A program made the translations under genes and the position numbers. This document shows positions 1 to 64,000 of a stretch of 64,000 bases of DNA, piece after piece. The notes under the pieces are model-generated. The model made no database searches. It was given only the letters and a program-made list of their open reading frames with translations, and had not been told where the DNA came from. Position 1 is the stretch's first letter. Every line of letters starts with the position of its first letter. The DNA comes from Methanocaldococcus bathoardescens (lineage in GTDB: Archaea > AGJL01 > Methanococci > Methanococcales > Methanocaldococcaceae). The DNA lies in assembly GCF_000739065.1 (NCBI RefSeq), contig NZ_CP009149.1, positions 248,001 to 312,000 of the forward strand. The letters run 5' to 3'.

Positions 1-1
1 G

Positions 2-748
2 CCATTAATTGTCCAGTATATAAATTGGTTATCTAATGTTGTCAGAGGAGATTTTGGAACTTCGTGGAGTAGTGGAGAGCCCGTGTTAGACGAAATTATG
101 GAGAGATTCCCAGCATCTGCAGAGTTATTTTTCTCAACGTTTATAATTTCGGTAGTATTTGCGTTTTTGTTTGGTATAGTATCTGCGTTATACAGAAATA
201 AAGAGATAGACCACATCTGCAGAATCTGGTCACTTATAGGCATTAGTATTCCAAGTTTTTGGTTAGGTTTAATGTTTATATGGCTGTTTGCTGTTCATCT
301 CCATCTTTTACCATCATTTGGTTATGGAACACTTAAACATGCCATACTCCCAGTTATCACTTGGTCGATCTCATTTATGGCAATTAAATCAAGGTTCATT
401 AGGGCTGTGTTGTTGAATATTTTAAATGAGGACTATATTTTAACTGCAAGGGCTAAAGGACTCTCTGAAAAAGCAGTTGTTTTAAAACATGCCTTAAGGA
501 ATGCCCTAATCCCAATTTTAACTTATCTCTCAATGTCAATAAGTCATTTAATTATAGGTTCTGTTATGGTTGAAGTTGTGTTTGCATGGCCTGGTTTAGG
601 GTCTTTATTTGTAGAATCTGTTTTAAAGAGAGATTTTCCAGTTGTTCAGGCTTTAGTTTTGCTGAGTGCAGTTATCTTTACACTAACAAACTTAATTGTT
701 GATATCCTCTACGCAATCATAGACCCAAGAATAAGATACGGTGATTAA
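2..748 (+). CDS. ABC importer permease, DppB/NikB/OppB type (5' end cut by window)
   Basis: Inner-membrane permease of a peptide/nickel-type ABC importer. The reading frame is open back to the first bases of the window, so the true start lies upstream; the GTG at 83 is only the first internal candidate. Hydrophobic segments alternate with short loops, and the EAA-type loop that contacts the ATPase is visible (residues NEDYILTARAKGLSEKA, followed by HALRNALIPIL). The end overlaps the next permease, DppC-like, in the classic B-C-D-F order, so it is one operon. The substrate-binding protein is not in the window; peptides, nickel or a metallophore are all possible. Confidence 0.88.
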   Translation, partial: PLIVQYINWLSNVVRGDFGTSWSSGEPVLDEIMERFPASAELFFSTFIISVVFAFLFGIVSALYRNKEIDHICRIWSLIGISIPSFWLGLMFIWLFAVHLHLLPSFGYGTLKHAILPVITWSISFMAIKSRFIRAVLLNILNEDYILTARAKGLSEKAVVLKHALRNALIPILTYLSMSISHLIIGSVMVEVVFAWPGLGSLFVESVLKRDFPVVQALVLLSAVIFTLTNLIVDILYAIIDPRIRYGD

Positions 749-749
749 G

Positions 750-1604
750 TTGAGAGATACAATAAAAGCCATGCTAAAAAACAAAACATGCCTTGCAGGT
801 TTGATAATTATCTCCCTAATAACCTTAGCTGGTTTATTAGCTCCAATAATAGCAAAAGACCCTTATGAAACAAACATGCTTAAGAGGCTCTCACCTCCAT
901 CATTAGAACATCCATTTGGAACAGACCAGTTAGGGAGAGATTTGTTCTCAAGGATTGTTTATGGAGCGAGGGTCTCTCTGATTGTAGCTATAACGATATC
1001 AATCATATCATTGACTGTTGGATGTTTAATTGGGGCTATAAGCGGATACATTGGAGGAGTTGTTGATGACATTATTGGGAGGATTATAGATGTGTTTTTG
1101 GCAATTCCAGAGCTTATATTTAACATTGCATTAGTTGGGGTTTTGTGTGTGGTTTTAGAATCTACATCGTCGATATGGGTTGTTATATTTGCAATTATAG
1201 TTACAAATTGGGTTAGTTATGCAAGATTAACAAGAGGGATTGTGTTGTCTCTAAAAGAGAGGGAGTTCATAACCTCTGCAAGGATGATGGGGGCATCTGA
1301 TTTCTGGATTTTGTTAAAGCACATCATCCCAAATGCCATTCCACCAATAATAGTTCTCGCAACCCTAAATGTTGGGAATGTGATTATGACAATAGCAAGT
1401 TTAGGATTTTTGGGCTTAGGAATTCAGCCACCAACACCAGAATGGGGACAAATTCTAAACTCTGGAAAAAACTATCTCACAACAGCCCCTTGGATTATGG
1501 TATTTCCAGGTTTGGCAATAATGCTTGCTATACTTGGATTTAACTTGCTTGGTGACGGTTTAAGAGATGTGTTAGAGCCAAAATCAAGGAGGGTAGCACA
1601 ATGA
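750..1604 (+). CDS. ABC importer permease, DppC/NikC type
   Basis: Second permease of the importer. It has the N-terminal membrane segment followed by the conserved LERLSPPSxxHPFGTDxLGRD-like region of DppC proteins, here HPFGTDQLGRDLFSR, then about five more membrane segments and an EAA loop (TSARMMGASDFWILLKHIIPN). I prefer the TTG at 750 because GGTGAT at 740-745 then lies 4 nt upstream, the same arrangement seen for the gene starting at 55937; a GTG at 741 in frame would add three residues and sit inside that ribosome site. It forms a heterodimer with the upstream permease. Confidence 0.88.
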   Translation: MRDTIKAMLKNKTCLAGLIIISLITLAGLLAPIIAKDPYETNMLKRLSPPSLEHPFGTDQLGRDLFSRIVYGARVSLIVAITISIISLTVGCLIGAISGYIGGVVDDIIGRIIDVFLAIPELIFNIALVGVLCVVLESTSSIWVVIFAIIVTNWVSYARLTRGIVLSLKEREFITSARMMGASDFWILLKHIIPNAIPPIIVLATLNVGNVIMTIASLGFLGLGIQPPTPEWGQILNSGKNYLTTAPWIMVFPGLAIMLAILGFNLLGDGLRDVLEPKSRRVAQ

Positions 1605-2542
1605 ATGATTTGTTGGTTATTAAAAACCTATATGTGAATTTCTTGGTTGATGATGTTAAGGTTAAGGCAGTTAATGGAGTTAGCATCAGCATAAAAGAGG
1701 GAGAGACCCTCTGCCTAATAGGAGAGAGTGGGAGTGGAAAATCTGTCTTAGGACTTTCTATACTAAGATTACTGCCAGAAAATACTGAAATTAGTGGAGA
1801 GATAATCTTTAATGAAAAAAACCTCCTTTCTCTACCAGAGAAGGAAATGAGAAAGATTAGAGGAAAAGAAATAGCTTGGGTCCCTCAAAGTCCATCAACA
1901 TCCTTAAACCCAGTATTAAAGGTTGGTTATCAAGTTGCAGAGTCAATGATATTACATCTAAAATTAAGCAAAAAGGATGCATTAGAAAGGACTGTTGAAC
2001 TTTTGGATTATTTTGGCATATATCCAGCAAGGAGAAGGGCTGAAGAATACCCTCACCAATACAGTGGAGGGATGAGGCAGAGGGCTTTAGTGGCTATGGG
2101 AACTTCAACAAAACCTAAGCTTATAATTGCAGATGAGCCAACAAAAGGTGTTGATGTAATAAAGAAGGTTAGAGTGGTTAAGCTCTTTGAAAAGATTAAG
2201 AGAGATAATGATAAGCCCTCTCTACTTTTAATAACTCATGATATCCCATTTGCTAAAAAATTGGCTGATAGAGTTGCAGTTATGTATTGTGGGCAGGTAG
2301 TTGAGATTAGCAAGGCAAAGGATTTCTTTAAAAATCCTCTCCACCCATATTCAAAGGCACTCTTAGAATCTCTCCCATCAAATGGATTAAAACCAATTAA
2401 AGGGAATTCTCCAAGTATGATAAATCCTCCAAAAGGTTGCAAATTCCACCCAAGATGTGAGTTTGCTACAGAAAAATGCCTTAAAGAGCCACCATTCTTT
2501 GAGCATGATGGGAACTTTGTGAGGTGCTATCTATATGATTGA
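1601..2542 (+). CDS. ABC importer ATPase, DppD/NikD type
   Basis: Cytoplasmic ATP-binding subunit of the importer. Walker A is GESGSGKS near residue 42, the signature is YSGGMRQRA, Walker B is LIIADEPTK, and the C-terminal oligopeptide-transporter extension carries the cysteine cluster CKFHPRCEFATEKC that in DppD/DppF proteins binds a 4Fe-4S cluster. The D-loop reads PTKGVDV rather than the usual PTTALDV, so the conserved Thr-Ala-Leu is replaced by Lys-Gly-Val, which is unusual. It overlaps the genes on both sides by a few bases, indicating tight operon organisation. Confidence 0.9.
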   Translation: MNDLLVIKNLYVNFLVDDVKVKAVNGVSISIKEGETLCLIGESGSGKSVLGLSILRLLPENTEISGEIIFNEKNLLSLPEKEMRKIRGKEIAWVPQSPSTSLNPVLKVGYQVAESMILHLKLSKKDALERTVELLDYFGIYPARRRAEEYPHQYSGGMRQRALVAMGTSTKPKLIIADEPTKGVDVIKKVRVVKLFEKIKRDNDKPSLLLITHDIPFAKKLADRVAVMYCGQVVEISKAKDFFKNPLHPYSKALLESLPSNGLKPIKGNSPSMINPPKGCKFHPRCEFATEKCLKEPPFFEHDGNFVRCYLYD

Positions 2543-3452
2543 GGGTAAAAATCTGTATAAAATCTTTGAATCTGGGATATTTTCAAAACGTAAGATTGTT
2601 GCAGTTGATGGGGTTGATATTGAGATTAAAGAAGGAGAGACATTGGCATTGATTGGGGAGAGTGGTAGTGGAAAATCAACATTAGGCAGAATGCTGTTAA
2701 TGCTAACAGAACCAACTAAGGGAGATGTTATCTTTGAAGAAAAAAACCTCACAAAGATGAAAAAATCTGAGTTAAGGAAGATTAGGAGGAAAATGCAATT
2801 AATCCCTCAATATCCAGATACTGCATTAGACCCAAGATGGACAATATATGAGAGCATTGCAGAGCCGTTAAGGATTCACAAAATTGCAGACAATGAGTAT
2901 GACAAAATTAAAGAACTCATAGAAATCGTTGGATTAAAAGAAGACCATTTAAACAGATTTCCACATGAACTTAGTGGGGGAGAGTTGCAGAGGGCAGTTA
3001 TAGCAAGGGCTATGGCTTTAAATCCCAAATTTATTGTCTGTGATGAGCCAACGTCCATGTTAGACGTTTCTGTCCAAGCATCTATTTTAAATCTCCTCAT
3101 GGAATTGCAGAGGGAGAAAAATCTATCCTATCTATTTATAACCCATGATTTGGAGGTTGCAAACATAATGGGCCATAGAATGGCTGTGATGTATGCTGGG
3201 CAGATTGTTGAAGAAGGAAGAGATATCTTAGAAGAGCCTCTTCATCCATATACACGACTCCTTGTAGAATCCTTGAAGATGGAGGAAGAAATAGCCGATA
3301 CTGAATTAGAAATCAAAAAAAGCTTGGGTTTTGTTGAGGGTTGTAAATACTACAACCTCTGCCCACACCGCAGTGAGAAATGTTTGAGAGAAAAACCTCC
3401 ATTGGTGGAGGTTGATAAAAACAGAAAGGTTAGATGCCATTTATATGCGTAA
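2535..3452 (+). CDS. ABC importer ATPase, DppF/NikE type
   Basis: Second ATPase of the importer, pairing with the previous one. Walker A GESGSGKSTLG, signature LSGGELQRA, Walker B FIVCDEPTSMLDVSVQA and the switch histidine in TLFITHDL-like FITHDLEV are all present. The C-terminal region again has a cysteine cluster (CKYYNLCPHRSEKC) typical of the oligopeptide_oriented family. It starts inside the end of the upstream ATPase gene. Operon and order B-C-D-F are clear; the substrate is not. Confidence 0.9.
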   Translation: MIEGKNLYKIFESGIFSKRKIVAVDGVDIEIKEGETLALIGESGSGKSTLGRMLLMLTEPTKGDVIFEEKNLTKMKKSELRKIRRKMQLIPQYPDTALDPRWTIYESIAEPLRIHKIADNEYDKIKELIEIVGLKEDHLNRFPHELSGGELQRAVIARAMALNPKFIVCDEPTSMLDVSVQASILNLLMELQREKNLSYLFITHDLEVANIMGHRMAVMYAGQIVEEGRDILEEPLHPYTRLLVESLKMEEEIADTELEIKKSLGFVEGCKYYNLCPHRSEKCLREKPPLVEVDKNRKVRCHLYA

Positions 3453-3464
3453 AGAGGGGATATT

Positions 3465-4220
3465 ATGGAGAATATAAAAGACCATATCAAAAAATACTGG
3501 GATATGAGAAGTGAAACCTACGACAACTCTCCCGGACACTCTGGTTTGCCAGAGGTTTGGAAGAAAGTTTTATATGAGACGTTTGGAGACAGAAAGCTAA
3601 GAATCTTAGATGTGGGAACTGGAACTGGATTTTTAGCAATTTTGTTGGCAGAGTTGGGGCATGATGTTGTTGGTATTGATTTATCTGAGAGAATGCTTGA
3701 GAGGGCTAAAAAGAAGGCTGATGAAAAGGGTTTAGATATAGAGTTTATGATTGCGGATGCTGAAAACCTACCTTTTGATGATGGAGAGTTTGATGCTGTG
3801 ATTAATAGGCATCTGCTATGGACACTACCAAATCCACAGAAGGCCATTAATGAATGGAGTAGAGTTATAAAAATGGGAGGAAAGGTTGTAGCAATTGATG
3901 GTAGATGGAGAGAAAAAACTCTTGAGGAGAAGATTAGAAGAACCATTGGGCAGATAGCAATATTGATATATGAGAGAAGAAATCCTTGGAAGATTATGAG
4001 CATATATGAGAAAGAAGAGATTAACAAAAAACTCCCGTTCTATGGTGGCTCAAAACCAGAAAATATTGTAAATCTCTTTAAGAATGCAAACTTAGCCAAC
4101 ATCTCTGTTAGAGACCTTAAATGGATTAGGGAGGAGCTAAATAAAAATTATCCTCTCCTATATAGAATAGCTTGGAAAAACAAAACTTACTACCTTGTTG
4201 AGGGGTATAAAATATCATAG
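3465..4220 (+). CDS. Class I SAM-dependent methyltransferase
   Basis: Cytoplasmic methyltransferase of the UbiE/Methyltransf_11 type. Motif I is ILDVGTGTGFLAILLA near residue 46, the acidic residue that binds the ribose is in VVGIDLSERML, and post-I/II elements are visible as IADAENLPFDDGEFDAV. A GAGGGG ribosome site precedes the ATG. It lies 12 nt after the last importer gene and is probably cotranscribed, which hints that the methylated product or substrate may be what the importer handles (for example a metal-binding small molecule); that link is only inference. Its 3' end overlaps the decayed gene on the other strand. Confidence 0.82.
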   Translation: MENIKDHIKKYWDMRSETYDNSPGHSGLPEVWKKVLYETFGDRKLRILDVGTGTGFLAILLAELGHDVVGIDLSERMLERAKKKADEKGLDIEFMIADAENLPFDDGEFDAVINRHLLWTLPNPQKAINEWSRVIKMGGKVVAIDGRWREKTLEEKIRRTIGQIAILIYERRNPWKIMSIYEKEEINKKLPFYGGSKPENIVNLFKNANLANISVRDLKWIREELNKNYPLLYRIAWKNKTYYLVEGYKIS

Positions 4221-4873
4221 AATCTTCTAAGCTCTTCAATTTTATCTAAATCGTCAAATTCAAATTTTTCAAATAACTCATCAAATAGATGTCCATAGCA
4301 TCTATAGCCAATTGCAGTATGCAAAGCACTAACTTTACGTTTTTTATTATGTTTTTCTTTATCTTCACTATATCTTTTTGATATAATGTCAAAAAATTCT
4401 TCAATAGCTTTTTTATCATTATCATCTAATCTATTCCTAACGATTTCGTAAATTAATAGCACAATATCCTCTAATTCACCATTTAAGATTAAGCTTTTAA
4501 ATTTATCTTTAAGATTTTTATTTTCTGCTAATTCTTCAACTTCTCTAATTTTATCTTCTGCATCATCATCTACAACAACTATTATTTTTTCTATTTTTCC
4601 AAATATTTTCTTTTCTAAAACTCTACGTCCCTCTATAAATGCTTTTGTAGCATCTTTGAAAACATCTTTTCCTCCAACAGAAATCAGTATAACTTCAAAC
4701 TTATTATCTTCCCTTAATACAACGATTTTTGAAGTGTCAAAATTCTTTAAATCTTCAAAATATCCGCAATTTAATAATTTATCAAACTATTCTTTATTTC
4801 CTTCATTACCAACATCTTTAAATTTTAAAAATTTAATGAAAAAACTTTTAAAAATAAAAAATCCAAAACACCC
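4190..4873 (-). pseudogene. Broken TOPRIM-like (DUF3226/DUF4435-type) protein
   Basis: Continuous protein-like reading frame on the minus strand, but interrupted by an in-frame TAG at 4787-4789 and lacking a recognisable start. The segment after the stop runs FDKLLNCGYFEDLKNF and later IIVVVDDDAEDKIRE, which resembles the acidic DxD core of DUF3226/DUF4435 TOPRIM-like proteins. The last 90 codons can be read from a GTG at 4462. It lies directly downstream of a frameshifted ATPase of the OLD/AAA_15 kind, so both genes of the cassette are damaged. Whether the TAG is real decay or a sequence error cannot be told here. Confidence 0.6.
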
Positions 4874-4889
4874 TCAAATAAAATTATAA

Positions 4890-6025
4890 TCATCTTAAAT
4901 CCACCCCAATTTTATTTAATGCGGCATTTGCCTCATCACATTCATAAGCTTCTATCTCTGGAATACCATCTTTTAAATTCTCAAGTGCAAAAACCTTCAA
5001 GTTTGTGTTTTTTTCATAAGCTTTCTCTAAGATTTTTTGAAGAAACTCTAAGTTATGAGTTGTTATAAAAATCTGGTTTTTTTGGGAGGATGTGATTATT
5101 AAATCAACAACTTTATCCATTAATTTTGGATGTAAGTGGTTTTCTGGTTCTTCCAATAAAATGTAAGAGTTTTCAAGGGATAGTGCATAATAATACAACA
5201 GTGCCATCTTTGTTCCGTCTCCTAATAATGAGATTGAGATTTGTTTGTTGTCCTTTGAGACTAAGAATGTGTCAAATATCTTTGGGACAATATCAACGAT
5301 TTCTGTATTTAGCTGTTCTGATATGAAGTTTAATAAATGCTCTTTATCAACTTTTGAGTATTTTTCAATTCTTTTTATAAATGAAACCATTAATCGTGAG
5401 GTTTCTTCATCTACTACTATAACACTTGATTTTTCTATGTTAGGCTCACTTAACAGGTATTCTGTATGGATTCGGTATTCTAAAGAGGAGTTATCTTCAA
5501 CTATGGAAAATATTGGAAAATTGTTTTTATCTACTATAATAAATATTGGAGTTATCTCTATGTATTCTCTTTTTACTTCACCAGTTTTTATAGAAATAAT
5601 TACTTTCTTTTTTGTAAAATTTCTTTAAAACATCTTCTGGAAATTCTCCAAAATATGCAGTCAATCTAAAATCGTTTAAGTTGGAGTTAATAGAGAGGGT
5701 AAATTTATCTCCTTTAAAATTTTCCCAGTCAGAGTAGAACAGATATGTTAAAACTAAATTGATAACATCCCAATCATCACCAATATCAGAATGTGTGACT
5801 CTCCCAATTTCAGAAATCCCTCTTCTTGAAAATATTGCCCTAAATGGATGAATACCCAATAAATCCCTATTATTTTGAACTAAATTTAAATAAATGCTTT
5901 CAAGAAGTGTGCTTTTTCCAGTGTTGTTTTTTCCAATAAATACATTAATATCTCCCAAAATCTGATATTTCTGCCTTTTTAAATGCTCTAAAATTTTCTA
6001 TTTTAATCCATTTTAATTTTTCCAT
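4890..6025 (-). pseudogene. Frameshifted OLD-like/AAA_15 ATPase
   Basis: An ATP-binding protein of the OLD/AAA_15 group split into three frames. From the ATG at 6025 the protein reads MEKLKWIKIENFRAFKKA and ends early; the Walker A region (INVFIGKNNTGKSTLLE) continues in another frame after about 5955; a second shift occurs at a T6 run, 5608-5613, after which the frame continues to 4890 with LLEEPENHLHP (Walker B) and FITTHNLEFL. Removing one base at each of the two places restores one full protein of about 375 residues. It precedes the TOPRIM-like pseudogene, forming a two-gene ATPase plus nuclease-like cassette, the pattern seen in several phage-defence systems. Confidence 0.72.
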
Positions 6026-6076
6026 AACTTTCACAACTATCTTTTTGTTTTAGTTATATTTTGAATGTTGAGATAT

Positions 6077-6457
6077 TTAAACATTATTTTTTGTTATTTC
6101 AATTATCTCTCCATCCCAAACATCTTTGAATTTTTTCCAATCCTTAACTTTCCCAATAACATTTACAGCACTCGCGGGCTTTATTTTATCATCATCACTT
6201 ATTGGTGTTTTTCCAAAGAAGATGCAAATAGCTCTTCCAGGAATCCAATAGGCAATATCTCCTAACTCAACATATTCCTTTGAATTCTCTTCCTCATTAA
6301 CAACAACATTTGTCTCAAAGTATATCTCATCTCCCCATCTATTTACAACTCCTTTTATTGGAAGTGCTTTAGCTATTGCACTTACAGTTTTTGGTGCAAT
6401 GTCTTCATAAAGCTCTGCTTCTACCTCAAAATCCCTAACTTTAATTTTAATTTTCAT
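6077..6457 (-). CDS. Cyclophilin-like fold protein (TM1367 type)
   Basis: Small 126-residue protein with the beta-rich pattern of the cyclophilin-like TM1367/DUF3830 group: an N-terminal KIKIKVRDFEVEAELYEDIAPKT-like strand and helix (shown here only in part), an ELGDIAYW strand, and the IPGRAICIFFGKTP segment. Function in this family is not established; there is no clear prolyl-isomerase active site. The start overlaps the end of the upstream DUF3343 gene by about ten bases, so the two are cotranscribed. Confidence 0.72.
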   Translation of the reverse strand: MKIKIKVRDFEVEAELYEDIAPKTVSAIAKALPIKGVVNRWGDEIYFETNVVVNEEENSKEYVELGDIAYWIPGRAICIFFGKTPISDDDKIKPASAVNVIGKVKDWKKFKDVWDGEIIEITKNNV

Positions 6458-7016
6458 TTTCCATCACCAACTCTCTTGCTTTTTCAAATGCTTTATTTAA
6501 TGTGTAGGCACATAAGGTAAAGCCTAAACTTTTTGGTGATTCATCTTCTTTAATATCTTTAATATTTCTTCCTTTTAATTTTAATGCTAAATAAGGAACA
6601 TCTGGACATCCACCACCAGAGATATTAACTATATTTCCTTCTTTGTCAATGGTTATTTTCATATTTCCACATCTAACTAAAATAAATCCATCAACTTCTT
6701 TAATTTTTATTAACTCAAGAGGTTTTAAAGAGTAATCATTTAGAGATATAAATTTTAAAGGTTTTATGTTGTTATTTTCCAATTCCCTTTTAATTCCAAA
6801 TTCGTCAATTAATTCATACTCTATTGCTAAATCACAGCCTTCTCTAATCTCTACCGGTGGGGCAACCACCTTAATTTTATATTTGTCTTTTAAAACACTC
6901 TCTGCTCTCATGGCATCCTTTGTATTTTCAAATATAATTAATCCCTTTCCTTCTAAGCTTTCTTTTTCCTCTTTTAATTTTTTTAATTTAAAGATGTTTT
7001 TTAATTTACCTATCAA
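6447..7016 (-). CDS. DUF3343-type protein, function unknown
   Basis: The first half resembles DUF3343 proteins, with LIIFENTKDAMRAESVLK and the APPVEIREGCDLAIEYE core near residue 75, a fold linked by context to sulfur or selenium handling. The second half has an ISGGGCPDVPYLALKLKGR motif (Cys in a Gly-rich turn) and a C-terminal SLGFTLCAYTLNKAFEKA helix. Cysteines near residues 82, 119, 141 and 174 could be functional. It is followed by the cyclophilin-like gene with overlap. A link to the sulfur-type transporters at 15-16 kb is possible but not shown. Confidence 0.65.
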   Translation of the reverse strand: MIGKLKNIFKLKKLKEEKESLEGKGLIIFENTKDAMRAESVLKDKYKIKVVAPPVEIREGCDLAIEYELIDEFGIKRELENNNIKPLKFISLNDYSLKPLELIKIKEVDGFILVRCGNMKITIDKEGNIVNISGGGCPDVPYLALKLKGRNIKDIKEDESPKSLGFTLCAYTLNKAFEKARELVMENEN

Positions 7017-7039
7017 ATTTATCCCTCCAACAGCTCTAT

Positions 7040-7137
7040 CATAGGACTTTTGCAGTTATATATTAAATATTTTGGAAATTGGATGCCTAAAGGGTATCAA
7101 CATTCAATAAAAAATTTATTCCTGCAAAAGTCCTATG
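7040..7137. repeat. 98-bp terminal-inverted-repeat element, copy 1
   Basis: Perfect 16-bp ends, CATAGGACTTTTGCAG at 7040-7055 and its complement at 7122-7137, bracket an AT-rich body with a weak inner hairpin around ATGCC..GGTAT. Read on the minus strand it aligns along its full length with copies at 15510-15606 and 41080-41176 (shared GCAGGAAT, TATTGAAT, the central hairpin, TTCC). It overlaps the 3' end of the phosphoglycerate mutase gene, giving the last codons DIGLLQE and the stop. It may be a non-autonomous mobile element, a terminator, or both. Confidence 0.8.
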
Positions 7138-8402
7138 TCATCATCTTTTGGGATGTAATATCTTAACCTATTTCCAGCTCTTAAACCATATAATAATGCT
7201 CTGTTTGTATAGTTTAAAATTAGATGCATTAATTCTTCTCCTCTTATTCTTAAATGTCCATTTGAGCAACTTATTTCATTGAACTCTTTTACACTATCTA
7301 CTCTAACATTTTTTCCATAAAATATTATTGGAACACTTTCTCCAGAATGAATTAAACTTCCAACAGAAGGTGTTGAATGGTCAGCAGTTATTATAAGTAA
7401 ATCATCATCATTTAATTTTAAATTGCCTATAAGTTTATCAATCTTCTCAATGACCTTAACTTTATTTAGTGGATTTTTTGTGTGGGCAGCCTCATCTGTT
7501 TCTTTTGTATGCAAATGAATGAAATCATAATTTAGCTCAGGAATTAAATTTATCCCTTCCTTAAAACTATCAATTTTTATAAAATCCATTCCTAAGAATT
7601 TTGCTAATCCTTTAAATAATGAACTGCTACCTAAAACAACTCCTCTCATTCCCCATCTTTCTTTAAAGCTCTCCACCTTTCTATATCTTGATGCCCACTT
7701 TGTTAATAAAAAATTAGCAGGCATTTTTTCCATTTTTCTTCTTTTTCTATTTATTTTATGATTTTCTAAGATTTTATGAACATTTAAAAGATATTTATTT
7801 AACGCCTTTGCAGTATCTTTTGCTTTGTTGTATTCAACTCCATTTTTACACAGCTCTTTTATTGGCTGAACTTTCATAACATACCTATTTTTATAGAATG
7901 GGTCAGAATCAGAGATTTTATCTGAAATCCATCCATTTCTTTCTTTAATTTTTAATATAAAATGAACATCAAAAGAATAGAAAAGCTCAAATTCATACCC
8001 ATCTACAAAAGTAGGAAAGTCATTTATTAATCTTTCAATCTCATCTTTATCAATATCTTTAGTTCTCCTATCTACTACTAAAAATCCTTTCTCATCCTTT
8101 TTAACAAATCCTAATGATGCCCTCAAGTATATGGCATTTTCTTCAATCTCTATATCTTCCCCTAATGCCTCAATAACCCCCCTCCCCGGAAATTCCTCTA
8201 AGGAATATCCCCAAAGTAAAAAATGAGCCACCTCAGTTCCTAACGGGATTCCTTCTTTGTACGTTGTCATTAAGCCACACATTCCATTTTCAGCCAATTT
8301 ATCTAAGTTAGGTGTTTTTGCAAATTGTAGTGGGGTTTTATTATCTAAAATTTCAGATGCTCTATCCCCTAAACCATCTAATAATATTAAAATAGCTCTC
8401 AT
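7116..8402 (-). CDS. apgM: 2,3-bisphosphoglycerate-independent phosphoglycerate mutase, archaeal type
   Basis: Glycolysis/gluconeogenesis enzyme that interconverts 3- and 2-phosphoglycerate in the cytoplasm; 428 residues, normal for archaeal ApgM. Alkaline-phosphatase-superfamily metal ligands are visible: ILLDGLGDR at the N terminus, HLHTKETDEAAH near residue 295 and IITADHSTPS near residue 340, with the FPGRGVIEALG segment following. The last residues and stop codon are made by the end of the inverted-repeat element at 7040-7137. It follows the PP-loop-like gene by 7 nt, so the three genes from 9894 down form one operon. Confidence 0.95.
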   Translation of the reverse strand: MRAILILLDGLGDRASEILDNKTPLQFAKTPNLDKLAENGMCGLMTTYKEGIPLGTEVAHFLLWGYSLEEFPGRGVIEALGEDIEIEENAIYLRASLGFVKKDEKGFLVVDRRTKDIDKDEIERLINDFPTFVDGYEFELFYSFDVHFILKIKERNGWISDKISDSDPFYKNRYVMKVQPIKELCKNGVEYNKAKDTAKALNKYLLNVHKILENHKINRKRRKMEKMPANFLLTKWASRYRKVESFKERWGMRGVVLGSSSLFKGLAKFLGMDFIKIDSFKEGINLIPELNYDFIHLHTKETDEAAHTKNPLNKVKVIEKIDKLIGNLKLNDDDLLIITADHSTPSVGSLIHSGESVPIIFYGKNVRVDSVKEFNEISCSNGHLRIRGEELMHLILNYTNRALLYGLRAGNRLRYYIPKDDDIGLLQE

Positions 8403-8409
8403 TTTCTCA

Positions 8410-9240
8410 CTAAAGAAACTTTTTTACAATATTTTGATAATTAAAATTCCCTTTGTATCCTTCTTTTAAAATCTCAATTGATGCTGGATATATAAATTCG
8501 TTTAATAGTTTTAAAATATTTTCCTTTTCAAAAATTACTTTTCCGTCTTTATCTCTATAATTTCCACTAAAAACACATGAAAATTGCTTTTTACCTTGTT
8601 CCCATTCATATCCTATAATCTCCTTAATCTTTTTCCCTTCCTTTATGTATCTTATAGGCAAAATTAGCTCAACATCAAAATCTCTACAAATTTTACTATA
8701 AACACTTAAAACTTCTTCTATTTGGTCGATTTTAAAATCACCGTTATGATAAACCCTCTCCCCACTAATTATCTTCCTCCCTAAATGTTTTGTCAATGGA
8801 ATTCTCAATATCCTCAAATATGCATGGCATCCAATACATGGGCTGTAATAATTATATTTTTTTAAAAGTAAAACAACCCATCTTCCATTTAATGCATTCC
8901 AAAGTTTTGGCTCAAACATAAAATGTAAAGGTAATAAAACTTTATCTTTATCAATTTCTTTAACTCTTTTATTTGTAATTTCCCAGTTTTTGTAAAAGAT
9001 ATTTATATTTCCATAATCAGTTCCTGTAAATCCAACAACTGGCAAAACAAAATCGATTCCTTCTTCCATAGCTTTAATTATTGCCGCTACACTATCTCTA
9101 CCTGAAAATTCCCCAACTGCAATTTCACTCAGCTTTAACCCATTTTCTTCAATTATTTTAAATGTTTCATCAGATAAAGTTAGTTCTTTAAATGATTTTT
9201 TGAAGTCAATAAAATTAGGACTATTTTCATTAAGTATCAT
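8410..9240 (-). CDS. PP-loop-like protein of unknown function
   Basis: A 276-residue cytoplasmic protein I do not recognise by name. It contains GEFSGRDSVAAIIKA near residue 43, resembling the SGGxDS PP-loop of ATP pyrophosphatases but with Arg in the second Gly position, and a pair of cysteines in SPCIGCHAYLR near residue 136 that could bind metal or take part in sulfur transfer. It sits between the TIM-barrel gene (6 nt) and the phosphoglycerate mutase (7 nt). A tRNA- or cofactor-thiolation role is a guess. Confidence 0.6.
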   Translation of the reverse strand: MILNENSPNFIDFKKSFKELTLSDETFKIIEENGLKLSEIAVGEFSGRDSVAAIIKAMEEGIDFVLPVVGFTGTDYGNINIFYKNWEITNKRVKEIDKDKVLLPLHFMFEPKLWNALNGRWVVLLLKKYNYYSPCIGCHAYLRILRIPLTKHLGRKIISGERVYHNGDFKIDQIEEVLSVYSKICRDFDVELILPIRYIKEGKKIKEIIGYEWEQGKKQFSCVFSGNYRDKDGKVIFEKENILKLLNEFIYPASIEILKEGYKGNFNYQNIVKKFL

Positions 9241-9246
9241 AAACTA

Positions 9247-9894
9247 TCACCTATATGTTTCTAAATATTCTTTTATCATCTTCTCAGTTTTTAAAATATC
9301 CCTAATATCCATTAATTCAATTAAAAACATTTCACATTTAACATCTAAGAGAGCATCTAATATTGGTTTTAAATTGTTAAGATTTTTAGGTGGTAGATGT
9401 TTTCCATCCTTTTCAATCTCATATACATGAGAATTATAAATTCTATCAGAGCAAATCTCTAAAAATTCCAATCTATTATCATAAGGAATATGTCCAATAT
9501 CAAATGTTATAAAACAGTTAACTTCATCTGCTATCTCAGTTATATTGTTTGGATTTGATGAAAATCCATGTCTTAAATTTTCTATGCATAATTTTAAATT
9601 ATTCTTTTGTGCAAATTCATTAATAATCATTAGATTTTCAACTAAAAGTTCTTTGTCAATATCTTTATTTTTTCCATTGTGTAAGTGGATTGTTAGATAA
9701 TCTCTTCCTTTGATATTTTCAATTATGTTTTTTAAAATAGAAATACTCTCTTTTTCATCCAAATTTAAAATTGGGGCGTGATAGCCGATGATGTTATTTT
9801 CTTTTACTATTTTTGAGCAATAGTGTATGCCCCAATCTAATAACTTGTTGTTAAAAATAAACCCTTCTTTGGAACGCATGCAGATTCCTATCAT
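9247..9894 (-). CDS. Xylose isomerase-like TIM-barrel protein
   Basis: A 215-residue AP endonuclease 2/xylose isomerase-like barrel. Recognisable parts are TIHLHNGKN, the metal-ligand strand LCIENLRHGF, FITFDIGHIPYDN and YNSHVYEIEKDGKHLPP, which follow the spacing of sugar-phosphate isomerase/epimerase relatives. The substrate is unknown. The ATG at 9894 is preceded by a GAGAGTATG-like purine stretch. It heads the three-gene group with the PP-loop-like protein and phosphoglycerate mutase. Confidence 0.72.
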   Translation of the reverse strand: MIGICMRSKEGFIFNNKLLDWGIHYCSKIVKENNIIGYHAPILNLDEKESISILKNIIENIKGRDYLTIHLHNGKNKDIDKELLVENLMIINEFAQKNNLKLCIENLRHGFSSNPNNITEIADEVNCFITFDIGHIPYDNRLEFLEICSDRIYNSHVYEIEKDGKHLPPKNLNNLKPILDALLDVKCEMFLIELMDIRDILKTEKMIKEYLETYR

Positions 9895-10017
9895 ACTCTC
9901 ACAAAAAATGAATTAATGTAATTAAGATATATAAAAGTACATATTAGAAAATTTAATAACAAAACTATCCAAAAATAGGTAGAACAAAATAGAATAAAAA
10001 ATAAAACGTAATTCAAT

Positions 10018-11136
10018 TTAAATCATCTCAATAAACGCCTCTAATCTTGTTTTTAACTGTTCTCTATCACTTTCAGAGTAATCAGTTTCAATTCTTATAA
10101 TTGGAATTCCTTCCTCTTTTAATGCTTCCTCTACTTTAGTTCCTTCAACATTAAATGTGTGACAGCATTGTAATGTATAATAAACAACTCCATCAACATC
10201 TAATTCTTTAACTAATCTCTTTATATTCTCTATTCTCTCATCATTCTTAAATCTGCATGCACATGGGATTTTGAAATATCTTTTTGCTATATCCTCTATG
10301 CTATAACCTTCAACAAAGTTTTCAAAGAATCTTGTTCCTGTACAGCTCTCTTCTCCAACAACAACTCCCCCAACTTCTTCAACGAGTTCAACAATCTTTG
10401 TGTTTCCAGCAACCATAGGACAACCAGTTATTAAAATTCTCTTTCCTTCAAATCCTTCTCCTTTCTTAACTCTCTCTTCTAACTCTTTAATTAAATCCTC
10501 TAAAACTTCTATTGTATCATCAATATCCAATAAGTAAGCAAATTGGAATATTTTTAAAACATCTAATCCTTTAATTGGAACTGGTTTATTTTTCCTTAGC
10601 TCATAAAGCTTATAGAATAACTCTCTAAGTTTATTTACTTTATCTATAGCTTCTTTTAATTTTTCTTCAGTTATTTCATTACCTGTTTCTTTTTCAACTA
10701 ATTCTTTTAACTTTTCAACTTCCTTAATCCAGATTTTTAAAGAATCTTCATCTTTCATGTGTGGAAGGTGCATTATATGCATAGGAACCATTCTTTCCAT
10801 CAATTCAAACATCTTTTTCTTTCCTTCACATGTTGTTTCTCCAATGACAATATCTGATGCTTCAAAGTAAGGACATGATTTTGCCTTCTTAAACCCATAG
10901 GATGATTTTATTAAAGGGCAGAGGTTTCTTGGTAAATCCTCTTCTGCTATTGGGACTGTATCATTTTTACCTCCACACAAACCAACTGGAATTGCATTTG
11001 CCGCTAAAATTATTTCTATTGGAACATAAGCACAGAACATTCCAAAAACCTTTCTACCTTCTTCTTTTTGCTTGTAAAGTTGTTCTTTTCTATTGGCAAA
11101 TTTTTGCATTAATTTTTCTACTGCCTTTAATTGCAT
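10018..11136 (-). CDS. HgdB-type 2-hydroxyacyl-CoA dehydratase-like / double-cubane cluster protein
   Basis: Iron-sulfur protein of the HgdB/BcrC family, 372 residues. Conserved cysteines are placed as expected: [18 protein letters not shown] and [64 protein letters not shown] and LQCCHTFN. A single HgdB subunit plus an HgdC activator (13786-14517) matches the double-cubane cluster proteins, which reduce small unsaturated or sulfur-type substrates with ATP-driven electrons; the substrate here is unknown. Its promoter region is shared with the divergent fdhA-like gene and contains two palindromes. Confidence 0.85.
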
Positions 11137-11162
11137 TATATCACCAAATTTAATATCTATTT

Positions 11163-11185
11163 AGTTATTAGATTTTCTAATAACT
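11163..11185. promoter_or_regulatory. Candidate operator, 10-bp inverted repeat (site A)
   Basis: AGTTATTAGA at 11163-11172 and its exact complement at 11176-11185, separated by three T. It lies 27-49 nt upstream of the HgdB-like start codon, where an archaeal TATA box or a repressor site would be. The half site recurs at 16170-16179 upstream of the first YeeE gene. Could also be a chance palindrome in AT-rich DNA. Confidence 0.45.
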
Positions 11186-11498
11186 TATAGACATTTAAGT
11201 TTTATTTATCAAGAATTCATTAAAAGAGTGTATTTTAAGCCATAAAAATTTTATCTTTAAAATTTCTAATATTGTTATATATATTAGAAAAATTAATGTT
11301 AAATATATGAAACTTTTAATGTATTATAATATTTTTTAAAAATTTATATTACTAAAATCACAATAAATATTAAAATAAGCATCAAAAAGTTAAAATTAGT
11401 AAGATAAAAGGAAAGCTAAAAATCAAAATTAAGCTTAGATACAAAAATAAGCTAAGAGTTTTTATGACAAATATTATTTAAGTTTTAGAATATTTTGG
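11186..11498. promoter_or_regulatory. Divergent intergenic region of the HgdB/FdhA cluster
   Basis: About 310 bases without a gene, very AT-rich, between divergent genes. It holds a second perfect inverted repeat, TTTCTAATAT at 11263-11272 and ATATTAGAAA at 11281-11290 with an 8-nt spacer, sharing the TATTAGA core with site A at 11163-11185. TATA-like stretches (for example TTATATATATT around 11275) fit promoters for one or both genes. I see no RNA gene or small ORF with a ribosome site here. Confidence 0.5.
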
Positions 11499-11507
11499 GT
11501 GGTAATT

Positions 11508-12641
11508 ATGAAAGTTGTGCATACTATATGCCCAGGTTGTAGTGTTGGATGTGGAATTGATTTGATTGTTAAAGATGATAGGGTTGTAGGAGCTCATCCA
11601 TACAAGAAACATCCAATAAATGAAGGAAAGAGCTGTTTATATGGACAAAACTGTTATAAAATAATCTACCATGAGAAGAGATTGAAAAGACCATTAATTA
11701 AGAAAAATGGAAAGTTTGTTGAAGTTAGTTGGGATAAAGCATTAGATTTTATTGCAGAAAATTTAAAAAAATACAATGCTGAAGATATAACCTTTATTGC
11801 TTCTGGAAAATGCACAAATGAAGATAATTATGCGTTAAAAAAATTGGCCGATAACTTAAAAGCAAGGATTGGACATTGTATCTGCAATTCTCCAAAAGCC
11901 AATTATGCTGAAATTTCTACAAGTATTGATGACATTGAGAATGCAAAAAACATTATAATTATTGGTGATGTTTTTTCTGAACATACATTAATTGGAAGAA
12001 AAGTTATTAAAGCAAAGGAAAAAGGGGCTAAGGTAGCAATTTTCAATATAGATGAGAAAGAAATCTTAAAATTAAATGCTGATAAATTCATAAGAGTTGA
12101 TGATTATTCAAAAATTGATTTAAGCAGTGTTGATGAAGATACAATGATTATAATTAATGCTCCAATAAATGCCGATGAAATAATTAAAAATGTAAAAGAA
12201 AGTGGAGCTAAAGTTCTACCAATAGCAAAACATTGCAATACAGTCGGGGCAACACTTATTGGTATCCCTGCTTTAAATAAAGACGAATATATAAATTTGT
12301 TAAAAGATTCAAAGTGCTTATACATAATGGGTGAGAATCCTGCTTTAATTAGTGAGGATATATTAAAAAATGCTGAATTTTTAGTTGTTCAGGATATTAT
12401 AATGAGTGAAACAGCAGAATTTGCTGATGTTGTTCTTCCATCTTCATGCTGGGCAGAAAAAGATGGGACGTTTATAAACACTGACAAAAGATTGCAGAAG
12501 ATAAACAAGGCGGTTAATCCTCCAGGAGAGGCGATGACTGATTGGATGATAATTAAAAACTTAGCTGAAAAGCTTGGGATTGATTTAGGCTTTAATTCAT
12601 TAGAAGATATCCAAAAAGAGATTATTAAGGTGGTATCATGA
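11508..12641 (+). CDS. fdhA: Short FdhA-like molybdopterin oxidoreductase subunit
   Basis: Catalytic-type subunit resembling formate dehydrogenase alpha, but only 377 residues, about half the usual length: the C-terminal molybdopterin-binding domain is absent. The N terminus has the 4Fe-4S motif [11 protein letters not shown] followed by SCLYGQNC; the segment [12 protein letters not shown] occupies the position of the metal-ligand Cys/Sec of formate dehydrogenases. ATG 11508 is preceded by GGTGGT; an upstream GTG at 11499 lies in the ribosome site. It overlaps fdhB by 4 nt. Formate as substrate is uncertain because of the missing domain. Confidence 0.8.
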
Positions 12642-13777
12642 AATATCTCTTGGTAAAATCAACTGATAGCAGGATTTTAAATAAAGCAGAATGTGGAGGG
12701 GCAGTAACAGCCCTATTTAAATATTTATTGGATAAAAAATTTGTTGATGGAGTCTTAGCTTTAAAAAGGGGAGAAGATATCTACGATGGAATCCCAGTAT
12801 TTATAACAAATTCAGATGAGTTGATAGAAACTGCTGGCTCTCTTCACTGTGCTCCAACAAATTTTGGAAAGATAATTAGTAAATACTTAAATGATAAGAA
12901 AATTGCCGTCTCTACCAAACCATGTGATGCAATGGCTATAAGAGAGTTAGCAAAGTTAAACCAAATTAATTTAGATAACATTTATATGATTGGTTTGAAT
13001 TGTGGAGGGACAATAAGTCCAATAACAGCTATGAAAATGATTGAGCTATTTTATGAAGTCAATCCATTAGATGTCGTTAAAGAAGAGATTGACAAAGGTA
13101 AGTTTATTATTGAATTAAAAAGTGGGGAACATAAAGCTATCAAAATAGATGAGTTAGAAGAGAAAGGTTTTGGTAGAAGAAAAAACTGTCAAAGATGCGA
13201 AATTATGATTCCAAGAATGGCTGATTTGGCTTGTGGAAATTGGGGAGCTGAGAAGGGTTGGACTTTTGTTGAAATCTGTTCAGAAAAAGGAAAAAAGTTA
13301 ATTGAAGATGCTGAAAAAGAAGGATATATCAAAATTAAAGAACCTTCAGAAAAGGCAATTCAAATTAGAGAAAAGATAGAGAATGTTATGATAAAGTTAG
13401 CCAAAAAATTCCAAAAAATACATTTGGAAGATGAATATCCAAACCTTGAAGAGTGGCAGAAATATTGGAATAGATGTATAAAGTGTTATGGTTGTAGAGA
13501 TAACTGCCCACTATGTTTCTGTGTTGAATGTAGATTAGAGAAAGATTATGTTGAAGAGAAAGGTAAAATCCCTCCAAACCCATTAATATTCCAAGGAATT
13601 AGATTGAGCCATATATCTCAAAGCTGTATAAACTGTGGGCAGTGTGAGGATGTTTGTCCAATGGACATCCCTTTAGCTTATATATTCCATAGAATGCAGT
13701 TGAAGATTAGGGACACTTTTGGTTATATTCCAGGAGTTGATGATGAACTTCCACCATTATTCATTGATGAGAAATAA
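12638..13777 (+). CDS. fdhB: FdhB/FrhB-type F420-reducing subunit
   Basis: Coenzyme F420-binding flavoprotein with iron-sulfur clusters, the usual electron partner of FdhA in methanogens. The N-terminal FrhB domain has [14 protein letters not shown] and [13 protein letters not shown]; ferredoxin-type clusters are at [16 protein letters not shown] and [16 protein letters not shown]. The ATG overlaps the fdhA stop, so both are translated together. With the short FdhA it could pass electrons between F420H2 and an acceptor such as the HgdB/HgdC pair next door, which is inference. Confidence 0.9.
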
Positions 13778-13785
13778 ATTATAAA

Positions 13786-14517
13786 TTATACTAATATAGC
13801 TCCAACACAGCAGACAATCTGTGGTTCTTCTGGAATTAAAAGTTTTTTATTCAATTTTTTTTCAAATATCTCTACTAAAACTTTATTTTTAGCAACTCCA
13901 CCACTAAACACTACATTTTGTATTTTAAGCTTATTCACCATTGGAATAACTCTATTTATTATACTATCATAAACTCCCATTAAAATCTCTTCCTTTGGAA
14001 TTTTTTTAGACAGTAAGCTTATTATTTCACTTTCAGCAAAAACAGCACACATAGATGATATCTTAGCAACATTATCTGATTTATATTTATCTACTTCATT
14101 TTTATCAATTTTTAAGATATCTAATGCCTTTTCTAAGAATTTCCCAGTTCCAGCGGCACATTTATCTGATAGGATAAAATCAATAACCTTCCCATCCTTA
14201 TCAATTTTTAAAACCTTTGTATCTTGCCCTCCAATATCTACAACTCCATCAGCATCATTAAAGAAATATCTCGCCCCTTTTCCTAAGGCAATAACTTCTG
14301 GAACTACTTTATCTGCAAAACTAATCTTGTGCCTTCCATATCCAGTTGCTATAATTTTATCTATTGAATATTTCTGCTCAATCTCTTTAACCATTTTTAA
14401 TAAAACATCTTCTTCAATAACAACTCCAATATCTTCAACTTTATACCAAACTACTCTGTTATTTTCCATTAGAACCATTTTTGTTGTTGTAGAGCCAACA
14501 TCTATTCCCAAAATCAT
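13786..14517 (-). CDS. HgdC-type ATPase, activator of the HgdB-like protein
   Basis: BcrAD/BadFG/HgdC-family ATPase of 243 residues, in the ASKHA fold. GIDVGSTTTKMV is the first phosphate loop, VDIGGQDTK the second, and the two cysteines that bridge a 4Fe-4S cluster in the homodimer are in SDKCAAGTGKFLE and SSMCAVFAESE. It would hydrolyse ATP to push electrons into the HgdB-like protein at 10018-11136. It overlaps the DUF523-like gene by 4 nt and ends 8 nt from the convergent fdhB. Confidence 0.9.
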   Translation of the reverse strand: MILGIDVGSTTTKMVLMENNRVVWYKVEDIGVVIEEDVLLKMVKEIEQKYSIDKIIATGYGRHKISFADKVVPEVIALGKGARYFFNDADGVVDIGGQDTKVLKIDKDGKVIDFILSDKCAAGTGKFLEKALDILKIDKNEVDKYKSDNVAKISSMCAVFAESEIISLLSKKIPKEEILMGVYDSIINRVIPMVNKLKIQNVVFSGGVAKNKVLVEIFEKKLNKKLLIPEEPQIVCCVGAILV

Positions 14518-14987
14518 TCTATCATCTTCTTTAAAGTTTTTATAAATTCTTCATAATCCTCTTCATTTTTTGGGTATTCTATTGCCTTAATGTTGATATT
14601 TAAATTTTTAATCTCCTTTAAAAGTTCTTCCATTAAGATTCCTCTATTTTTAAAAATATCGCAGGTTGGGGAATTTTCTATTCCAATTAAAATAAATTTT
14701 TTGTAGTTATCTTTTTTATATTCTTGCAGATATTTAATTATTGGCTTTAAAAGTTTTTTACAGAGTTTTCTATATTCTTCTGTGTCATATTCCTCTTTTG
14801 TTTTTCCTTCCCTACCAATTCCCAAATAAATTAACTCGGGGCATGGTAGTTGAATTATTCCATAATTATTCTTTAAAAGAATTTCAACAACCTCATTAAA
14901 CGCTCCTTCAGCTCTCTCTAATCCATTAACAACACTATTTTGGTTTAATATGCAGTGAGAAACAATAGCTATCTTTTTCCCTTTCAT
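14514..14987 (-). CDS. DUF523/TudS-like small Fe-S protein
   Basis: 157 residues with three separated cysteines, SHCILNQNSVV near 11, LPCPELIYLG near 49 and ENSPTCDI near 109. This spacing matches the C-x-C-x-C layout of DUF523 proteins (VSACLLG, CPE, SPSCG), some of which carry a 4Fe-4S cluster and remove sulfur from thiouracil. Substrate here is unknown. It precedes and overlaps the HgdC-like gene, which suggests the pair acts with the HgdB-like protein on a sulfur-containing or related compound. Confidence 0.68.
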   Translation of the reverse strand: MKGKKIAIVSHCILNQNSVVNGLERAEGAFNEVVEILLKNNYGIIQLPCPELIYLGIGREGKTKEEYDTEEYRKLCKKLLKPIIKYLQEYKKDNYKKFILIGIENSPTCDIFKNRGILMEELLKEIKNLNINIKAIEYPKNEEDYEEFIKTLKKMIE

Positions 14988-15012
14988 ACTCCCACAAAAG
15001 AAAAAAAGAGAT

Positions 15013-15486
15013 TTAAATTAATATTGCTTTTACTAATGGAGCTACAAACTTATGGAATATAACTGCTCCAACGGCTAATCCAAACACATAGGCAATAGCT
15101 GTTTTATTCCCTTCAGCAGCCATAACATAGTTTCTTAATGGACAGCCTCCCTGAATAACTGAGAAAAATCCAACTCCAAAACCACCAACAATAGCCACTA
15201 TTAAATGTCCCATTAAAGTTCCACTCGCTCCTAATGGGTCTCCTGGAATTGGAGCTAATCCCTTATCAACGAACCATGGGAACGCTGAAATTAATCCAGT
15301 AGCACTAAATATGATATATCCAATTAATGCTCCAGCAAAGAACCCAAATAAACCTTTAATTAACCATGTATCTCTTATTAAATAAAGGTCTCTCATTCCC
15401 CCAACAAAACACATTCTTGCTCTTTGGAACAAATAACCTAAAATTATACCAAATACAAATGTTCCAATTACGTGGAGATATTCCAT
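15013..15486 (-). CDS. YeeE/YedE-type half transporter (second of pair)
   Basis: Small membrane protein, 157 residues, with about four hydrophobic segments. The family-typical motifs GYLFQRARMCFVGGMRDL near the N terminus and IQGGCPLRNYVMA near residue 120 carry the Cys pair that, in thiosulfate transporter YeeE, handles the sulfur substrate. Two half-size genes (this and 15604-16062) would replace one full-length YeeE. Selenium or sulfur compounds are likely cargo. The 97-bp inverted-repeat element separates the two halves. Confidence 0.85.
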   Translation of the reverse strand: MEYLHVIGTFVFGIILGYLFQRARMCFVGGMRDLYLIRDTWLIKGLFGFFAGALIGYIIFSATGLISAFPWFVDKGLAPIPGDPLGASGTLMGHLIVAIVGGFGVGFFSVIQGGCPLRNYVMAAEGNKTAIAYVFGLAVGAVIFHKFVAPLVKAILI

Positions 15487-15509
15487 AAAACCACCTTAAA
15501 ACATTTTTA

Positions 15510-15606
15510 TAACAGAATTTTTGCAGGAATTAAATTTTCTATTGAATAGAGATGCCTTTGGCATCAAAGTTCCAAAGTAAATATCTAATCTGCAAAAATT
15601 CTGTTA
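15510..15606. repeat. 97-bp terminal-inverted-repeat element, copy 2
   Basis: Perfect 17-bp ends, TAACAGAATTTTTGCAG at 15510-15526 and its complement at 15590-15606, with the inner hairpin GATGCCTTTGGCATC at 15551-15565. The body matches copies 1 and 3 but in opposite orientation relative to the neighbouring genes. It fills the gap between the two YeeE halves, and the stop codon of the upstream half (15604-15606) lies in its last three bases. Confidence 0.82.
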
Positions 15607-16062
15607 GAGGTTTCTTTTTAAGTAAACTTCACTTGCTACAACTACCCCAGCAAACATAGCTATTAAACTTATCAACGCTACAATATCTCCATAAGCTGTT
15701 CTCAATGTTTCTCTTACAGGACAACCTCCCATCAATAAAGCAAAGTTAATAACCAAAATCCCTAAAATAAAACCAATAACTGGATTGTGGGTTTGTTTTA
15801 ATTTAAACTCTTTATGTGCAAATGCCCCTATTAAAGCCCCAATAAAGATACCTACAACAGTTAAAACAGGAAAAACCTTTGAAACTGGTGCTAAACCTAA
15901 TGAAGTTCCAAATAAGTGATTAACAATCCAATTTACCAAATCTCTTGTGTGGCATGCTATACAAATACCATAAGCTGGTGGTGGGAACACTTTAAACAAT
16001 GCCTGCAACATTGCTGCTGTAAAACCTCCTATCAACCCTGCTGTTAATGGGGAAATTCTCAT
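15604..16062 (-). CDS. YeeE/YedE-type half transporter (first of pair)
   Basis: 152-residue membrane protein with roughly four transmembrane segments. GICIACHTRDLVNWIVNHLFG (in part: ICIACHTRDL) and LLMGGCPVRETLR contain the conserved cysteines expected in the two halves of YeeE/YedE transporters for thiosulfate or selenium compounds. It is transcribed before the second half at 15013-15486 and its upstream region carries a half copy of the AGTTATTAGA site. Confidence 0.85.
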   Translation of the reverse strand: MRISPLTAGLIGGFTAAMLQALFKVFPPPAYGICIACHTRDLVNWIVNHLFGTSLGLAPVSKVFPVLTVVGIFIGALIGAFAHKEFKLKQTHNPVIGFILGILVINFALLMGGCPVRETLRTAYGDIVALISLIAMFAGVVVASEVYLKRNL

Positions 16063-16169
16063 TTCCTCACCATATTTAGGTTTTTTAATATGGTATTTGG
16101 AAGATGCTATGGTTTATTTAAAATTTCTAATTATAAAAAATTTTTTGCAAAAAAATCTAATGAATATTT

Positions 16170-16179
16170 AGTTATTAGA
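16170..16179. promoter_or_regulatory. Half copy of the AGTTATTAGA operator-like site
   Basis: Exact match to the half site found upstream of the HgdB-like gene (11163-11172), here about 108 nt before the YeeE start at 16062, with an imperfect partner TCTAAT at 16156-16161. The sharing of this site by two promoters of one putative cluster is suggestive only. Confidence 0.3.
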
Positions 16180-16208
16180 AAAATTAGTTGGGTAGTTTAA
16201 AAATAAAT

Positions 16209-17087
16209 CTAAATGATAAAAAAGAGATACCAAATAACCATTACAATTAAAAAAGATATCTCATAAACAATTAAATGTAAAGTAGCTAATTTCATCCCAA
16301 TTTTTCCAAATATTGAGAGCTGTATTGGTAAATACTTTCTCAAATAAAGAACTACCCTATTTAAAAATTCTGCGAGAAATAAAGAAAAGAGAACTTCATT
16401 TGGGGATAATATATTTTCATCTAAAAGCCCAGATGCAATACCTATAGCCCCTGAAATTGTAGCTAACCCTGTAAGCACTATAACTAAAATAGTAGGGGAT
16501 AAATTTAAAGCATTTAATAAAGAGCCAGCAAAATTTTCAACAACATCCAATAAACCATGCTCAATAAGATAAGTTATTATCAAAACAGATGGAACAAATG
16601 ATGTTAAAACTCTAAAGTACTGCTTAAATGTATCTCTTATAGCTCCATATAAACCTTCTGACTTTGATTTAAATTCAATATCAATATCATATTTCCTTTT
16701 TTTAAGCATTAAAACACTTATAATCAAATAATTGCATGTTACCAAAAATTTTATTAGCACATAGATGCCTCCAACATACCAACCCAAACTTGTAGCCATT
16801 GGTATAGCATAAAATAAGATTATGTGGATTCCAAATACAAACATCCCTAAAAAGTAAATTGGTAAAAGATTTTCTTCTGAAATTGCTCCCCTATTTAATA
16901 AATTTTTTAATAAAAAGCTACCTGATGTTGAGCTAACAAAAAAGACAGCAATTATTGGGAAGTATTTATTTTTTATATATTTTTGAAGTTTGTATAAGAT
17001 ATTTAGATGATACATAAGATTTGCTAAAAGAATCCCAAAAAACATTATTGGAAGTATCTTTATAAATATCTGCAATGCCATCATCAT
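16209..17087 (-). CDS. Nucleoside-recognition (gate) domain membrane protein
   Basis: Polytopic membrane protein, 292 residues, with about eight hydrophobic segments and the Gate/SpmA-SpmB type pattern: FFVSSTSGSFLLKNLL in the first half and TGLATISGAIGIASGLLDEN in the second, each resembling the reentrant serine/glycine-rich elements of nucleoside transporters. Archaeal members are uncharacterised. It overlaps the promoter side of nothing else; the PHP gene lies 10 nt upstream, so the two are likely cotranscribed. Confidence 0.72.
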   Translation of the reverse strand: MMMALQIFIKILPIMFFGILLANLMYHLNILYKLQKYIKNKYFPIIAVFFVSSTSGSFLLKNLLNRGAISEENLLPIYFLGMFVFGIHIILFYAIPMATSLGWYVGGIYVLIKFLVTCNYLIISVLMLKKRKYDIDIEFKSKSEGLYGAIRDTFKQYFRVLTSFVPSVLIITYLIEHGLLDVVENFAGSLLNALNLSPTILVIVLTGLATISGAIGIASGLLDENILSPNEVLFSLFLAEFLNRVVLYLRKYLPIQLSIFGKIGMKLATLHLIVYEISFLIVMVIWYLFFII

Positions 17088-17097
17088 GTTCTCAAAC

Positions 17098-17967
17098 TTA
17101 AATTTCTTTCATTTTTTCTTTTGCTTTCTTTTTAAGGTAGTAATTTCCTAAAAATCCTGAAACTATTGGAAGAGGTGTAAGTATATAGATAAACCCCCCA
17201 AAAACCCCCAAAATCTTTTTATGGAATTTTATTGAATTTATAGTGTCATCGTCTATATTAAATATTAAAGATTTTATTAACTTTTTCTCTGACTCATAAA
17301 CAATATCATAACTCCATAATATGGCTTGATATAAAGGTGTTGCCTTTCCTCCATAAGTTGTTCTTTTTTTAACTATTGCTTTATATAAATCATCAGCTGA
17401 ATTACCTTCAAATAAAGTATAGGCATTCCCTACCATTCTCGCTATGTGGGCATCACTACTCCCAATAAATGCAAACGGCTTTTTGTAATAATTTTTTATA
17501 ACCTTATTTAAAGCTATGTTATTTACAATACCATCTCTATGATAAGCGTTAAAGACCTCAACTCCATCCAAATCTAAATCAAATATCCTATCTCCAAGGG
17601 CTTTACATATAGGGCTGTATGGATGTGGGGCTATGGCTAAACCTCCTTGTTCTTTAATTCTTTCTATGGTTTCTTCTGGAGTTAAATATTTTGGTATTTC
17701 TTCATTCAAAAATAAACCAATAATTTCTCCCTCAGTAGTCATAATTTCACTACCTACAATAACCTCTACTCCAAACTCTTTCTCTAATTTCTTTACCTCA
17801 ATCCCTCCCCTAATTGTATTGTGGTCTGTTATTGCTATAATATCAATACCTCTTTTCTTAGCAACTTTCAATATATTTCTTGGCTCTTCAACAGAGTCTG
17901 GAAATTTAAGTTTCCAAAATCTACCAATTCCTGAATATTTTGTGTGTATATGCAAATCTGCCTTCAT
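17098..17967 (-). CDS. PHP-domain phosphoesterase with C-terminal membrane segment
   Basis: Metal-dependent hydrolase of the PHP family. The N-terminal DLHIHTKYS motif, ITDHNTI, the GSEIMT segment, APHPYSP near residue 117 and GSSDAHIARMVG near residue 170 provide the expected metal ligands. The last 45 residues contain a strongly hydrophobic stretch (ILGVFGGFIYILTPLPIVSG), unusual for PHP phosphatases, so it may be held at the membrane next to the gate-domain protein encoded 10 nt downstream. Substrate unknown. Confidence 0.8.
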   Translation of the reverse strand: MKADLHIHTKYSGIGRFWKLKFPDSVEEPRNILKVAKKRGIDIIAITDHNTIRGGIEVKKLEKEFGVEVIVGSEIMTTEGEIIGLFLNEEIPKYLTPEETIERIKEQGGLAIAPHPYSPICKALGDRIFDLDLDGVEVFNAYHRDGIVNNIALNKVIKNYYKKPFAFIGSSDAHIARMVGNAYTLFEGNSADDLYKAIVKKRTTYGGKATPLYQAILWSYDIVYESEKKLIKSLIFNIDDDTINSIKFHKKILGVFGGFIYILTPLPIVSGFLGNYYLKKKAKEKMKEI

Positions 17968-17998
17968 AATCCCTCCTAATTATTATTTATTTTCCCAA

Positions 17999-18149
17999 TA
18001 GACATTAATTAGGGCTGAATAGATACGTTTTGATGAAACAGAAAGCTCTGCTTTTTAGCTACAAAAACTCAAAGAGTTTTTATTTAATCGAAGCTTTGCT
18101 TCGAGCAATGAAAACCGTTAAGGTTTTCATCTAACTTTTACTAAAAGTT
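17999..18149. repeat. Hairpin-rich intergenic repeat
   Basis: Between the PHP gene start and the NnrD/NnrE gene end. It starts with GACATTAATTAGGGCTGAA, 18 of 19 bases identical to 33181-33199, then has a row of short perfect hairpins: AAAGC-TCT-GCTTT, AAAAACTC-AAA-GAGTTTTT, TCGAAGC-TTT-GCTTCGA and ATGAAAACC-GTTA-GGTTTTCAT, followed by ACTTTT-ACT-AAAAGT. It ends right at the TGA of the downstream gene, the same placement as the other elements. Confidence 0.6.
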
Positions 18150-19586
18150 TCATTCAAAGATTTTTAAGACATTAGGGATTTTCTCAATTAAATCAAGGGA
18201 TGTGTAGCAATAACCCTTCTCCTTTAATAGTAAATCCCCTGCGTATCCATTTATAAACGCTCCACAACATGCAGAGATGAAAGCTTCATTAACAGCAAAT
18301 AAAGCCCCAATTAAACCAGCTAAAACATCTCCAGTTCCTCCAACAGTCATTCCTGCATTTCCAGTTTTATTTATTTTTAAATTATCAGCGTTAAATATTA
18401 TATCATACTTCCCTTTTAACACAATTGTTGATTTTATCTCTTCAATGTTTTCTAAGTCAACATTCATGTATTCAAACTCTTTTTTATGTGGTGTGAAGAT
18501 GTAATTTTCAGAGAATTCAAAGCTATTATAATCAATAACCTTAATGGCATCGGCATCAATTACTACTTTTTTATCATATTTTGATAGGAATTCATTTACA
18601 AATGCCTTAGTTCTATTATTAGCTCCTAAACCATTTCCCAATACAACAACATCATACTTTTTAGCTATATTTAAAGCATAATCAACATGTTGAGAGCTTA
18701 AATAATCTCCTTCAACCTTATACATAATAAACTCTGGATGATTTAATTTATCTATAACCTTATCAACTGATAAAATCCCCACCAAATCAGCAATTTTTAA
18801 TGCTGATAAACCTGCCAATATAGGAGCTCCAAAGAAATCTCTACTTCCTCCAATAATCAAAACTTTTCCATTCTGCCCTTTATGACTGTTGCTATCTCTC
18901 TTCCTTAGAGCTTTTAAATCCCCCCAGCCAACTATATACTCAGCCTCTTTTGGAATACCTATATCTTTTACAATAACATTTTCTCTATTTATTGTCTTTC
19001 TTTTGTGGAAGGTTATGGTTAAATCACTCTTTAAGTGCCCTGTCTCAACATCAACACTTACAACAAGGATATCTTTATTTATTTTCTTTAATTCGTTAAT
19101 TTTATCAACAATTGTTTTAAACGGCTCTCTTAGCTCTCCTTTAACACCAGTTCCAATCATCGCATCTACAATAACAGCTTTTTTATCTTTTAATCTTTCA
19201 AATATATCTTCAACTTCTTCAGCCCTTCTAATTTCTCTAATCTTTATATTTCCAAACTCTGCCAAATTTTTTAGTATCTTAAAGTTTTCTCTTGCTTCAT
19301 AAGTTTTTATCTCCCCTTCTTTTCCAATTAATATAACTTCCCCTTTTCCAAGATGTCTCGCAACTACAAACCCATCTCCCCCATTATTTCCGGTCCCACA
19401 AAAAATAATATATTCCTCTGCTTCAATATTTTTAATTTCTTCATAAACTGCCTTTCCAGCATTTTCCATTAGTAATATTTTAGGAATCCCCAAAAACTCT
19501 GCATTATCATCAATAATTGCCATTTCTTTGGGTGTTATAACTTCTTTTTCTTTAATTTTTTCTTTTAAAATATTAAATAGCTCCAT
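18150..19586 (-). CDS. nnrD: Bifunctional NAD(P)HX epimerase/dehydratase
   Basis: Repairs hydrated NAD(P)H. The N-terminal YjeF/NnrE epimerase domain shows FCGTGNNGGDGFVVARHL and VDAMIGTGVKGELR; the C-terminal ADP-dependent dehydratase (NnrD) shows GKVLIIGGSRDFFGAP, VVLGNGLGANN, TPHKKEFE and the nucleotide motif NAGMTVGGTGDVLAG. I take the ATG at 19586, preceded by GGGGGAAAG, rather than the 15-codon longer frame. Archaeal fusions of both domains are standard. It is divergent from the aldolase-like gene, with an 86-nt shared promoter region. Confidence 0.92.
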   Translation of the reverse strand: MELFNILKEKIKEKEVITPKEMAIIDDNAEFLGIPKILLMENAGKAVYEEIKNIEAEEYIIFCGTGNNGGDGFVVARHLGKGEVILIGKEGEIKTYEARENFKILKNLAEFGNIKIREIRRAEEVEDIFERLKDKKAVIVDAMIGTGVKGELREPFKTIVDKINELKKINKDILVVSVDVETGHLKSDLTITFHKRKTINRENVIVKDIGIPKEAEYIVGWGDLKALRKRDSNSHKGQNGKVLIIGGSRDFFGAPILAGLSALKIADLVGILSVDKVIDKLNHPEFIMYKVEGDYLSSQHVDYALNIAKKYDVVVLGNGLGANNRTKAFVNEFLSKYDKKVVIDADAIKVIDYNSFEFSENYIFTPHKKEFEYMNVDLENIEEIKSTIVLKGKYDIIFNADNLKINKTGNAGMTVGGTGDVLAGLIGALFAVNEAFISACCGAFINGYAGDLLLKEKGYCYTSLDLIEKIPNVLKIFE

Positions 19587-19672
19587 ACTTTCCCCCAACA
19601 GGAATTTATTAATAGATGTTATTAACAACATATTATTATAGTAAATGCATATATTTATTATTGGGGGTTTTT

Positions 19673-20593
19673 ATGGTAAAAAAGCTTAGAAAGAAAGATG
19701 TAAAAGTTCCATTAACAGTTCCAGAAAGTGTTAAAAAAGAGTATATTAGCAACTATTTAGAGCTAACAAAAAAGACAGGAAATGTTATGTTATTTGCTGG
19801 AGACCAAAAAATTGAGCATTTAAATGATGACTTCTTTGGGGAGGGGATAGCGAAAGAAGATGCATCTCCAGAGCATTTATTTAATATAGCAAGTAAGGGA
19901 AAGATTTGTGCATTTGCTACCCAACTTGGTTTAATAGCGAGATATGGAATGGATTATAGAAAAATTCCTTATATTGTGAAGATTAATTCAAAAACTCATT
20001 TAGTAAAAAGCAGAGACCCTATAAGCAGAGCATTAGTAACAGTTAAAGATGTCGTTGAGTTTAAAGAAAATTCTGGGCTAAATATATTGGGTGTTGGTTA
20101 TACAATCTATCCTGGAAGTGAATATGAGCATATTATGTTTGAAGAAGCATCTAAAATTATCTTAGAGGCCCATAAGCATGGATTAATTGCAATAATTTGG
20201 AGTTATCCAAGAGGTAAAAATGTTGAAGATGAAAAAGACCCTCACCTAATAGCTGGAGCTGCAGGTGTTGCTGCATGCTTAGGGGCTGATTTTGTTAAAG
20301 TTAATTATCCTAAATGTGATAATCCAGCGGAAAGATTTAAAGAAGCAGTTTTAGCTGCTGGAAGAACAGGAGTTTTATGTGCTGGAGGAAAAAGTACAGA
20401 GCCAGAGAAATTTTTAAAACAGATTTGGGAGCAAATTAATATTAGTGGAGCAAGAGGAAATGCAACTGGAAGGAATATTCATCAAAAACCATTGGATGAT
20501 GCGATAAGAATGTGTAATGCAATATATGCAATAACTATTGAAGGAAAAAGTTTGGAAGAGGCATTAAAAATATATTATGGAGATAAGAAATAA
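19673..20593 (+). CDS. DhnA-type class I aldolase-like protein
   Basis: TIM-barrel protein of the DeoC/LacD/FbaB aldolase family, 306 residues. KINSKTHLV holds a candidate Schiff-base region, FVKVNYPKCD includes the lysine at the conserved C-terminal position, and GRTGVLCAGGKSTEPEKFL and GARGNATGRNIHQ are phosphate-binding loops. Relatives include the ADTH synthase of archaeal aromatic amino-acid synthesis and archaeal fructose-bisphosphate aldolase; this subgroup is not assigned. Start ATG 19673 follows TTGGGGG; the longer frame from 19616 is less likely. Confidence 0.82.
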   Translation: MVKKLRKKDVKVPLTVPESVKKEYISNYLELTKKTGNVMLFAGDQKIEHLNDDFFGEGIAKEDASPEHLFNIASKGKICAFATQLGLIARYGMDYRKIPYIVKINSKTHLVKSRDPISRALVTVKDVVEFKENSGLNILGVGYTIYPGSEYEHIMFEEASKIILEAHKHGLIAIIWSYPRGKNVEDEKDPHLIAGAAGVAACLGADFVKVNYPKCDNPAERFKEAVLAAGRTGVLCAGGKSTEPEKFLKQIWEQINISGARGNATGRNIHQKPLDDAIRMCNAIYAITIEGKSLEEALKIYYGDKK

Positions 20594-20617
20594 ATATTTC
20601 GTAAATTAAACAAATTG

Positions 20618-21499
20618 CTATTTATTTTTATAACTTTTACGTCTTTTTCTTGATTTGTTGTATTTTTTTAGATTTTTATAGTTTGTTTTAGATTTAAAAG
20701 ACTTTTGCATTCGTTTCCAATTTTTTCTATCTACAAGCCATAAATTTCTATCACTATTTGATATAAAATACAGTCCAATAAGTGAAATGGTATTTATAAC
20801 CATGCCCATTCCTATAATTCCAAATATTTTATCTGAAGGAAGGGTGTTGCTAAAAAACATTACAATTCCTAAAATTGCAAAACCTGTAACGGTGTAAAAC
20901 CAAGTGTATAATTCAGGTCTAATATCGACTTTTCCATCCTTCCCAAAAGTGTATATTTTTCCATTTATTATTTTATTTCCAAAAGGAAATAGCCAATTTA
21001 TTCCAGAAACAGTAAATGAATCTTCAATTAAATGCATAATCTGTCCAAAAAATAGACCTATAAATATTGATAAAACAATGAGAAAATCAATACTAATGCC
21101 CAAATAAATTGAAAATGTTATGTAGATTAATGAAAATATTGCTGTTAATAGAAGAGATGATAAAAATACGCCAATTGGTGTATGCAATATTCCTCTATGC
21201 TGTTTTTTAATGTTGTATCCTATTTTTAGTTTTTCTTTAATTTTTTGATTATTGAAAAACAGCACAATTATATCATAAATTAATATCATTAGGTAATATA
21301 TTGCTCTATATTTGTAGTATAATTTTGATTTTCCTTCAGAATCTGCATCAGGAAGCAACGCCCCAATTGACGCTGAAAAAATTATACAAAAGCTGTAGTA
21401 CAAATACTCAATATGGTTAATCATTGCTCCATAAACTCCAAAAGCTAAAATTGGTATAAAGAATCCAACGGTAATTCCTAAATGATGTCTTCCCAACAC
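20618..21499 (-). CDS. YdjM/DUF457-type membrane metal-dependent hydrolase
   Basis: Polytopic membrane protein, 293 residues, with about six to seven hydrophobic segments. Conserved histidine/aspartate groups of the family are present: GRHHLGITVG at the start, GALLPDADSEGKSKLYY, KQHRGILHTPIGV and GQIMHLIEDSFTVSG. The C-terminal 40 residues are highly basic (Lys/Arg-rich tail). Substrate unknown. It ends 25 nt from the convergent aldolase-like gene. Confidence 0.78.
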   Translation of the reverse strand: MLGRHHLGITVGFFIPILAFGVYGAMINHIEYLYYSFCIIFSASIGALLPDADSEGKSKLYYKYRAIYYLMILIYDIIVLFFNNQKIKEKLKIGYNIKKQHRGILHTPIGVFLSSLLLTAIFSLIYITFSIYLGISIDFLIVLSIFIGLFFGQIMHLIEDSFTVSGINWLFPFGNKIINGKIYTFGKDGKVDIRPELYTWFYTVTGFAILGIVMFFSNTLPSDKIFGIIGMGMVINTISLIGLYFISNSDRNLWLVDRKNWKRMQKSFKSKTNYKNLKKYNKSRKRRKSYKNK

Positions 21500-21568
21500 A
21501 ATCTCACCAACTCATCAAAATAGGAGTTTATATTCAAAAAATTAAAAATAGCAAAATAATAAATAAAG

Positions 21569-21759
21569 TTACTTCCTTTTCTTTTTAGATGAAGTTTTCT
21601 TTTTCTTTTTTGGTTTTTTCAATGCCAAGCATTTCTTCCAATGTTGCCGTTTTCTTTGCCCATACTGGCTTTTTTCTACCATCTCCTGTTAACATCTTAT
21701 TTATTTTACCTTCTAATGTCTTAGGACCTTTTTTTATTATTCCCAAATATATCAAACAT
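21569..21759 (-). pseudogene. Small basic protein gene with two A-run frameshifts
   Basis: From ATG 21759 (ribosome site GGGAG a few bases upstream) the frame reads MFDIFGNNKK then shifts at an A7 run (21728-21734 area). The following frame reads GPKTLEGKINKML, KKPVWAKKTATLEEMLGIEK and shifts again at an A6 run, after which KPKKKKKTSSKKKRK ends at TAA 21569. Removing one base in each run gives a tidy 62-residue protein with a Lys-rich tail. Sequence error or real decay are both possible; the function is unknown. Confidence 0.5.
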
Positions 21760-21944
21760 AGTTTCTCCCTATTTTGTATATGTGTATATTTTTATTTATT
21801 TTCTTAATTATATTTAACAAACTAACTATGTAGATAATTATTTTTCTATTTGATTTTTATATTTATATATTACGATTATAAATATAATAGTATTGAAAAT
21901 TGTACAAAATAAAAATTTATTAAAATAATTTCTAATTTTAAAAT

Positions 21945-22328
21945 TTAGATTTTTGGACAATCCAACTCTTCTGAAAATATTTTTATATCAATTATTGGTG
22001 TCTCATCATAAGCATCAATTTTATCAACAAAAATTTTATTTTTATCTATTTTGTGGATTTTTACGGTGTATTTTCCAATAGGATTTGGTCTATATGGGGA
22101 ACGAGTAGCAAATACTCCCTTTAATGGATTTTTTATATCCCCTCTTGGATGAACCTTCAAAATCTTTCTTTTTTCTTCACTATCATTTTTGTGAAACCAG
22201 AGAAGAAGGATAATGTAATCTCCCTCCTTTAATCCGTCTAATCCATCTACAAACTCATCAAATATATTTAAGATAGTGTAATTCTCATTCTGCTCCACAA
22301 CTCCAATAGGTTTTAGATGACACATCAC
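21945..22328 (-). CDS. trmO: tRNA m6t6A methyltransferase, TrmO/TsaA type
   Basis: 127-residue TsaA/TrmO-like protein that methylates threonylcarbamoyladenosine at position 37 of tRNA using SAM. The typical HPRGD, GVFATRSPYRPNPIG and the KIDAYDETPIIDIK segments are clear. It lacks the C-terminal domain of bacterial TrmO, as archaeal members do. It overlaps the upstream TatD-type gene by 4 nt. Confidence 0.86.
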   Translation of the reverse strand: MMCHLKPIGVVEQNENYTILNIFDEFVDGLDGLKEGDYIILLLWFHKNDSEEKRKILKVHPRGDIKNPLKGVFATRSPYRPNPIGKYTVKIHKIDKNKIFVDKIDAYDETPIIDIKIFSEELDCPKI

Positions 22329-23065
22329 AATCTCCTCTTAAAAAATTTAGATGTATTTTTATAAATAATATCTGCCACCTCTTCAACATCCATTTCTTTA
22401 ATCTTTGCTATCTCTTCCACAACTAATTTAACATTTTTTGGCTCATTTTTAGCTCCTTTAATTGGAGATAAGTAAGGGCTATCAGTTTCAGTAGTTAGGT
22501 ATTCTAAATCCAATTCCTCAACAAGCTTTTTGTGATGTTCTGAAAAGCAGATGAGTGTTGAGATAGATATTAAATTTCCATCCCTTCCAATCTCTTTAGC
22601 TAACTCTATATCTCCACTATAGCAGTGAAACATGATATTAACTTTATTTTTAGCTATATCAAATATCTTCCTCTCAAAACCTCTTGCATGAACTACAATT
22701 GGTTTATTAAGCTCCTCTGCTAATGATAAAAATTTTTTAAATATTTCTTCCTGCCTTTCATAGTTTTCATCTTTAATATCCATCCCAATCTCTCCAACAG
22801 CTAAAATTTCATTTTCGTTATTTTTAATTAAATTATAAACTTTCTCTACAACTTTATCATCAGCTTTAACTCTTGAAGGATGATAGCCTAAAGTTAAATA
22901 AATATTATATTTTTTCTTGCACTCTAAAGCTCTCAAACACCCTCCCAAGCTTGCTCCACTTGTAATTATTATTACATTTTCTTTTTTAGCCCTTTCAATT
23001 ATTTCATCCCTGTTTTTATTAAATGCTTTATCTTCTATATGACAGTGGGCATCAACATAAACCAT
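22325..23065 (-). CDS. TatD-family deoxyribonuclease/metal hydrolase
   Basis: TIM-barrel amidohydrolase-like nuclease of 246 residues. Metal ligands fit the family: YVDAHCHIED at the start, VGEIGMDIKDENYERQE with the conserved Glu, PIVVHARGF, MFHCYSGD and ETDSPYLSP near the end. Start at ATG 23065 follows GGTGG; a longer frame to 23098 is less likely. It is followed with overlap by trmO and is divergent from the DUF362 gene. Confidence 0.9.
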   Translation of the reverse strand: MVYVDAHCHIEDKAFNKNRDEIIERAKKENVIIITSGASLGGCLRALECKKKYNIYLTLGYHPSRVKADDKVVEKVYNLIKNNENEILAVGEIGMDIKDENYERQEEIFKKFLSLAEELNKPIVVHARGFERKIFDIAKNKVNIMFHCYSGDIELAKEIGRDGNLISISTLICFSEHHKKLVEELDLEYLTTETDSPYLSPIKGAKNEPKNVKLVVEEIAKIKEMDVEEVADIIYKNTSKFFKRRL

Positions 23066-23136
23066 AGAACCACCTTTTATAAATAATTGGAATGTCAAAT
23101 TATTTTTTAATGTTATTTTAAATTTAGGGGGTAACT

Positions 23137-24207
23137 ATGGAAAAGGTGTTTTATGTAATAAGGGAAGATTATGATTCGTTAGATAATAACATTTTAGATT
23201 TAACATTTAAATCTTGCAATCTTGAAGAATTTGATAAAATATTGATAAAGCCAAATATTCTTGGCCCATATCCACCAGAGAGAGCAGTTACAACACATCC
23301 AAAATTCTTAGAGTGGGTTATAAAATATTTACAGAATAATTTTGATGGGGAAATTGTCGTTGGAGAATCTTCTGGGTATTCAACAAGAAAATCCTTTAGA
23401 GTTTCTGGAATTGAAGATGTCTGTATAAAATATGGTATAGAATATATTCCATTTGAGAAAGATGAGCATGTAAAAACAAAAATCCTTGATAGAGAAGTTC
23501 CAATTCCAAAAACTGTTGTTGAGAGTGATTTGATAATAAATCTTCCTAAGTTAAAGACTCATGTTTTGATGAAATTTACTGGGGCTGTTAAAAATTTATA
23601 TGGCTGTGTTCCTGGAGGACTGAAGCCAAAACTTCATGGACATTTTCCAAAGGAAGAAGATTTTGCAAAGCTATTGGTTGAGCTTTATAAGTTTATAACA
23701 AAAGATAGGAAAATAATAACCATAATGGATGGAATTTGGGGAATGGAAGGAAACGGCCCAAGTAACGGAAAGCCAAAGCATTCAAAGATAGTTATAAGCT
23801 CAACAAATCCAGTAGCAGTTGATTTATTAGCTTCCTATTACATTGGCTATAGGATGGATGATATTTTAACAAATAGATTGCTTAAAGTTGATTTTGAAGT
23901 AATAGATGCTGATAAAAATGAGAAAAAATCTTTTAATGAAATAAAACCTATCAAATTTAAGAAACCAGACACAGTTTTTTTAAATTCTATATTACCTCCT
24001 CAAATAATCAAAATAATTTTTAACATTATGACTCCAAAGCCAAAAATAAATAGAAGCAACTGCCTAAAGTGTAGAATCTGTGAAAAAGTTTGTCCAGTTA
24101 ATGCAATAACTGATTTGAAAATAGATAGGAAGAAATGCATAAACTGCTATTGCTGTCATGAGATGTGTCCTTATAATGCTATTGATTTGAAGAGGTTTAT
24201 TTTATAA
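23137..24207 (+). CDS. DUF362 protein with C-terminal 2x[4Fe-4S] ferredoxin domain
   Basis: 356-residue cytoplasmic protein. The N-terminal DUF362 part has LIKPNILGPYPPERAVTTHP and LINLPKLKTHVLMKFTGAVK, typical of this family; the C-terminal 60 residues bear two cluster motifs, CLKCRICEKVCPVNAI and CINCYCCHEMCPYNAI. Probably an electron-transfer enzyme of unknown substrate. Ribosome site GGGGG at 23126-23130 precedes ATG 23137. Divergent from the TatD-type gene. Confidence 0.85.
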   Translation: MEKVFYVIREDYDSLDNNILDLTFKSCNLEEFDKILIKPNILGPYPPERAVTTHPKFLEWVIKYLQNNFDGEIVVGESSGYSTRKSFRVSGIEDVCIKYGIEYIPFEKDEHVKTKILDREVPIPKTVVESDLIINLPKLKTHVLMKFTGAVKNLYGCVPGGLKPKLHGHFPKEEDFAKLLVELYKFITKDRKIITIMDGIWGMEGNGPSNGKPKHSKIVISSTNPVAVDLLASYYIGYRMDDILTNRLLKVDFEVIDADKNEKKSFNEIKPIKFKKPDTVFLNSILPPQIIKIIFNIMTPKPKINRSNCLKCRICEKVCPVNAITDLKIDRKKCINCYCCHEMCPYNAIDLKRFIL

Positions 24208-24226
24208 TTAAATGGTTAATATTCGT

Positions 24227-25144
24227 TTATCTCTCATTATCTTCAATTAACTTCTTTAAAATAGCCATTCTTACAGGAATTCCATAAAAGCTCTGCTTAA
24301 AATACTTTGCTTGAGGTAAATTATCAACATCATAATCAATTTCATCAACTCTTGGTAGTGGATGCATAATTATAAATTTCTTTCCTTCAACGTATTCTCT
24401 TTTTATTCTATAGCTACCTTTAACCTTTTCATATTCGTTAGGGTCTGGGAATCTCTCTTTTTGAATTCTTGTTACATACAAAACATCTATATCATCATCA
24501 ACTTCATCTAAACTTTCTTTTTCATAGAATTTGATGTTTTTAGCTTTTAAATCTTCAATTATATCTCTTGGCATCTTTAATTCTTTTGGGGATACAAAAT
24601 ACATCTCAACATTATCAAATAAAGAGAGAGCATAAACTAAGGAATGAACAGTTCTTCCATACTTTAAATCTCCAACAAAAGCTATTTTTATTCCATCTAT
24701 TTTTCCAATTTCTCTCATTATTGTGTATAAATCTAAAAGTGTTTGGGTTGGATGCTGATTACTCCCATCTCCAGCGTTTATAATTGGAACTTGAGAATAT
24801 TCAGAAGCCAATCTCGCCGCTCCTTCACTTGGATGCCTCAAAACAATTATATCGGCATAACCACTTATCACCCTAATTGTATCTATAAAACTCTCTCCCT
24901 TTGCAACAGAAGAGCTCTTTAAATCAGTCATTGTTATTACTTCCCCACCTAACCTCTTCATGGCAGTTTCAAAGCTCAATCTTGTCCTTGTTGATGGCTC
25001 ATAAAAAACAGTTGCTAATATTTTCCCTTCCAACAACTTTAAAGGCTTCTTTGTATTTAAAAGCTCCTCCATTTTCTTGGCTTCTTCTAAAATCTCTAAA
25101 ATTTCCTGTTTCCCGATATCCCTCATTGAGATTAGATGCTTCAT
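24227..25144 (-). CDS. pyrB: Aspartate carbamoyltransferase catalytic subunit
   Basis: Second step of pyrimidine synthesis, carbamoyl phosphate plus aspartate to carbamoyl-aspartate. The carbamoyl phosphate motif FYEPSTRTRLSFE, the mobile loop SSVAKGESFIDT, HPTQTLLDLYT and HPLPRVDEI are all visible; 305 residues is normal. The regulatory subunit pyrI is not adjacent. Ends 20 nt from the convergent DUF362 gene. Confidence 0.97.
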   Translation of the reverse strand: MKHLISMRDIGKQEILEILEEAKKMEELLNTKKPLKLLEGKILATVFYEPSTRTRLSFETAMKRLGGEVITMTDLKSSSVAKGESFIDTIRVISGYADIIVLRHPSEGAARLASEYSQVPIINAGDGSNQHPTQTLLDLYTIMREIGKIDGIKIAFVGDLKYGRTVHSLVYALSLFDNVEMYFVSPKELKMPRDIIEDLKAKNIKFYEKESLDEVDDDIDVLYVTRIQKERFPDPNEYEKVKGSYRIKREYVEGKKFIIMHPLPRVDEIDYDVDNLPQAKYFKQSFYGIPVRMAILKKLIEDNER

Positions 25145-25225
25145 AACAATCCCTAATTAAAGATATATATGAGTTTGATAGAGTATTAATAAAAAAGATT
25201 TATAAAAATTTTGGAGGAAAAGTTT

Positions 25226-25570
25226 ATGGAATTAATTCAAATAGTTGGGGTTATATTTGCATTGTTTGCTTTATCAAGGGTTTTGTTGCAACTAAAAAAG
25301 AGAAACATAAGTATTAACGAAGGATTATTTTGGATTTTTGTCTGGAGCTTAGTTATAATATTTTTAATATTCCCAGAATTCTTTGGATATGTTGCAGAAT
25401 TTTTGGGTGTTGGGAGAGGAGTTGATGCACTTATCTATATATCAATTGTGATTCTATTTTACTTAATTTATAGGTTGTATGCTAAAATAGATAACTTAGA
25501 AAGGCAAATAACTTATATAGTTAGAGAAATTGCTATAAGGGATAGGCATGAACCAAAGAAAAGAGATTGA
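25226..25570 (+). CDS. DUF2304-type small membrane protein
   Basis: About 114 residues with three hydrophobic segments (around 4-22, 38-58 and 65-85) and a charged C-terminal tail, matching DUF2304 proteins often found beside polysaccharide genes; function unknown. Start ATG 25226 has a GGAGG ribosome site 8 nt upstream. It overlaps the next small gene by 23 nt, so they are cotranscribed. Confidence 0.75.
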   Translation: MELIQIVGVIFALFALSRVLLQLKKRNISINEGLFWIFVWSLVIIFLIFPEFFGYVAEFLGVGRGVDALIYISIVILFYLIYRLYAKIDNLERQITYIVREIAIRDRHEPKKRD

Positions 25571-25760
25571 ATTGTTAATGTATGATGTCCTACCATATAT
25601 GGCAAATATGGAATCTATTAAGGAGTTGTTAGAAAGTGCTAATAGCTTAGAAGATATTGAACAAAAAGTTAAAGAGTTATTAGAAAAAGAAACTAACATA
25701 ACTAAAAAAACTGATTTAAAAATATTGCTTGAAAAAATAGAAGAAAGAAAAAATAAGTAA
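25548..25760 (+). CDS. Small helical protein, unknown
   Basis: 70 residues, highly charged and mostly helical (leucine/glutamate/lysine pattern), no membrane segment. Starts within the preceding DUF2304 gene; ATG 25548 is the first start, ATG 25578 is an alternative that avoids most of the overlap. Not recognised as a named family. Confidence 0.6.
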   Translation: MNQRKEIELLMYDVLPYMANMESIKELLESANSLEDIEQKVKELLEKETNITKKTDLKILLEKIEERKNK

Positions 25761-25790
25761 AATTAAAAAATTTAGATTATTTCTTTTTTC

Positions 25791-25949
25791 TATAACCATG
25801 TTCAAAGTTTTTATCATAAAGCTTTGACTGAAACTTTTCAAAAAAGTTTCATCAAAAGGGATGCATCACCTCGCTTCGCTCGGTGATGCCTCTTATTTTC
25901 TCTGTTTCTTCCTATAACCATGTTCAAACTTTTTATCATAAAGTTTAGA
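25791..25949. repeat. Hairpin element bracketed by duplicated cobM 3' end
   Basis: The sequence TATAACCATGTTCAAA (start of a 37-bp block) at 25791 recurs at 25913 with few changes; the second is the real end of the cobM coding region and the first is a duplicated copy that, read on the minus strand, still encodes YDKNFEHGYRKKK and a stop. Between lie TGAAACTTTT-CAA-AAAAGTTTCA and the hairpin GCATCACC...GGTGATGC. It looks like an element inserted at the stop codon with duplication of the target end, similar to 33106-33261. Confidence 0.65.
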
Positions 25950-26663
25950 GTATGCATAATGCTTTGGATTTAAAACTTCCCCAACAATTATTAAGGCGGT
26001 TTTTTTAATCCCCTCTTTTTTTACCTTTTCAGCTATATCTTTTAAAGTCCCTCTAACTATTTTCTCATCATCCCATGAAGCATGATATACAACAGCCACT
26101 GGGGTTTCTTCTTTATAACCTCCCTCAATTAGCTCTTTAACTACCTTATCAATCATTGAAACGCCTAAAAAAATAGCCATTGTTGATTGGTGCTTAGCTA
26201 AATCTCTTAACTTCTCTTTTTCAGGCATTGGAGTTCTTCCTTCAGGTCTTGTGATAATAACTGTCTGAGAAACCTCTGGAAGTGTTAACTCAACCTTTAA
26301 TGAAGCAGTTGCTGCAAATAAAGAGCTAACTCCCGGAATTATTTCAACATCTATTCCATGCTTAGCCAATTCATCAATCTGCTCTTTTATAGCTCCATAA
26401 ATAGATGGGTCTCCTGTATGCAATCTAACAACTTTTTTTCCTTGATTGACAGCTTTAACCATTACATTAACAATTTCCTCCAAATCCATATTTGCACTAT
26501 TGTAAATTTCAGCGTTTTTTTTGTTATATTCTAAGAGTTTTTCATTAACTAATGAACCAGCATAAATAATAACATCTGCCTCTTCTATTGCCTTTTTTCC
26601 TTTGATTGTTATTAGCTCAGGGTCTCCAGGACCTGCTCCAACTATTGTAACCTTTTTTTCCAT
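25893..26663 (-). CDS. cobM: Precorrin-4/cobalt-precorrin-4 C11-methyltransferase
   Basis: Corrin-ring methylation in cobamide synthesis (CbiF/CobM). Tetrapyrrole methylase features are VGAGPGDPELITIKG at the N terminus, LHTGDPSIYGAI near residue 80, IIPGVSSLFAA and IITRPEGRTPMP. ATG 26663 is preceded by GGGAGTGA and is preferred to the in-frame upstream starts. It begins 16 nt after the DUF2207 gene. Its tail is duplicated downstream (25791-25827). Confidence 0.93.
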   Translation of the reverse strand: MEKKVTIVGAGPGDPELITIKGKKAIEEADVIIYAGSLVNEKLLEYNKKNAEIYNSANMDLEEIVNVMVKAVNQGKKVVRLHTGDPSIYGAIKEQIDELAKHGIDVEIIPGVSSLFAATASLKVELTLPEVSQTVIITRPEGRTPMPEKEKLRDLAKHQSTMAIFLGVSMIDKVVKELIEGGYKEETPVAVVYHASWDDEKIVRGTLKDIAEKVKKEGIKKTALIIVGEVLNPKHYAYSKLYDKKFEHGYRKKQRK

Positions 26664-26679
26664 AATTTCACTCCCTGTT

Positions 26680-28515
26680 TTATCTTGCTCCTCCTCCACC
26701 GCCACCAAAGCCTCCTCCTATTCCAAATCCTCCACCAGAACTAATGGAAGAGCTTGCTACAGTAGAACTATAAGCATTATTTATAGATGAATACATTGAA
26801 CCATAGGCGATATAAACTGCTGGAGCAATATCAGCTTCCGGAATATTTATATTTAATGATTTCATCGCTTCCACAACCTTTTCGCCAACTCCTAATGCTG
26901 TGCCGTATACAAGCCATTCTTTCCAAATTGAAATATCTTCTGGAGAATATTTTTTAATCATTGCAAGGTCAGATAAAAAGTTTTTAAACGCCTCCCATTC
27001 CAATTTTTCTTTATAATAATCATTTTTCCATCTTCCAAATAAAGATTTTGGAGTTAATATCAATATTATGTTCTGTATAACTAAGATGAATGAAAGATAT
27101 GGGATATCTTTAAGCGTTGGATAATATTTAGAGTAGCTCATTGAGATGCCAAATAAAATTAGCACTAATATTATAGAAATTGCCAAAGATATCCACAATA
27201 TATCTTTTCCTTTTGTTTCTAAGAATTTTTTTGTTAATGTTGAGGAGAATGGTGGATTTTTCATAACTCTATTAATCTCATTCCATAACCTTTTAATTTT
27301 ATATTTATCAGCCCTATAAGAAACAATTCTTTCAAGGTCTTTTGGATTGAACTCATCATTTTTAGCATACCTAATTAAAAAGTCCATAACTGCTTTCTCA
27401 TATAGGTCTAAATCATTTAAATTTTCATCGTTCTTTAAAATTTTTATTTTTACACTTCCATCATCTCTGATTATTTTTATATGGCCCCTATTATGCAAGT
27501 CCAATAAAGTAGCGTAAAATCCATTTTTATCAAAATTCCCAACTTCTCCATTAAATATAAGATTAACAACCCATGGTTTTCTATTTTTGTTTGGAACATA
27601 GCTTAAATATTCAGGAACTACGTAAAATTTTTCTTTTCCATATTTTAAATACACAATGTAGGCAATTAATGGAAACAACAAAATAATGGCTATTAAAGCA
27701 TATTTTGTGAATTTTATAATGTTATTTATTAAAATGTATTTGTCGTATGCGGATAATGCTTTCTCTTCAACACCATTAATATAATTTAAAAATCCATTAA
27801 CAGAATTTGGTTTTAAGAGCATTTCTATCTCAATCATTTCATCTTTTGGACTATTTCCTTCAATTGTATATCCAAAACTTGTTTTATAAACTTTAAATGT
27901 TGATGGATAAACAAATAAATTTAATATGCTGTTATTTTTGTCAATTATATTGATTTTAACATTTTTGTATGGTAAATGCTCATCTGCAAGTTTTAAATTT
28001 ATATGAGAAACCTTTCCATCTGTTTCAATTGGTGGATAGATACAAAACCTATAGTTTGTTGTATAAACCCCAGTATTGTATCTGTAAGGATTATAAAACC
28101 CTACTTCGTTTATTACATTGTATTCGACTACAAGCTCTTTTATTTTCTTCTTTATCAAACTATTATTGCTAAATACTAAAACATTCCCTTTATAATCTAC
28201 AACATATCCAACCATATTTTTAGACGAAGCAGAAAGATTTGAAACCTTTATATAAGGAATTTCCAAATTGTTATTATAAGTTAATGGAACTTTCCAATCT
28301 CTGTATAGCATTCTATATCTGCCATCTATCAAAATTTCATAAGTATATTTTTCTTCTAAGGTTAAATTTTTGTCAATATACAAATTTGCTTCATAATTCT
28401 TAACACCAATATCAGCATAACCTATTCCATTACTTGAATTAACCAAAAATATTCCTAAAACACCTACAACAAAAATAACACTGCAAAAAATAATCATTTT
28501 CTTTTCTTCTTTCAT
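26680..28515 (-). CDS. DUF2207 predicted membrane protein
   Basis: 611-residue membrane protein: an N-terminal signal/anchor segment, a large extracellular beta-rich domain (roughly 40-255), a transmembrane helix near 270-290, a cytosolic region, two further membrane helices around 450-490, and a Gly/Ser-rich end ([18 protein letters not shown]). This is the DUF2207/YciQ layout, often next to LemA, as here with the LemA gene just upstream. Function unknown. Confidence 0.85.
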
Positions 28516-28531
28516 AAAAATCCCTCAAAAT

Positions 28532-28633
28532 TATAGTGTTTTTCAAACTTATAAAATTTCCAAGGCCTTATATAAAAGCCTGCAGGGCTTTTATAAATTC
28601 CTTACTCCATAAAACACTTTGAAAAACACTATA
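28532..28633. repeat. 102-bp terminal-inverted-repeat element, different ends
   Basis: Perfect 16-bp ends TATAGTGTTTTTCAAA (28532-28547) and its complement (28618-28633), inner palindrome AAAAGCCTGCAGGGCTTTT at 28575-28593. Same size and layout as the 97-bp family (ends, GGAAT, inner hairpin, TTCC) but different end sequence. It sits between the 3' end of lemA and the DUF2207 gene. Confidence 0.72.
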
Positions 28634-28641
28634 TAAAAAAT

Positions 28642-29208
28642 TTAAAAGCTAATCTCAGGTCTTTCATATATTTCTTCTTCAAATTGTAGGTAATCCATCT
28701 TTCTAAATCCAAATAAATTTGCTACAATATTTGAAGGGAACAAATCAACTTTTGTGTTAAATTCTTGGATTATATTATTGTATGTGTATCTATGCCTTGC
28801 AATCTCATCCTCTATTTCTTTTATTGCATTCATCAACTCTTTAACTGTCTCAGATGTTTTTAATTCAGGATAATTTTCAACTACAACTAAAATATTTCCC
28901 AAAATATTCCTTGATTCCCTTTCTATACTTTGAATCTCTTCTGTTGTATTTGCCTTTAAAACACTACTTCTTAGCTCAGTTATTTTTGTTAATGTTTCTT
29001 TTTCAAAGCTTGCATAGCTTTTAACTGCCTCAACAAGCTGGTTAATCATGTCCAATCTCTTTTTTAAAGCTACTCTTATCTGCCCTAATGTTGCCTCAGC
29101 CCCATTTTTTAATGTTTGGAATCTGTTGTATATTGAGATAACATAAATTACAATACCTAAAACAACCAATGCAATGATTAAGCCAACAACAATTAACAAT
29201 AATGACAT
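28642..29208 (-). CDS. LemA family protein
   Basis: 188 residues: one N-terminal membrane helix (about 2-27), then a long helical coil domain with the LemA pattern ([25 protein letters not shown], in part [17 protein letters not shown]) and a C-terminal [19 protein letters not shown] segment. Function unclear; its pairing with the DUF2207 gene downstream is a recurring arrangement. The element at 28532-28633 lies just past its stop. Confidence 0.9.
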
Positions 29209-29275
29209 AATTTCACCAAAAAAGATTTAAATTATTTAGATAATGAAATATTTGCTATCAACTTATATAAATGCT

Positions 29276-29845
29276 TTATTCTTCAAATTTGTAACCGCAA
29301 ACTTTACAAAAGTTTTTCAAAATCTCACTTCCATATTCAGTATGAGCGACTTCAGGATGGAACTGAACTCCATAAATTGGCTTTGTTTTATGCTTCATCG
29401 CTTCAACTTTACATATATCTGAATGAGCTAAAATCTCAAAACCTTCTGGAACTTTTTTAACCTCATCCTTATGTGAAGCCCATGCATTAAACTCTTTTGG
29501 AACATTTTTGAATAAATCATTTTCTTTATCAACATAAACCTTTGTTAATGCATATTCCTCAGCTTCAGCCCTCCCAACTTCTCCACCATAAGCCAAAGCA
29601 ATTAGTTGATGCCCTAAACAAATCCCTAATATTGGTAGTTTAGCATTTAAAGCAACATCTATACAGCTCTTTGCTTTTTCAATATCTGGTCCTCCACTTA
29701 GTATTATTCCTTTAACATCTTCATTACTTTCAATTTCTTCTAATGGTGTTGTATTTGGGACAATTTTTGAAGCTACACCAATATATTTTAAACTTCTGTG
29801 TATTCTATGAACATACTGCCCTCCATTGTCCAATATAATAATCAT
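29276..29845 (-). CDS. guaAA: GMP synthase glutamine amidotransferase subunit
   Basis: Class I glutaminase that gives ammonia to XMP for GMP synthesis; archaea encode it apart from the synthase. [20 protein letters not shown], the Cys nucleophile in [12 protein letters not shown] and the His/Glu pair in [14 protein letters not shown] are intact. ATG 29845 follows GTGAGGGAT; an upstream GTG is part of the ribosome site. The ATPase gene lies just upstream. Confidence 0.95.
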
Positions 29846-29864
29846 CTTATCCCTCACTCAATTA

Positions 29865-30875
29865 TTATTTTAAAGCCTCTTTAATAGCATACCATTCAAT
29901 AATAGAAGTTGGCTTTATTATTCCATTAATAACATCATAAAATAAAACCTCATTCTTAATTAAAAACTTAACATCTTCAAAAATTTCATCCTCAATATTA
30001 TTTATATCTACCTCAATCTTCTCTTTGAACTTACTTAAAACTTTTAATAAATTTTCTTTTTTTTCTTTATTTGATTTTAATAGATAAATTAATGCATCTT
30101 TTTCAATATTTATCCACTGTTTTATTGTCTTTTCTATGGATAGTCCTAATTTTTTATTATTTATCAGTTGAGAAATCTCATAAGGTAGAGATAGATAATT
30201 TAAAGCATAATCAATTTCTTCTTCGCTAAATTCCTCTTCTTTTAAGATTTTTTTGATATCTTCCTTGTTTAGCCAATCAATTAGATAATATTCAGAAGTA
30301 TTTTTTAAGGCAGAATTTCTATAAATCTCTTCGATAAATAAAGTATCTGATGTTAAACAAATTACATGGCATAAATGCCGAACTTTTGTTAAATGCACAA
30401 AGAGATTAAATAGCTCGTTTAATAACGATTTTCCCCCGTTAAAATAAATATTTTTTAACTTCTGTAACTCATCAATTATTAAAATCGGCTTTTTTCTATC
30501 TTTAATAACTTCTTTAATACTTTCTTTTATTTTATTAAAAACATCATTTAAAGATAAATTTTTAAAATCAAAATTTTCCTCTATTCCAAATTTGAATATT
30601 TTTAAGTCAATCTCTAATTTGTTTAATAAGTATTTTTTATCCCCTTTTTCAAAAAATATTTCCAAAAATTCCTCTTTTGTAGGTGTTGCATATTCCCTCA
30701 AATCATAGTAAAAAAATACAAAATTATTATTTTTAGATAATTCCTCAATAACTCTAAGCATTACCGTAGTTTTTCCAGAAGATTTAGGGCCGTAAACAAA
30801 GAGTATAGAATTGGGCTCTAACTGACAGTAGGTTTTTAGATAATTTAACTCTCTTTCTCTGTTATAGAATTTCAT
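29865..30875 (-). CDS. Archaeal STAND-like ATPase (MJ1301/MJ1544 type)
   Basis: 336-residue P-loop ATPase of the multi-copy Methanocaldococcus archaeal-ATPase group. Walker A GPKSSGKTT near residue 28, Walker B PILIIDELQ near 131, a sensor-like CHVICLTSDTLF segment, then a winged helix-like C-terminal part. The N terminus reads FYNRERELNYLK, a typical start of this family. Related proteins may be mobile or defence-linked; here it is a lone gene. Confidence 0.82.
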   Translation of the reverse strand: MKFYNRERELNYLKTYCQLEPNSILFVYGPKSSGKTTVMLRVIEELSKNNNFVFFYYDLREYATPTKEEFLEIFFEKGDKKYLLNKLEIDLKIFKFGIEENFDFKNLSLNDVFNKIKESIKEVIKDRKKPILIIDELQKLKNIYFNGGKSLLNELFNLFVHLTKVRHLCHVICLTSDTLFIEEIYRNSALKNTSEYYLIDWLNKEDIKKILKEEEFSEEEIDYALNYLSLPYEISQLINNKKLGLSIEKTIKQWINIEKDALIYLLKSNKEKKENLLKVLSKFKEKIEVDINNIEDEIFEDVKFLIKNEVLFYDVINGIIKPTSIIEWYAIKEALK

Positions 30876-30940
30876 AATTATTCACCTAATAAATTAAGCA
30901 AAATTAATTTTTCCATTATAAAGTATTATTGTCTTCAAAT

Positions 30941-31825
30941 TTATTTTGTTGTTATTTCAACACCATTTTCAGTTATTAATATTGTATGCTCTGCCTGGCT
31001 AACCATTCCATTTTTTCTCTCTTTTAATACTGGATAGCCGTATATACATGAAGCCCTAATTAATGAGTTTAAAGCCAATCTCTCACTTTCACTTTTTAAA
31101 ACCCATCTCTCAGCAAATGGTAAATATGTATAGTTTTTTGATATAACATCTAAAAGTTTTCTTGCTTGTGGTAATCTAATTGGTCTTTTAGCTAAGAATT
31201 TATATATATTTCCAGGATTTCCATCTTTAACCATTCCAAACCCATCTGTTGCAAATGGCTCTATAGCTACCAAATCTCCAACATCTATGTATTGGTTTGT
31301 TCTTTCATAAACGTTTGGGATACTAACTCCAGTATGCAACTCATATCTATACATCACATGCCCAGAGAGGTTAGATATCGGTTTATAACCATAACTTTCA
31401 ATAACTTCTTGAATAATCCTTCCCATCTCTCCAATATTCATTGGTGGATTTGTCTCTTTAATAACTGTGTATAATGCATCTTCAGAAGCTTTTACCAAAT
31501 CTTTGTATGAATTTGATAAATCTATTGTAATGGCAGTATCTGCAATATATCCATCCACATGAACTCCTAAATCTAATTTAACAACATCTTCCTCTTTAAA
31601 TTCTAAGTTATCATTCAATTTTGGTGTGTAGTGAGCAGCTATTTCATTAATTGATATGTTGCATGGAAAAGCAGGCTCTCCTCCCAACTCTCTAATTCTA
31701 TTTTCAACAAATTCAGCAACTTCTAACAGCTTAACTCCTGGCTTTATTAATTTTATCGCCTCCTCTCTAACCTTAGAAGCTATTTTTCCCGCCTCTATAA
31801 TTTTTTCGTAGCCCTCAATCTCCAT
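30941..31825 (-). CDS. map: Methionine aminopeptidase, type II
   Basis: Removes the starting methionine from proteins. Metal ligands lie in VVKLDLGVHVDGYIADTAITI (in part LDLGVHVDGYIADTA), GHVMYRYELHTGVSIP with the catalytic His, VAIEPFATDG and the C-terminal AEHTILI. Start ATG 31825 is favoured over 31840; 294 residues matches the archaeal enzyme. Confidence 0.95.
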   Translation of the reverse strand: MEIEGYEKIIEAGKIASKVREEAIKLIKPGVKLLEVAEFVENRIRELGGEPAFPCNISINEIAAHYTPKLNDNLEFKEEDVVKLDLGVHVDGYIADTAITIDLSNSYKDLVKASEDALYTVIKETNPPMNIGEMGRIIQEVIESYGYKPISNLSGHVMYRYELHTGVSIPNVYERTNQYIDVGDLVAIEPFATDGFGMVKDGNPGNIYKFLAKRPIRLPQARKLLDVISKNYTYLPFAERWVLKSESERLALNSLIRASCIYGYPVLKERKNGMVSQAEHTILITENGVEITTK

Positions 31826-31849
31826 ACTTTCATCTCTCAATTTTTTATT

Positions 31850-32953
31850 TTATCTCTTTATAACAATTGTTAAAATATCCTCATCCTCTAATTTATGGTC
31901 TAATCCAACTCTCTGCCCAGGATGTTTTGCAGATTTTCCCCAAACTTGAGCATATCTGAAATTTCTAACGAAATCTTTATGCAGTTTTTCACAAACATCT
32001 TTTACAGTAGCTCCTCTTCTCATAATTAGTGGTTCATCAAAATCTGGCTTTTTCCCTTGTGGTTTTAAATAAATCTTTATAAATCCTAACTTTTCATAGA
32101 TTTTATCTTTCAATAAATCTAAGTTAATTCCTTTATTCCCAGAAACTAAAACATACTCTTTACCAAATTCCTCTAATTTTTGTTTTATATATTTTAGATA
32201 TTCTTCATCAGCTAAATCTATCTTATTCACAACCACTAAAGATGGAATATAAACTCTATTTCCTGCCACAACATCAATAAATTGTTCTAATGTTATATCC
32301 TCCCTTATAACAACATCTGCGTTGTGTATTCTATATTCATTTAATATTGCTTCAATTGTATCTTCATCTATGTGGGTTAATGGAACGGTTGAGCTAACAT
32401 CAATCCCTCCTCTATCTTTAACTTTAATTTTAACATCTGGTGGCCTTTGGTCTAACCTAATCCCAACATTGTAAAGCTCTTTTTCAATAACTGGAAGGTG
32501 TTCTAAGGTGTAAATATCTACAGTTAATAAAATCAAATCAGCACTTCTTACTGCAGATAAAACCTCAGTCCCTCTACCTTTACCAGAAGACGCCCCAACA
32601 ATAATACCTGGTGCATCTAAAAGCTGAATCTTAGCCCCTTTATGTTCCAAAACTCCAGGAACGATGGTTAAGGTTGTGAAAGCATAAGCTCCAACTTCTG
32701 ATTTAGCATTTGTTAATTTATTTAGCAAGGTGGATTTTCCAACAGATGGGAATCCAACAAAAGCTGCAGTAGCATCTCCGCTCTTCTTTACAGCATAACC
32801 TTTTCCTCCTCCACCTCCCCCTCTACTTTGAGCCTGCTCTCTCAATTTAGCTAATTTAGCCTTTAACCTACCAATGTGTTTCTGTGTAGCTTTGTTATAT
32901 GGTGTCTTTTTTAATTCCTCTTCTATCCTTCTAATTTCTTCTTCAATTCCCAT
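31850..32953 (-). CDS. Drg/Obg-related GTPase
   Basis: 367-residue GTP-binding protein of the DRG subfamily, which acts in translation or ribosome-associated processes. G1 is GFPSVGKSTLLN, G3 DAPGI, G4 NKIDLAD; an N-terminal helical part (IEEEIRRIEEELKKTPYNKAT) and a C-terminal TGS domain are present. GGTGATGC precedes ATG 32953. It ends 25 nt before the map start, consistent with an operon. Confidence 0.92.
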   Translation of the reverse strand: MGIEEEIRRIEEELKKTPYNKATQKHIGRLKAKLAKLREQAQSRGGGGGGKGYAVKKSGDATAAFVGFPSVGKSTLLNKLTNAKSEVGAYAFTTLTIVPGVLEHKGAKIQLLDAPGIIVGASSGKGRGTEVLSAVRSADLILLTVDIYTLEHLPVIEKELYNVGIRLDQRPPDVKIKVKDRGGIDVSSTVPLTHIDEDTIEAILNEYRIHNADVVIREDITLEQFIDVVAGNRVYIPSLVVVNKIDLADEEYLKYIKQKLEEFGKEYVLVSGNKGINLDLLKDKIYEKLGFIKIYLKPQGKKPDFDEPLIMRRGATVKDVCEKLHKDFVRNFRYAQVWGKSAKHPGQRVGLDHKLEDEDILTIVIKR

Positions 32954-33105
32954 AGCATCACCAATAATATTAAAATTTATGAATTTGTAAAAATAAAACT
33001 TCTATAATGATTAACAAAATAGGCATTTATAATTTTACCATGCATTTTCTTATAAATTGCGTTTGATATTTTAAAAAGTTCAAAAAGAAAAAAAGAATTT
33101 ATTAT

Positions 33106-33261
33106 AGTTATAATTCATCAACTACTATAGAGCGACTACGCTCCCTCTATTGGTATACCCCATTTTTAAAGTAGAGTTTGGACATTAATTGGGGCTGAAA
33201 GCCCCAACTTAATGGACGTGGGGTATACCAATAGGGGCTTTGCCCCTATGGTTATAATTCA
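33106..33261. repeat. Inverted-repeat element inserted at the arsR stop, flanked by a duplicated gene end
   Basis: GTTATAATTCATCAACTA at 33109-33126 is repeated at 33249-33266, where it is the last codons and stop of the arsR gene. Between the copies lies an element with 16-bp ends CTATTGGTATACCCCA (33147-33162) and its complement (33219-33234), a central hairpin around TTGGGGCTGAAAGCCCCAA (33189-33207), and outer hairpins (AGGGGC-TTT-GCCCCT). A repeat of the gene end on both sides is what an insertion with target duplication would leave. Confidence 0.72.
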
Positions 33262-33521
33262 TCAACTAACTTGATAATTTCCTTAACTCTGTCATCAACT
33301 ATGTAGTAGAAGTTCCATGTTCCTTCTTTTCTTGCTTTAACAATTCCTGCTTTCTTTAAAATGTTTAAGTGGTGAGAGATTGTTGGTTGTGGCTTTTTTA
33401 ATTCATCTATTATCTTACAAACACACATACTTCCATTCTCAGCTAATAACTTTAAAATCATCAATCTTGTTGGGTCTCCAAATGCTTTAAATATCTCTGC
33501 TGCTTTTTCGTACTTCTCCAT
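33252..33521 (-). CDS. ArsR/SmtB-family transcriptional regulator
   Basis: Winged-helix repressor, 89 residues. The helix-turn-helix is LKKPQPTISHHLNILKKAGI; MCVCKI in the preceding helix is like the ELCVCDL metal (As/Cd/Pb) site, so a soft metal or thiol-reactive signal is plausible. ATG 33521 follows GTGAGGGAT. An inserted element begins right after its stop. Confidence 0.9.
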   Translation of the reverse strand: MEKYEKAAEIFKAFGDPTRLMILKLLAENGSMCVCKIIDELKKPQPTISHHLNILKKAGIVKARKEGTWNFYYIVDDRVKEIIKLVDEL

Positions 33522-33669
33522 GCTATCCCTCACATACTTATTGTATATTTTTATTTATTTGTTAAAAAGTTTATAAATATAGTTGAGTTTATATTCTTTC
33601 ATGTTGATGTTTAAATTGTAGCCAACTTTACTATAATACATTACTCGTATTTAAATATTTTGGTTTTGT

Positions 33670-34374
33670 CTATTTTATCTTAGAAACGTCAATCACAACC
33701 TTAATAGTCTTTGGATTATCAACACCTTTTAATGACTCAACCATTGCTTTAATTGTGTTACCAACAATCTTGGAGACAAAAGGAACAGCAGGGATTATTT
33801 TACCATCAACAATTATTTTTATACCTTTCGCTAATACACAATCATCCCACTTAGCCTCTCCCTTAACAACTGCCTTAACAAATGTTTTACAGTTATATCC
33901 GCAGTGCTTACAGTTTAAGTTCATTGTTGGAACTGTTGCTTTTTCATAAATAATTTTTAATACTTCATCAATGTTGTAGTTGTAATCTTCAATTACCATT
34001 GCTGTGTGGTCATCAATCAAATCACTTCCATCTTTATTTTTAAGCATAACTATCTTAGGAATATTTAATCTCTTTAAGGCTTCTTTAAAACCTTCTATTA
34101 TAACAAAATCTATATCATAATCGGATAACTCTGCTAAAATATTTTCTAAATCCATTCTATCTGTAAAGAATACTGTTTTGCTATCAGTTGCTAAGACAGT
34201 TACTTTAGCTCCTGCATTTGATAATCTGTAAGTATCGGTTCCTTCTCTATCTACTTCTACATCTTCTCCTGCATGTTTAATAACAGCTATTTTTTTATCA
34301 GAATGCTTTAAGATTTCTTCAATTAGTGTTGTTTTACCAGAATCTTTATAGCCTATAACGCCTATAACTCTCAT
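33670..34374 (-). CDS. mobB: MobB-like molybdopterin-guanine dinucleotide protein with C-terminal Cys motif
   Basis: Nucleotide-binding protein that assists attachment of GMP to molybdopterin. Walker A GYKDSGKTTLI and DREGTDTYRLSNAGA fit MobB; the last 80 residues are an added domain with CKHCGYNCKTFVKAV near residue 165, probably a metal or Fe-S site. ATG 34374 follows GGTGGT. Such MobB with extra domain is seen in methanogens; formate dehydrogenase and formylmethanofuran dehydrogenase would use the cofactor. Confidence 0.85.
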   Translation of the reverse strand: MRVIGVIGYKDSGKTTLIEEILKHSDKKIAVIKHAGEDVEVDREGTDTYRLSNAGAKVTVLATDSKTVFFTDRMDLENILAELSDYDIDFVIIEGFKEALKRLNIPKIVMLKNKDGSDLIDDHTAMVIEDYNYNIDEVLKIIYEKATVPTMNLNCKHCGYNCKTFVKAVVKGEAKWDDCVLAKGIKIIVDGKIIPAVPFVSKIVGNTIKAMVESLKGVDNPKTIKVVIDVSKIK

Positions 34375-34484
34375 ATTACCACCATTCACATAAAAACTGT
34401 AGGTTTAACATATTTAAATTTTATGCTAAATAATTTATGTAGATAATTAATTATCTTATAGCATCTAAAAAATGAGGTGGGGAA

Positions 34485-35576
34485 ATGCAGTTTGTTCATA
34501 TCGCTGATAATCACTTAGGTTATAGGCAGTATAATTTAGATGAGAGGGAGGAAGATATTTACAAATCATTCATATCCTGCATAAAAAAGATTTTAGAGAT
34601 AAAGCCAGACGTTGTTTTGCATAGCGGGGATTTATTTAACGATTTAAGACCTCCAGTAAAGGCTTTAAGGATAGCCATGCAGGCATTTAAAAAATTGCAT
34701 GAAAAAAATATAAAAGTTTATATTATTGGAGGAAACCATGAAATGCCTAAAAGGTTAGGAAGAGAATCGCCATTAGCTTTACTAAAAGATTATGTTAAAA
34801 TTTTAGATGGAACGGATGTTATAAATATAAATGGGGAAGAGATATTTATCTGCGGAACTTATTATCACAGAAAGAGTAAAAGAGAAGAATTGGTAGAGAA
34901 ATTAAAAAAATTTGAAGTTGAATCCAATAATTATAAAAAGAAAATACTTATGCTTCATCAAGGGATAAATCCATACATTCCATTTGACTATGAATTAGAG
35001 CATTTTGATTTACCAAAATTTTCTTACTATGCACTTGGACATATACATAATAGAGTTTTAGAGAGATTTAATGATGGAATTTTAGCTTACAGTGGTTCAA
35101 CAGAAATTATTTACAGAAATGAGTATGAAGATTACAAGAAAGATGGAAAAGGATTTTATTTAGTTGATTTTAGCGGAGGAGATTTGGATATTAATGATAT
35201 TGAAAAAATTAATGTTGAGTGTAGAGAATTTGTGGAAGTGAATATTAAAGACCAAAAAACTCTCAGTGAAGCAATAAATAAAATCAGCAAATGCAAAAAT
35301 AAGCCAGTTGTTTTTGGGAAAGTTAAGAGAGAATTTAAACCATGGTTTGACTCTTTAAAAGAAAAAATTTTAGTTAATAAGGTTGTTGTGGTTGATGATG
35401 AACTTGTTGACATTCCAGAAGTTGATATTGAGTCAATAAACATTAAAGAGCTTTTAGTGGATTATGCTAAGAAACAGAACCTTGATGGGGATTTGGTTTT
35501 AAACCTTTATAATTCTCTCACTAATGATGAAAATTGGAAAGAATTGTTAGATAATTATTATAAAACCAAATTTTAG
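34485..35576 (+). CDS. mre11: Mre11 DNA double-strand break repair nuclease
   Basis: Nuclease of the Mre11-Rad50 complex. Phosphoesterase motifs: ADNHLGYRQYN at the N terminus, LHSGDLFNDLRPP, IGGNHEMPKR, LMLHQGIN and ALGHIHNRV; 363 residues. GGTGGGG precedes the ATG. It is followed 10 nt later by rad50. Confidence 0.95.
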   Translation: MQFVHIADNHLGYRQYNLDEREEDIYKSFISCIKKILEIKPDVVLHSGDLFNDLRPPVKALRIAMQAFKKLHEKNIKVYIIGGNHEMPKRLGRESPLALLKDYVKILDGTDVININGEEIFICGTYYHRKSKREELVEKLKKFEVESNNYKKKILMLHQGINPYIPFDYELEHFDLPKFSYYALGHIHNRVLERFNDGILAYSGSTEIIYRNEYEDYKKDGKGFYLVDFSGGDLDINDIEKINVECREFVEVNIKDQKTLSEAINKISKCKNKPVVFGKVKREFKPWFDSLKEKILVNKVVVVDDELVDIPEVDIESINIKELLVDYAKKQNLDGDLVLNLYNSLTNDENWKELLDNYYKTKF

Positions 35577-35585
35577 GGGATAGCT

Positions 35586-38500
35586 ATGATACTAAATAGC
35601 ATAAAGATGAACAACTTTAAAAGCCATGTTAATACAAAAATCAACTTTAATGATGGAATTGTCGCCATTATTGGAGAAAATGGTAGTGGAAAGTCATCAA
35701 TATTTGAGGCAGTGTTTTTTGCCTTATTTGGGGCTGATGCTTTGAAAAAGATGGGTTTAACTTACGATGCAATTATAACCAAAGGTAAAAAGGCTATGTC
35801 TGTTGAGCTTGAATTTGAAGTGAATGGCAATAAATATAAGGTTATTAGGGAATATGATGGGAGAAGTTCAGCAAAACTATATAAAAACAGTGAATTGTAT
35901 GTAAAAACAGTTAATGAAGTTAATAAAGCAATTTCTGAAATTTTAGGAGTAGATAAAGATATGTTTTTAAATTCCATATATATTAAGCAGGGAGAGATAG
36001 CAAATCTTTTAAATTTGTCACCATCTGAAAGAAAAGAAGTTATTGGAAAGCTTTTAGGAATAGAAGAATTTGAAAAGTGCTATCAAAAAATGAGAGAGGT
36101 TATTAGTGAGTATGAAAAACAGTTAAGAGAAATTGAAGGAAATTTAAATCAGAAAAAAAGTTATGAGAAAGAACTAAATGATAAAGAAAATGAATTATCT
36201 AAAAAAGAAAAAGAACTTGAACTAATTAAAAATAAGATAAATAAAATTAAGGAAGAATTTGAAATCGCTAAAAAGAATTTTGAAGAATGGAAAAACAAAA
36301 AATCTTTATATGAAAAATTGATAAATAAACTTGAAGAGAGAAATAAAGCTTTAGAACTTGCCAATAACGAACTTGAAAACTTAAAATATGATTTAAATGA
36401 AGTTATAAAAGCAAAAGACATATTAAAAGTATATAAAGATGAATATGAAGAATATAAATCTCTAATTGATGAAATTAGAGTAATTGATAAAAGATTAAAA
36501 GATTTACAGCCAGCTTATGAAGGATACTTAAAGTTGTCTAAGAAATTAGAGGCTATTGGGGAAGATATCAAAAATTTAAAAGAATTTATCAGTAAAAGTA
36601 AGTATAAAGACAAAATTGATGAATTAGATAAGATTTTAGAGAATATTAAAGGAAATATTGAAGAAATTGAAAATATTAAAGAATTGCTTGGTGAACTCGA
36701 AAATCTATATGAAAAGCTTGATGAGATTGAGAAATATAAGAAAGTTGCTAATGAATATAAAGAATACTATGAGAAATACTTAGAATTAGAGAAGAAAATA
36801 GATGAATATAGCAAATTAAATTTAGAGTACACCAAATTATTGCAAAATAAAAAATCAGTTGAAGATAATATAAGAAATCTAACTTATGAAATTGAAAAAA
36901 TTGAAAATGAATTAAATAATATAAATATTGAAGAAATCAAAAAATTATTGGATGAGATTGAAAAAAAGAAAGATGAACTTACTCAATTACAAAAACAAAA
37001 AGAAGAGTTGAAACAAAGAATTGGTGAAATCAATAATGAAATTAAAAGGATAGAAAAGGTTTTAGAAGAGCTTAAAGACGTTGAAGGAAAATGTCCATTA
37101 TGTAAAACACCAATAGACGAGGATAAAAAGCACGATTTAATAAATTCTCATAAAACTCAATTAAATAACAAATACAATGAATTGGAAAAGATAAAAAGAA
37201 AAATAAAAGAAATTGAGAATGAAATAAATGAAATAAATAATGAAATTGCTAAAGAGAAGAAGCTTAGGGAGCTTGAAACTAAATATCATGAAAAACAGAA
37301 GAATTTAGAAAGTTTAAAGTTAAAATTAGATGAGTTTAAGAAAGAATTAGACAATGTTGAGAATCAAATAAGCAACTATATTATCAATGGAAAATTAATA
37401 AATGAATTGTTAGAGGAAGCTAAATCCCAACTAAATGAAATTAAAGATAAATACAATGAATACATGTCTGCAATGAAGTATTTAAATAGTGTTGATGAAG
37501 AAAAGCTTAAAGAAAATATTAGAGATATTAAAGAGAGAATTAAAGGATGGAATAAAGAGAAGTGTAAAGAAGAGCTAAAAAAACTTAGAGAAGAAGAGAA
37601 AGAAGTGTCTTATTTAAAAGATAAAATTGTAGAGCTTAAAAAGAAAGAAAATGAATTCAAAGAACTTGAAAATAAAATGTTATCAAAGTTAGGAATGTAT
37701 AAAGAATATTTATCATTAAATGAAAAATTAGAGAGATATAAAAAGAGACAGTATGAGCTCGAAGATATATATAAGAGATGCAATTCAGCAGAAATTACTT
37801 TAAACAACATCAAAAGAAAATATGGAAAAGAAGATATTGAAAATTACTTAAATAATAAAATTTTAGAAGTTAATGAAAAAATTAAAGACATAGAAGAGAG
37901 AATTAATTATATAAATCAAAAGCTCAATGAGATAAATTATTCTGATGAAAAATATGTCGAGATAGAGAAAGAGTTTGAGAAAAAGCAGAATGAACTTAAA
38001 GATGCTGAAATAGAGATGAGCAAAATAGAATCACAAATAAAATATTTAAAAGATGATATTGAAAACATAAATCTAAAATTAAAAGAACTATCTGAGTTGG
38101 AAAAAGAAAGAGAGAAATTAATAAAGTTTATTGAGTATTTAAATAAGATTAGAAAAATATTTAGTAGAGATGGATTCCAAGGGTTTCTAAGAGAAAGATA
38201 TGTTCCATTAATCCAGAAATATTTAAATGAGGCATTTAATGAGTTTGACTTGCCTTACAGCTTTGTAGAGCTTACTAAAGATTTTGAGATAAAGGTTCAT
38301 TCCCCTAATGGCATCTTAACTATAGATAATTTAAGTGGTGGGGAACAAATAGCTGTTGCTCTCTCTTTAAGATTGGCTATAGCCAATGCTTTAATTGGGA
38401 ATAGGGTTGAGTGCATTATCTTAGATGAACCAACAGTATATTTAGATGAAAACAGAAGAGCTAAGTTGGCTGAAATATTTAGAAAAATTAATAGCGTTCC

Positions 38501-38609
38501 ACAGATGATAATTATAACTCACCATAGAGAACTTGAAGATGTCGCAGATACTATAATCAATGTTACAAAAGAAGGTGGAATTTCAAAGGTTAAAGTTAAT
38601 GAATCCTAA
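35586..38609 (+). CDS. rad50: Rad50 DNA repair ATPase
   Basis: ABC-type SMC-like ATPase, 1007 residues. Walker A GENGSGKSSIFE (residue ~33), Q-loop ONSIYIKQGEIA-like IYIKQGEIANLL, two long coiled coils, the zinc hook CPLC at residues 503-506, the signature LSGGEQIAVALSLR and Walker B CIILDEPTVYLDE. Partner of Mre11. AG-rich ribosome site GGGGATAGCT before the ATG. Confidence 0.96.
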   Translation: MILNSIKMNNFKSHVNTKINFNDGIVAIIGENGSGKSSIFEAVFFALFGADALKKMGLTYDAIITKGKKAMSVELEFEVNGNKYKVIREYDGRSSAKLYKNSELYVKTVNEVNKAISEILGVDKDMFLNSIYIKQGEIANLLNLSPSERKEVIGKLLGIEEFEKCYQKMREVISEYEKQLREIEGNLNQKKSYEKELNDKENELSKKEKELELIKNKINKIKEEFEIAKKNFEEWKNKKSLYEKLINKLEERNKALELANNELENLKYDLNEVIKAKDILKVYKDEYEEYKSLIDEIRVIDKRLKDLQPAYEGYLKLSKKLEAIGEDIKNLKEFISKSKYKDKIDELDKILENIKGNIEEIENIKELLGELENLYEKLDEIEKYKKVANEYKEYYEKYLELEKKIDEYSKLNLEYTKLLQNKKSVEDNIRNLTYEIEKIENELNNINIEEIKKLLDEIEKKKDELTQLQKQKEELKQRIGEINNEIKRIEKVLEELKDVEGKCPLCKTPIDEDKKHDLINSHKTQLNNKYNELEKIKRKIKEIENEINEINNEIAKEKKLRELETKYHEKQKNLESLKLKLDEFKKELDNVENQISNYIINGKLINELLEEAKSQLNEIKDKYNEYMSAMKYLNSVDEEKLKENIRDIKERIKGWNKEKCKEELKKLREEEKEVSYLKDKIVELKKKENEFKELENKMLSKLGMYKEYLSLNEKLERYKKRQYELEDIYKRCNSAEITLNNIKRKYGKEDIENYLNNKILEVNEKIKDIEERINYINQKLNEINYSDEKYVEIEKEFEKKQNELKDAEIEMSKIESQIKYLKDDIENINLKLKELSELEKEREKLIKFIEYLNKIRKIFSRDGFQGFLRERYVPLIQKYLNEAFNEFDLPYSFVELTKDFEIKVHSPNGILTIDNLSGGEQIAVALSLRLAIANALIGNRVECIILDEPTVYLDENRRAKLAEIFRKINSVPQMIIITHHRELEDVADTIINVTKEGGISKVKVNES

Positions 38610-38635
38610 TAAAAATCCTTAGAATAATTATTAGG

Positions 38636-39037
38636 GTGATAACCATATACAAAATAGTTCCTGACACTAACTTTTTAATTTATGTTTTTAAGCATAAGAT
38701 AAACTTTGATTATGAGATAGAGAGGGTCATAAATTCAAAATTTGAAATTGTTATTCTCTCTCCTGTAAAAGAAGAGTTAGAGAAGTTATTAAGAAGCGGA
38801 GATTTAAAAGGTAAAGAAAAATTAGCTGTTAATTTAGCCCTTGCAAAAATAAAAAACTATAAATTAATTAACTATGAAGGTTATGCAGATGAGGTAATTT
38901 TGAATTATGCAAAGGAAAATAAAAATGTCATTGTTGCAACAAACGATAAAGAACTTAAAGAGAAATTAATGGAAAACAACATTCCAGTAATAGTTGTTAG
39001 GCAGAAAAAATATTTTGAGGTTTTTGGAATGCTATAA
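38636..39037 (+). CDS. PIN-domain ribonuclease, start codon uncertain
   Basis: About 133 residues in the VapC/FCF1 type of PIN domain: VPDTNFLIYVF with the first acidic residue, PVKEELEKLL, LKGKEKLAVNLALAKI and VIVATNDKELKEKL carry the acidic positions. The GTG at 38636 is inside the GGTGAT ribosome site (38635-38640); four bases further comes ATA-TAC-AAA-ATA-GTT, where one would expect ATG, so the original start may have mutated to ATA. No antitoxin gene is adjacent; it may be an rRNA-processing type rather than a toxin. Confidence 0.65.
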   Translation: MITIYKIVPDTNFLIYVFKHKINFDYEIERVINSKFEIVILSPVKEELEKLLRSGDLKGKEKLAVNLALAKIKNYKLINYEGYADEVILNYAKENKNVIVATNDKELKEKLMENNIPVIVVRQKKYFEVFGML

Positions 39038-39040
39038 TTC

Positions 39041-39080
39041 CATAGGGGGCTACGCCCCCCTCTATTGGGATACTTCCCTA
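39041..39080. repeat. Single end of the CTATTGG-type inverted-repeat element
   Basis: CATAGGGGGCTACGCCCCCC followed by TCTATTGGGATAC closely matches the outer hairpin and end of the element at 33106-33261 (GGGGC hairpin plus CTATTGGTATAC). Only one end is present, right after the PIN gene stop; it may now act as a transcription terminator between that gene and the CRISPR array. Confidence 0.5.
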
Positions 39081-39106
39081 TTTTTATTTTTTTATTTTAA
39101 AATTAT

Positions 39107-40529
39107 GTTTTTACACCGTAACGGTCTGATTTTAACTTATAAAGTTTTGTGGGAAGCTAAAAGTCAAACATATGTTTCCATACCGAAACGGTCTGATTTT
39201 AACTATTGTTTATTTCTTCAGTTGCAGGGGAATCAATCTTAGATATGAAGTATAGTTTCCATGCCGAAACGGTCTGATTTTAACAGGACTGGATAAGTCA
39301 TGCCGTAGAGAGGCCAGGAGCACTAGTTTCCATACCAAAACGGTCTGATTTTAACTACTACATATATGTAAATTGGTGATAAAATGGCTGATGTAAGTTT
39401 CCATACCGAAACGGTCTGATTTTAACGCCGTTTAATTCTCTTACCGCCTCACACCCTCCCTTGCAATAGTTTCCATACCAAAACGGTCTGATTTTAACAA
39501 CTTCTATAGGAATAGTTATTTTACAGTATAATTCATCGTTTCCATACCGTAACGGTCTGATTTTAACTTATAAAATGAAAATAAAAGGCAGTATTGGAAT
39601 GATTGAGTTTCCATACCAAAACGGTCTGATTTTAACTTGCATACATTGCTAAAAAATATCTGTAGGTGAAACTAGTTTCCATACCGTAACGGTCTGATTT
39701 TAACTATCACTTGTTGGTTACCGTAAAACTAAATGAGTTTCCATACCGTAACGGTCTGATTTTAACGATGCAATAACTTCATTAGCCCCACCTGTATTAA
39801 ATACGGAGCATTTGTTTCCATACCGTAACGGTCTGATTTTAACCAAATTCCCAACTAACACCGAAAACTATCTCCCTATGTTTCCATACCGTAACGGTCT
39901 GATTTTAACATCCCTTTAGATTCTCAATTCTGTAGGCAGTTAGAAGTTTCCATACCGTAACGGTCTGATTTTAACTTAATCTTAAAAGTGGTGGAATAGG
40001 AGCTGGTGGTGGGGCGTTTCCATACCGTAACGGTCTGATTTTAACCATTAACTGATAATAATACAATTGATAGATTAAAAAGTTTCCATACCGTAACGGT
40101 CTGATTTTAACAAAATAGATGAAAATACTTCAATTGTTATTGATTTATGGTTTCCATACCGTAACGGTCTGATTTTAACTTTAAGTTTTGTTATTGTTTC
40201 GTAAATTTTAAATAATTCTTGGTTTCCATACCGTAACGGTCTGATTTTAACAAGATTGACGAATATCAACACCTTCAGAAAAAAGAATATTTAGAGTTTC
40301 CATACCGTAACGGTCTGATTTTAACTTTTGATGTTTCTGGAGTTTATTCACATAATTGTGTTTCCATACCGTAACGGTCTGATTTTAACCAATGTAGAAT
40401 TTGATATTACTAATATTTGGGATATATCTTAGTTTCCATACCGTAACGGTCTGATTTTAACAATTTTAATGTATCTTTTACTGCTGGTGGCATATCCTTG
40501 TTTCCATACCGAAACGGTCTGATTTTAAC
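39107..40529. CRISPR. CRISPR array, 21 repeats of 30 bp, 20 spacers
   Basis: The repeat begins GTTTCCATACCG and ends GGTCTGATTTTAAC on the + strand. Spacers run from 32 to 51 bp, mostly 34-44. The first repeat (39107) is degenerate (GTTTTTACACC) and several leftward repeats carry GAAACGG or AAAACGG in place of GTAACGG, whereas repeats 9 to 20 are uniform. Degenerate copies mark the old end, so I infer transcription on the minus strand from a leader on the right; this gives processed ends like ATGGAAAC. No cas genes lie in the window. Confidence 0.97.
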
Positions 40530-40929
40530 AGGGCATTATTTTGCTCATTTTGTATGTTATCTCTTCTAATATTTAAGCTTTTTCATACCATAATTTTCGA
40601 AGGGTAGATAACCCCTTTTATTTATAAACCTTCGAAGTTTTTGATTTGATTTTATTTTCTAATTTTCTATCTTAAAAAGTTTTAAAATTTTAAAAATGCA
40701 AATATTTATTGGGGAAATTTTGATTTAAAAATAATTATTTAAAATCTTTTAAAAATCTCTATAATTTAATAAATCTAAATAAATAAAATTATCAAAATAA
40801 GCTACCCTTAGAAATTCTCTAAAAATTCTTAAAATTAAAAAATAAGTTTTTAAAAAGCTTTAAATTGAAAATAAAAGAATTTCCACGAGATAAATGTCAT
40901 TTAAATATTTAAATATAAATTGAAGTATA
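40530..40929 (-). promoter_or_regulatory. Probable CRISPR leader
   Basis: About 400 bases with no gene, extremely AT-rich with long runs of A and T, directly beside the last repeat, and opposite the degenerate end. It includes a partial repeat-like TTTTTCATACCATAA near 40580 and a GAAGGTTTATAAATA-like TATA element on the minus strand near 40615-40635. This fits the leader and promoter of the array. Confidence 0.6.
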
Positions 40930-41049
40930 TCAATCCTCTACTTCATCTTCATTATTTTTACTTTTCATAGATCTCCATAAGAAATAAATTGCCCCTCCCC
41001 ACAAAATTACGGCACCAAATATAAACATTGCTATTGCCCCGAGATTCAT
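40930..41049 (-). CDS. MetS-type small subunit of NSS transporter
   Basis: A 39-residue, single-helix membrane protein beginning MNLGAIAMFIFGAVILWGG and ending in a charged KSKNNEDEVED tail. This is the pattern of the tiny MetS subunit that accompanies MetP-type neurotransmitter:sodium symporters. GGTTGATAATC precedes the ATG. It lies downstream of the symporter gene on the same strand, with a 97-bp element between. Too short for ORF calling but well supported. Confidence 0.78.
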   Translation of the reverse strand: MNLGAIAMFIFGAVILWGGAIYFLWRSMKSKNNEDEVED

Positions 41050-41079
41050 GATTATCAACCTTCTAATATTCTATTTTTG

Positions 41080-41176
41080 TACAGGACTTTCGCAGTTTAT
41101 ATAATTTATTCAAGGAATTTTGACGCCAAAGGCGTCATTATTCAATATAAAATTTTATTCCTGCGAAAGTCCTGTA
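41080..41176. repeat. 97-bp terminal-inverted-repeat element, copy 3
   Basis: Ends TACAGGACTTTCGCAG (41080-41095) and its complement (41161-41176), inner hairpin TGACGCCAAAGGCGTCA at 41121-41137. Full-length relative of 7040-7137 and 15510-15606. It covers the 3' end of the symporter gene, giving its last residues TTGLSQE and the stop codon. Confidence 0.82.
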
Positions 41177-42631
41177 GTTTTTATTTTTTGAAGAATTATA
41201 CTTACAACAAACGCTAATGGAATAATTAAAGCCCCTAATATAACATAAGTTGTTTTATATCCTCCATAACCAGATGTTAAGACATTTGAAGCATCTAACA
41301 ACACAACAGTAGCCAATATTATTGGTGACACAATTCCTGCTAAATATTTCCACCACATTCCCAACTTTATCTCTGAAAGTTTATTAACATACTCTCTAAG
41401 CTTATCTCCACTAAATAACCATATAGCCACTATAATCTCTAAAATTGCCGCTATTGGAAGTAAATATCCTGAAGCAAAATGGTCAATGATATCTAAATAA
41501 TACAGTCCCGCTCCAGTTGTAAATATTGGTGAAGCGATAATAAATAAAGCTAAAACATAGAGCAGAGCTTTTTTTTCTACTTAATGAGAACTTATCCATA
41601 ATTGCTGAAACACTTGCTTCTACAATTGAAACAGCTGATGATATTCCAGCAAAAACCAAAGCTAAGAAGAATATTATTCCAAATATTCTACTTCCAAATG
41701 GTAATAGAGATAATGCCTTTGGAAATGTAACAAAAGCCAATCCAATTCCTTCAGAAACAGCTTTATCTAAAGGAATTCCACTTGTATAGCTCATATATCC
41801 GAGTGTTCCAAATACTGCAAAACCTGCCAAAAATGAGAAACTACAATTTAATAAAGATACTGTAAATGCATTTATTGTTAAATCACTTTTTTTAGGTAGA
41901 TAGCTTGCATAGGCAATTAAAATCCCAAATCCTAAGGATAAGCTGAAGAATATTTGTGAAAATGCACTTAACCATACGTTATAATCAAATAGTGCTGAAA
42001 AATCTGGAGTTAGATACCACTCAATCCCAGTTAAAGCTCCTGGTAATGTTAATGCGTTCAAAACTAATAAAATTACCAAAAATAAAAGGAAAGGTATCAT
42101 TATCTTATTTGCTTTTTCCAATCCATTTTTAACTCCAGCACTTAGAATTAAAGCTACAATTCCCCAAACTACTAAAGTAGAGGCCAATATTCCATAAGAA
42201 ACTCCACCAATGTCCTCTACTCCAGATGATATTTGCAATATATTATGGAAGAAATATGCATTAGGGTCTGATGGGTAGCCATAGATAACTAAGATTATCA
42301 AATAATAGAGACACCAAGCTATGATAACCACATAATAACTTGTTATAATAAACCCTGAAATAACTGCAAACCATCCTGCCCATTCTGAGCCCTTATGTAA
42401 TTTTTCTAAAGCTAAAGGTGCAGATTTTTTTGTATAATGCCCAATAGCAAATTCAAGAACCATTAATGGAATTCCTACACACAACAAAGCAACTATATAT
42501 GGGATTAAAAAAGCTCCCCCACCATTTGTATAAACCATATATCCAAATCTCCAGATATTCCCCAACCCTATAGCTGAACCAACACTTGCCAATATAAATC
42601 CTAAGTTAGAACTCCAGCTTTCTCTTTCCAT
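41155..42631 (-). pseudogene. Neurotransmitter:sodium symporter, frameshifted
   Basis: A 12-helix-type sodium-coupled amino-acid transporter (SNF/NSS family). The N terminus has SNLGFILASVGSAIGLGNIW, the sodium-site motif, and the body continues to a T8 run at 41569-41576; there the frame breaks and the C-terminal part (MAIWLFSGDKLREYV, and others) runs in another frame to 41155. Removing one base from the run restores about 490 residues. Start ATG 42631 follows GTGAGGATAACC. A working gene with a sequence error or a real pseudogene are both possible. Confidence 0.75.
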
Positions 42632-42735
42632 GGTTATCCTCACTACACTTTTTAGGTTCTATTTTATTTTATGAAAAGTTAATTATTTAAGTATTGATGT
42701 TGTAATGTAGTTTTATGAAAGTTTGGAGGGGGAAT

Positions 42736-44541
42736 ATGAAAAAAATGCTGGCATTGCTGTTAATAACATTTCTTTTAAATTCAGCTTTTGCAGTAGTTAT
42801 AAAAGCCCCAGCGGTGTCTTTGACAGATATGGGATATGTGGGGGTTCCGATAAATATACAAATAAACGTTACCAAGGGAGATGGACATGTTTTCATGGAC
42901 ACTATGCCTTTAACTGAATTAGACATGCAAGGTTCTGCGAGAATCGCTGCAAAGGTCGCTGGGGAAATAACTGGGAAAGATATGAACAAATACAACACAT
43001 ACATTATTGTTAGAAGTGATGTCCCAGTTGTTGGAGGTCCTTCTGCGGGAGCTACAATGACTATTGGAATTATCTGCGAGTTAATGAATTGGAGCTTAAA
43101 TAAACATGTTATGATGACTGGAACTATAAATCCAGATGGTAGTATAGGACCTGTTGGAGGAATATTGGAAAAGATAGAAGCGGCTAAAAAAGCAAACTGC
43201 ACAATTATGTTAATTCCAAAAGGGCAGAGATTTATTGATGTTGATGGCAATAAAGTAGATGCAGTAGAATTTGGTAAAAAATTGGGAATTAAAGTTATAG
43301 AAGTTGGAAGCATTTATGAGGCAATCCCTTACTTTACAAATAAAAAAATTGTTATGAAAGAATATCCTGAAAATTACATTGTTGAAGAAAAATACCAAAA
43401 GATAATGAAACAATTAAGTGAAGATGTCTTAAAAATAGCTAATAAAAAGTATGAGAACTTATCTAAGGAGTTAGATAATAGTTATTTTGGTTATGAGTAT
43501 CAAAAAATGTTGTTGTCTGAGCTAACAGCTTCAAAAACTCTATTAGAGAAAGCTAATCAAGAGTATATTGATAATAAATATTATTCTGCAACATGTTCTG
43601 CATTTAATGCATTAATTAAACTTGAAACTATTGAACACACACTAAAATACTTAACTGGAGAAGAGGATGTTAAAACTTACCTATTAGATGTTCAAAATGA
43701 AATTAACTATGATAAAGAAGTTGTTTATTCAAAAAATTTAACTGTAGATAATTTTGAAGAAATATTAGCCGGGAGAGTTAGAATTTCTGAAGCTGAAGAG
43801 CTCTTAGATAATGCATGGAAATCTTATTATTTAGGGCATTATGATGAAGCAATAAAATACGGTAGCTTTGCAAAGTTAAGAGGGGAAAGTGCAGTGTGGT
43901 GGGTCTCGTTATATGAAAACAATAAAAGTGAAACAATAAATGAATCTAAATTAAAATCATTGGCTCAGCAGTATTTAGATAATGCTGAAACGATTTCAAC
44001 TTATGTGGAGACATTATATCCTAACTTAGTTACTGGAGAGCTTGAAAATGATTTAGAATCTGCAAAAAAAGCTTATAAGCAGGAAGATTATCTGTTAGCA
44101 ATAGCTAAGAGTATAGATACCTGTGTAAAAGCAGAGATTCCATTAGTTATGTTTGGAGATATTGAATATCTCAAAAAGTATTCAAGAAATAAAATAAACT
44201 TGGCTGAAAACTTAGGAATAACCCCAATTTCAGCTTTAGGTTATTATGAATATGCAAATAGCTTAGAAGACAATATATCAAAGATTATGTATTATAAGTA
44301 TAGCTCATATTATGCCCAAATGGATATAGACGTGATAAAAGAGTTAAATAAAGACAACAAAGAAAGTATTGATAGTGAAATTAATATAATTACCAATGGA
44401 AATGAAAAAATTGTTAGTGCTAATGAAGAAACAGTAACAACAAAAGAAAATAATAACGGCATTGCTGTCATTATATCTGCGATAGTTGGGGGATTGATAG
44501 GATTCGTAGGAGGATACATTGCAAGAAGGGCTTCTGCTTAA
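42736..44541 (+). CDS. Secreted or membrane-anchored Lon-type S16 serine protease
   Basis: 601 residues beginning with a signal peptide ([18 protein letters not shown]) followed by a Lon proteolytic domain without an ATPase part: the Ser is in [13 protein letters not shown] near residue 105 and the Lys in [15 protein letters not shown]. The rest is a helical repeat-like domain to about 560, and a C-terminal membrane helix ([20 protein letters not shown]). Start ATG 42736 follows GGAGGGGG. It likely works at the outer face of the membrane. Confidence 0.85.
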
Positions 44542-44586
44542 TTAAATACTATTTTTTAATTTTTTCATTATTTTGTGGTGAGAAAT

Positions 44587-45783
44587 GTGGAAAGACAAAA
44601 TTTACAAAAAAATAATGAGAATGGTAAGGAATTATCCAAAAACGTCTATTTATTAGGATTTACAAGCTTTTTGAATGATATGAGCAGTGAGATGATAATG
44701 CCAATTTTGCCAATGCTTATTACAAGTTTTGGAGGGGGAAGTTTATCAATTGGTTTAGTTGGGGGGTTGAGGGAGTTTATATCAAACATTTTGATGGTTT
44801 TAGTTGGTTATTATTCAGATAAAGTAAGGAAAAGAAAGATTTTTGTTATTTTAGGTTACTTAACATCTTCAATGTTTAGACTGCTCTTAGGTTTATCAAA
44901 AAGCTGGTTAGAAGCTGTTGTATTTTCATCCCTTGAAAGAATGGGGAAAGGAATAAGAACTGCCCCAAGAGATGCAATAATATCTGAAAGTATGCCTAAA
45001 ACTTTGGGTAAAGGTTTTGGAATACAGAGAGCTTTTGATACTGCTGGAGCCATATTGGGCTCTACTTTCTCACTATTATTTATATTATATTTTCAGTATA
45101 GCTTTAGTCAGATAATTTTAATAGCTGCAGCTATTGGATTTTTTGCCATTATTCCTTTATATTTTGTTAAAGAAAAAAAGCCCGTTTCTAACCTTAATGA
45201 TAAAATAACATTTAAAGTAGGAATTAAAAACTTGTCAAAAGAGTTAAAGCTATTTATTTTAATTTCAGGAATATTTACTCTAAGTAATTTTAGCTATATG
45301 TTTTATATTTTGAGAGCTCAGGAATTTTTAATGATAGTAGATGAAAAAATGGCCATTATAATTCCCATAGCTCTCTATATTTTATATAATATCTTTTATG
45401 CCACATTTTCAATTCCATTTGGAATTTTATCAGATAAAATTGGAAGAAGAAGAGTTCTAACCATGGGATATATAGTTTATGGAATTACTTCTTTAGGATT
45501 TGCTTACTTTATCTCTCAAAAAAGCTTAATATTGTTGTTTGCTTTATACGGTATTGCCTATGCATTATTTGCTGGAAATCAGAAAGCTTATGTCTCTGAG
45601 CTATCATCAGAAGACATTAGAGCAACAGCTTTAGGACTGTTTTATACTGTAGTAGGATTAACAAGCTTACCTGCAAGTTTGATAGCTGGCTATTTATGGA
45701 AGATAAGTCCAGAAATAACATTTTTATATGGAAGCATCTTAGCAATAGTTTCAGGTTTGTTATTGTTATTGTTGAAAACCTAA
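44587..45783 (+). CDS. Major facilitator superfamily transporter
   Basis: About 398 residues with 12 hydrophobic segments. The conserved MFS loop after TM2 is GYYSDKVRKRKIFV, and a second in GILSDKIGRRRVLTMG; RMGKGIRTAPRDAI is also typical of the drug-efflux-like or tetracycline-type group. GTG 44587 is preferred as start, preceded by GTGGTGAGA; substrate unknown. It overlaps the convergent DUF504 gene by 18 nt. Confidence 0.82.
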   Translation: MERQNLQKNNENGKELSKNVYLLGFTSFLNDMSSEMIMPILPMLITSFGGGSLSIGLVGGLREFISNILMVLVGYYSDKVRKRKIFVILGYLTSSMFRLLLGLSKSWLEAVVFSSLERMGKGIRTAPRDAIISESMPKTLGKGFGIQRAFDTAGAILGSTFSLLFILYFQYSFSQIILIAAAIGFFAIIPLYFVKEKKPVSNLNDKITFKVGIKNLSKELKLFILISGIFTLSNFSYMFYILRAQEFLMIVDEKMAIIIPIALYILYNIFYATFSIPFGILSDKIGRRRVLTMGYIVYGITSLGFAYFISQKSLILLFALYGIAYALFAGNQKAYVSELSSEDIRATALGLFYTVVGLTSLPASLIAGYLWKISPEITFLYGSILAIVSGLLLLLLKT

Positions 45784-46008
45784 CTTTTTATACAAAATCT
45801 CTCCAGTTTTTTTGTTTCTAATCTCTAATATTCTATGCAGTGGAATGTAGGTATCAAAATATACTAAATAATTTCCCTTAAGCTCTACATCATCTAAAGA
45901 GATAATCTTTTTATTTTCTTCAGCCCCCCTATGCAATATGATAACTTCAAAATCTTCTTTTTTATAATCAGGATGCCAAAAAATTTTGTTTAATATTTCT
46001 TTAAGCAT
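45766..46008 (-). CDS. UPF0248/DUF504 protein
   Basis: 80 residues matching the DUF504 pattern: NKIFWHPDYKKEDFEVIILHRG, in part WHPDYKKEDFEVIIL, then the conserved IPLHRILEIRN and KTGEILYKK. Function unknown, nearly universal in archaea and linked to translation or RNA by neighbourhood. Upstream is the Clp1-like gene, 9 nt away. Confidence 0.88.
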   Translation of the reverse strand: MLKEILNKIFWHPDYKKEDFEVIILHRGAEENKKIISLDDVELKGNYLVYFDTYIPLHRILEIRNKKTGEILYKKLGFQQ

Positions 46009-46017
46009 AGTATCACT

Positions 46018-47091
46018 TTATATCAAATCCCTATCTAATAAGCCAAGTTCTTCCCCATTTTCATTAACTCTTATCCTTCCAAACCTTATTTCTCTAAGAG
46101 TTTTAATTTCATCTTCATTGATTGGTGATAAAATCTCCAATGTTTCATTCTCAAAATCAATAGCTTTTAAAATACCCAATCCAATGCAAAAGCCCTCTCC
46201 ATCAATCAACCCAACTATTAAATTGTTAAATCTTTCTGGCTCAATGTAATATAGAATGTTTTTATCAATCTGCCTTGGCATATTTGCCAAATCTCTTTTT
46301 ACTATTGTATATCTTCCTTCACATTTACTACCATAGAGTATTTTCCATTTAAAAATTGATTCTAATAGGTATTTTTCATCTTCTAAAATCTTCTCTCCTT
46401 GAAATATCTTAGTTCCGCTAATAATTACATCATCGAATTTAATGCTATAAATTTTTGAGTTTTTGAAGTATTCTTTCCATTTTTCTGCTCTAATTTCTTT
46501 TCTCTCTTCTCTACTAAATGATTTTGCATTTTCATAAACTTTTAAGTAAAAAACCCTAATTTTATTTTCAAAGGGCTTTAATATCTGCCTAAGTTCATTT
46601 CTTTTTTGCAGTGCTATTATAATATCTGGCTTAATCATCTCTATTTTCATCCTCTTTAAATCAGCCCCAGAACCATATATTAGCCCAGTTGTATCAACTA
46701 TAACAACATCTGCCTTATCTTCTGCATAATCACACAGCAGCTTGGTTCCAGTAATCATTTCTCCAAAAAATTGAATTGGGGCTGTTGAACCAACAAAATA
46801 ACTTTTATATGGCTTAATTTCATATAAATTGTTAAAATTTATCTCTGGAAAGGCTAAGCTTATAGTTGCTGGGGGTAAAATACTTTTTTGCCCAATATCG
46901 CAATCAATTATAGCCACTTTAAATCCAGAATTTAAAAGTTCATTTGCTAAAAAAGTAGTTAGAGTTGTTTTACCACTATCAACTCCTCCAAGTAATACAA
47001 TTTTAATCGGCTTTTGACTATCTTTAAGATTATTTAGAACCTCAAATCTATCTTCTGGGACTTCTGCTGTATAATAAGCTTTATTCATCAT
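46018..47091 (-). CDS. Clp1-type polynucleotide kinase / GTPase-like protein
   Basis: Predicted nucleic-acid 5'-hydroxyl kinase of the Clp1/Grc3 group. The P loop is LLGGVDSGKTTLTT, with CDIGQKSILPP and VDTTGLIYGSG as further nucleotide motifs. 357 residues from ATG 47091, which follows GGTGGG; ATG 47088 is equally possible. Downstream of cobD with a few bases of overlap. Substrates in archaea are RNA 5' ends, by family knowledge. Confidence 0.82.
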   Translation of the reverse strand: MMNKAYYTAEVPEDRFEVLNNLKDSQKPIKIVLLGGVDSGKTTLTTFLANELLNSGFKVAIIDCDIGQKSILPPATISLAFPEINFNNLYEIKPYKSYFVGSTAPIQFFGEMITGTKLLCDYAEDKADVVIVDTTGLIYGSGADLKRMKIEMIKPDIIIALQKRNELRQILKPFENKIRVFYLKVYENAKSFSREERKEIRAEKWKEYFKNSKIYSIKFDDVIISGTKIFQGEKILEDEKYLLESIFKWKILYGSKCEGRYTIVKRDLANMPRQIDKNILYYIEPERFNNLIVGLIDGEGFCIGLGILKAIDFENETLEILSPINEDEIKTLREIRFGRIRVNENGEELGLLDRDLI

Positions 47092-48011
47092 ACTACCCAC
47101 CAAATTAAAGCATAGATAATTAAAAACATAATTACTACATAATCAACTGCCTTAAATGCCTTTAAAGATTTTTCAACATCTATCTTTCCACTACCAAGTT
47201 TATAATATCCAATCTTTTCTAAGGTTATATTTAAAGCATTTGCTAATGTAGCCATTGTATAACCAGAATTTGGTGAAGAAACCTTATTAGCTTCTTTTAA
47301 AAATCCATATATGGCTTTCTTAATATTACCTTTATACAATGGGGCAGTGATTATTAGCAAAATCCCTGCTATTCTTGATGGAATAAAATTAGCAATATCA
47401 TCCAATCTCGCAGCTAACTTTCCATACCATAAATATTTCTCATTCTTATAGCCAATCATGGCATCTAATGTATTTATTGCCCTATATACAAAAGCTCCAG
47501 GTAATCCAAAAATAACAGCATAGAATAAAGCCCCTATTATGCTGTCGGTTATATTTTCAGATAAACTCTCTACTGCTGCTGATAGTATATGCTCTTCATC
47601 TAATTTTGATGCATCTCTGCTAACAATATGTTGAACAGCTTTCCTTGCTTTCTCTATATCTCCATTTTTTATATATTCAATTGGCTTTTTGCAGAACTCA
47701 AATAATGATTTATATCCGATGGTTGTTGATAAAACAAAGGCATAGATAAGATAGTTTAAAGGAAATGGCAATAATAAAATAAATTTTTCAACGAAAATTG
47801 CTACAATTCCTACAACAGAAACTGTAACTATAGTTATTAAAGAACCAAACAAAAAGTCTCTATATTTATTTTTACAATTCGTAGATTCAAATATTCTCTC
47901 TAAAGAAGCTATTAATTTCCCTATCCAAACTGTTGGATGAATTTTTTCTGGCAGTTCTCCAATGATTCTATCAAAAATAATAGCTAAAAATAAAATTATT
48001 GGATTTAGCAT
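47088..48011 (-). CDS. cobD: Adenosylcobinamide-phosphate synthase CobD/CbiB
   Basis: Membrane protein of 307 residues that attaches aminopropanol to cobyric acid in cobamide synthesis. Characteristic parts are RIIGELPEKIHPTVWIGKLI at the start, AVQHIVSRDAS, SLSENITDSI and PGAFVYRAINTLDAMIGYKN (in part). Overlaps the neighbouring Clp1-like gene and the aconitase X gene by a few bases. Confidence 0.95.
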   Translation of the reverse strand: MLNPIILFLAIIFDRIIGELPEKIHPTVWIGKLIASLERIFESTNCKNKYRDFLFGSLITIVTVSVVGIVAIFVEKFILLLPFPLNYLIYAFVLSTTIGYKSLFEFCKKPIEYIKNGDIEKARKAVQHIVSRDASKLDEEHILSAAVESLSENITDSIIGALFYAVIFGLPGAFVYRAINTLDAMIGYKNEKYLWYGKLAARLDDIANFIPSRIAGILLIITAPLYKGNIKKAIYGFLKEANKVSSPNSGYTMATLANALNITLEKIGYYKLGSGKIDVEKSLKAFKAVDYVVIMFLIIYALIWWVV

Positions 48012-49225
48012 TATCTCCCTTTTACCAGTTCCTCAATATCTCCAAAAATAACATCGCTTTTACAAAAACTTGGCAGATAAACGGCAGCTTTTCCAGAGTA
48101 GGTTGCTACTTTTTTATATCCTAAATCTTCAATTGGTGAAACAACCATGCAGGTGTCTTTAACTACTTTTCCACCAGCTTTTTCAATAATCTTTGTATAT
48201 CCCATTCTGTCTGCTATTGATTTAATATGCAAAGAGCAGCAAACCCACAAATCAGCATCTAATTTTTTATCTTTTAAAATCTCTGCTATTTTTTTAATTT
48301 CCATTAAACTACAATGTGGGCATCCAATACAAATTAAATCTGGCTCTTCATTTGTTGTATTTAATTTTTCATAAGCTTCCTTTATCTCATCAACTCCAAT
48401 AGATATTTTTTCAACTTTATCATCAATAACTTCTTTAACTCTGCATTCAGCTGTCAAATTTTTTGCATGATATAAGGCAATTCCACCACTCGCTGCCATC
48501 GCTGCTCCCAAAGATTTTAGGTTATCATTGTTTGGATTTAATCTATATAGGTTTTCAAAATATGGCACTCCATTTTTTACAATCTTTCCAACTAAATAAC
48601 CTAAAGCCCCATAAAAACTCTCTCCAACATCATTGATGTTTGATATTAATTGGCTGTCTAACTCAATAATATGTGTTGCTTTTCTATTTTCATCTAAATG
48701 ATATCCATAATATGGTGTTTTACCAATAATTGCAGCTGCTAAAGCTGATGGTCCTCCTTCTCTATTTGTCTTAGCTCCTAAAACAGAGTTTGCAAAACTT
48801 ACAGCTGAGCTCTCAGCCCAACTTATATGCTCTCCAAATTTTGGAAGATTTCCAACTAAGTATGGTGTGCAAGTGCATCCAATCTCAACTTCCATTTTTT
48901 TAAATGCTTCAATAATCCTCAGCTGCTTTTTGGCAAACTCCTCATCTATTCCAAGCTCTTTCCATATATCTAAATCCATTCCAGCTGGGTTTAAAGTTGA
49001 ATAAACCTTAACTTTAACATTTTCTTTAGCAAAGTCCTCTAAAAACTCTAAACCAATATCTCCAATGGTTTTATATGAAACTCCTGAAATTTGAGCTGAG
49101 TTTATAGGGATTAACTTTTCAGCTCCATAAATATCCCCCAAAGAAACTAATAAATTCATACATCTTCTTAAAACTTCCCCATATTCCCCATCCAATATTT
49201 TTTCTTCTTCTTTAGTTAGATACAT
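48011..49225 (-). CDS. Aconitase X large subunit (phosphomevalonate dehydratase type)
   Basis: 404-residue AcnX_cat protein. Iron-sulfur cluster ligands are in GCTCTPYLVG, CIGCPHCSLME and the C-terminal VKDTCMVVSP and FCKSD segments; SAVSFANSVLGAKTNREGGPSA is the active-site region. In archaea this subunit plus a small subunit (DUF126) forms the phosphomevalonate dehydratase of the modified mevalonate pathway; the small subunit is not in this window. Ribosome site GGTGAAAC before the ATG. Confidence 0.85.
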   Translation of the reverse strand: MYLTKEEEKILDGEYGEVLRRCMNLLVSLGDIYGAEKLIPINSAQISGVSYKTIGDIGLEFLEDFAKENVKVKVYSTLNPAGMDLDIWKELGIDEEFAKKQLRIIEAFKKMEVEIGCTCTPYLVGNLPKFGEHISWAESSAVSFANSVLGAKTNREGGPSALAAAIIGKTPYYGYHLDENRKATHIIELDSQLISNINDVGESFYGALGYLVGKIVKNGVPYFENLYRLNPNNDNLKSLGAAMAASGGIALYHAKNLTAECRVKEVIDDKVEKISIGVDEIKEAYEKLNTTNEEPDLICIGCPHCSLMEIKKIAEILKDKKLDADLWVCCSLHIKSIADRMGYTKIIEKAGGKVVKDTCMVVSPIEDLGYKKVATYSGKAAVYLPSFCKSDVIFGDIEELVKGR

Positions 49226-49239
49226 TGTTTCACCAGCAT

Positions 49240-50196
49240 TTAGTAAATATTTCTACTCTTCATGTTTTTTATATAGAATATCTTCCCATTATATTCCAAT
49301 TTTATTAATTTTCCTTCATTTATCATCTTCTCTATAATATCTAAGCTAATATTTGCTTTATTTAACAATTCTTTAATAACGTCTTCTCTCAGTGGATGAA
49401 CAGAAGTTATAGCCAATATATCTTCCTCAACATTTTCAGAAAATACAAAATCATTTCCTTCAAATTTTCCTAAGAGTTCAACCTTATTTTTTCCAATAAT
49501 TTCATTAAAGATGGATAATATTTTGGTTATAACTTCTATTTTAGGGAACTTTATATATTTTTCAGACGGTGGTCTTATTGGTATATTTAGATAGCACCTA
49601 TCTGGATTTAACTCCTTTAAAAATTCTGCTGTCTTAATTATTGAATCTTCTGTATAATTGATATTTCCTAAAATCATCGTCTCAGTTATCAATTTTCCTT
49701 TATAGTTATCTCTAAAAGCTATCATACTTTCTAAGATTTTATCTAAAGCTAAATTTTTGTGAGGTCTATTTATTTCCCTCCAAATCTTTTCATTAACAGA
49801 ATCTACTTTAAAAGATACCAAATCAAAGTTTAATAAGTCATTTCTAACATCATCTCTCCATATTAATGAAGAGTTTGTAATTATTGCTATTGGAATGTCA
49901 AAATCTCTAAGTATTTCAACTTCTTTTGATAGATTTATATCTAACGTTGGCTCTCCATCTGCAACAAATGTAAGATAATCTATTTTCCCATTAGATAACT
50001 TATTTATCCTCTCCTCTACAGATTTAAAAATATCTTCTGGATTATAAAACGCTCTTCTCTCTGTAGTTTTGTTTATAGTTCTTCCAGCTTGGCAGTATAT
50101 ACAATCATAACTACAAAACTTGCATAGGATATTATTTATCCCTAAACTTCTTCCTAATCTTCTTGATGGGACAGGTCCAAAGGCAATATTAATCAT
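49240..50196 (-). CDS. Radical SAM protein
   Basis: 318 residues; cluster motif CSYDCIYCQ (CxxxCxxC) near residue 27 within PSRRLGRSLGINNI..., GEPTLDINLSKE as the SAM site, and a C-terminal winged-helix-like region after about residue 230 (ITSVHPLREDVIKELLNKA). Belongs to a little-known radical SAM group of archaea and anaerobes. It is followed by the aconitase X gene. Confidence 0.86.
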   Translation of the reverse strand: MINIAFGPVPSRRLGRSLGINNILCKFCSYDCIYCQAGRTINKTTERRAFYNPEDIFKSVEERINKLSNGKIDYLTFVADGEPTLDINLSKEVEILRDFDIPIAIITNSSLIWRDDVRNDLLNFDLVSFKVDSVNEKIWREINRPHKNLALDKILESMIAFRDNYKGKLITETMILGNINYTEDSIIKTAEFLKELNPDRCYLNIPIRPPSEKYIKFPKIEVITKILSIFNEIIGKNKVELLGKFEGNDFVFSENVEEDILAITSVHPLREDVIKELLNKANISLDIIEKMINEGKLIKLEYNGKIFYIKNMKSRNIY

Positions 50197-50233
50197 AAAA
50201 CCACCAAAATAAATAAAAAATAAAAAATAATAA

Positions 50234-51067
50234 TTATTCCTCTATTTTCCTCTTTTCAGCCATTTTCTCATTAACAATTTCCAGATACTCTTTTAACATT
50301 TCCTTACTCTTTACAGCATCTCTAACATTCTTATTTTCTATGCTAATCACTCCATCATATCCAATTTCTTTTAGCTTTTCAAGGACTTCAATAAAGTTAA
50401 TGTTTCCTTCCCCAATTTTCAAATGCTCATCATCATAGCCGTTATTGTCATGTGCATGCACATGTATAATCCCAATTCCAATATTCTGCAGTTTTTCAAT
50501 AAATTCAGAAGGATTTCCTGCAGTGTTTGCATGCCCTATATCAAACGTTATCCCTAAATTCTTTGAGTCAATGTCTTTAACAATCTCTAACAAAGATTCT
50601 GGAGTTATTCCTAAAAGCCCTCTAAAGTTTGGCATGTTTTCTAAACCAATTTTTATTCCATAATCTTCAGCTATCTCTACAATCTCAGAAAGTGTTGAGA
50701 AATTGTTGTCTAATATATCATTTACATAGTTACTCCAAAGCTCTGGAATATAGCCAGGATGAACCACAACAACTTCAGAATCAAGTTCAAAAGCACCTTC
50801 TATAGCATCTCTAATACACTCAACTGTTAATCTTCTAACTCTCTCATTCATTGATGCAGGGTTTAAATCTGAAAAAGGTGCATGGACTATAATCTCAACT
50901 TCATGTCTATCTCTTAGTTCCATAAGATACTTTATGTTCTTTGCAGATAAGTAGTGATTTCCTTCACAAACTATTTCCCATGCATCGAAATTATGTTCTG
51001 CAATTTTTTCCATTGAAGAAGTTAAACTTTCTGGTAAAAAAACTAATGATGAAACACCAAACTTCAT
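50234..51067 (-). CDS. Endonuclease IV/xylose isomerase-like TIM-barrel protein
   Basis: 277 residues. Barrel strands and metal residues follow the sugar isomerase family: IVHAPFSDLNPASMNE, VVVHPGYIPE, GLENMPNFRG, GITFDIGHANTAG, HVHAHDNNGYDDEHLKIGEG and GVISIENKN. Probably an isomerase of sugar-like compounds or an AP endonuclease relative; no substrate evidence. ATG 51067 chosen (ribosome site GGATGGTG), upstream start at 51079 less likely. Confidence 0.8.
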   Translation of the reverse strand: MKFGVSSLVFLPESLTSSMEKIAEHNFDAWEIVCEGNHYLSAKNIKYLMELRDRHEVEIIVHAPFSDLNPASMNERVRRLTVECIRDAIEGAFELDSEVVVVHPGYIPELWSNYVNDILDNNFSTLSEIVEIAEDYGIKIGLENMPNFRGLLGITPESLLEIVKDIDSKNLGITFDIGHANTAGNPSEFIEKLQNIGIGIIHVHAHDNNGYDDEHLKIGEGNINFIEVLEKLKEIGYDGVISIENKNVRDAVKSKEMLKEYLEIVNEKMAEKRKIEE

Positions 51068-51161
51068 ATCTAACACCATCCTATTTTTTAATTTAAAAGT
51101 TGTTTTTAAGTTCCAAATTAAGATTATATTTTTAATAGCTTTTACCTTTTTGGGTTACAAC

Positions 51162-51176
51162 GTAATATTTATATAC
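51162..51176 (+). promoter_or_regulatory. Promoter of the ehb operon (BRE/TATA)
   Basis: CGTAATATTTATATA gives a purine-rich element directly before TTTATATA at 51169-51176, about 52 nt before ATG 51228. Placement and sequence fit an archaeal box A; it is the only clear one in this 150-bp gap. Confidence 0.6.
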
Positions 51177-51227
51177 TGTTAAACCTAATCTGTCATTAAT
51201 AATAATGATAAATTATTGGTGGATAGG

Positions 51228-51584
51228 ATGGATTTTCAGATGGCATCATTCATCACTTCTGGACTTTTAGTTATTATTGGGTTGTATGGTGTGTTTTTTG
51301 TTGATAATGTTTTGAAAAAAATTATAGCTTTAGAGATTTTAGGTAGTGGAGTTAATTTAGCCCTCATAACTATTGGTTACAATGGTGGAACAATTCCAAT
51401 AAAACTTCCTGGTGTTTCTGTAGAGGTTTTTGCTAAAGAATCTGCCTATCCATTAACACATGCATTAGTTTTAACAAATATCGTTATAGAGGCATCAATG
51501 CTTGCTGTGATGCTTGGAGTTTCTATAATTTTATATAAAAAATACAAAACACTTAAAAGCTCTGTAATATTAAAAGAGGATTAA
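51228..51584 (+). CDS. Ehb subunit, MrpC/NuoK-like membrane protein
   Basis: 118 residues with three helices, NuoK/MnhC type; typical charged residue in KIIALEILGSGVNLALI and the HALVLTNIVIEASMLAVMLG segment. First gene of the part-operon for the Ehb energy-converting hydrogenase. Start ATG 51228 follows GGTGGATAGG; the longer frame from TTG 51216 would overlap the ribosome site. By order it would correspond to EhbE. Confidence 0.82.
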   Translation: MDFQMASFITSGLLVIIGLYGVFFVDNVLKKIIALEILGSGVNLALITIGYNGGTIPIKLPGVSVEVFAKESAYPLTHALVLTNIVIEASMLAVMLGVSIILYKKYKTLKSSVILKED

Positions 51585-51622
51585 ATTCTATTTAACTTTC
51601 TCTAAAAGATTGGAGGGAGAGG

Positions 51623-53068
51623 ATGAACTACTTGCCAATGATAATTGTGTTTCCATTAATCATGGCAATAATAATGAATTTATTACATGGAAAAGAGAAA
51701 GCTGTGAAATATATAACATTTATTACAGCTGCTATTTTGATTGTTTTGCCATTTATTAGTCAATATGGTTATTACTACTTTGGTGGGCATGGAGTTGTTG
51801 ATGGCTGGGTTTCTGGTATTGCTTATTTATATAATCCAGCAAAGCAGGCAGTTATTGTAACTCTGTCTTTAATTGCCTCTCTTGTTTTAATTACAGGAAT
51901 GGGGGAGAAATTAAAAAATAATATGTTTGTTACCCTATCATTAATGGGATTTGCGAGTATTGCGGCAATTGTTTTGGCTGATGATATCTTTAACTTGTAT
52001 GTGTTCTTTGAGATAGTTTCAATTGTTCAAGCTGGATTGGTGTTTTTATCTGGAACTGAAGAAGCTTACAAAGCAGGATTAAGATACATGATAATGGGGA
52101 ATGTTGCGGCAGCCTTAATGCTATTAGGAATTGCCTTTTTATTAGCTTCAACTGGAACTTTAAACATTACAGACATGAAAAACTATCTGTTAGTTGATAA
52201 CCCAATGATTTATGGAGGTTTGTTGTTGCTAATTATTGGTTTAGCTTATGGAGCTGGGTTGCCACCATTCCACAACGTTAAAGCTGATTTGTATGCAAGG
52301 TCTAAAGGGTTTATCTCTGCTATGTTGCAGACATACTCAAAATTTGTATTAGTTGGCTTAATGCTAATTATTCTAAAATTATTTAATGGATTAGATTATT
52401 TTGCAAGTGCTCATGGTGTTTTAATTGCTTTGGGAGTCTTGGCAATGGTATTTGGGGTTGTGATGGCGTTATTGCAGAGTGATTATAAAAAGCTGTTGGC
52501 ATATCACGCTATAAGCCAAGGAGGATATGTAGCTACTGGTTTAGCTTTAGGAACACCATTAGGAATTGTTGCTGGTATTTTCCATGCAATAAACCACGTT
52601 ATTTATAAATCTGCCTTGTTTTTGGGGGCTTATATTGTAAGTTGTAAGAGAGGAAGTAATTTACATAAATTAGGAGGTTTATTGCCTTTAATGCCTTCTG
52701 TAGCGTTTATGGTTTTGTGTGCTAAGCTTGCAATAAGTGGAATTCCACCATTTAATGGATTTCAAAGCAAGTGGATGCTTGCCCAAGCGGCTATGCAAGT
52801 GAATATGCCAGAAATAACCATAATAATGATTATTGTTAGTATTGGAACCTTTGTCTCTATGATGAAAGCATTCTATCTAATTTACTTAAAGCCAGTTGAT
52901 GAAGAAACTTTAAAAGAGTATGAAAATAAGGAAGTTCCTAAACTTGCTGTCTTTAGCTTATTTGTATTGACAGCTCTCTGTATAATAATTGGTATCTATC
53001 CAGATATCGTAATAAACTATCTCTGGGACTATGCAAAAGAGATAGGGGTTAATTATTACCTGAAATAA
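51623..53068 (+). CDS. ehbF: Ehb proton-pumping-type subunit (NuoL/M/N, MrpD-like)
   Basis: 481-residue polytopic protein with about 14 membrane helices. Proton-channel type residues occur in EIVSIVQAGLVFL, GLPPFHNVKADLYARSKGF, KLLAYHAISQGGY, FHAINHVIYKSALF and SGIPPFNGFQSKW. It links the Ehb hydrogenase to ion translocation that drives low-potential ferredoxin reduction for carbon assimilation. GGAGGGAGAGG precedes the ATG. Confidence 0.9.
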   Translation: MNYLPMIIVFPLIMAIIMNLLHGKEKAVKYITFITAAILIVLPFISQYGYYYFGGHGVVDGWVSGIAYLYNPAKQAVIVTLSLIASLVLITGMGEKLKNNMFVTLSLMGFASIAAIVLADDIFNLYVFFEIVSIVQAGLVFLSGTEEAYKAGLRYMIMGNVAAALMLLGIAFLLASTGTLNITDMKNYLLVDNPMIYGGLLLLIIGLAYGAGLPPFHNVKADLYARSKGFISAMLQTYSKFVLVGLMLIILKLFNGLDYFASAHGVLIALGVLAMVFGVVMALLQSDYKKLLAYHAISQGGYVATGLALGTPLGIVAGIFHAINHVIYKSALFLGAYIVSCKRGSNLHKLGGLLPLMPSVAFMVLCAKLAISGIPPFNGFQSKWMLAQAAMQVNMPEITIIMIIVSIGTFVSMMKAFYLIYLKPVDEETLKEYENKEVPKLAVFSLFVLTALCIIIGIYPDIVINYLWDYAKEIGVNYYLK

Positions 53069-53098
53069 CTTAAAATAACTTAATTTTGGGTGGATTTT

Positions 53099-53413
53099 AT
53101 GGATTATAATGACTTTCAAAAAAAGTTGGATAAAGAAGAACATGGGGATGGTATTACAGTTGGGGCAGTATTTACTGGAGAATTCACTTTATATTTATTG
53201 TTTATATTTGGAGCTTTGATTATTGGTAGAGTTTATGGGAAAACTTTAATGACATTGTTTGCTTTAGCTACTTTAGCATTTTCTTTAGCAATATCACCTT
53301 TAATTTTTAAGTTTAAGGAAGAAAACTCAAACGCTATAAACTACCAATTATTTTGGCTCTCTATATTTTTAGGAGCAATAGCATTCAGCATCTATATGAC
53401 AACTATCACTTAA
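53099..53413 (+). CDS. Small Ehb membrane subunit
   Basis: 104 residues with three hydrophobic segments (around 24-44, 50-70 and 84-102), no known motif; placed between the MrpD-like and MnhB-like genes in the same order as other Ehb operons, where it would be EhbG. ATG 53099 follows GGGTGGATTTT. Confidence 0.7.
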   Translation: MDYNDFQKKLDKEEHGDGITVGAVFTGEFTLYLLFIFGALIIGRVYGKTLMTLFALATLAFSLAISPLIFKFKEENSNAINYQLFWLSIFLGAIAFSIYMTTIT

Positions 53414-53440
53414 ATTTAATTTTATACTAAAGGTGGTAAA

Positions 53441-54229
53441 ATGAGCTCTAAAAGAGATTTAGTTGTTGCCTTATCTTTCTTTATATTTGGGGCAAGTATT
53501 TTATACAGCTTAGCAAACATGCAAGTGAATCCTGGAGTTAATAGTGTTTATCTTACACATTACATTATTCCAAACTATGTATGTGCTGTAATATTTGATT
53601 GGAGGGCTTACGATACCTTAGGAGAGTGCTTGGTTTTGGTTGTTGCTGTTATGGTCTCTTGGATTGTGTTTGGGAAATCATTGTATGATAATACATATTT
53701 AAAAGAGCTGTTTCATGCCCCAGAGTCAGATGATTATATAACACTTCAACGTTGGGGAGAATTTACACCAATAATTAAATTTTTGGCATTTCCTATGAGC
53801 GTTTTAATGGTTGCTTTGGGAATTATAACTGTATTAGGAGGACATATAACACCTGGAGGAGGTTTCCAAGGAGGGGCTTTGATAGCGGCTTCATTAATAT
53901 TATCAGTTATTGCCTTTGGTTCTAACAGTCCATTATGGTTTGAACATAAGTTTTTAGAAAAATTAGAGGCATTGGGGGCTTTGGGTTATTTATTGTTTGG
54001 GGTTGCTGGGATGGTTATTGGAGGTTATTATTTATTCAACTTCACAGAAATTAATGGATTTACTGTATTTCCTGCACCAAAGGAAATTATAACAGCAGGA
54101 ATAATCCCATATCTAAATATAGCTGTTGGATTGAAAGTTTTAGCTGGATTATCAACAGCTGCTTTCTTGCTATCTTGTGAGAAGGTTATTATTGAAAAAA
54201 TTAAAAAGTCAGAGGAAAAGCTAAAATAA
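53441..54229 (+). CDS. Ehb subunit with MnhB-like domain
   Basis: 262 residues, about six membrane helices. The second half has GGHITPGGGFQGGALIAASLIL (in part GGHITPGGGFQGGALIAA), the signature of Na+/H+ antiporter subunit MnhB. Corresponds by order to EhbH. GGTGGTAAA precedes the ATG; likely helps ion translocation. Confidence 0.85.
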   Translation: MSSKRDLVVALSFFIFGASILYSLANMQVNPGVNSVYLTHYIIPNYVCAVIFDWRAYDTLGECLVLVVAVMVSWIVFGKSLYDNTYLKELFHAPESDDYITLQRWGEFTPIIKFLAFPMSVLMVALGIITVLGGHITPGGGFQGGALIAASLILSVIAFGSNSPLWFEHKFLEKLEALGALGYLLFGVAGMVIGGYYLFNFTEINGFTVFPAPKEIITAGIIPYLNIAVGLKVLAGLSTAAFLLSCEKVIIEKIKKSEEKLK

Positions 54230-54245
54230 TAACCTGGTGGATAGG

Positions 54246-54497
54246 ATGTTAGAAACAATATTGTCAAACTATTTATATTATCCATCAATTCTTGCATTTT
54301 TGTTTGGAGTATTGATAGGAGCTAAATACAGATATAAGATAAAGAATATTTTTGGATATTTAATTTTAGCCATAGTTATTGCCTATTTTCTGAAAGAATT
54401 CCCATATTATGATTTACTGCCTTTATCTTTTTCATATCTCTCTGCAGTAATTGGAATAATTATAGGAAATAGATTATTTGGAGGAAAAATGCCTTAA
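54246..54497 (+). CDS. Small Ehb membrane subunit
   Basis: 83 residues with about three hydrophobic helices and GVLIGAKYRYKIKNIFGY between the first two. No defined family; placed between the MnhB-like gene and the polyferredoxin. ATG 54246 is preceded by GGTGGAT. Would be EhbI by position. Confidence 0.7.
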   Translation: MLETILSNYLYYPSILAFLFGVLIGAKYRYKIKNIFGYLILAIVIAYFLKEFPYYDLLPLSFSYLSAVIGIIIGNRLFGGKMP

Positions 54498-54518
54498 TTT
54501 AATATTTTTGGTGATATT

Positions 54519-55919
54519 ATGATTATAACCATATTGGACAAATGTAGGGTAGAAGAGAAATGCAAATCCTGCCCATTTTATCATAAAACTGCAAAATGCA
54601 TGGAAGCATGTCCTACAAATGCAATATTTTTGCTAAACAATAAAAGTTTCACATGTTTAACGTGTGGAGAATGTGCAAGAGCCTGTCCAAATAAAGCAAT
54701 TAAAAGAAACAAGTTTGGAGGCTATTATGTAGATAGAAGGAGATGTAATGGCTGTGGAATTTGTGCTAATGCCTGCCCAATAGGAATTATAAAAATTGTA
54801 GAAAAGGATGGAAAAAAATTTCCAATGGGTATTTGTTCAATGTGTGGGGTTTGTGTTGAAGTCTGCCCATATAATGCAAGAGTTAGCTCTTATGAATTGT
54901 TATACAACAAAAGAGAAGGATTAGCAGATAGATATTTAAAAATCTTAGAAAATCTTATGAAAATTAAATTAATGGAAATTTCTAAAACACCAAAAAACAT
55001 TGTTGAGAGAGTTGAAAGAAAATCTATTAAAATTGATAGAGATAAATGCGTTGGATGTTTAAGATGCTCTTATCTCTGTCCAAGAGAAACAATAATCCCA
55101 GATTCTATAGACGCATGCACATCCTGTAATTTATGTGGAGAGGTTTGTCCAAAAGATGCCATTAAAGATGGAGAAGTTGATTATAATAAATGCATTCTCT
55201 GTTTAAAATGCATAGAAGTTTGTCCAAATGATGCTTTAAAAGTTGAAAACTTTAAAGTTATTAAAGTTAAAGAAGATAAAAAATCTCAACCAACAAGTTA
55301 TTGCATAAATTGTGGATTATGTGCAGAACATTGCCCAAGTGGGGCTTTAAGGTTTGAGGAGGGGCATCTATATTACAGCCCAGACGTTTGTTGGAAATGT
55401 ATGAAATGCATAGAAGTTTGTCCAAACGATGTTAGAAGAGTTAAAGATGATAGAGTTGTTGGTGGATGCTCATTGTGCGGAATTTGTATAAATAACTGTC
55501 CAGAAGAAGCAATATCAATAACAACAGTTAAATTGGAGAAAATTAAGGATGAAAATTGTATATTGTGTGGAACATGTTCAAATGTATGTCCAAGAGACGC
55601 TATAATAATAGATAGAAGTAATGGGGAAGTTTTATTCACTGATAATTGCATAGCTTGTGAAACATGTGCTATCCACTGCCCAAGAGATGTGATTCCAAAC
55701 ACAACTGGCTATAAAAAAATCGTTGATAGAGAAAACTCATTTATTAGGACTGATATGGACTTCTGTATAAAATGTGGTCTCTGCAACAAGGTCTGTCCAA
55801 ACAACTGCATTGATTATGGAGTTATTAATACTAATAAATGTGAGTTTTGCTCTGCATGTTACAATATTTGCCCAACTAAAGCTATATATCTACATAGAAA
55901 GTGGAAAGTGAAAGAATAA
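54519..55919 (+). CDS. ehbK: Ehb polyferredoxin (multiple 2[4Fe-4S] units)
   Basis: 466-residue cytoplasmic electron carrier with many cluster motifs of the CxxCxxCxxxCP form spread from residue 20 to 455 (for instance [35 protein letters not shown]-like [84 protein letters not shown]). Feeds electrons from the Ehb hydrogenase to ferredoxin-dependent enzymes. GGTGATATT precedes the ATG. Confidence 0.93.
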
Positions 55920-55936
55920 AATTTTTGGTGATTAAG

Positions 55937-56437
55937 TTGGCTGAATTAAAAAATTTTGCCAAAATATTTTTGACTGGGATATATGAGAACTTAGAGAGAA
56001 TTATCTTTGGGTCTGAAAGATACACAAGCTTAGAGATGAGAAAAGCAATATTAACAGGAACTGTTAAGATTCCAAAAACAGTTATTGAAGAGCTCTGCAT
56101 TGGTTGTGAAGGATGTGCTAATGTTTGCCCAACTAATGCAATTGAGATGATTCCAATTGAGCCAGTTAAAATAACTGAAAACTATGTTAAAGACAAAATA
56201 CCAAAAATTAATCCAGAAAAATGTGTATATTGCCTATATTGCCACGACTTTTGTCCAGTTTTTTCTGTGTTTAATGAAATATCTCCAATACATCCAAGAG
56301 ATGTTGGTGAAGATTATATAGAGATTGATGTATCAAAATTACTACAGAAAAAAGTAGAAATTTCTGAAGAGCAAATTAATAAGATTAGCTCTATATTATC
56401 AATCAACTTAAGAAGAATTATTAAGGATAAATCTTAA
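55937..56437 (+). CDS. ehbL: Ehb 2[4Fe-4S] ferredoxin-like subunit
   Basis: 166 residues with two cluster motifs in CIGCEGCANVCPTNAIEM and CVYCLYCHDFCPVFSVF, flanked by helical ends. TTG 55937 as start gives GGTGAT-4 nt-TTG, identical to the 750 gene, and ends the upstream overlap; the longer frame from ATG 55901 overlaps ehbK by 19 nt. Last Ehb gene visible here; the large and small hydrogenase subunits are not in this window. Confidence 0.82.
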   Translation: MAELKNFAKIFLTGIYENLERIIFGSERYTSLEMRKAILTGTVKIPKTVIEELCIGCEGCANVCPTNAIEMIPIEPVKITENYVKDKIPKINPEKCVYCLYCHDFCPVFSVFNEISPIHPRDVGEDYIEIDVSKLLQKKVEISEEQINKISSILSINLRRIIKDKS

Positions 56438-56441
56438 AAAT

Positions 56442-58832
56442 TTAAATTGTTGGTAGGCATCCATTTCTTAATATAGTTTTGTCATCTACTTTCCATCCTC
56501 TTCTAACTGCATTTACATGTTTATGAGCATAATGCACAGGAGCTGGTAGTTTCATTTTATCAGGCATAAGTTGAGAGAAATTAATTTTAGTCAGCAGTAT
56601 TAGCTGTTTTATATCTTTTTCTTCAATTTTTACTCTCTTATAACTTCCATCATCAATGTGGTATTTTTCTACAATTTTAATAGGTTGTTTTAAAAATCTT
56701 TTATAATAATGAGATGAAACATAATATGCCCTCCCGAATTTTGTATATGCATTTTTACCTTCAGGAACTGCTTTTTTATTTTTAATATCATTTTTAATAT
56801 CAAAGAATCTTAATTTTGTAGATTTCCTGACATCAATATATATAATTTCAAAACCATACTTTTTTGATATTAGGGATAATTTTTCTAATTCCTTTTTGAA
56901 TATTCTTCCATCTTTTAGTAGGAGAATTTTAATTTTTCTTTTGTTATTTAGGTTTAAGTGTGGAACTAATTCACTATAGACTTTTGCAAACAATTTATCA
57001 TATTTTGCAATTTCACTTGATGTATGGACATCTTCAAAAGTTACAGTTGTAATAACATGTCCATGACAGTTATAAATTATAGCAGAACCACCAATGCCTT
57101 TCATTTTATCATTTTCATCTTTTTCTTTGGTAATATCATACCCAATTATAAAATCATAATCTCCCAACTCCTCACTGAAAGAAAATAAATACATCCCCAT
57201 TTTGTGAAAGAACTGGGATAAGATGCTGTTAATAAATGGTTTTTTAAAATCATCGTCATTTAAACATCTTTTTAAATTAAATGGATACATAAATTGATGA
57301 AATGTTGTTTGTTGATAGGAGAAAAGATGAGATTTTAATTCATCAAATTCATTATTTGGAAGTTTTGGAGAGATACAAATTAAAAATGGTTGTTCTTTTT
57401 CTTCTAAATTATTTAAAACTGTTTGAGTTATTATTGCACGAGAATTAGCATAATCCTCAAAATCTATTTCTTTTTCTAATTTTATTTCAATTTTTGGAAT
57501 GTTTTTGTCTAATTTATGTAAGATTGACAATTTTCTAAAAATATCTTTTATGAAATTTAACTCTACGTCTGAAATATTAGAGTAGAATATATAAATACCA
57601 ATTTTTTCTTTTTCTTTCAGCATTGGTGGAATTACTAATGGGAGAAATATTTCTCTATCATTCAACCTTTTATTAAAAATCCAGTCAAATAAATACATTA
57701 GTTTTAAGTAGTTATATGTTTTAATTCCGTTTTTTGTTCTTAATTTTATATTTATTTTTGGAACTGTGGAAAGTTGTGCCATTACATACCCATCTTTTGT
57801 AAGAATATTTGAAAATTCTCCGTCAAAGTCAATAAGATTTCCGTACATACCTAAAATTTGTTTTACTGTTTCTAATTCATATAAAAATTTACCTCTATCT
57901 AAAATAATCTTTTGAGTTTTTTCATCAATTCCCTTATACAATAAGGCATTTTTAGTATGGTATATGTCTCTTTTCTCTTCTCCAATGAGTATATAGCAAT
58001 GAATATCCTCTCCCCCTACTCTGATAGGTATACCTTTTTCTTTATAGTAATTATTTATATCTTCAACATATTTCCAATATTCTTTTTCCTTAGGATTTAT
58101 AATTTTCTTAATTTTTACTTTTTTTCTTTTTGCTCCTTTTCTTGATGTAGTAATAAAGACATTACCTTCTAATAAATCTCTTTTTAATTTATCGATATCG
58201 ATTTTATTACTTTTTAACATTTCATATATAGTTTCTGAGCTTATAATTCTATGCTTTGGCATAACTACTAAAAAATAGTTCTCATTTTCGTCAGATTCAA
58301 CTGTTATAGTAAAGTATGTTAGTATTTTTTGTCCAATATCTTCTGAAAGTTCTTCTTCTTTATATTCTATTAACTTTCTTATTGCAGGATGGGCCTTAAT
58401 CGCTCCTAAAACTATCTTCTCTTTAGTTTCCCAATTTAATTCATACCAATTTACTTTTTCTTCATTAATAATCTCAAAATTGATTTCACTTTCATATTTT
58501 TTCGTTACATAATCCAATAATGTTTTATTTTTTATATCCTTAATTCCCAAATCTTTCATTCTCTTTTCTAACTCCTCACTTTTTAAATCTTTTATTTTTT
58601 TATTTAATATCCTTTTCCAAATATAAAACGAAAATTCATTTTTTAATGGATTGTAATCTCCAATATAAACTCCCCCAAGAGTCGCAACAATTGAATAGAG
58701 TAATTTCTCAATATCTTCTTTTTCATCCAAATAATTAATTTTACACACTATTCTTACACAATTTTTTGAAACAACATCAATAAAATGTTTGTTTATTAAA
58801 AATGAGTTTGTGTAATACCAATTTTCTTCCAT
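56442..58832 (-). CDS. Long prokaryotic Argonaute with apparent D-E-D-H catalytic set
   Basis: 796 residues from ATG 58832 (GGTGAAC before it). Domain order fits N, PAZ-like, MID, PIWI. The C-terminal PIWI half shows GDYDFIIGYDITKEKD (D566), SSEIAKYDKLF (E607), KILLLKDGRIFKKELEKL (D641) and PAPVHYAHKHVNAVRRGW with H770 in the fourth position, a D-E-D-H arrangement as in some active eukaryotic Argonautes; the M. jannaschii enzyme has Asp there. The MID part reads SYQQTTFHQFM and NSILSQFFHKMG. Nucleic-acid-guided nuclease by family. It lies 5 nt from ehbL (convergent) and no nuclease or helicase partner is adjacent. Confidence 0.9.
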   Translation of the reverse strand: MEENWYYTNSFLINKHFIDVVSKNCVRIVCKINYLDEKEDIEKLLYSIVATLGGVYIGDYNPLKNEFSFYIWKRILNKKIKDLKSEELEKRMKDLGIKDIKNKTLLDYVTKKYESEINFEIINEEKVNWYELNWETKEKIVLGAIKAHPAIRKLIEYKEEELSEDIGQKILTYFTITVESDENENYFLVVMPKHRIISSETIYEMLKSNKIDIDKLKRDLLEGNVFITTSRKGAKRKKVKIKKIINPKEKEYWKYVEDINNYYKEKGIPIRVGGEDIHCYILIGEEKRDIYHTKNALLYKGIDEKTQKIILDRGKFLYELETVKQILGMYGNLIDFDGEFSNILTKDGYVMAQLSTVPKINIKLRTKNGIKTYNYLKLMYLFDWIFNKRLNDREIFLPLVIPPMLKEKEKIGIYIFYSNISDVELNFIKDIFRKLSILHKLDKNIPKIEIKLEKEIDFEDYANSRAIITQTVLNNLEEKEQPFLICISPKLPNNEFDELKSHLFSYQQTTFHQFMYPFNLKRCLNDDDFKKPFINSILSQFFHKMGMYLFSFSEELGDYDFIIGYDITKEKDENDKMKGIGGSAIIYNCHGHVITTVTFEDVHTSSEIAKYDKLFAKVYSELVPHLNLNNKRKIKILLLKDGRIFKKELEKLSLISKKYGFEIIYIDVRKSTKLRFFDIKNDIKNKKAVPEGKNAYTKFGRAYYVSSHYYKRFLKQPIKIVEKYHIDDGSYKRVKIEEKDIKQLILLTKINFSQLMPDKMKLPAPVHYAHKHVNAVRRGWKVDDKTILRNGCLPTI

Positions 58833-59011
58833 ATTGTTCACCACATTTATTTACAATCTTTAGTGGTTGGATATTTACAATAATAATTTCGAGTATAATA
58901 TTTAATAAATATTACGGTTTTACAAATAAAAAACAAATAATTAACTCTACTGATTTGTTTAGAATAATATTTAAAACATTTAAACTAAAAAAAGAGTAAT
59001 TCACAAAAATT

Positions 59012-60394
59012 TTATAAATCTGCTTCCTTTATAGCATCATACAACGCATTACAGAGATAAATAATTTCTTCCTCTGTTATTGATAATGGTGGAACTAATA
59101 TGACTACATTACCTATTGGTCTCATGTAGATACCTTTTTCAAGTAATTTATCTGCAACTCTATAGCCAGCTTTATATCCGTAAGGGTAGGGCTCTTTTGT
59201 TTCTTTATCTTTTACAAGTTCAATTCCAACCATAAAGCCTCTTCCCCTAATATCCCCAACATGTTCAAGTTCTTTTAATTTTCTAAGTTCTTCATGGAAA
59301 AGCTTTATTTTTGGTTGAATATTTTCTATTACATTTTCTTTCTCAAAAATCTCTAATGTTGCTAATGCAGCAGAGCATAAAAGTTGATTTCCAGTGTATG
59401 TATGCCCATGGTAAAACTGCTTACTCTCTCCAAAATCTCCAAGGAACATATTGTATATTTCATCAGTTGTAAGTGTTGCTGCTAATGGCAAATACCCTCC
59501 AGTTATCCCTTTCCCAAGGCAGAGAATGTCTGGTTTTTCTAATTTTTTTAGCTCTTCATTATCACAGAAAAACATTTTTCCAGTTCTTCCAAATCCAGTT
59601 GCTACCTCATCAAGAATAAAGATTACATCATTCTCCTTACATGCCTTTGCTACTCCCTCAATATACCCATCTGGAAATGGTATCATTCCAGCAGAGCCCA
59701 TAACTCCTCCTTCAAGGATAACGCAAAATACCTCCTCGCTATGTTTCTCAATTAACTCAACAATTTCATTTAAACACTCCATTCCACAGCCTTTTTCATT
59801 TCTCTCATCAGTATCTCTGAAGTTGTAGTATTTGCATCTGTAACAGTAAGGAGGGTCTGCATGATAACCTTTAAATAATAGCGGTTTAAATACCCCATGG
59901 AAAAGCTCACTACCTCCAACACTCATTGCTCCAACAGTATCTCCATGATAACCCTCTTTAACTGAAATAAATTTAGTTCTTCCTTTATCTCCCCTCAAAA
60001 CATAATACTCAAATGCCATCTTAACTGCAATTTCAACAGCTTCTGCACCATCCTCAGAATAGAACACTTTTGTTAAATGCTTTGGAGTAATGTCTATTAA
60101 TTTTTTTGCCAATAAAATAGAAGGGACGTTTCCACAGCCTAAAAGTGTTGAGTGACAGATTTTATCTGCCTGATTTTTTATTGCTTCAATAATTTCCTTT
60201 CTACTATGTCCAAATAGGTTACACCATATAGATGAGACAGCATCCAAATATCTATTTCCATAAATATCAATTAAATAATTCCCCTCTCCTCTCTCTATAA
60301 TTAAGTTTTTTGATTCTCTATACTCTTTCATTTGCGTATAAGGATGCCAAACATATTCCTTATCCCATTTATCAAGTAATTCTGGGTTTTTCAT
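59012..60394 (-). CDS. bioA: DAPA aminotransferase (biotin synthesis)
   Basis: Converts 7-keto-8-aminopelargonate to 7,8-diaminopelargonate with SAM. PLP site features: KWDKEYVWHPYTQMKEY at the start, YSEDGAEAVEIAVKMA, VSIREGYHGDTVGAMS-like VKEGYHGDTVGAMSVGG, FILDEVATGFGRTGK and GKGITGGYLPLAA with the lysine. Start ATG 60394 after GGTGGTGTTT. Last gene of the bio cluster in transcription order. Confidence 0.96.
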   Translation of the reverse strand: MKNPELLDKWDKEYVWHPYTQMKEYRESKNLIIERGEGNYLIDIYGNRYLDAVSSIWCNLFGHSRKEIIEAIKNQADKICHSTLLGCGNVPSILLAKKLIDITPKHLTKVFYSEDGAEAVEIAVKMAFEYYVLRGDKGRTKFISVKEGYHGDTVGAMSVGGSELFHGVFKPLLFKGYHADPPYCYRCKYYNFRDTDERNEKGCGMECLNEIVELIEKHSEEVFCVILEGGVMGSAGMIPFPDGYIEGVAKACKENDVIFILDEVATGFGRTGKMFFCDNEELKKLEKPDILCLGKGITGGYLPLAATLTTDEIYNMFLGDFGESKQFYHGHTYTGNQLLCSAALATLEIFEKENVIENIQPKIKLFHEELRKLKELEHVGDIRGRGFMVGIELVKDKETKEPYPYGYKAGYRVADKLLEKGIYMRPIGNVVILVPPLSITEEEIIYLCNALYDAIKEADL

Positions 60395-60420
60395 AAACAC
60401 CACCTCTTATATATTAAATT

Positions 60421-61065
60421 TTACATTATTTTCTCAAAATCAATTTCAAAATCTTCTCTATTTTTAACAATTCCAATTATCTCAATATTTCCAACTTTTT
60501 CAATTGTCTCAAAGGTTTTCTCATAATAAAGAACTTCACTCAAATCAGTTATGCAGTTGATAATAACCCCTCTAACATTAATCCCCTTATTTCTCAAATG
60601 TTCAACAGTTAGTAAAGTGTGGTTAATAGTCCCTAAATTAGGTCTTGAAACAACAACCGCATCTAAATCTAAAAATTTAATCAAATCACTCATTAAAAAG
60701 TTCTCTTTTATTGGAACACAAACCCCTCCAGCTCCTTCAACAATCAAAAAATCATATTTTTCCTTTAAAATATTATAAGCATTTTTTATTTTCTCTTTTA
60801 TCTCATCTAAAGAGATGTTGTAATTTTCAACTTCAAACGCAATATTTGGGGATAAGGGAAGTTTTAAATTAATAGGATTCATTAAATCCAAATCATCGTC
60901 AGTTTTTAGAATATTTTTTAAAGTTAATGTATCTTCTCTCCCCCCTGTCTCAACTGGCTTTAAATATCCAACATTAACGCCTATTTTCTTTAAATTCTCT
61001 GCCAAAATTGATGAAACATAGGTTTTCCCTACACCAGTATCTGTTCCTGTCACAAATATCATCAT
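60421..61065 (-). CDS. bioD: Dethiobiotin synthetase
   Basis: ATP-dependent ring closure, diaminopelargonate to dethiobiotin. P loop FVTGTDTGVGKTYVSS, YLKPVETGG, FLIVEGAGGVCVPI and VVSRPNLGTINHTLLTVEHLR are present. Two ATG codons in a row (61065, 61062) after GGGTGGG; the second may be the true start. Followed by bioA, 26 nt downstream. Confidence 0.95.
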   Translation of the reverse strand: MMIFVTGTDTGVGKTYVSSILAENLKKIGVNVGYLKPVETGGREDTLTLKNILKTDDDLDLMNPINLKLPLSPNIAFEVENYNISLDEIKEKIKNAYNILKEKYDFLIVEGAGGVCVPIKENFLMSDLIKFLDLDAVVVSRPNLGTINHTLLTVEHLRNKGINVRGVIINCITDLSEVLYYEKTFETIEKVGNIEIIGIVKNREDFEIDFEKIM

Positions 61066-61121
61066 CCCACCCTATCAAAATTTTTAATCTATTGTTTAAA
61101 TAACTTATCCACAAAATAATG

Positions 61122-61150
61122 ATAATCGTAATTATTATAATCGCAATTAT
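61122..61150. promoter_or_regulatory. Tandem palindromes upstream of bioD
   Basis: ATAATCGTAATTAT at 61122-61135 and ATAATCGCAATTAT at 61137-61150, a 15-bp repeat each of which is near-palindromic, inside a larger palindrome (AATGATAAT to ATTATCATT). It lies about 57 nt before the bioD start and is likely an operator for biotin control. It is unlike the bacterial BirA operator. Confidence 0.5.
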
Positions 61151-61222
61151 CATTGGTAAAAAAATACAAATAAATGCTTTATTTCATTTAGAAAGAAACT
61201 AAAAAGAGAGAAGTATTAATTT

Positions 61223-62335
61223 CTAATTATAAACCTCTCTAATCTTCCCACACAACAATTCAAAATCTTCTTTTTTATGTCCAACATTTATACTTACTCT
61301 TATTCTTTCTAAACCTTTTGGAACTGTTGGATACCTAATTCCCACACAGAAGATATTATTTTTTATTAGATGCTCAGCTATCTCCATAGTTTTTTCTTTA
61401 AAAATGAATGGATAGATTGGTGTTATATTGTTATTTTTAATAAATCCATATTTTTTAAAAACATCATTTGCTATTTTTATGTTTTTTTGAAGCTTTTTAA
61501 CTATATCAGTCTCTTCAATAATTTCAAATGCTTTAATGCAACCTTCAACAACATGAGGGGGCAGAGCAGTTGAAAAAATAAAACTCCTCGAAGTGTTTAT
61601 TAAATACTCTACAACCTCCTCAATCCCACAGACGAATCCTCCTAATCCCCCAATAGCCTTTGATAAAGTCCCAATTTGGATAATGTTGTCAGAGGGTTTT
61701 AAATTGAAGTGTTTTAATGTCCCTTTCCCATCTCCCAAAACTCCTGTTCCATGGGCATCATCAATAATTAAAATAGCATTAAACTCATCCGCTATTTTCT
61801 TTAAATCTCTAAGAGGGGCAACATCACCATCCATACTAAAAACACCATCAGTTATAATAAATAAATTGTTGTATTTTTTCCAATTCTCCTCAATTAAATT
61901 GGTTAAATGCTCTACATCACAATGATTGTAAATTAAAACATCTGCTTTACTTAACCTACAACCATCAATAATTGATGCATGATTTAATTTATCACTTAAA
62001 ATTAAATCTCCTTTTTTGCAAAGAGCAGAGACAACCCCAACATTTGTAGCATAGCCAGATGAATAAACTAAAGCTCTTTCTGTTCCTTTAAACTCCGCTA
62101 TCTTCTCCTCCAATCTTTGATGGTTTATATTTCCAGATGTTAATCTTGAACCTGTTGAACCAACTCCATATTTTAGTCCTTCTTTAACTGCCTCAACAAC
62201 TTCCGGATGCTTTGATAGGCATAGGTAATCATTTGAAGAAAAATCCAAAATATTATTTTCTTTTTTTCTCAAAAATCTATACAATCCATTGCTTTTTATT
62301 ATTTCAATTTCTCTTCTCAATTTTTCCCTAAACAT
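61223..62335 (-). CDS. bioF: 8-amino-7-oxononanoate synthase
   Basis: PLP enzyme that joins pimeloyl-CoA and alanine. Motifs: FSSNDYLCLSKHPEV, SGYATNVGVVSALC, FSMDGDVAPL, IIDDAHGTGVLG and the PLP lysine in TLSKAIGGLGGFVCG. 370 residues, a normal length. Second gene in the bio cluster; bioW lies 12 nt upstream. Confidence 0.96.
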   Translation of the reverse strand: MFREKLRREIEIIKSNGLYRFLRKKENNILDFSSNDYLCLSKHPEVVEAVKEGLKYGVGSTGSRLTSGNINHQRLEEKIAEFKGTERALVYSSGYATNVGVVSALCKKGDLILSDKLNHASIIDGCRLSKADVLIYNHCDVEHLTNLIEENWKKYNNLFIITDGVFSMDGDVAPLRDLKKIADEFNAILIIDDAHGTGVLGDGKGTLKHFNLKPSDNIIQIGTLSKAIGGLGGFVCGIEEVVEYLINTSRSFIFSTALPPHVVEGCIKAFEIIEETDIVKKLQKNIKIANDVFKKYGFIKNNNITPIYPFIFKEKTMEIAEHLIKNNIFCVGIRYPTVPKGLERIRVSINVGHKKEDFELLCGKIREVYN

Positions 62336-62347
62336 AAAAATCCCTTT

Positions 62348-63049
62348 TTATTTTATAATGAATGGCTTGTTTTCTAATTTATCTATTAAATCCTCCACAT
62401 CAACATCATCTTTGACAAAAAATACTCTTCCTCCATTCTCTCCTTTTTCTTTTAAATTTGTAATCCTGAAATATCCTTTTTTTGTTGCAACGTAGCCAGT
62501 TGTGTAACTTTTATTATCTGAAGTGCAGAGCTCCGCTATAATTCCCAAATGAATAACCTTAGATGCTATTGCAATGGCATCAACAGTTCTTTCTGTCCCC
62601 AATTTTTCTTTTAGGATTTTCTCTTTTAATTCTTTTGTTGTATCAATGTTTTTAACCCTAACCCCCCTTTCTTTATCTGGCTCTAACCTCTCTCCTCTTA
62701 AATTTAAAATTGCCGCCCCTCTCATTCCTCCTTTATCGATAATTTTAAATGCATAGTCGATTACTTCATCAAGAATTCCCTCATTTCTTAATATTTCCCT
62801 TGCCTTTTCTCTTGCCTCTTCTTTATTTCTGCATTTTATTGTTTTTATTGGCAAGTGGTTAATGTATTCTATCTCTTCCTTAATCTCTTCAATTTTTATA
62901 TTTATAAAATCTGGACTTCCATTTTCATGTGTTAAGGCTCTCCTAATTAATTCTTTTGCAACATCTTCAATTTCTTCTTTATTTACAATTCTCTCCGCCC
63001 CAGAAATGTGTTTTCCATTTTTTGATGCCCTCATCTTTATACTATACAT
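62348..63049 (-). CDS. bioW: 6-carboxyhexanoate-CoA ligase (pimeloyl-CoA synthetase)
   Basis: Activates pimelate with CoA at the start of biotin synthesis. The BioW pattern is recognisable: [20 protein letters not shown] at the start, [19 protein letters not shown] (in part), [30 protein letters not shown] (in part [14 protein letters not shown]) and [20 protein letters not shown] 63049 follows GGTGAATT. First gene in the cluster, implying pimelate as the biotin precursor rather than the BioC/BioH route. Confidence 0.93.
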
Positions 63050-63231
63050 AAATAATTCACCAGACAATTTAAATTTTGTAAATTTTCATTATTCTATTAA
63101 AAAATCAGAAAATAAAATAATATATTTATTTTGGTAATTTTTAAGAAATTATTTACTTAAGTATTTATGCCATCAATATACAGCATACTATTAGGAGCTG
63201 CATTTTTGACTATATAAATAAAGGTGATAGT

Positions 63232-63888
63232 TTGAGATTTGATTTCCATACGCATACAGTTTTTAGTGATGGGGAATTAATTCCATCAGAGTTAGTTAGA
63301 AGGGCTAAGGTTTTAAAACATAAAGCTATAGCTATAACAGACCATGCTGACTTTAGTAATTATAAAGAATTGATTGAAAAAACTACTATTGCCAAAGAAG
63401 AGTTAAAAAAATACTGGGATGATATTATTGTTATTGTTGGTGTAGAGTTAACTCACATCCCACCAAAATCCATTCCAAAAATGGCAAAAAAAGCTAAGGA
63501 TTTAGGGGCTGAGATTGTTGTAGTTCATGGGGAAACAGTTGTTGAACCAGTTGAGGAAAAAACCAATTACTATGCCTCAATATCTGAAGATGTTGATATT
63601 TTAGCTCATCCAGGATTTATTGATAAAGAAATTGCTGAAAATTTAAAAGAAAATGATATATTTGTTGAAATTACTTCGAGAAGAGGGCATAATATAACAA
63701 ATGGTTTTGTAGCTAATATTGCGAGAGAATTTGGATTAAAAACTTTGATAAATACAGATACTCACGCTCCAGGAGATTTAATTGATGCTGAGTTTGCAAA
63801 AAAAGTTGGTTTAGGGGCAGGATTAACAAATAAAGAGTTGGAAAAGACATTGTTGGATTATCCAAAAGAGTTATTGAAGAGAATATAA
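63232..63888 (+). CDS. PHP-domain phosphoesterase
   Basis: 218-residue metal-dependent phosphoesterase-type protein. DFHTHTVFSDG, AITDHADFS, GVELTHIPPKSI, VVVHGETVVEP, ILAHPGFI and INTDTHAPGDL are the PHP motifs with metal-binding His/Asp. TTG 63232 is the start, with GGTGATAG just upstream. It is divergent from the bio genes; substrate not known. Confidence 0.85.
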   Translation: MRFDFHTHTVFSDGELIPSELVRRAKVLKHKAIAITDHADFSNYKELIEKTTIAKEELKKYWDDIIVIVGVELTHIPPKSIPKMAKKAKDLGAEIVVVHGETVVEPVEEKTNYYASISEDVDILAHPGFIDKEIAENLKENDIFVEITSRRGHNITNGFVANIAREFGLKTLINTDTHAPGDLIDAEFAKKVGLGAGLTNKELEKTLLDYPKELLKRI

Positions 63889-63896
63889 ATATGTCA

Positions 63897-64000
63897 TTAT
63901 TGAGGGAGAATGGATTCTATATCCAATAACAACTGAAATTTCTTAAGTATGGCATTCCCCAGTTCGTTGAGTATTGGGCAACACTCATTAATTTTTTTGT
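63897..64000 (-). CDS. 3' end of a gene cut by the window, unknown
   Basis: On the minus strand the last bases form an open frame of about 34 codons ending at TAA 63897, reading INECCPILNELGNAILKKF and DIESILPQ. Helical and charged, with a plausible real ending; not identifiable from this fragment. Convergent with the PHP gene, 8 nt apart. Confidence 0.45.
   Translation of the reverse strand, partial: KKINECCPILNELGNAILKKFQLLLDIESILPQ

What the first reader, a model, noticed from the sequence alone, without database searches (positions are those of the whole stretch)
33106..33266. Element inserted at the arsR stop with duplication of the gene end
An 18-bp block (GTTATAATTCATCAACTA) that holds the last codons and stop of arsR occurs on both sides of a roughly 120-bp hairpin element with 16-bp inverted ends (CTATTGGTATACCCCA). 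This is what a target-site duplication looks like, and it lets an insertion occur without harming the protein.
Basis: partly seen in the sequence, partly recalled or inferred. Interest (0 to 1): 0.62.

Follow-up and report, generated by a model that had tools for sequence, protein, structure and literature searches.

The report
Hairpin elements that copy gene ends
Small hairpin-shaped DNA elements scattered through the genomes of heat-loving methane-making archaea often sit at the ends of genes between two copies of that gene end, so that they can land there without breaking the gene, and in many cases the two copies look like versions of the gene end from two different strains.

Summary
In detail: a 127-bp hairpin element (33125-33251) sits between two identical 17-nt copies (18 with the preceding G) of the arsR end. 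Eight of ten same-genus relatives with an alignable arsR end have one copy and no element there.

It belongs to a family. Its end hairpin (CCAATAG-stem-CTATGG) occurs 49 times in this genome and 52 times in a relative of M. jannaschii size (reversed-pattern control 1 and 0); 22 genomes of the sister family show control level (33 against 35). In 61 of 101 a duplicate of the flanking sequence starts within 6 nt of the hairpin: 12-70 bp, median 33; 39 are gene 3' ends, others start codons and tRNA 3' ends.

A plain target-site duplication does not explain all of it. The two copies differ mainly at third codon positions (33/536, 26/536, 104/532), and displaced copies match empty-site orthologs as well as attached ones do. 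They look like two alleles of the gene end, as in fungal mitochondrial mobile elements that bring their own gene end. The repeats are probably the palindromic elements published for M. jannaschii in 2005 (paper not held). The searches listed no report of the gene-end duplications but cover open-licence papers only. The mobilising enzyme is unknown.

The parts
33108..33124 (.). displaced (left) copy of the arsR end, TTATAATTCATCAACTA
   Evidence: 17/17 identical to the right copy
33125..33251 (.). hairpin element, 127 bp, no ORF of 60 aa or more inside it
   Evidence: fold of 33122-33254 z -7.1 (RNA) and -8.35 (DNA); absent at this gene end in 8 of 10 relatives
33125..33153 (-). left end hairpin (CTATAG-stem-CTATTGG), counterpart of the right end hairpin with another stem sequence
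   Evidence: by eye; the same CCATAG-stem-CTATTGG layout in other two-ended copies
33144..33162 (+). left arm of the inverted repeat
   Evidence: 19 nt, 95% complementary
33180..33218 (+). core hairpin module 'A' (GGACATTAATT-GGGGCTGAAAGCCCC-AACTTAATGGACG)
   Evidence: recurs alone or with other modules in the genome
33219..33237 (+). right arm of the inverted repeat
33228..33251 (+). right end hairpin CCAATAGGGGCTTTGCCCCTATGG; family signature
   Evidence: 49 and 52 exact pattern matches; inner stem pairs 351/372 over the 101, maximum of 200 shuffles 0.892
33252..33268 (.). gene-side (right) copy: the real end of arsR, beginning at the stop codon
33252..33533 (-). arsR-type regulator gene, 93 aa
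   Evidence: ORF; the name arsR is from the finding, no family search was run
39040..39068 (-). second end hairpin of the same family in the window, at the end of a CRISPR array
   Evidence: (G000:287040-287068)

Best explanation
This is one copy of a mobile, non-coding, modular palindromic element family of the genus Methanocaldococcus. When a copy enters a gene end it leaves two versions of that end: one attached to the gene, which stays intact, and one displaced to the far side of the element. SHOWN: dispersal, empty sites in relatives, the long variable gene-end duplication, its association with the element, and the third-codon-position pattern. INFERRED: the element reaches a locus, or spreads between strains at that locus, by recombination that carries a short stretch of the donor strain's gene end with it and pushes the resident end aside. 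That would make the two copies two alleles. It works like the fungal mitochondrial mobile elements that bring their own gene terminus. UNKNOWN: the enzyme, and how the first insertion at a new gene happens; a long staggered cut is possible for that step.
For: Element-specific duplication: 64 of 101 end hairpins score 12 or more for a flanking duplicate against 5% of 2020 permuted pairings. In 61 of 101 the duplicate starts within 6 nt of CTATGG (three elements are counted from both ends; G008 473944 and 1297310 look like module matches rather than gene ends). At ten gene ends in eight genomes (70 places with a match), 19 of 21 places with a called end hairpin have the duplicate, against 5 of 49 without; three of those five carry an element that my filter did not call (s2 G008, s6 G000, and s11 G007, whose element lacks the standard end hairpin) (read). 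Clean empty sites: s3 in G000, G001, G006, G009; s4 in G000, G001, G006, G007, G009. Two-allele signature: 51 copies beside an ORF of 90 aa or more differ at positions 1/2/3 by 33/536, 26/536, 104/532; at most 58.6 third-position differences are expected from identical copies with one decaying freely (Poisson P 5e-8). Attached vs displaced 21/492 (pos 1+2) and 57/245 (pos 3); attached vs empty ortholog 29/492 and 75/245; displaced vs empty ortholog 28/492 and 65/245 (21 carrier copies). At s6 a 33-nt block at the gene end is identical in G000 and G008 and differs at one position in G007, while the gene body before it differs by 9-18%; the displaced copy in G000 resembles the G001 gene end.
Against: The displaced copy is not clearly the resident allele: over the 21 rows it is closer to the nearest empty ortholog at third positions in 12, further in 6 and equal in 3 (my count; not significant). 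Several duplicates are 100% identical (G008 459270, 35 bp; 1258276, 21 bp; 37478, 20 bp; the window's 17 bp), as a fresh ordinary duplication would be. The lower divergence of the gene block among carriers (block/body 0.77 in 32 pairs, against 1.20 in 96 mixed and 1.10 in 85 non-carrier pairs) rests on non-independent pairs and on carrier labels that I set by hand; some places labelled non-carrier hold another hairpin module (for example s3 G012, s8 G006, s1 G009), and at s6 the non-carrier G006 shares the block too. Copies at one site in related genomes, and the elements counted from both ends, are not independent, so the P value is too small. 40 of 101 hairpins show no adjacent duplicate (12 of these are followed by a further hairpin module).
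Confidence: 0.5

Rival explanations
1. Ordinary transposition with a long, variable target-site duplication: an unknown transposase or endonuclease makes cuts 15-60 bp apart, the gaps are filled, and the two initially identical copies then diverge. Homologous recombination between strains later shuffles the alleles around the element.
For: Duplicates abut the constant right end; lengths 12-70, median 33; some are 100% identical; the window pair is 17/17. Long variable direct repeats (8-514 bp) are reported for IS1549/IS1634 (PMC2266710, passages), and 3-26 bp for the palindromic YPAL element (PMC2229807, passages).
Against: Third-position excess (104 observed, at most 58.6 expected) and no extra decay of displaced copies, unless later strain-to-strain recombination is added. 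No facing pair of end hairpins enclosing a transposase was seen in the lists for G000 and G008; the one long facing pair in G000 that I opened encloses a CRISPR array. DDE transposase families were not searched.
Confidence: 0.32
2. Replication template switching: a stalled fork copies a hairpin from elsewhere and returns to the template upstream of where it left, duplicating a stretch of any length.
For: Variable length; interchangeable modules; tandem units of hairpin plus gene-end copy at s9 in G004.
Against: Returning downstream should give deletions as often as duplications, which I did not measure. It does not predict the constant CTATGG junction or the third-position excess.
Confidence: 0.1
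3. RNA-guided homing: the hairpins act as an RNA scaffold whose following sequence (the right copy) guides a TnpB-type nuclease to cut empty alleles, which are then repaired from the filled copy.
For: Constant hairpin end next to a gene-matching stretch; displaced copies stay matched to empty alleles; TnpB-type zinc-ribbon genes (PF07282) in 11 of 14 genomes of the genus (10 over the cut-off), none in G002 and G011, which have few or no element ends.
Against: None found in element-rich G007 (89% complete). No RNA data. IS607 elements make no target duplication (PMC6188088, start of abstract in the listing); for IS605 this is recalled. The window element does not reach the gathering score of any Rfam family.
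Confidence: 0.05
4. The blocks are unrelated conserved regulatory sites and the hairpin is a terminator.
For: Many copies lie downstream of stop codons (39 gene 3' ends of 61).
Against: Each duplicate is specific to its own gene (permutation control) and is nearly always missing where the element is missing. It also occurs at start codons, tRNA 3' ends and, at G000 320161, next to a CRISPR-like repeat.
Confidence: 0.02

Closest known systems
Palindromic repetitive elements of M. jannaschii (Suyama, Lathe and Bork 2005, FEBS Lett; group names MJRE1-3 and contents recalled)
   Same: Same genus; palindromic repeats, some fused into protein genes (citing sentences in PMC2229807 and PMC2996958). 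I infer that it is the same family.
   Different: I could not read the paper, so I cannot say whether gene-end duplications were noted; the abstract as I recall it does not mention them.
Fungal mitochondrial mobile-ORF gene hybrids (Allomyces atp6; Glomus atp6, atp9, cox2, nad3; PMC3630166, passages)
   Same: Duplicated gene 3' end; the element-borne end is attached to the gene in phase and the native end lies beyond the element; for atp6 the passages report DNA differences from the relative that are all synonymous.
   Different: Those elements encode a homing endonuclease; these are non-coding hairpins, sit at dozens of genes, and occur at start codons and tRNA genes too.
YPAL / RU-2 palindromic element of Yersinia (PMC2229807, passages)
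   Same: Non-coding palindromic mobile element with target duplications of variable length (3-26 bp) and filled/empty sites.
   Different: Bacterial, different sequence; shorter duplications; no gene-end swap in the passages read.
IS1634 / IS1549 insertion sequences (PMC2266710, passages)
   Same: Long, variable-length direct repeats on insertion.
   Different: 1.5-2 kb elements encoding a transposase; no such partner was seen for this family, though DDE families were not searched.
REP/REPIN sequences with RAYT (Y1) transposases (definition recalled)
   Same: Short dispersed imperfect palindromes.
   Different: No Y1 transposase found in this genome or G008.

Membership tests
M. jannaschii palindromic elements (MJRE) | dispersed palindromic repeats in the M. 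jannaschii genome | tested here: met
   52 end hairpins in G008, whose chromosome length 1,664,970 matches M. jannaschii as I recall it
M. jannaschii palindromic elements (MJRE) | sequence identity to the published MJRE consensus | not testable with these tools
   paper not held
MITE | terminal inverted repeats | tested here: met
   19-nt arms, 95% in the window copy; many other copies have only the right end hairpin
MITE | short target-site duplication of fixed length | tested here: not met
   12-70 bp, median 33, in 61 of 101
MITE | autonomous partner with the same ends | tested here: inconclusive
   none seen among facing end-hairpin pairs listed for G000 and G008; other genomes not examined for this
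REP/RAYT | Y1 transposase in the genome | tested here: not met
   PF01797 in 2 of 14 genomes of the genus, not in G000 or G008
SINE-like retroelement | reverse transcriptase to supply target-primed copying | tested here: not met
   PF00078 in 0 of 14 genomes; 3 of 14 control genomes positive
IS1634-type insertion | DDE transposase of the IS4/IS1634 kind | not tested
   no DDE family search was run
Homing element carrying its own gene end (fungal mORF type) | duplicated gene end with mostly synonymous divergence | tested here: met
   third-position excess, (codon positions counted, not synonymous sites as such)
Homing element carrying its own gene end (fungal mORF type) | endonuclease gene within the element | tested here: not met
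   no ORF of 60 aa or more within 33125-33251
TnpB-guided homing | transcript of the end hairpin joined to the guide-like flank | not testable with these tools
   no RNA data
known Rfam RNA family | match at gathering score | tested here: not met
   window 32900-33700: one match far below its gathering score (21 against 47 bits); four further loci: only CRISPR repeats

The most novel reading that the evidence does not exclude
A genus-wide selfish hairpin system that spreads between strains by homing into gene ends. Each copy carries a short alternative version of the gene terminus that keeps the gene working, and leaves the resident terminus as a displaced piece that may also serve as the recognition or guide sequence for re-targeting empty alleles. 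This would be an archaeal, protein-free counterpart of fungal gene-end-swapping elements, driven in trans by a host or TnpB-like nuclease.
Probability: 0.15. Interest if true: 0.85.

Novelty: new variant of a known kind. Interest (0 to 1): 0.62.

Why it matters
Small palindromic repeats are common in prokaryote genomes, and how they move without breaking genes is mostly unknown. Here a family carries its own record: most insertions are bracketed by a copy of the gene end, of no fixed length, and the two copies often look like different alleles. If the gene-end-swap reading is right, these elements spread between strains by recombination and change gene termini as they go, a route to new C- and N-termini that annotation pipelines would not flag. 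Filled and empty sites in many related genomes make the idea directly testable.

Tried and rejected
Rejected: chance repeat (permutation control). Regulatory duplicate (empty sites). Known RNA family. Retroelement (no reverse transcriptase). REP/RAYT. Virus-borne element: 25 IMG/VR stretches match the end pattern, but most of their inner stems pair poorly, so I take them as chance. Autonomous partner bounded by facing end hairpins: the one long facing pair that I opened in G000 (160513 / 161452) brackets a CRISPR array, not a transposase. The first alignment of arsR ends mixed strands and was discarded; one search printed L029-L042 and then stopped with an error, so L043-L047 (other family) were not read there. 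Codon-position counts used short ORFs and were replaced. The hairpin filter in the window scan missed the copy at 39040; it came.

Not done: DDE transposase families; systematic count of target deletions; element-by-element work in the genomes other than G000 and G008 (ten gene ends only, in six further genomes); RNA data; the 2005 paper itself.

Full report
CHECK. The 17-nt block TTATAATTCATCAACTA occurs at 33108-33124 and 33252-33268, on either side of a 127-bp hairpin element. The right copy is the real end of arsR and starts on its stop codon. The stretch 33122-33254 folds far better than shuffles (z -7.1 RNA, -8.35 DNA; 0 of 200 shuffles as good). The RNA minimum-energy fold closes the two ends on each other around three arms; the DNA fold leaves the outermost bases open.

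EMPTY SITES. Of the twelve same-genus relatives searched, ten gave an alignable arsR end. Eight have a single end and no element there, G008 has an element at the same right junction with an altered left side, and G007 has both blocks around a 20-nt remnant.

FAMILY. The right end hairpin, as the pattern CCAATAG-N(3-24)-CTATGG, occurs 49 times in this genome (reversed-pattern control 1) and 52 times in G008 (control 0). Among the 14 genomes of the genus counts run from 0 to 52, with 0 to 4 in G002, G003 and G011; the 22 genomes of the other family of the order give 33 matches in all against 35 for the control (summed). Stem sequences differ between copies but stay paired: 351 of 372 inner pairs, against a shuffled mean of 0.86 and a maximum of 0.89 in 200 shuffles. 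The 5' part of the element is one of several interchangeable hairpin modules.

DUPLICATIONS. Directly after CTATGG often lies a copy of the sequence before the element. Scores of 12 or more occur in 64 of 101 hairpins, against 5% of 2020 permuted pairings. Of the 40 others, 12 are followed by a further hairpin module. With ORFs of 90 aa or more, 39 of the 61 are gene 3' ends, 12 are gene 5' ends and 10 are unassigned. At four elements (G008 97396, 873651, 1150341; G000 1531302) a predicted tRNA gene has its 3' end at the element (ARAGORN labels the first one 'Stop').

FILLED AND EMPTY SITES AT TEN GENE ENDS. Ten gene ends, chosen because G000 or G008 has a duplicate there, were followed through eight genomes (70 of 80 places found). 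Some are filled only in G008: s4 (empty in the five others found) and s3 (empty in four of five; G012 holds another hairpin module downstream). At s9 six genomes are filled at the same gene end; in five of them the displaced copy starts at the same place by eye, yet the core modules differ, and G004 holds two elements in tandem with gene-end copies (its contig ends there). Where an end hairpin was called, 19 of 21 have the duplicate; where none was called, 5 of 49, three of which carry an element that the filter did not call.

TWO ALLELES. If both copies start identical and the displaced one decays freely, differences should be nearly even over codon positions, with at most a doubling at position 3. 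Observed over 51 copies: 33/536, 26/536, 104/532; at most 58.6 expected at position 3; Poisson P 5e-8, too small because some copies are not independent. Position 3 exceeds positions 1+2 in 27 copies, is below in 11 and ties in 13. At the ten sites (21 carrier copies) the displaced copy is as close to the nearest empty ortholog (28/492 at positions 1+2, 65/245 at 3) as the attached one is (29/492, 75/245), and the two differ from each other like orthologs (21/492, 57/245). Polarised by the majority of orthologs, changes assigned to the displaced copy are 8/9/35 and to the attached copy 8/1/23 at positions 1/2/3, with 4/1/6 unresolved. Site s6 shows it plainly: a 33-nt block at the gene end is the same in G000, G006 and G008 and one base different in G007, while the displaced copy in G000 resembles the gene end of G001. 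I therefore favour an event, or a later spread between strains, that brings a donor gene end together with the element and displaces the resident end.

CAUTION. The direction (which copy is foreign) is not settled: in the rows the displaced copy is nearer the ortholog in 12, further in 6 and equal in 3. Block sharing among carriers (ratio 0.77 against 1.20 and 1.10) is suggestive only, with hand-set labels and non-independent pairs. Fully identical pairs exist. A plain long duplication followed by recombination between strains would give the same end state. At the window locus itself the copies are identical and decide nothing.

ENZYME. No reverse transcriptase (0 of 14 genomes); Y1 transposase in 2 of 14 and not here; TnpB-type genes in 11 of 14 (10 over the cut-off) but not in element-rich G007, which is 89% complete. 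No autonomous copy was seen in the lists for G000 and G008. DDE families were not searched.

LITERATURE. Palindromic repeats of M. jannaschii were published in 2005 (Suyama et al.; seen only as a reference and in citing sentences in PMC2229807 and PMC2996958; paper not held). Nine searches showed, in the rows listed (titles and abstract starts, long lists cut), nothing on gene-end duplications in this genus; they cover open-licence papers only. Closest analogues: fungal mitochondrial gene hybrids (PMC3630166, passages), YPAL (PMC2229807, passages), IS1634/IS1549 (PMC2266710, passages). The RepRanger paper lists M. bathoardescens and M. vulcanius as genomes with REP counts (PMC12306157, passages).

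Noticed in passing
window 39040-39068 and 39107-40540: A second end hairpin of the same family lies at the end of a CRISPR array of about 21 repeats. Elsewhere in this genome (G000 160513-161474) two end hairpins bracket another CRISPR array, and at G000 320161 the displaced copy resembles the CRISPR repeat itself.
   Followed up: partly
L010, L011, L014, L028 (G000) and G008 453062, 726333: A smaller palindromic insert (TAACCAATTATCAAAG ... CTTTGATAATTGGTTA) sits at the same spot of core module A in several copies, as if the composite was propagated; a second insert (CAGGACTTTCACAG ... CTGTGAAAGTCCTG) occurs in other copies, such as G008 1045850.
   Followed up: no
G008 97396, 873651, 1150341; G000 1531302: In four insertions at tRNA 3' ends (tRNA genes predicted) the displaced tRNA fragment carries the same G-to-A change near the element (GAAC to AAAC), next to a hairpin module that starts GAAC or GAAA.
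   Followed up: partly
G006, eight places: A uniform end-hairpin subtype (CCAATAGGGCGTGAGTCCTATGG) suggests a recent expansion in that species.
   Followed up: no
L033 (G007) and L031 (G001), start of the gene next to arsR (counterpart of window ORF 31850-32953): Another copy of the element sits at the start of this neighbouring gene (GTPase-like by recall, no family search); in G007 it is flanked by two copies of the gene start.
   Followed up: partly

Follow-up and report, generated by a model that had tools for sequence, protein, structure and literature searches.

Methanocaldococcus genomes encode one or the other of two long Argonautes that are distantly related to each other, or no Argonaute, and the two types lie at different loci. 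The M. jannaschii protein (MjAgo, MJ1321) is often taken as the Methanocaldococcus Argonaute. The window analysed here, a stretch of 64,000 nucleotides of the Methanocaldococcus bathoardescens genome (contig NZ_CP009149.1, positions 248,001 to 312,000), carries the other type on its minus strand (ago, 56442..58832). We consider it likely that this gene encodes a competent long-A prokaryotic Argonaute (pAgo) of a lineage other than that of MjAgo, that it entered as a single-gene insertion at the junction of the Ehb ferredoxin gene with bioA, and that its product acts as a DNA-guided nuclease against invaders.

The open reading frame is intact, with 796 codons starting at ATG 58832. An in-frame GTG lies 12 bp further upstream and could extend the gene to 58844; we prefer the ATG because it is directly preceded by the motif GGTGA. 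The protein falls into an N/PAZ half (approximately residues 1-415) and a MID-PIWI half (approximately residues 443-796). Its membership in the Piwi superfamily of prokaryotic Argonautes follows from a Pfam match to Piwi (PF02171, residues 505-781, E = 5e-15) that scores 55.9 bits, above the curated cut-off of 28.9, while the same search returned no separate PAZ match and NCBIfam gave no match to the protein. Among proteins of known structure, the best sequence matches were TtdAgo of Thermococcus thioreducens (8wd8, 8jsi; 2e-33) and PfAgo of Pyrococcus furiosus (1u04, 8jpx; 2e-27), followed by MjAgo (5g5s, 5g5t; 1e-12). All of these are long Argonautes, the window protein having 796 amino acids versus 750 and 770 for TtdAgo and PfAgo, respectively. 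The MjAgo structure 5g5t can be aligned over residues 102-793, as expected of a long-A pAgo with the full N-PAZ-MID-PIWI length. The PADLOC model PprPIWI matched seven out of seven archaeal Argonautes tried, and is thus no marker of this particular lineage.

The preliminary description had placed four PIWI residues at the expected spacing, and the alignment bears this out exactly. D566 (codon 57135..57137), the glutamate finger E607 (57012..57014), D641 in an LLKDG motif (56910..56912) and H770 in a PAPVHYAHK motif (56523..56525), all on the minus strand, are invariant with respect to PfAgo (D558/E596/D628/H745, as counted on the PfAgo alignment of the PDB search) and to the published tetrad of TtdAgo (D538/E576/D608/H725; PMC10017986), and chance is excluded as the source of the four-residue match. 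The canonical DEDX tetrad occurs in 79% of long-A pAgos, whereas long-B and short pAgos lack it (PMC6299218). To regard D-E-D-H as something special was nevertheless an overstatement: proteins of the PfAgo/TtdAgo type ordinarily carry this tetrad, and since it is common to all Thermococcales Argonautes in our set, to a Thermotogota protein and to others, it is no sign of novelty. By contrast, the fourth residue is Asp in the alignment rows of both MjAgo and MfAgo (the Argonaute of M. fervens), in line with what the preliminary description stated for MJ1321. In the MID domain, K500, Q513 and K544 are invariant with MjAgo, PfAgo and TtdAgo, the last two also sharing the PAPVHYAHK motif, so that the Lys, Gln and Lys of long-A pAgos are all in place. 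We take these columns to be the 5'-phosphate guide-binding positions of the family. The encoded protein is complete and, judging from these residues, probably an active nuclease.

A full-length structure prediction made without an alignment reached a pLDDT of only 34. A model of the MID-PIWI region, built from just two sequences (that of the window and that of a related locus), had its confident part confined to the RNase H core. When compared with PDB folds, the latter model ranked TtdAgo and PfAgo first, in structures holding guide and target DNA, and MjAgo next. As the homologue of PfAgo H745, H770 very likely lies near D566, E607 and D641.

In trees of the MID-PIWI region, the window protein formed a single, fully supported clade (100/100) with two orthologues, one 95% identical and at the same locus in a congener (G006, probably strain FS406-22), the other 70% identical and encoded in a genome of another genus and another family of the Methanococcales (G034). 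In contrast, MjAgo and MfAgo formed a clade with an Argonaute of Thermotogota (98/97), which was joined next by those of Archaeoglobales. AU tests strongly rejected a forced union of the window type with the MjAgo clade, both on the 23-row MID-PIWI tree (p-AU 2e-6) and after removal of long branches and short fragments (p-AU 8e-6). MjAgo and MfAgo come from the same genus and share the overall architecture of a long Argonaute, but they carry DEDD, lie behind rad50, and are only 21-22% identical to the window protein overall (25% for the MjAgo type in MID-PIWI). No match of the N/PAZ half (residues 1-415) to MjAgo or TtdAgo was found by phmmer. These results support an Argonaute lineage distinct from MjAgo, as had been proposed from a first reading of the sequence. 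The Thermotogota Argonaute (L010, 1769-3819) is itself encoded in two separate frames that overlap (1769-2512 and 2449-3819), which reflects either a frameshift or a MAG assembly error.

The window protein does not belong to the PfAgo/TtdAgo clade either, in spite of its DEDH tetrad: identity in MID-PIWI is approximately 29%, and a forced union was rejected, albeit more weakly than that with MjAgo (p-AU 0.0045). The N/PAZ half matched only two Argonautes, both uncharacterised and from Thermococcales (G409 L023, E 4e-16; G404 L024, E 1e-15). These are the nearest proteins outside Methanococcales by path length, and the full-length tree placed them as sister to the window lineage (92/92). Like the window protein, they have a recognisable N/PAZ half and DEDH; they differ from it in identity (approximately 31% in MID-PIWI and 23-25% in N/PAZ), in having HLSHR where it has HYAHK, and in genomic place.

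The host genome is a single contig of 1,607,556 bp, and the window ago is its only Piwi gene, as judged by a Piwi family search and by a search with MjAgo itself. It follows that M. bathoardescens has no orthologue of MJ1321, a check that the preliminary description had called for. The gene order rad50-ago-PIN is observed in G003, which we take to be M. jannaschii (its Argonaute has 713 amino acids, as in PDB 5g5t, and lies behind rad50), as well as in G001, taken as M. fervens, which agrees with the position next to rad50 that the preliminary description gave for MJ1321. In the window, rad50 (35586..38609, plus strand) is directly followed by the PIN-domain gene (38636..39037, plus strand; Pfam PIN_9, 2e-20), and the 26 bp between them contain no remnant of ago. 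G006, G011 and G010 likewise have the two genes side by side. The PIN gene had been thought to fill the place of ago, but it is a conserved downstream neighbour: because M. jannaschii and M. fervens have it behind ago, it is no substitute for that gene. The CRISPR array noted beside it is real (39107-40529, 21 repeats, Rfam CRISPR-DR13). No cas genes were recognised among the open reading frames near this array, and the single cas1 of the genome lies approximately 143 kb away (G000:C1:431019-431819).

Could the window ago then be a diverged MJ1321 orthologue that moved some 18 kb to its present place? In M. jannaschii and M. fervens, ago does lie in this broader region, behind rad50; the two types are alike in being long Argonautes, and no genome has both. 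However, MjAgo groups with Thermotogota and Archaeoglobales to the exclusion of the window lineage, and a 25% identity in MID-PIWI with no N/PAZ match is hard to reconcile with host proteins that are approximately 85-94% identical at both loci. Such a move is very improbable, being already contradicted by the trees, the AU tests and the identities.

The window ago, a lineage of its own, sits between the convergent ends of two genes: a gene for a two-[4Fe-4S] protein of the ferredoxin type, the last of the Ehb cluster (55901..56437, plus strand; Pfam Fer4) and a bioA-like aminotransferase gene of the biotin cluster (59012..60403, minus strand; named from its sequence and gene order), which lies upstream of ago on the same strand. 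Flank matches to four related loci (L063-L066) delimit an inserted stretch at 56432..59011, composed of ago and approximately 180 bp of AT-rich upstream DNA. The whole junction stretch is 94% identical in G006. In M. jannaschii and G011, the ferredoxin and bioA flanks match the window at the DNA level, and the junction holds approximately 1.5 kb and 1.1 kb, respectively, each with an AAA ATPase gene: that of G011 is an ATPase_2 by Pfam, and that of M. jannaschii starts with very similar sequence. In G009, the ferredoxin gene and bioA are 20 bp apart, without ago. The junction is therefore a variable slot, occupied by an Argonaute in two genomes, by an AAA ATPase in two, and by 20 bp in one. 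The 'new place' ascribed to this Argonaute is new relative to MJ1321 only, as the gene occupies this junction in one congener too. The slot ATPase (ATPase_2/MJ1010-like; L065 545-1606 in G011, L064 in M. jannaschii) has a paralogue elsewhere in the window, at 29865-30875. A further AAA ATPase gene, of the AAA_15/AAA_21 type (4890-5958, minus strand), is broken into N-terminal and C-terminal open reading frames and is probably a decayed defence-type gene.

The window type is present in two of 14 Methanocaldococcus genomes, some of them incomplete; another two have the MjAgo type, ten have neither, and none has both. In the phylum as a whole it occurs in three out of 36 genomes. A scan of genome contigs for relatives returned one locus, and scans of viral contigs and a plasmid search returned none. 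The G034 orthologue lies at a different locus, among unrelated core genes, and is flanked by pieces of an ISC1217-like transposase and of an IS1595-like zinc-ribbon protein. It has no neighbour in common with the window, and no partner gene travelling with ago was seen. Prokaryotic Argonautes spread mostly by horizontal gene transfer (PMC6299218). Taken together, the junctions that are empty (G009) or filled by an ATPase (M. jannaschii, G011), the patchy presence, and the transposase fragments in G034 support the insertion of ago by itself into a variable slot, by which the gene would have been acquired horizontally. The borders of ago in the window show neither a transposase nor, among flanking repeats, a convincing target-site duplication, and neither its GC content (25%, as low as that of rad50) nor its native-like codon use points to a foreign source. 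A phylogeny built on three linked host proteins did not resolve the closest species.

Loss in relatives could produce part of the same pattern. Taken to its full extent, this would make the gene a second Argonaute that Methanococcales had ancestrally and that most lineages have since lost, and not a recent acquisition. The 70% identical orthologue in a different family of Methanococcales and the native-like codon use fit this reading, but the G034 copy lies elsewhere, amid transposase fragments, the gene is found in very few genomes of the phylum, and the junction is clean or carries another gene in G009, M. jannaschii and G011; we regard it as unlikely. Acquisition remains the favoured account. 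The alternatives first put forward, that of a second type in the genus and that of an acquired replacement, are accordingly better worded as a second type that was probably acquired separately: 'replacement' applies only insofar as no sampled genome has both types, and the two lie at different loci. It is conceivable, although we give it little weight, that the junction is a single-gene cargo slot that swaps defence-type genes (Argonaute or AAA ATPase) and that its Argonaute has guide or target properties unlike those of both MjAgo and PfAgo.

By analogy with PfAgo and TtdAgo, the protein would bind short 5'-phosphorylated DNA guides in MID/PAZ, and its D566/E607/D641/H770 centre would cleave the complementary DNA strand opposite the guide, using Mn2+ or Mg2+ at high temperature. 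TtdAgo, whose tetrad is the same, uses DNA guides to cut DNA, works faster when these are 5'-phosphorylated, and loses activity upon mutation of the tetrad (PMC10017986); PfAgo and MjAgo are likewise listed with 5'-phosphorylated DNA guides (PMC6279821). TtdAgo also degrades plasmid guide-free at low salt (PMC10017986). The window protein may perhaps make its own guides by guide-free chopping. Its likely role would be the destruction of plasmid, viral or other invading DNA, a defensive function suggested by the family to which it belongs. Guide or target preference could nevertheless differ, given the approximately 29% MID-PIWI identity and the exclusion from the PfAgo/TtdAgo clade. An RNA-guided or RNA-targeting enzyme would be consistent with that exclusion and with the variation of guide type among long-A Argonautes (PMC6279821), and sequence alone cannot tell guide preference. 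However, K500, Q513 and K544 are common to the DNA-guided archaeal proteins, and MjAgo, PfAgo and TtdAgo all use DNA guides on DNA (PMC10017986, PMC6279821), which makes an RNA enzyme quite improbable.

Several long Argonautes of thermophiles have hsdM and/or hsdS, genes of Type I restriction-modification, as neighbours (L010, L016, L017, L027), and the Thermotogota locus L010 has the order hsdM-ago-hsdS. The occurrence of HsdS near pAgos has already been reported (PMC6299218).

In the mostly non-subscription literature, where uncommented catalogue entries are possible, we found no paper linking an Argonaute with M. bathoardescens or FS406-22, and no characterised member of the window lineage. 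What is new is that one genus has, in different genomes, two Argonautes that are distant relatives of each other; the kind of protein is itself well known, and the general picture of Argonautes is unchanged. Within Methanocaldococcus, the finding offers a natural comparison of two Argonaute lineages in closely related hyperthermophilic hosts, and the DEDH enzyme of the window is a candidate thermostable DNA-guided nuclease tool.
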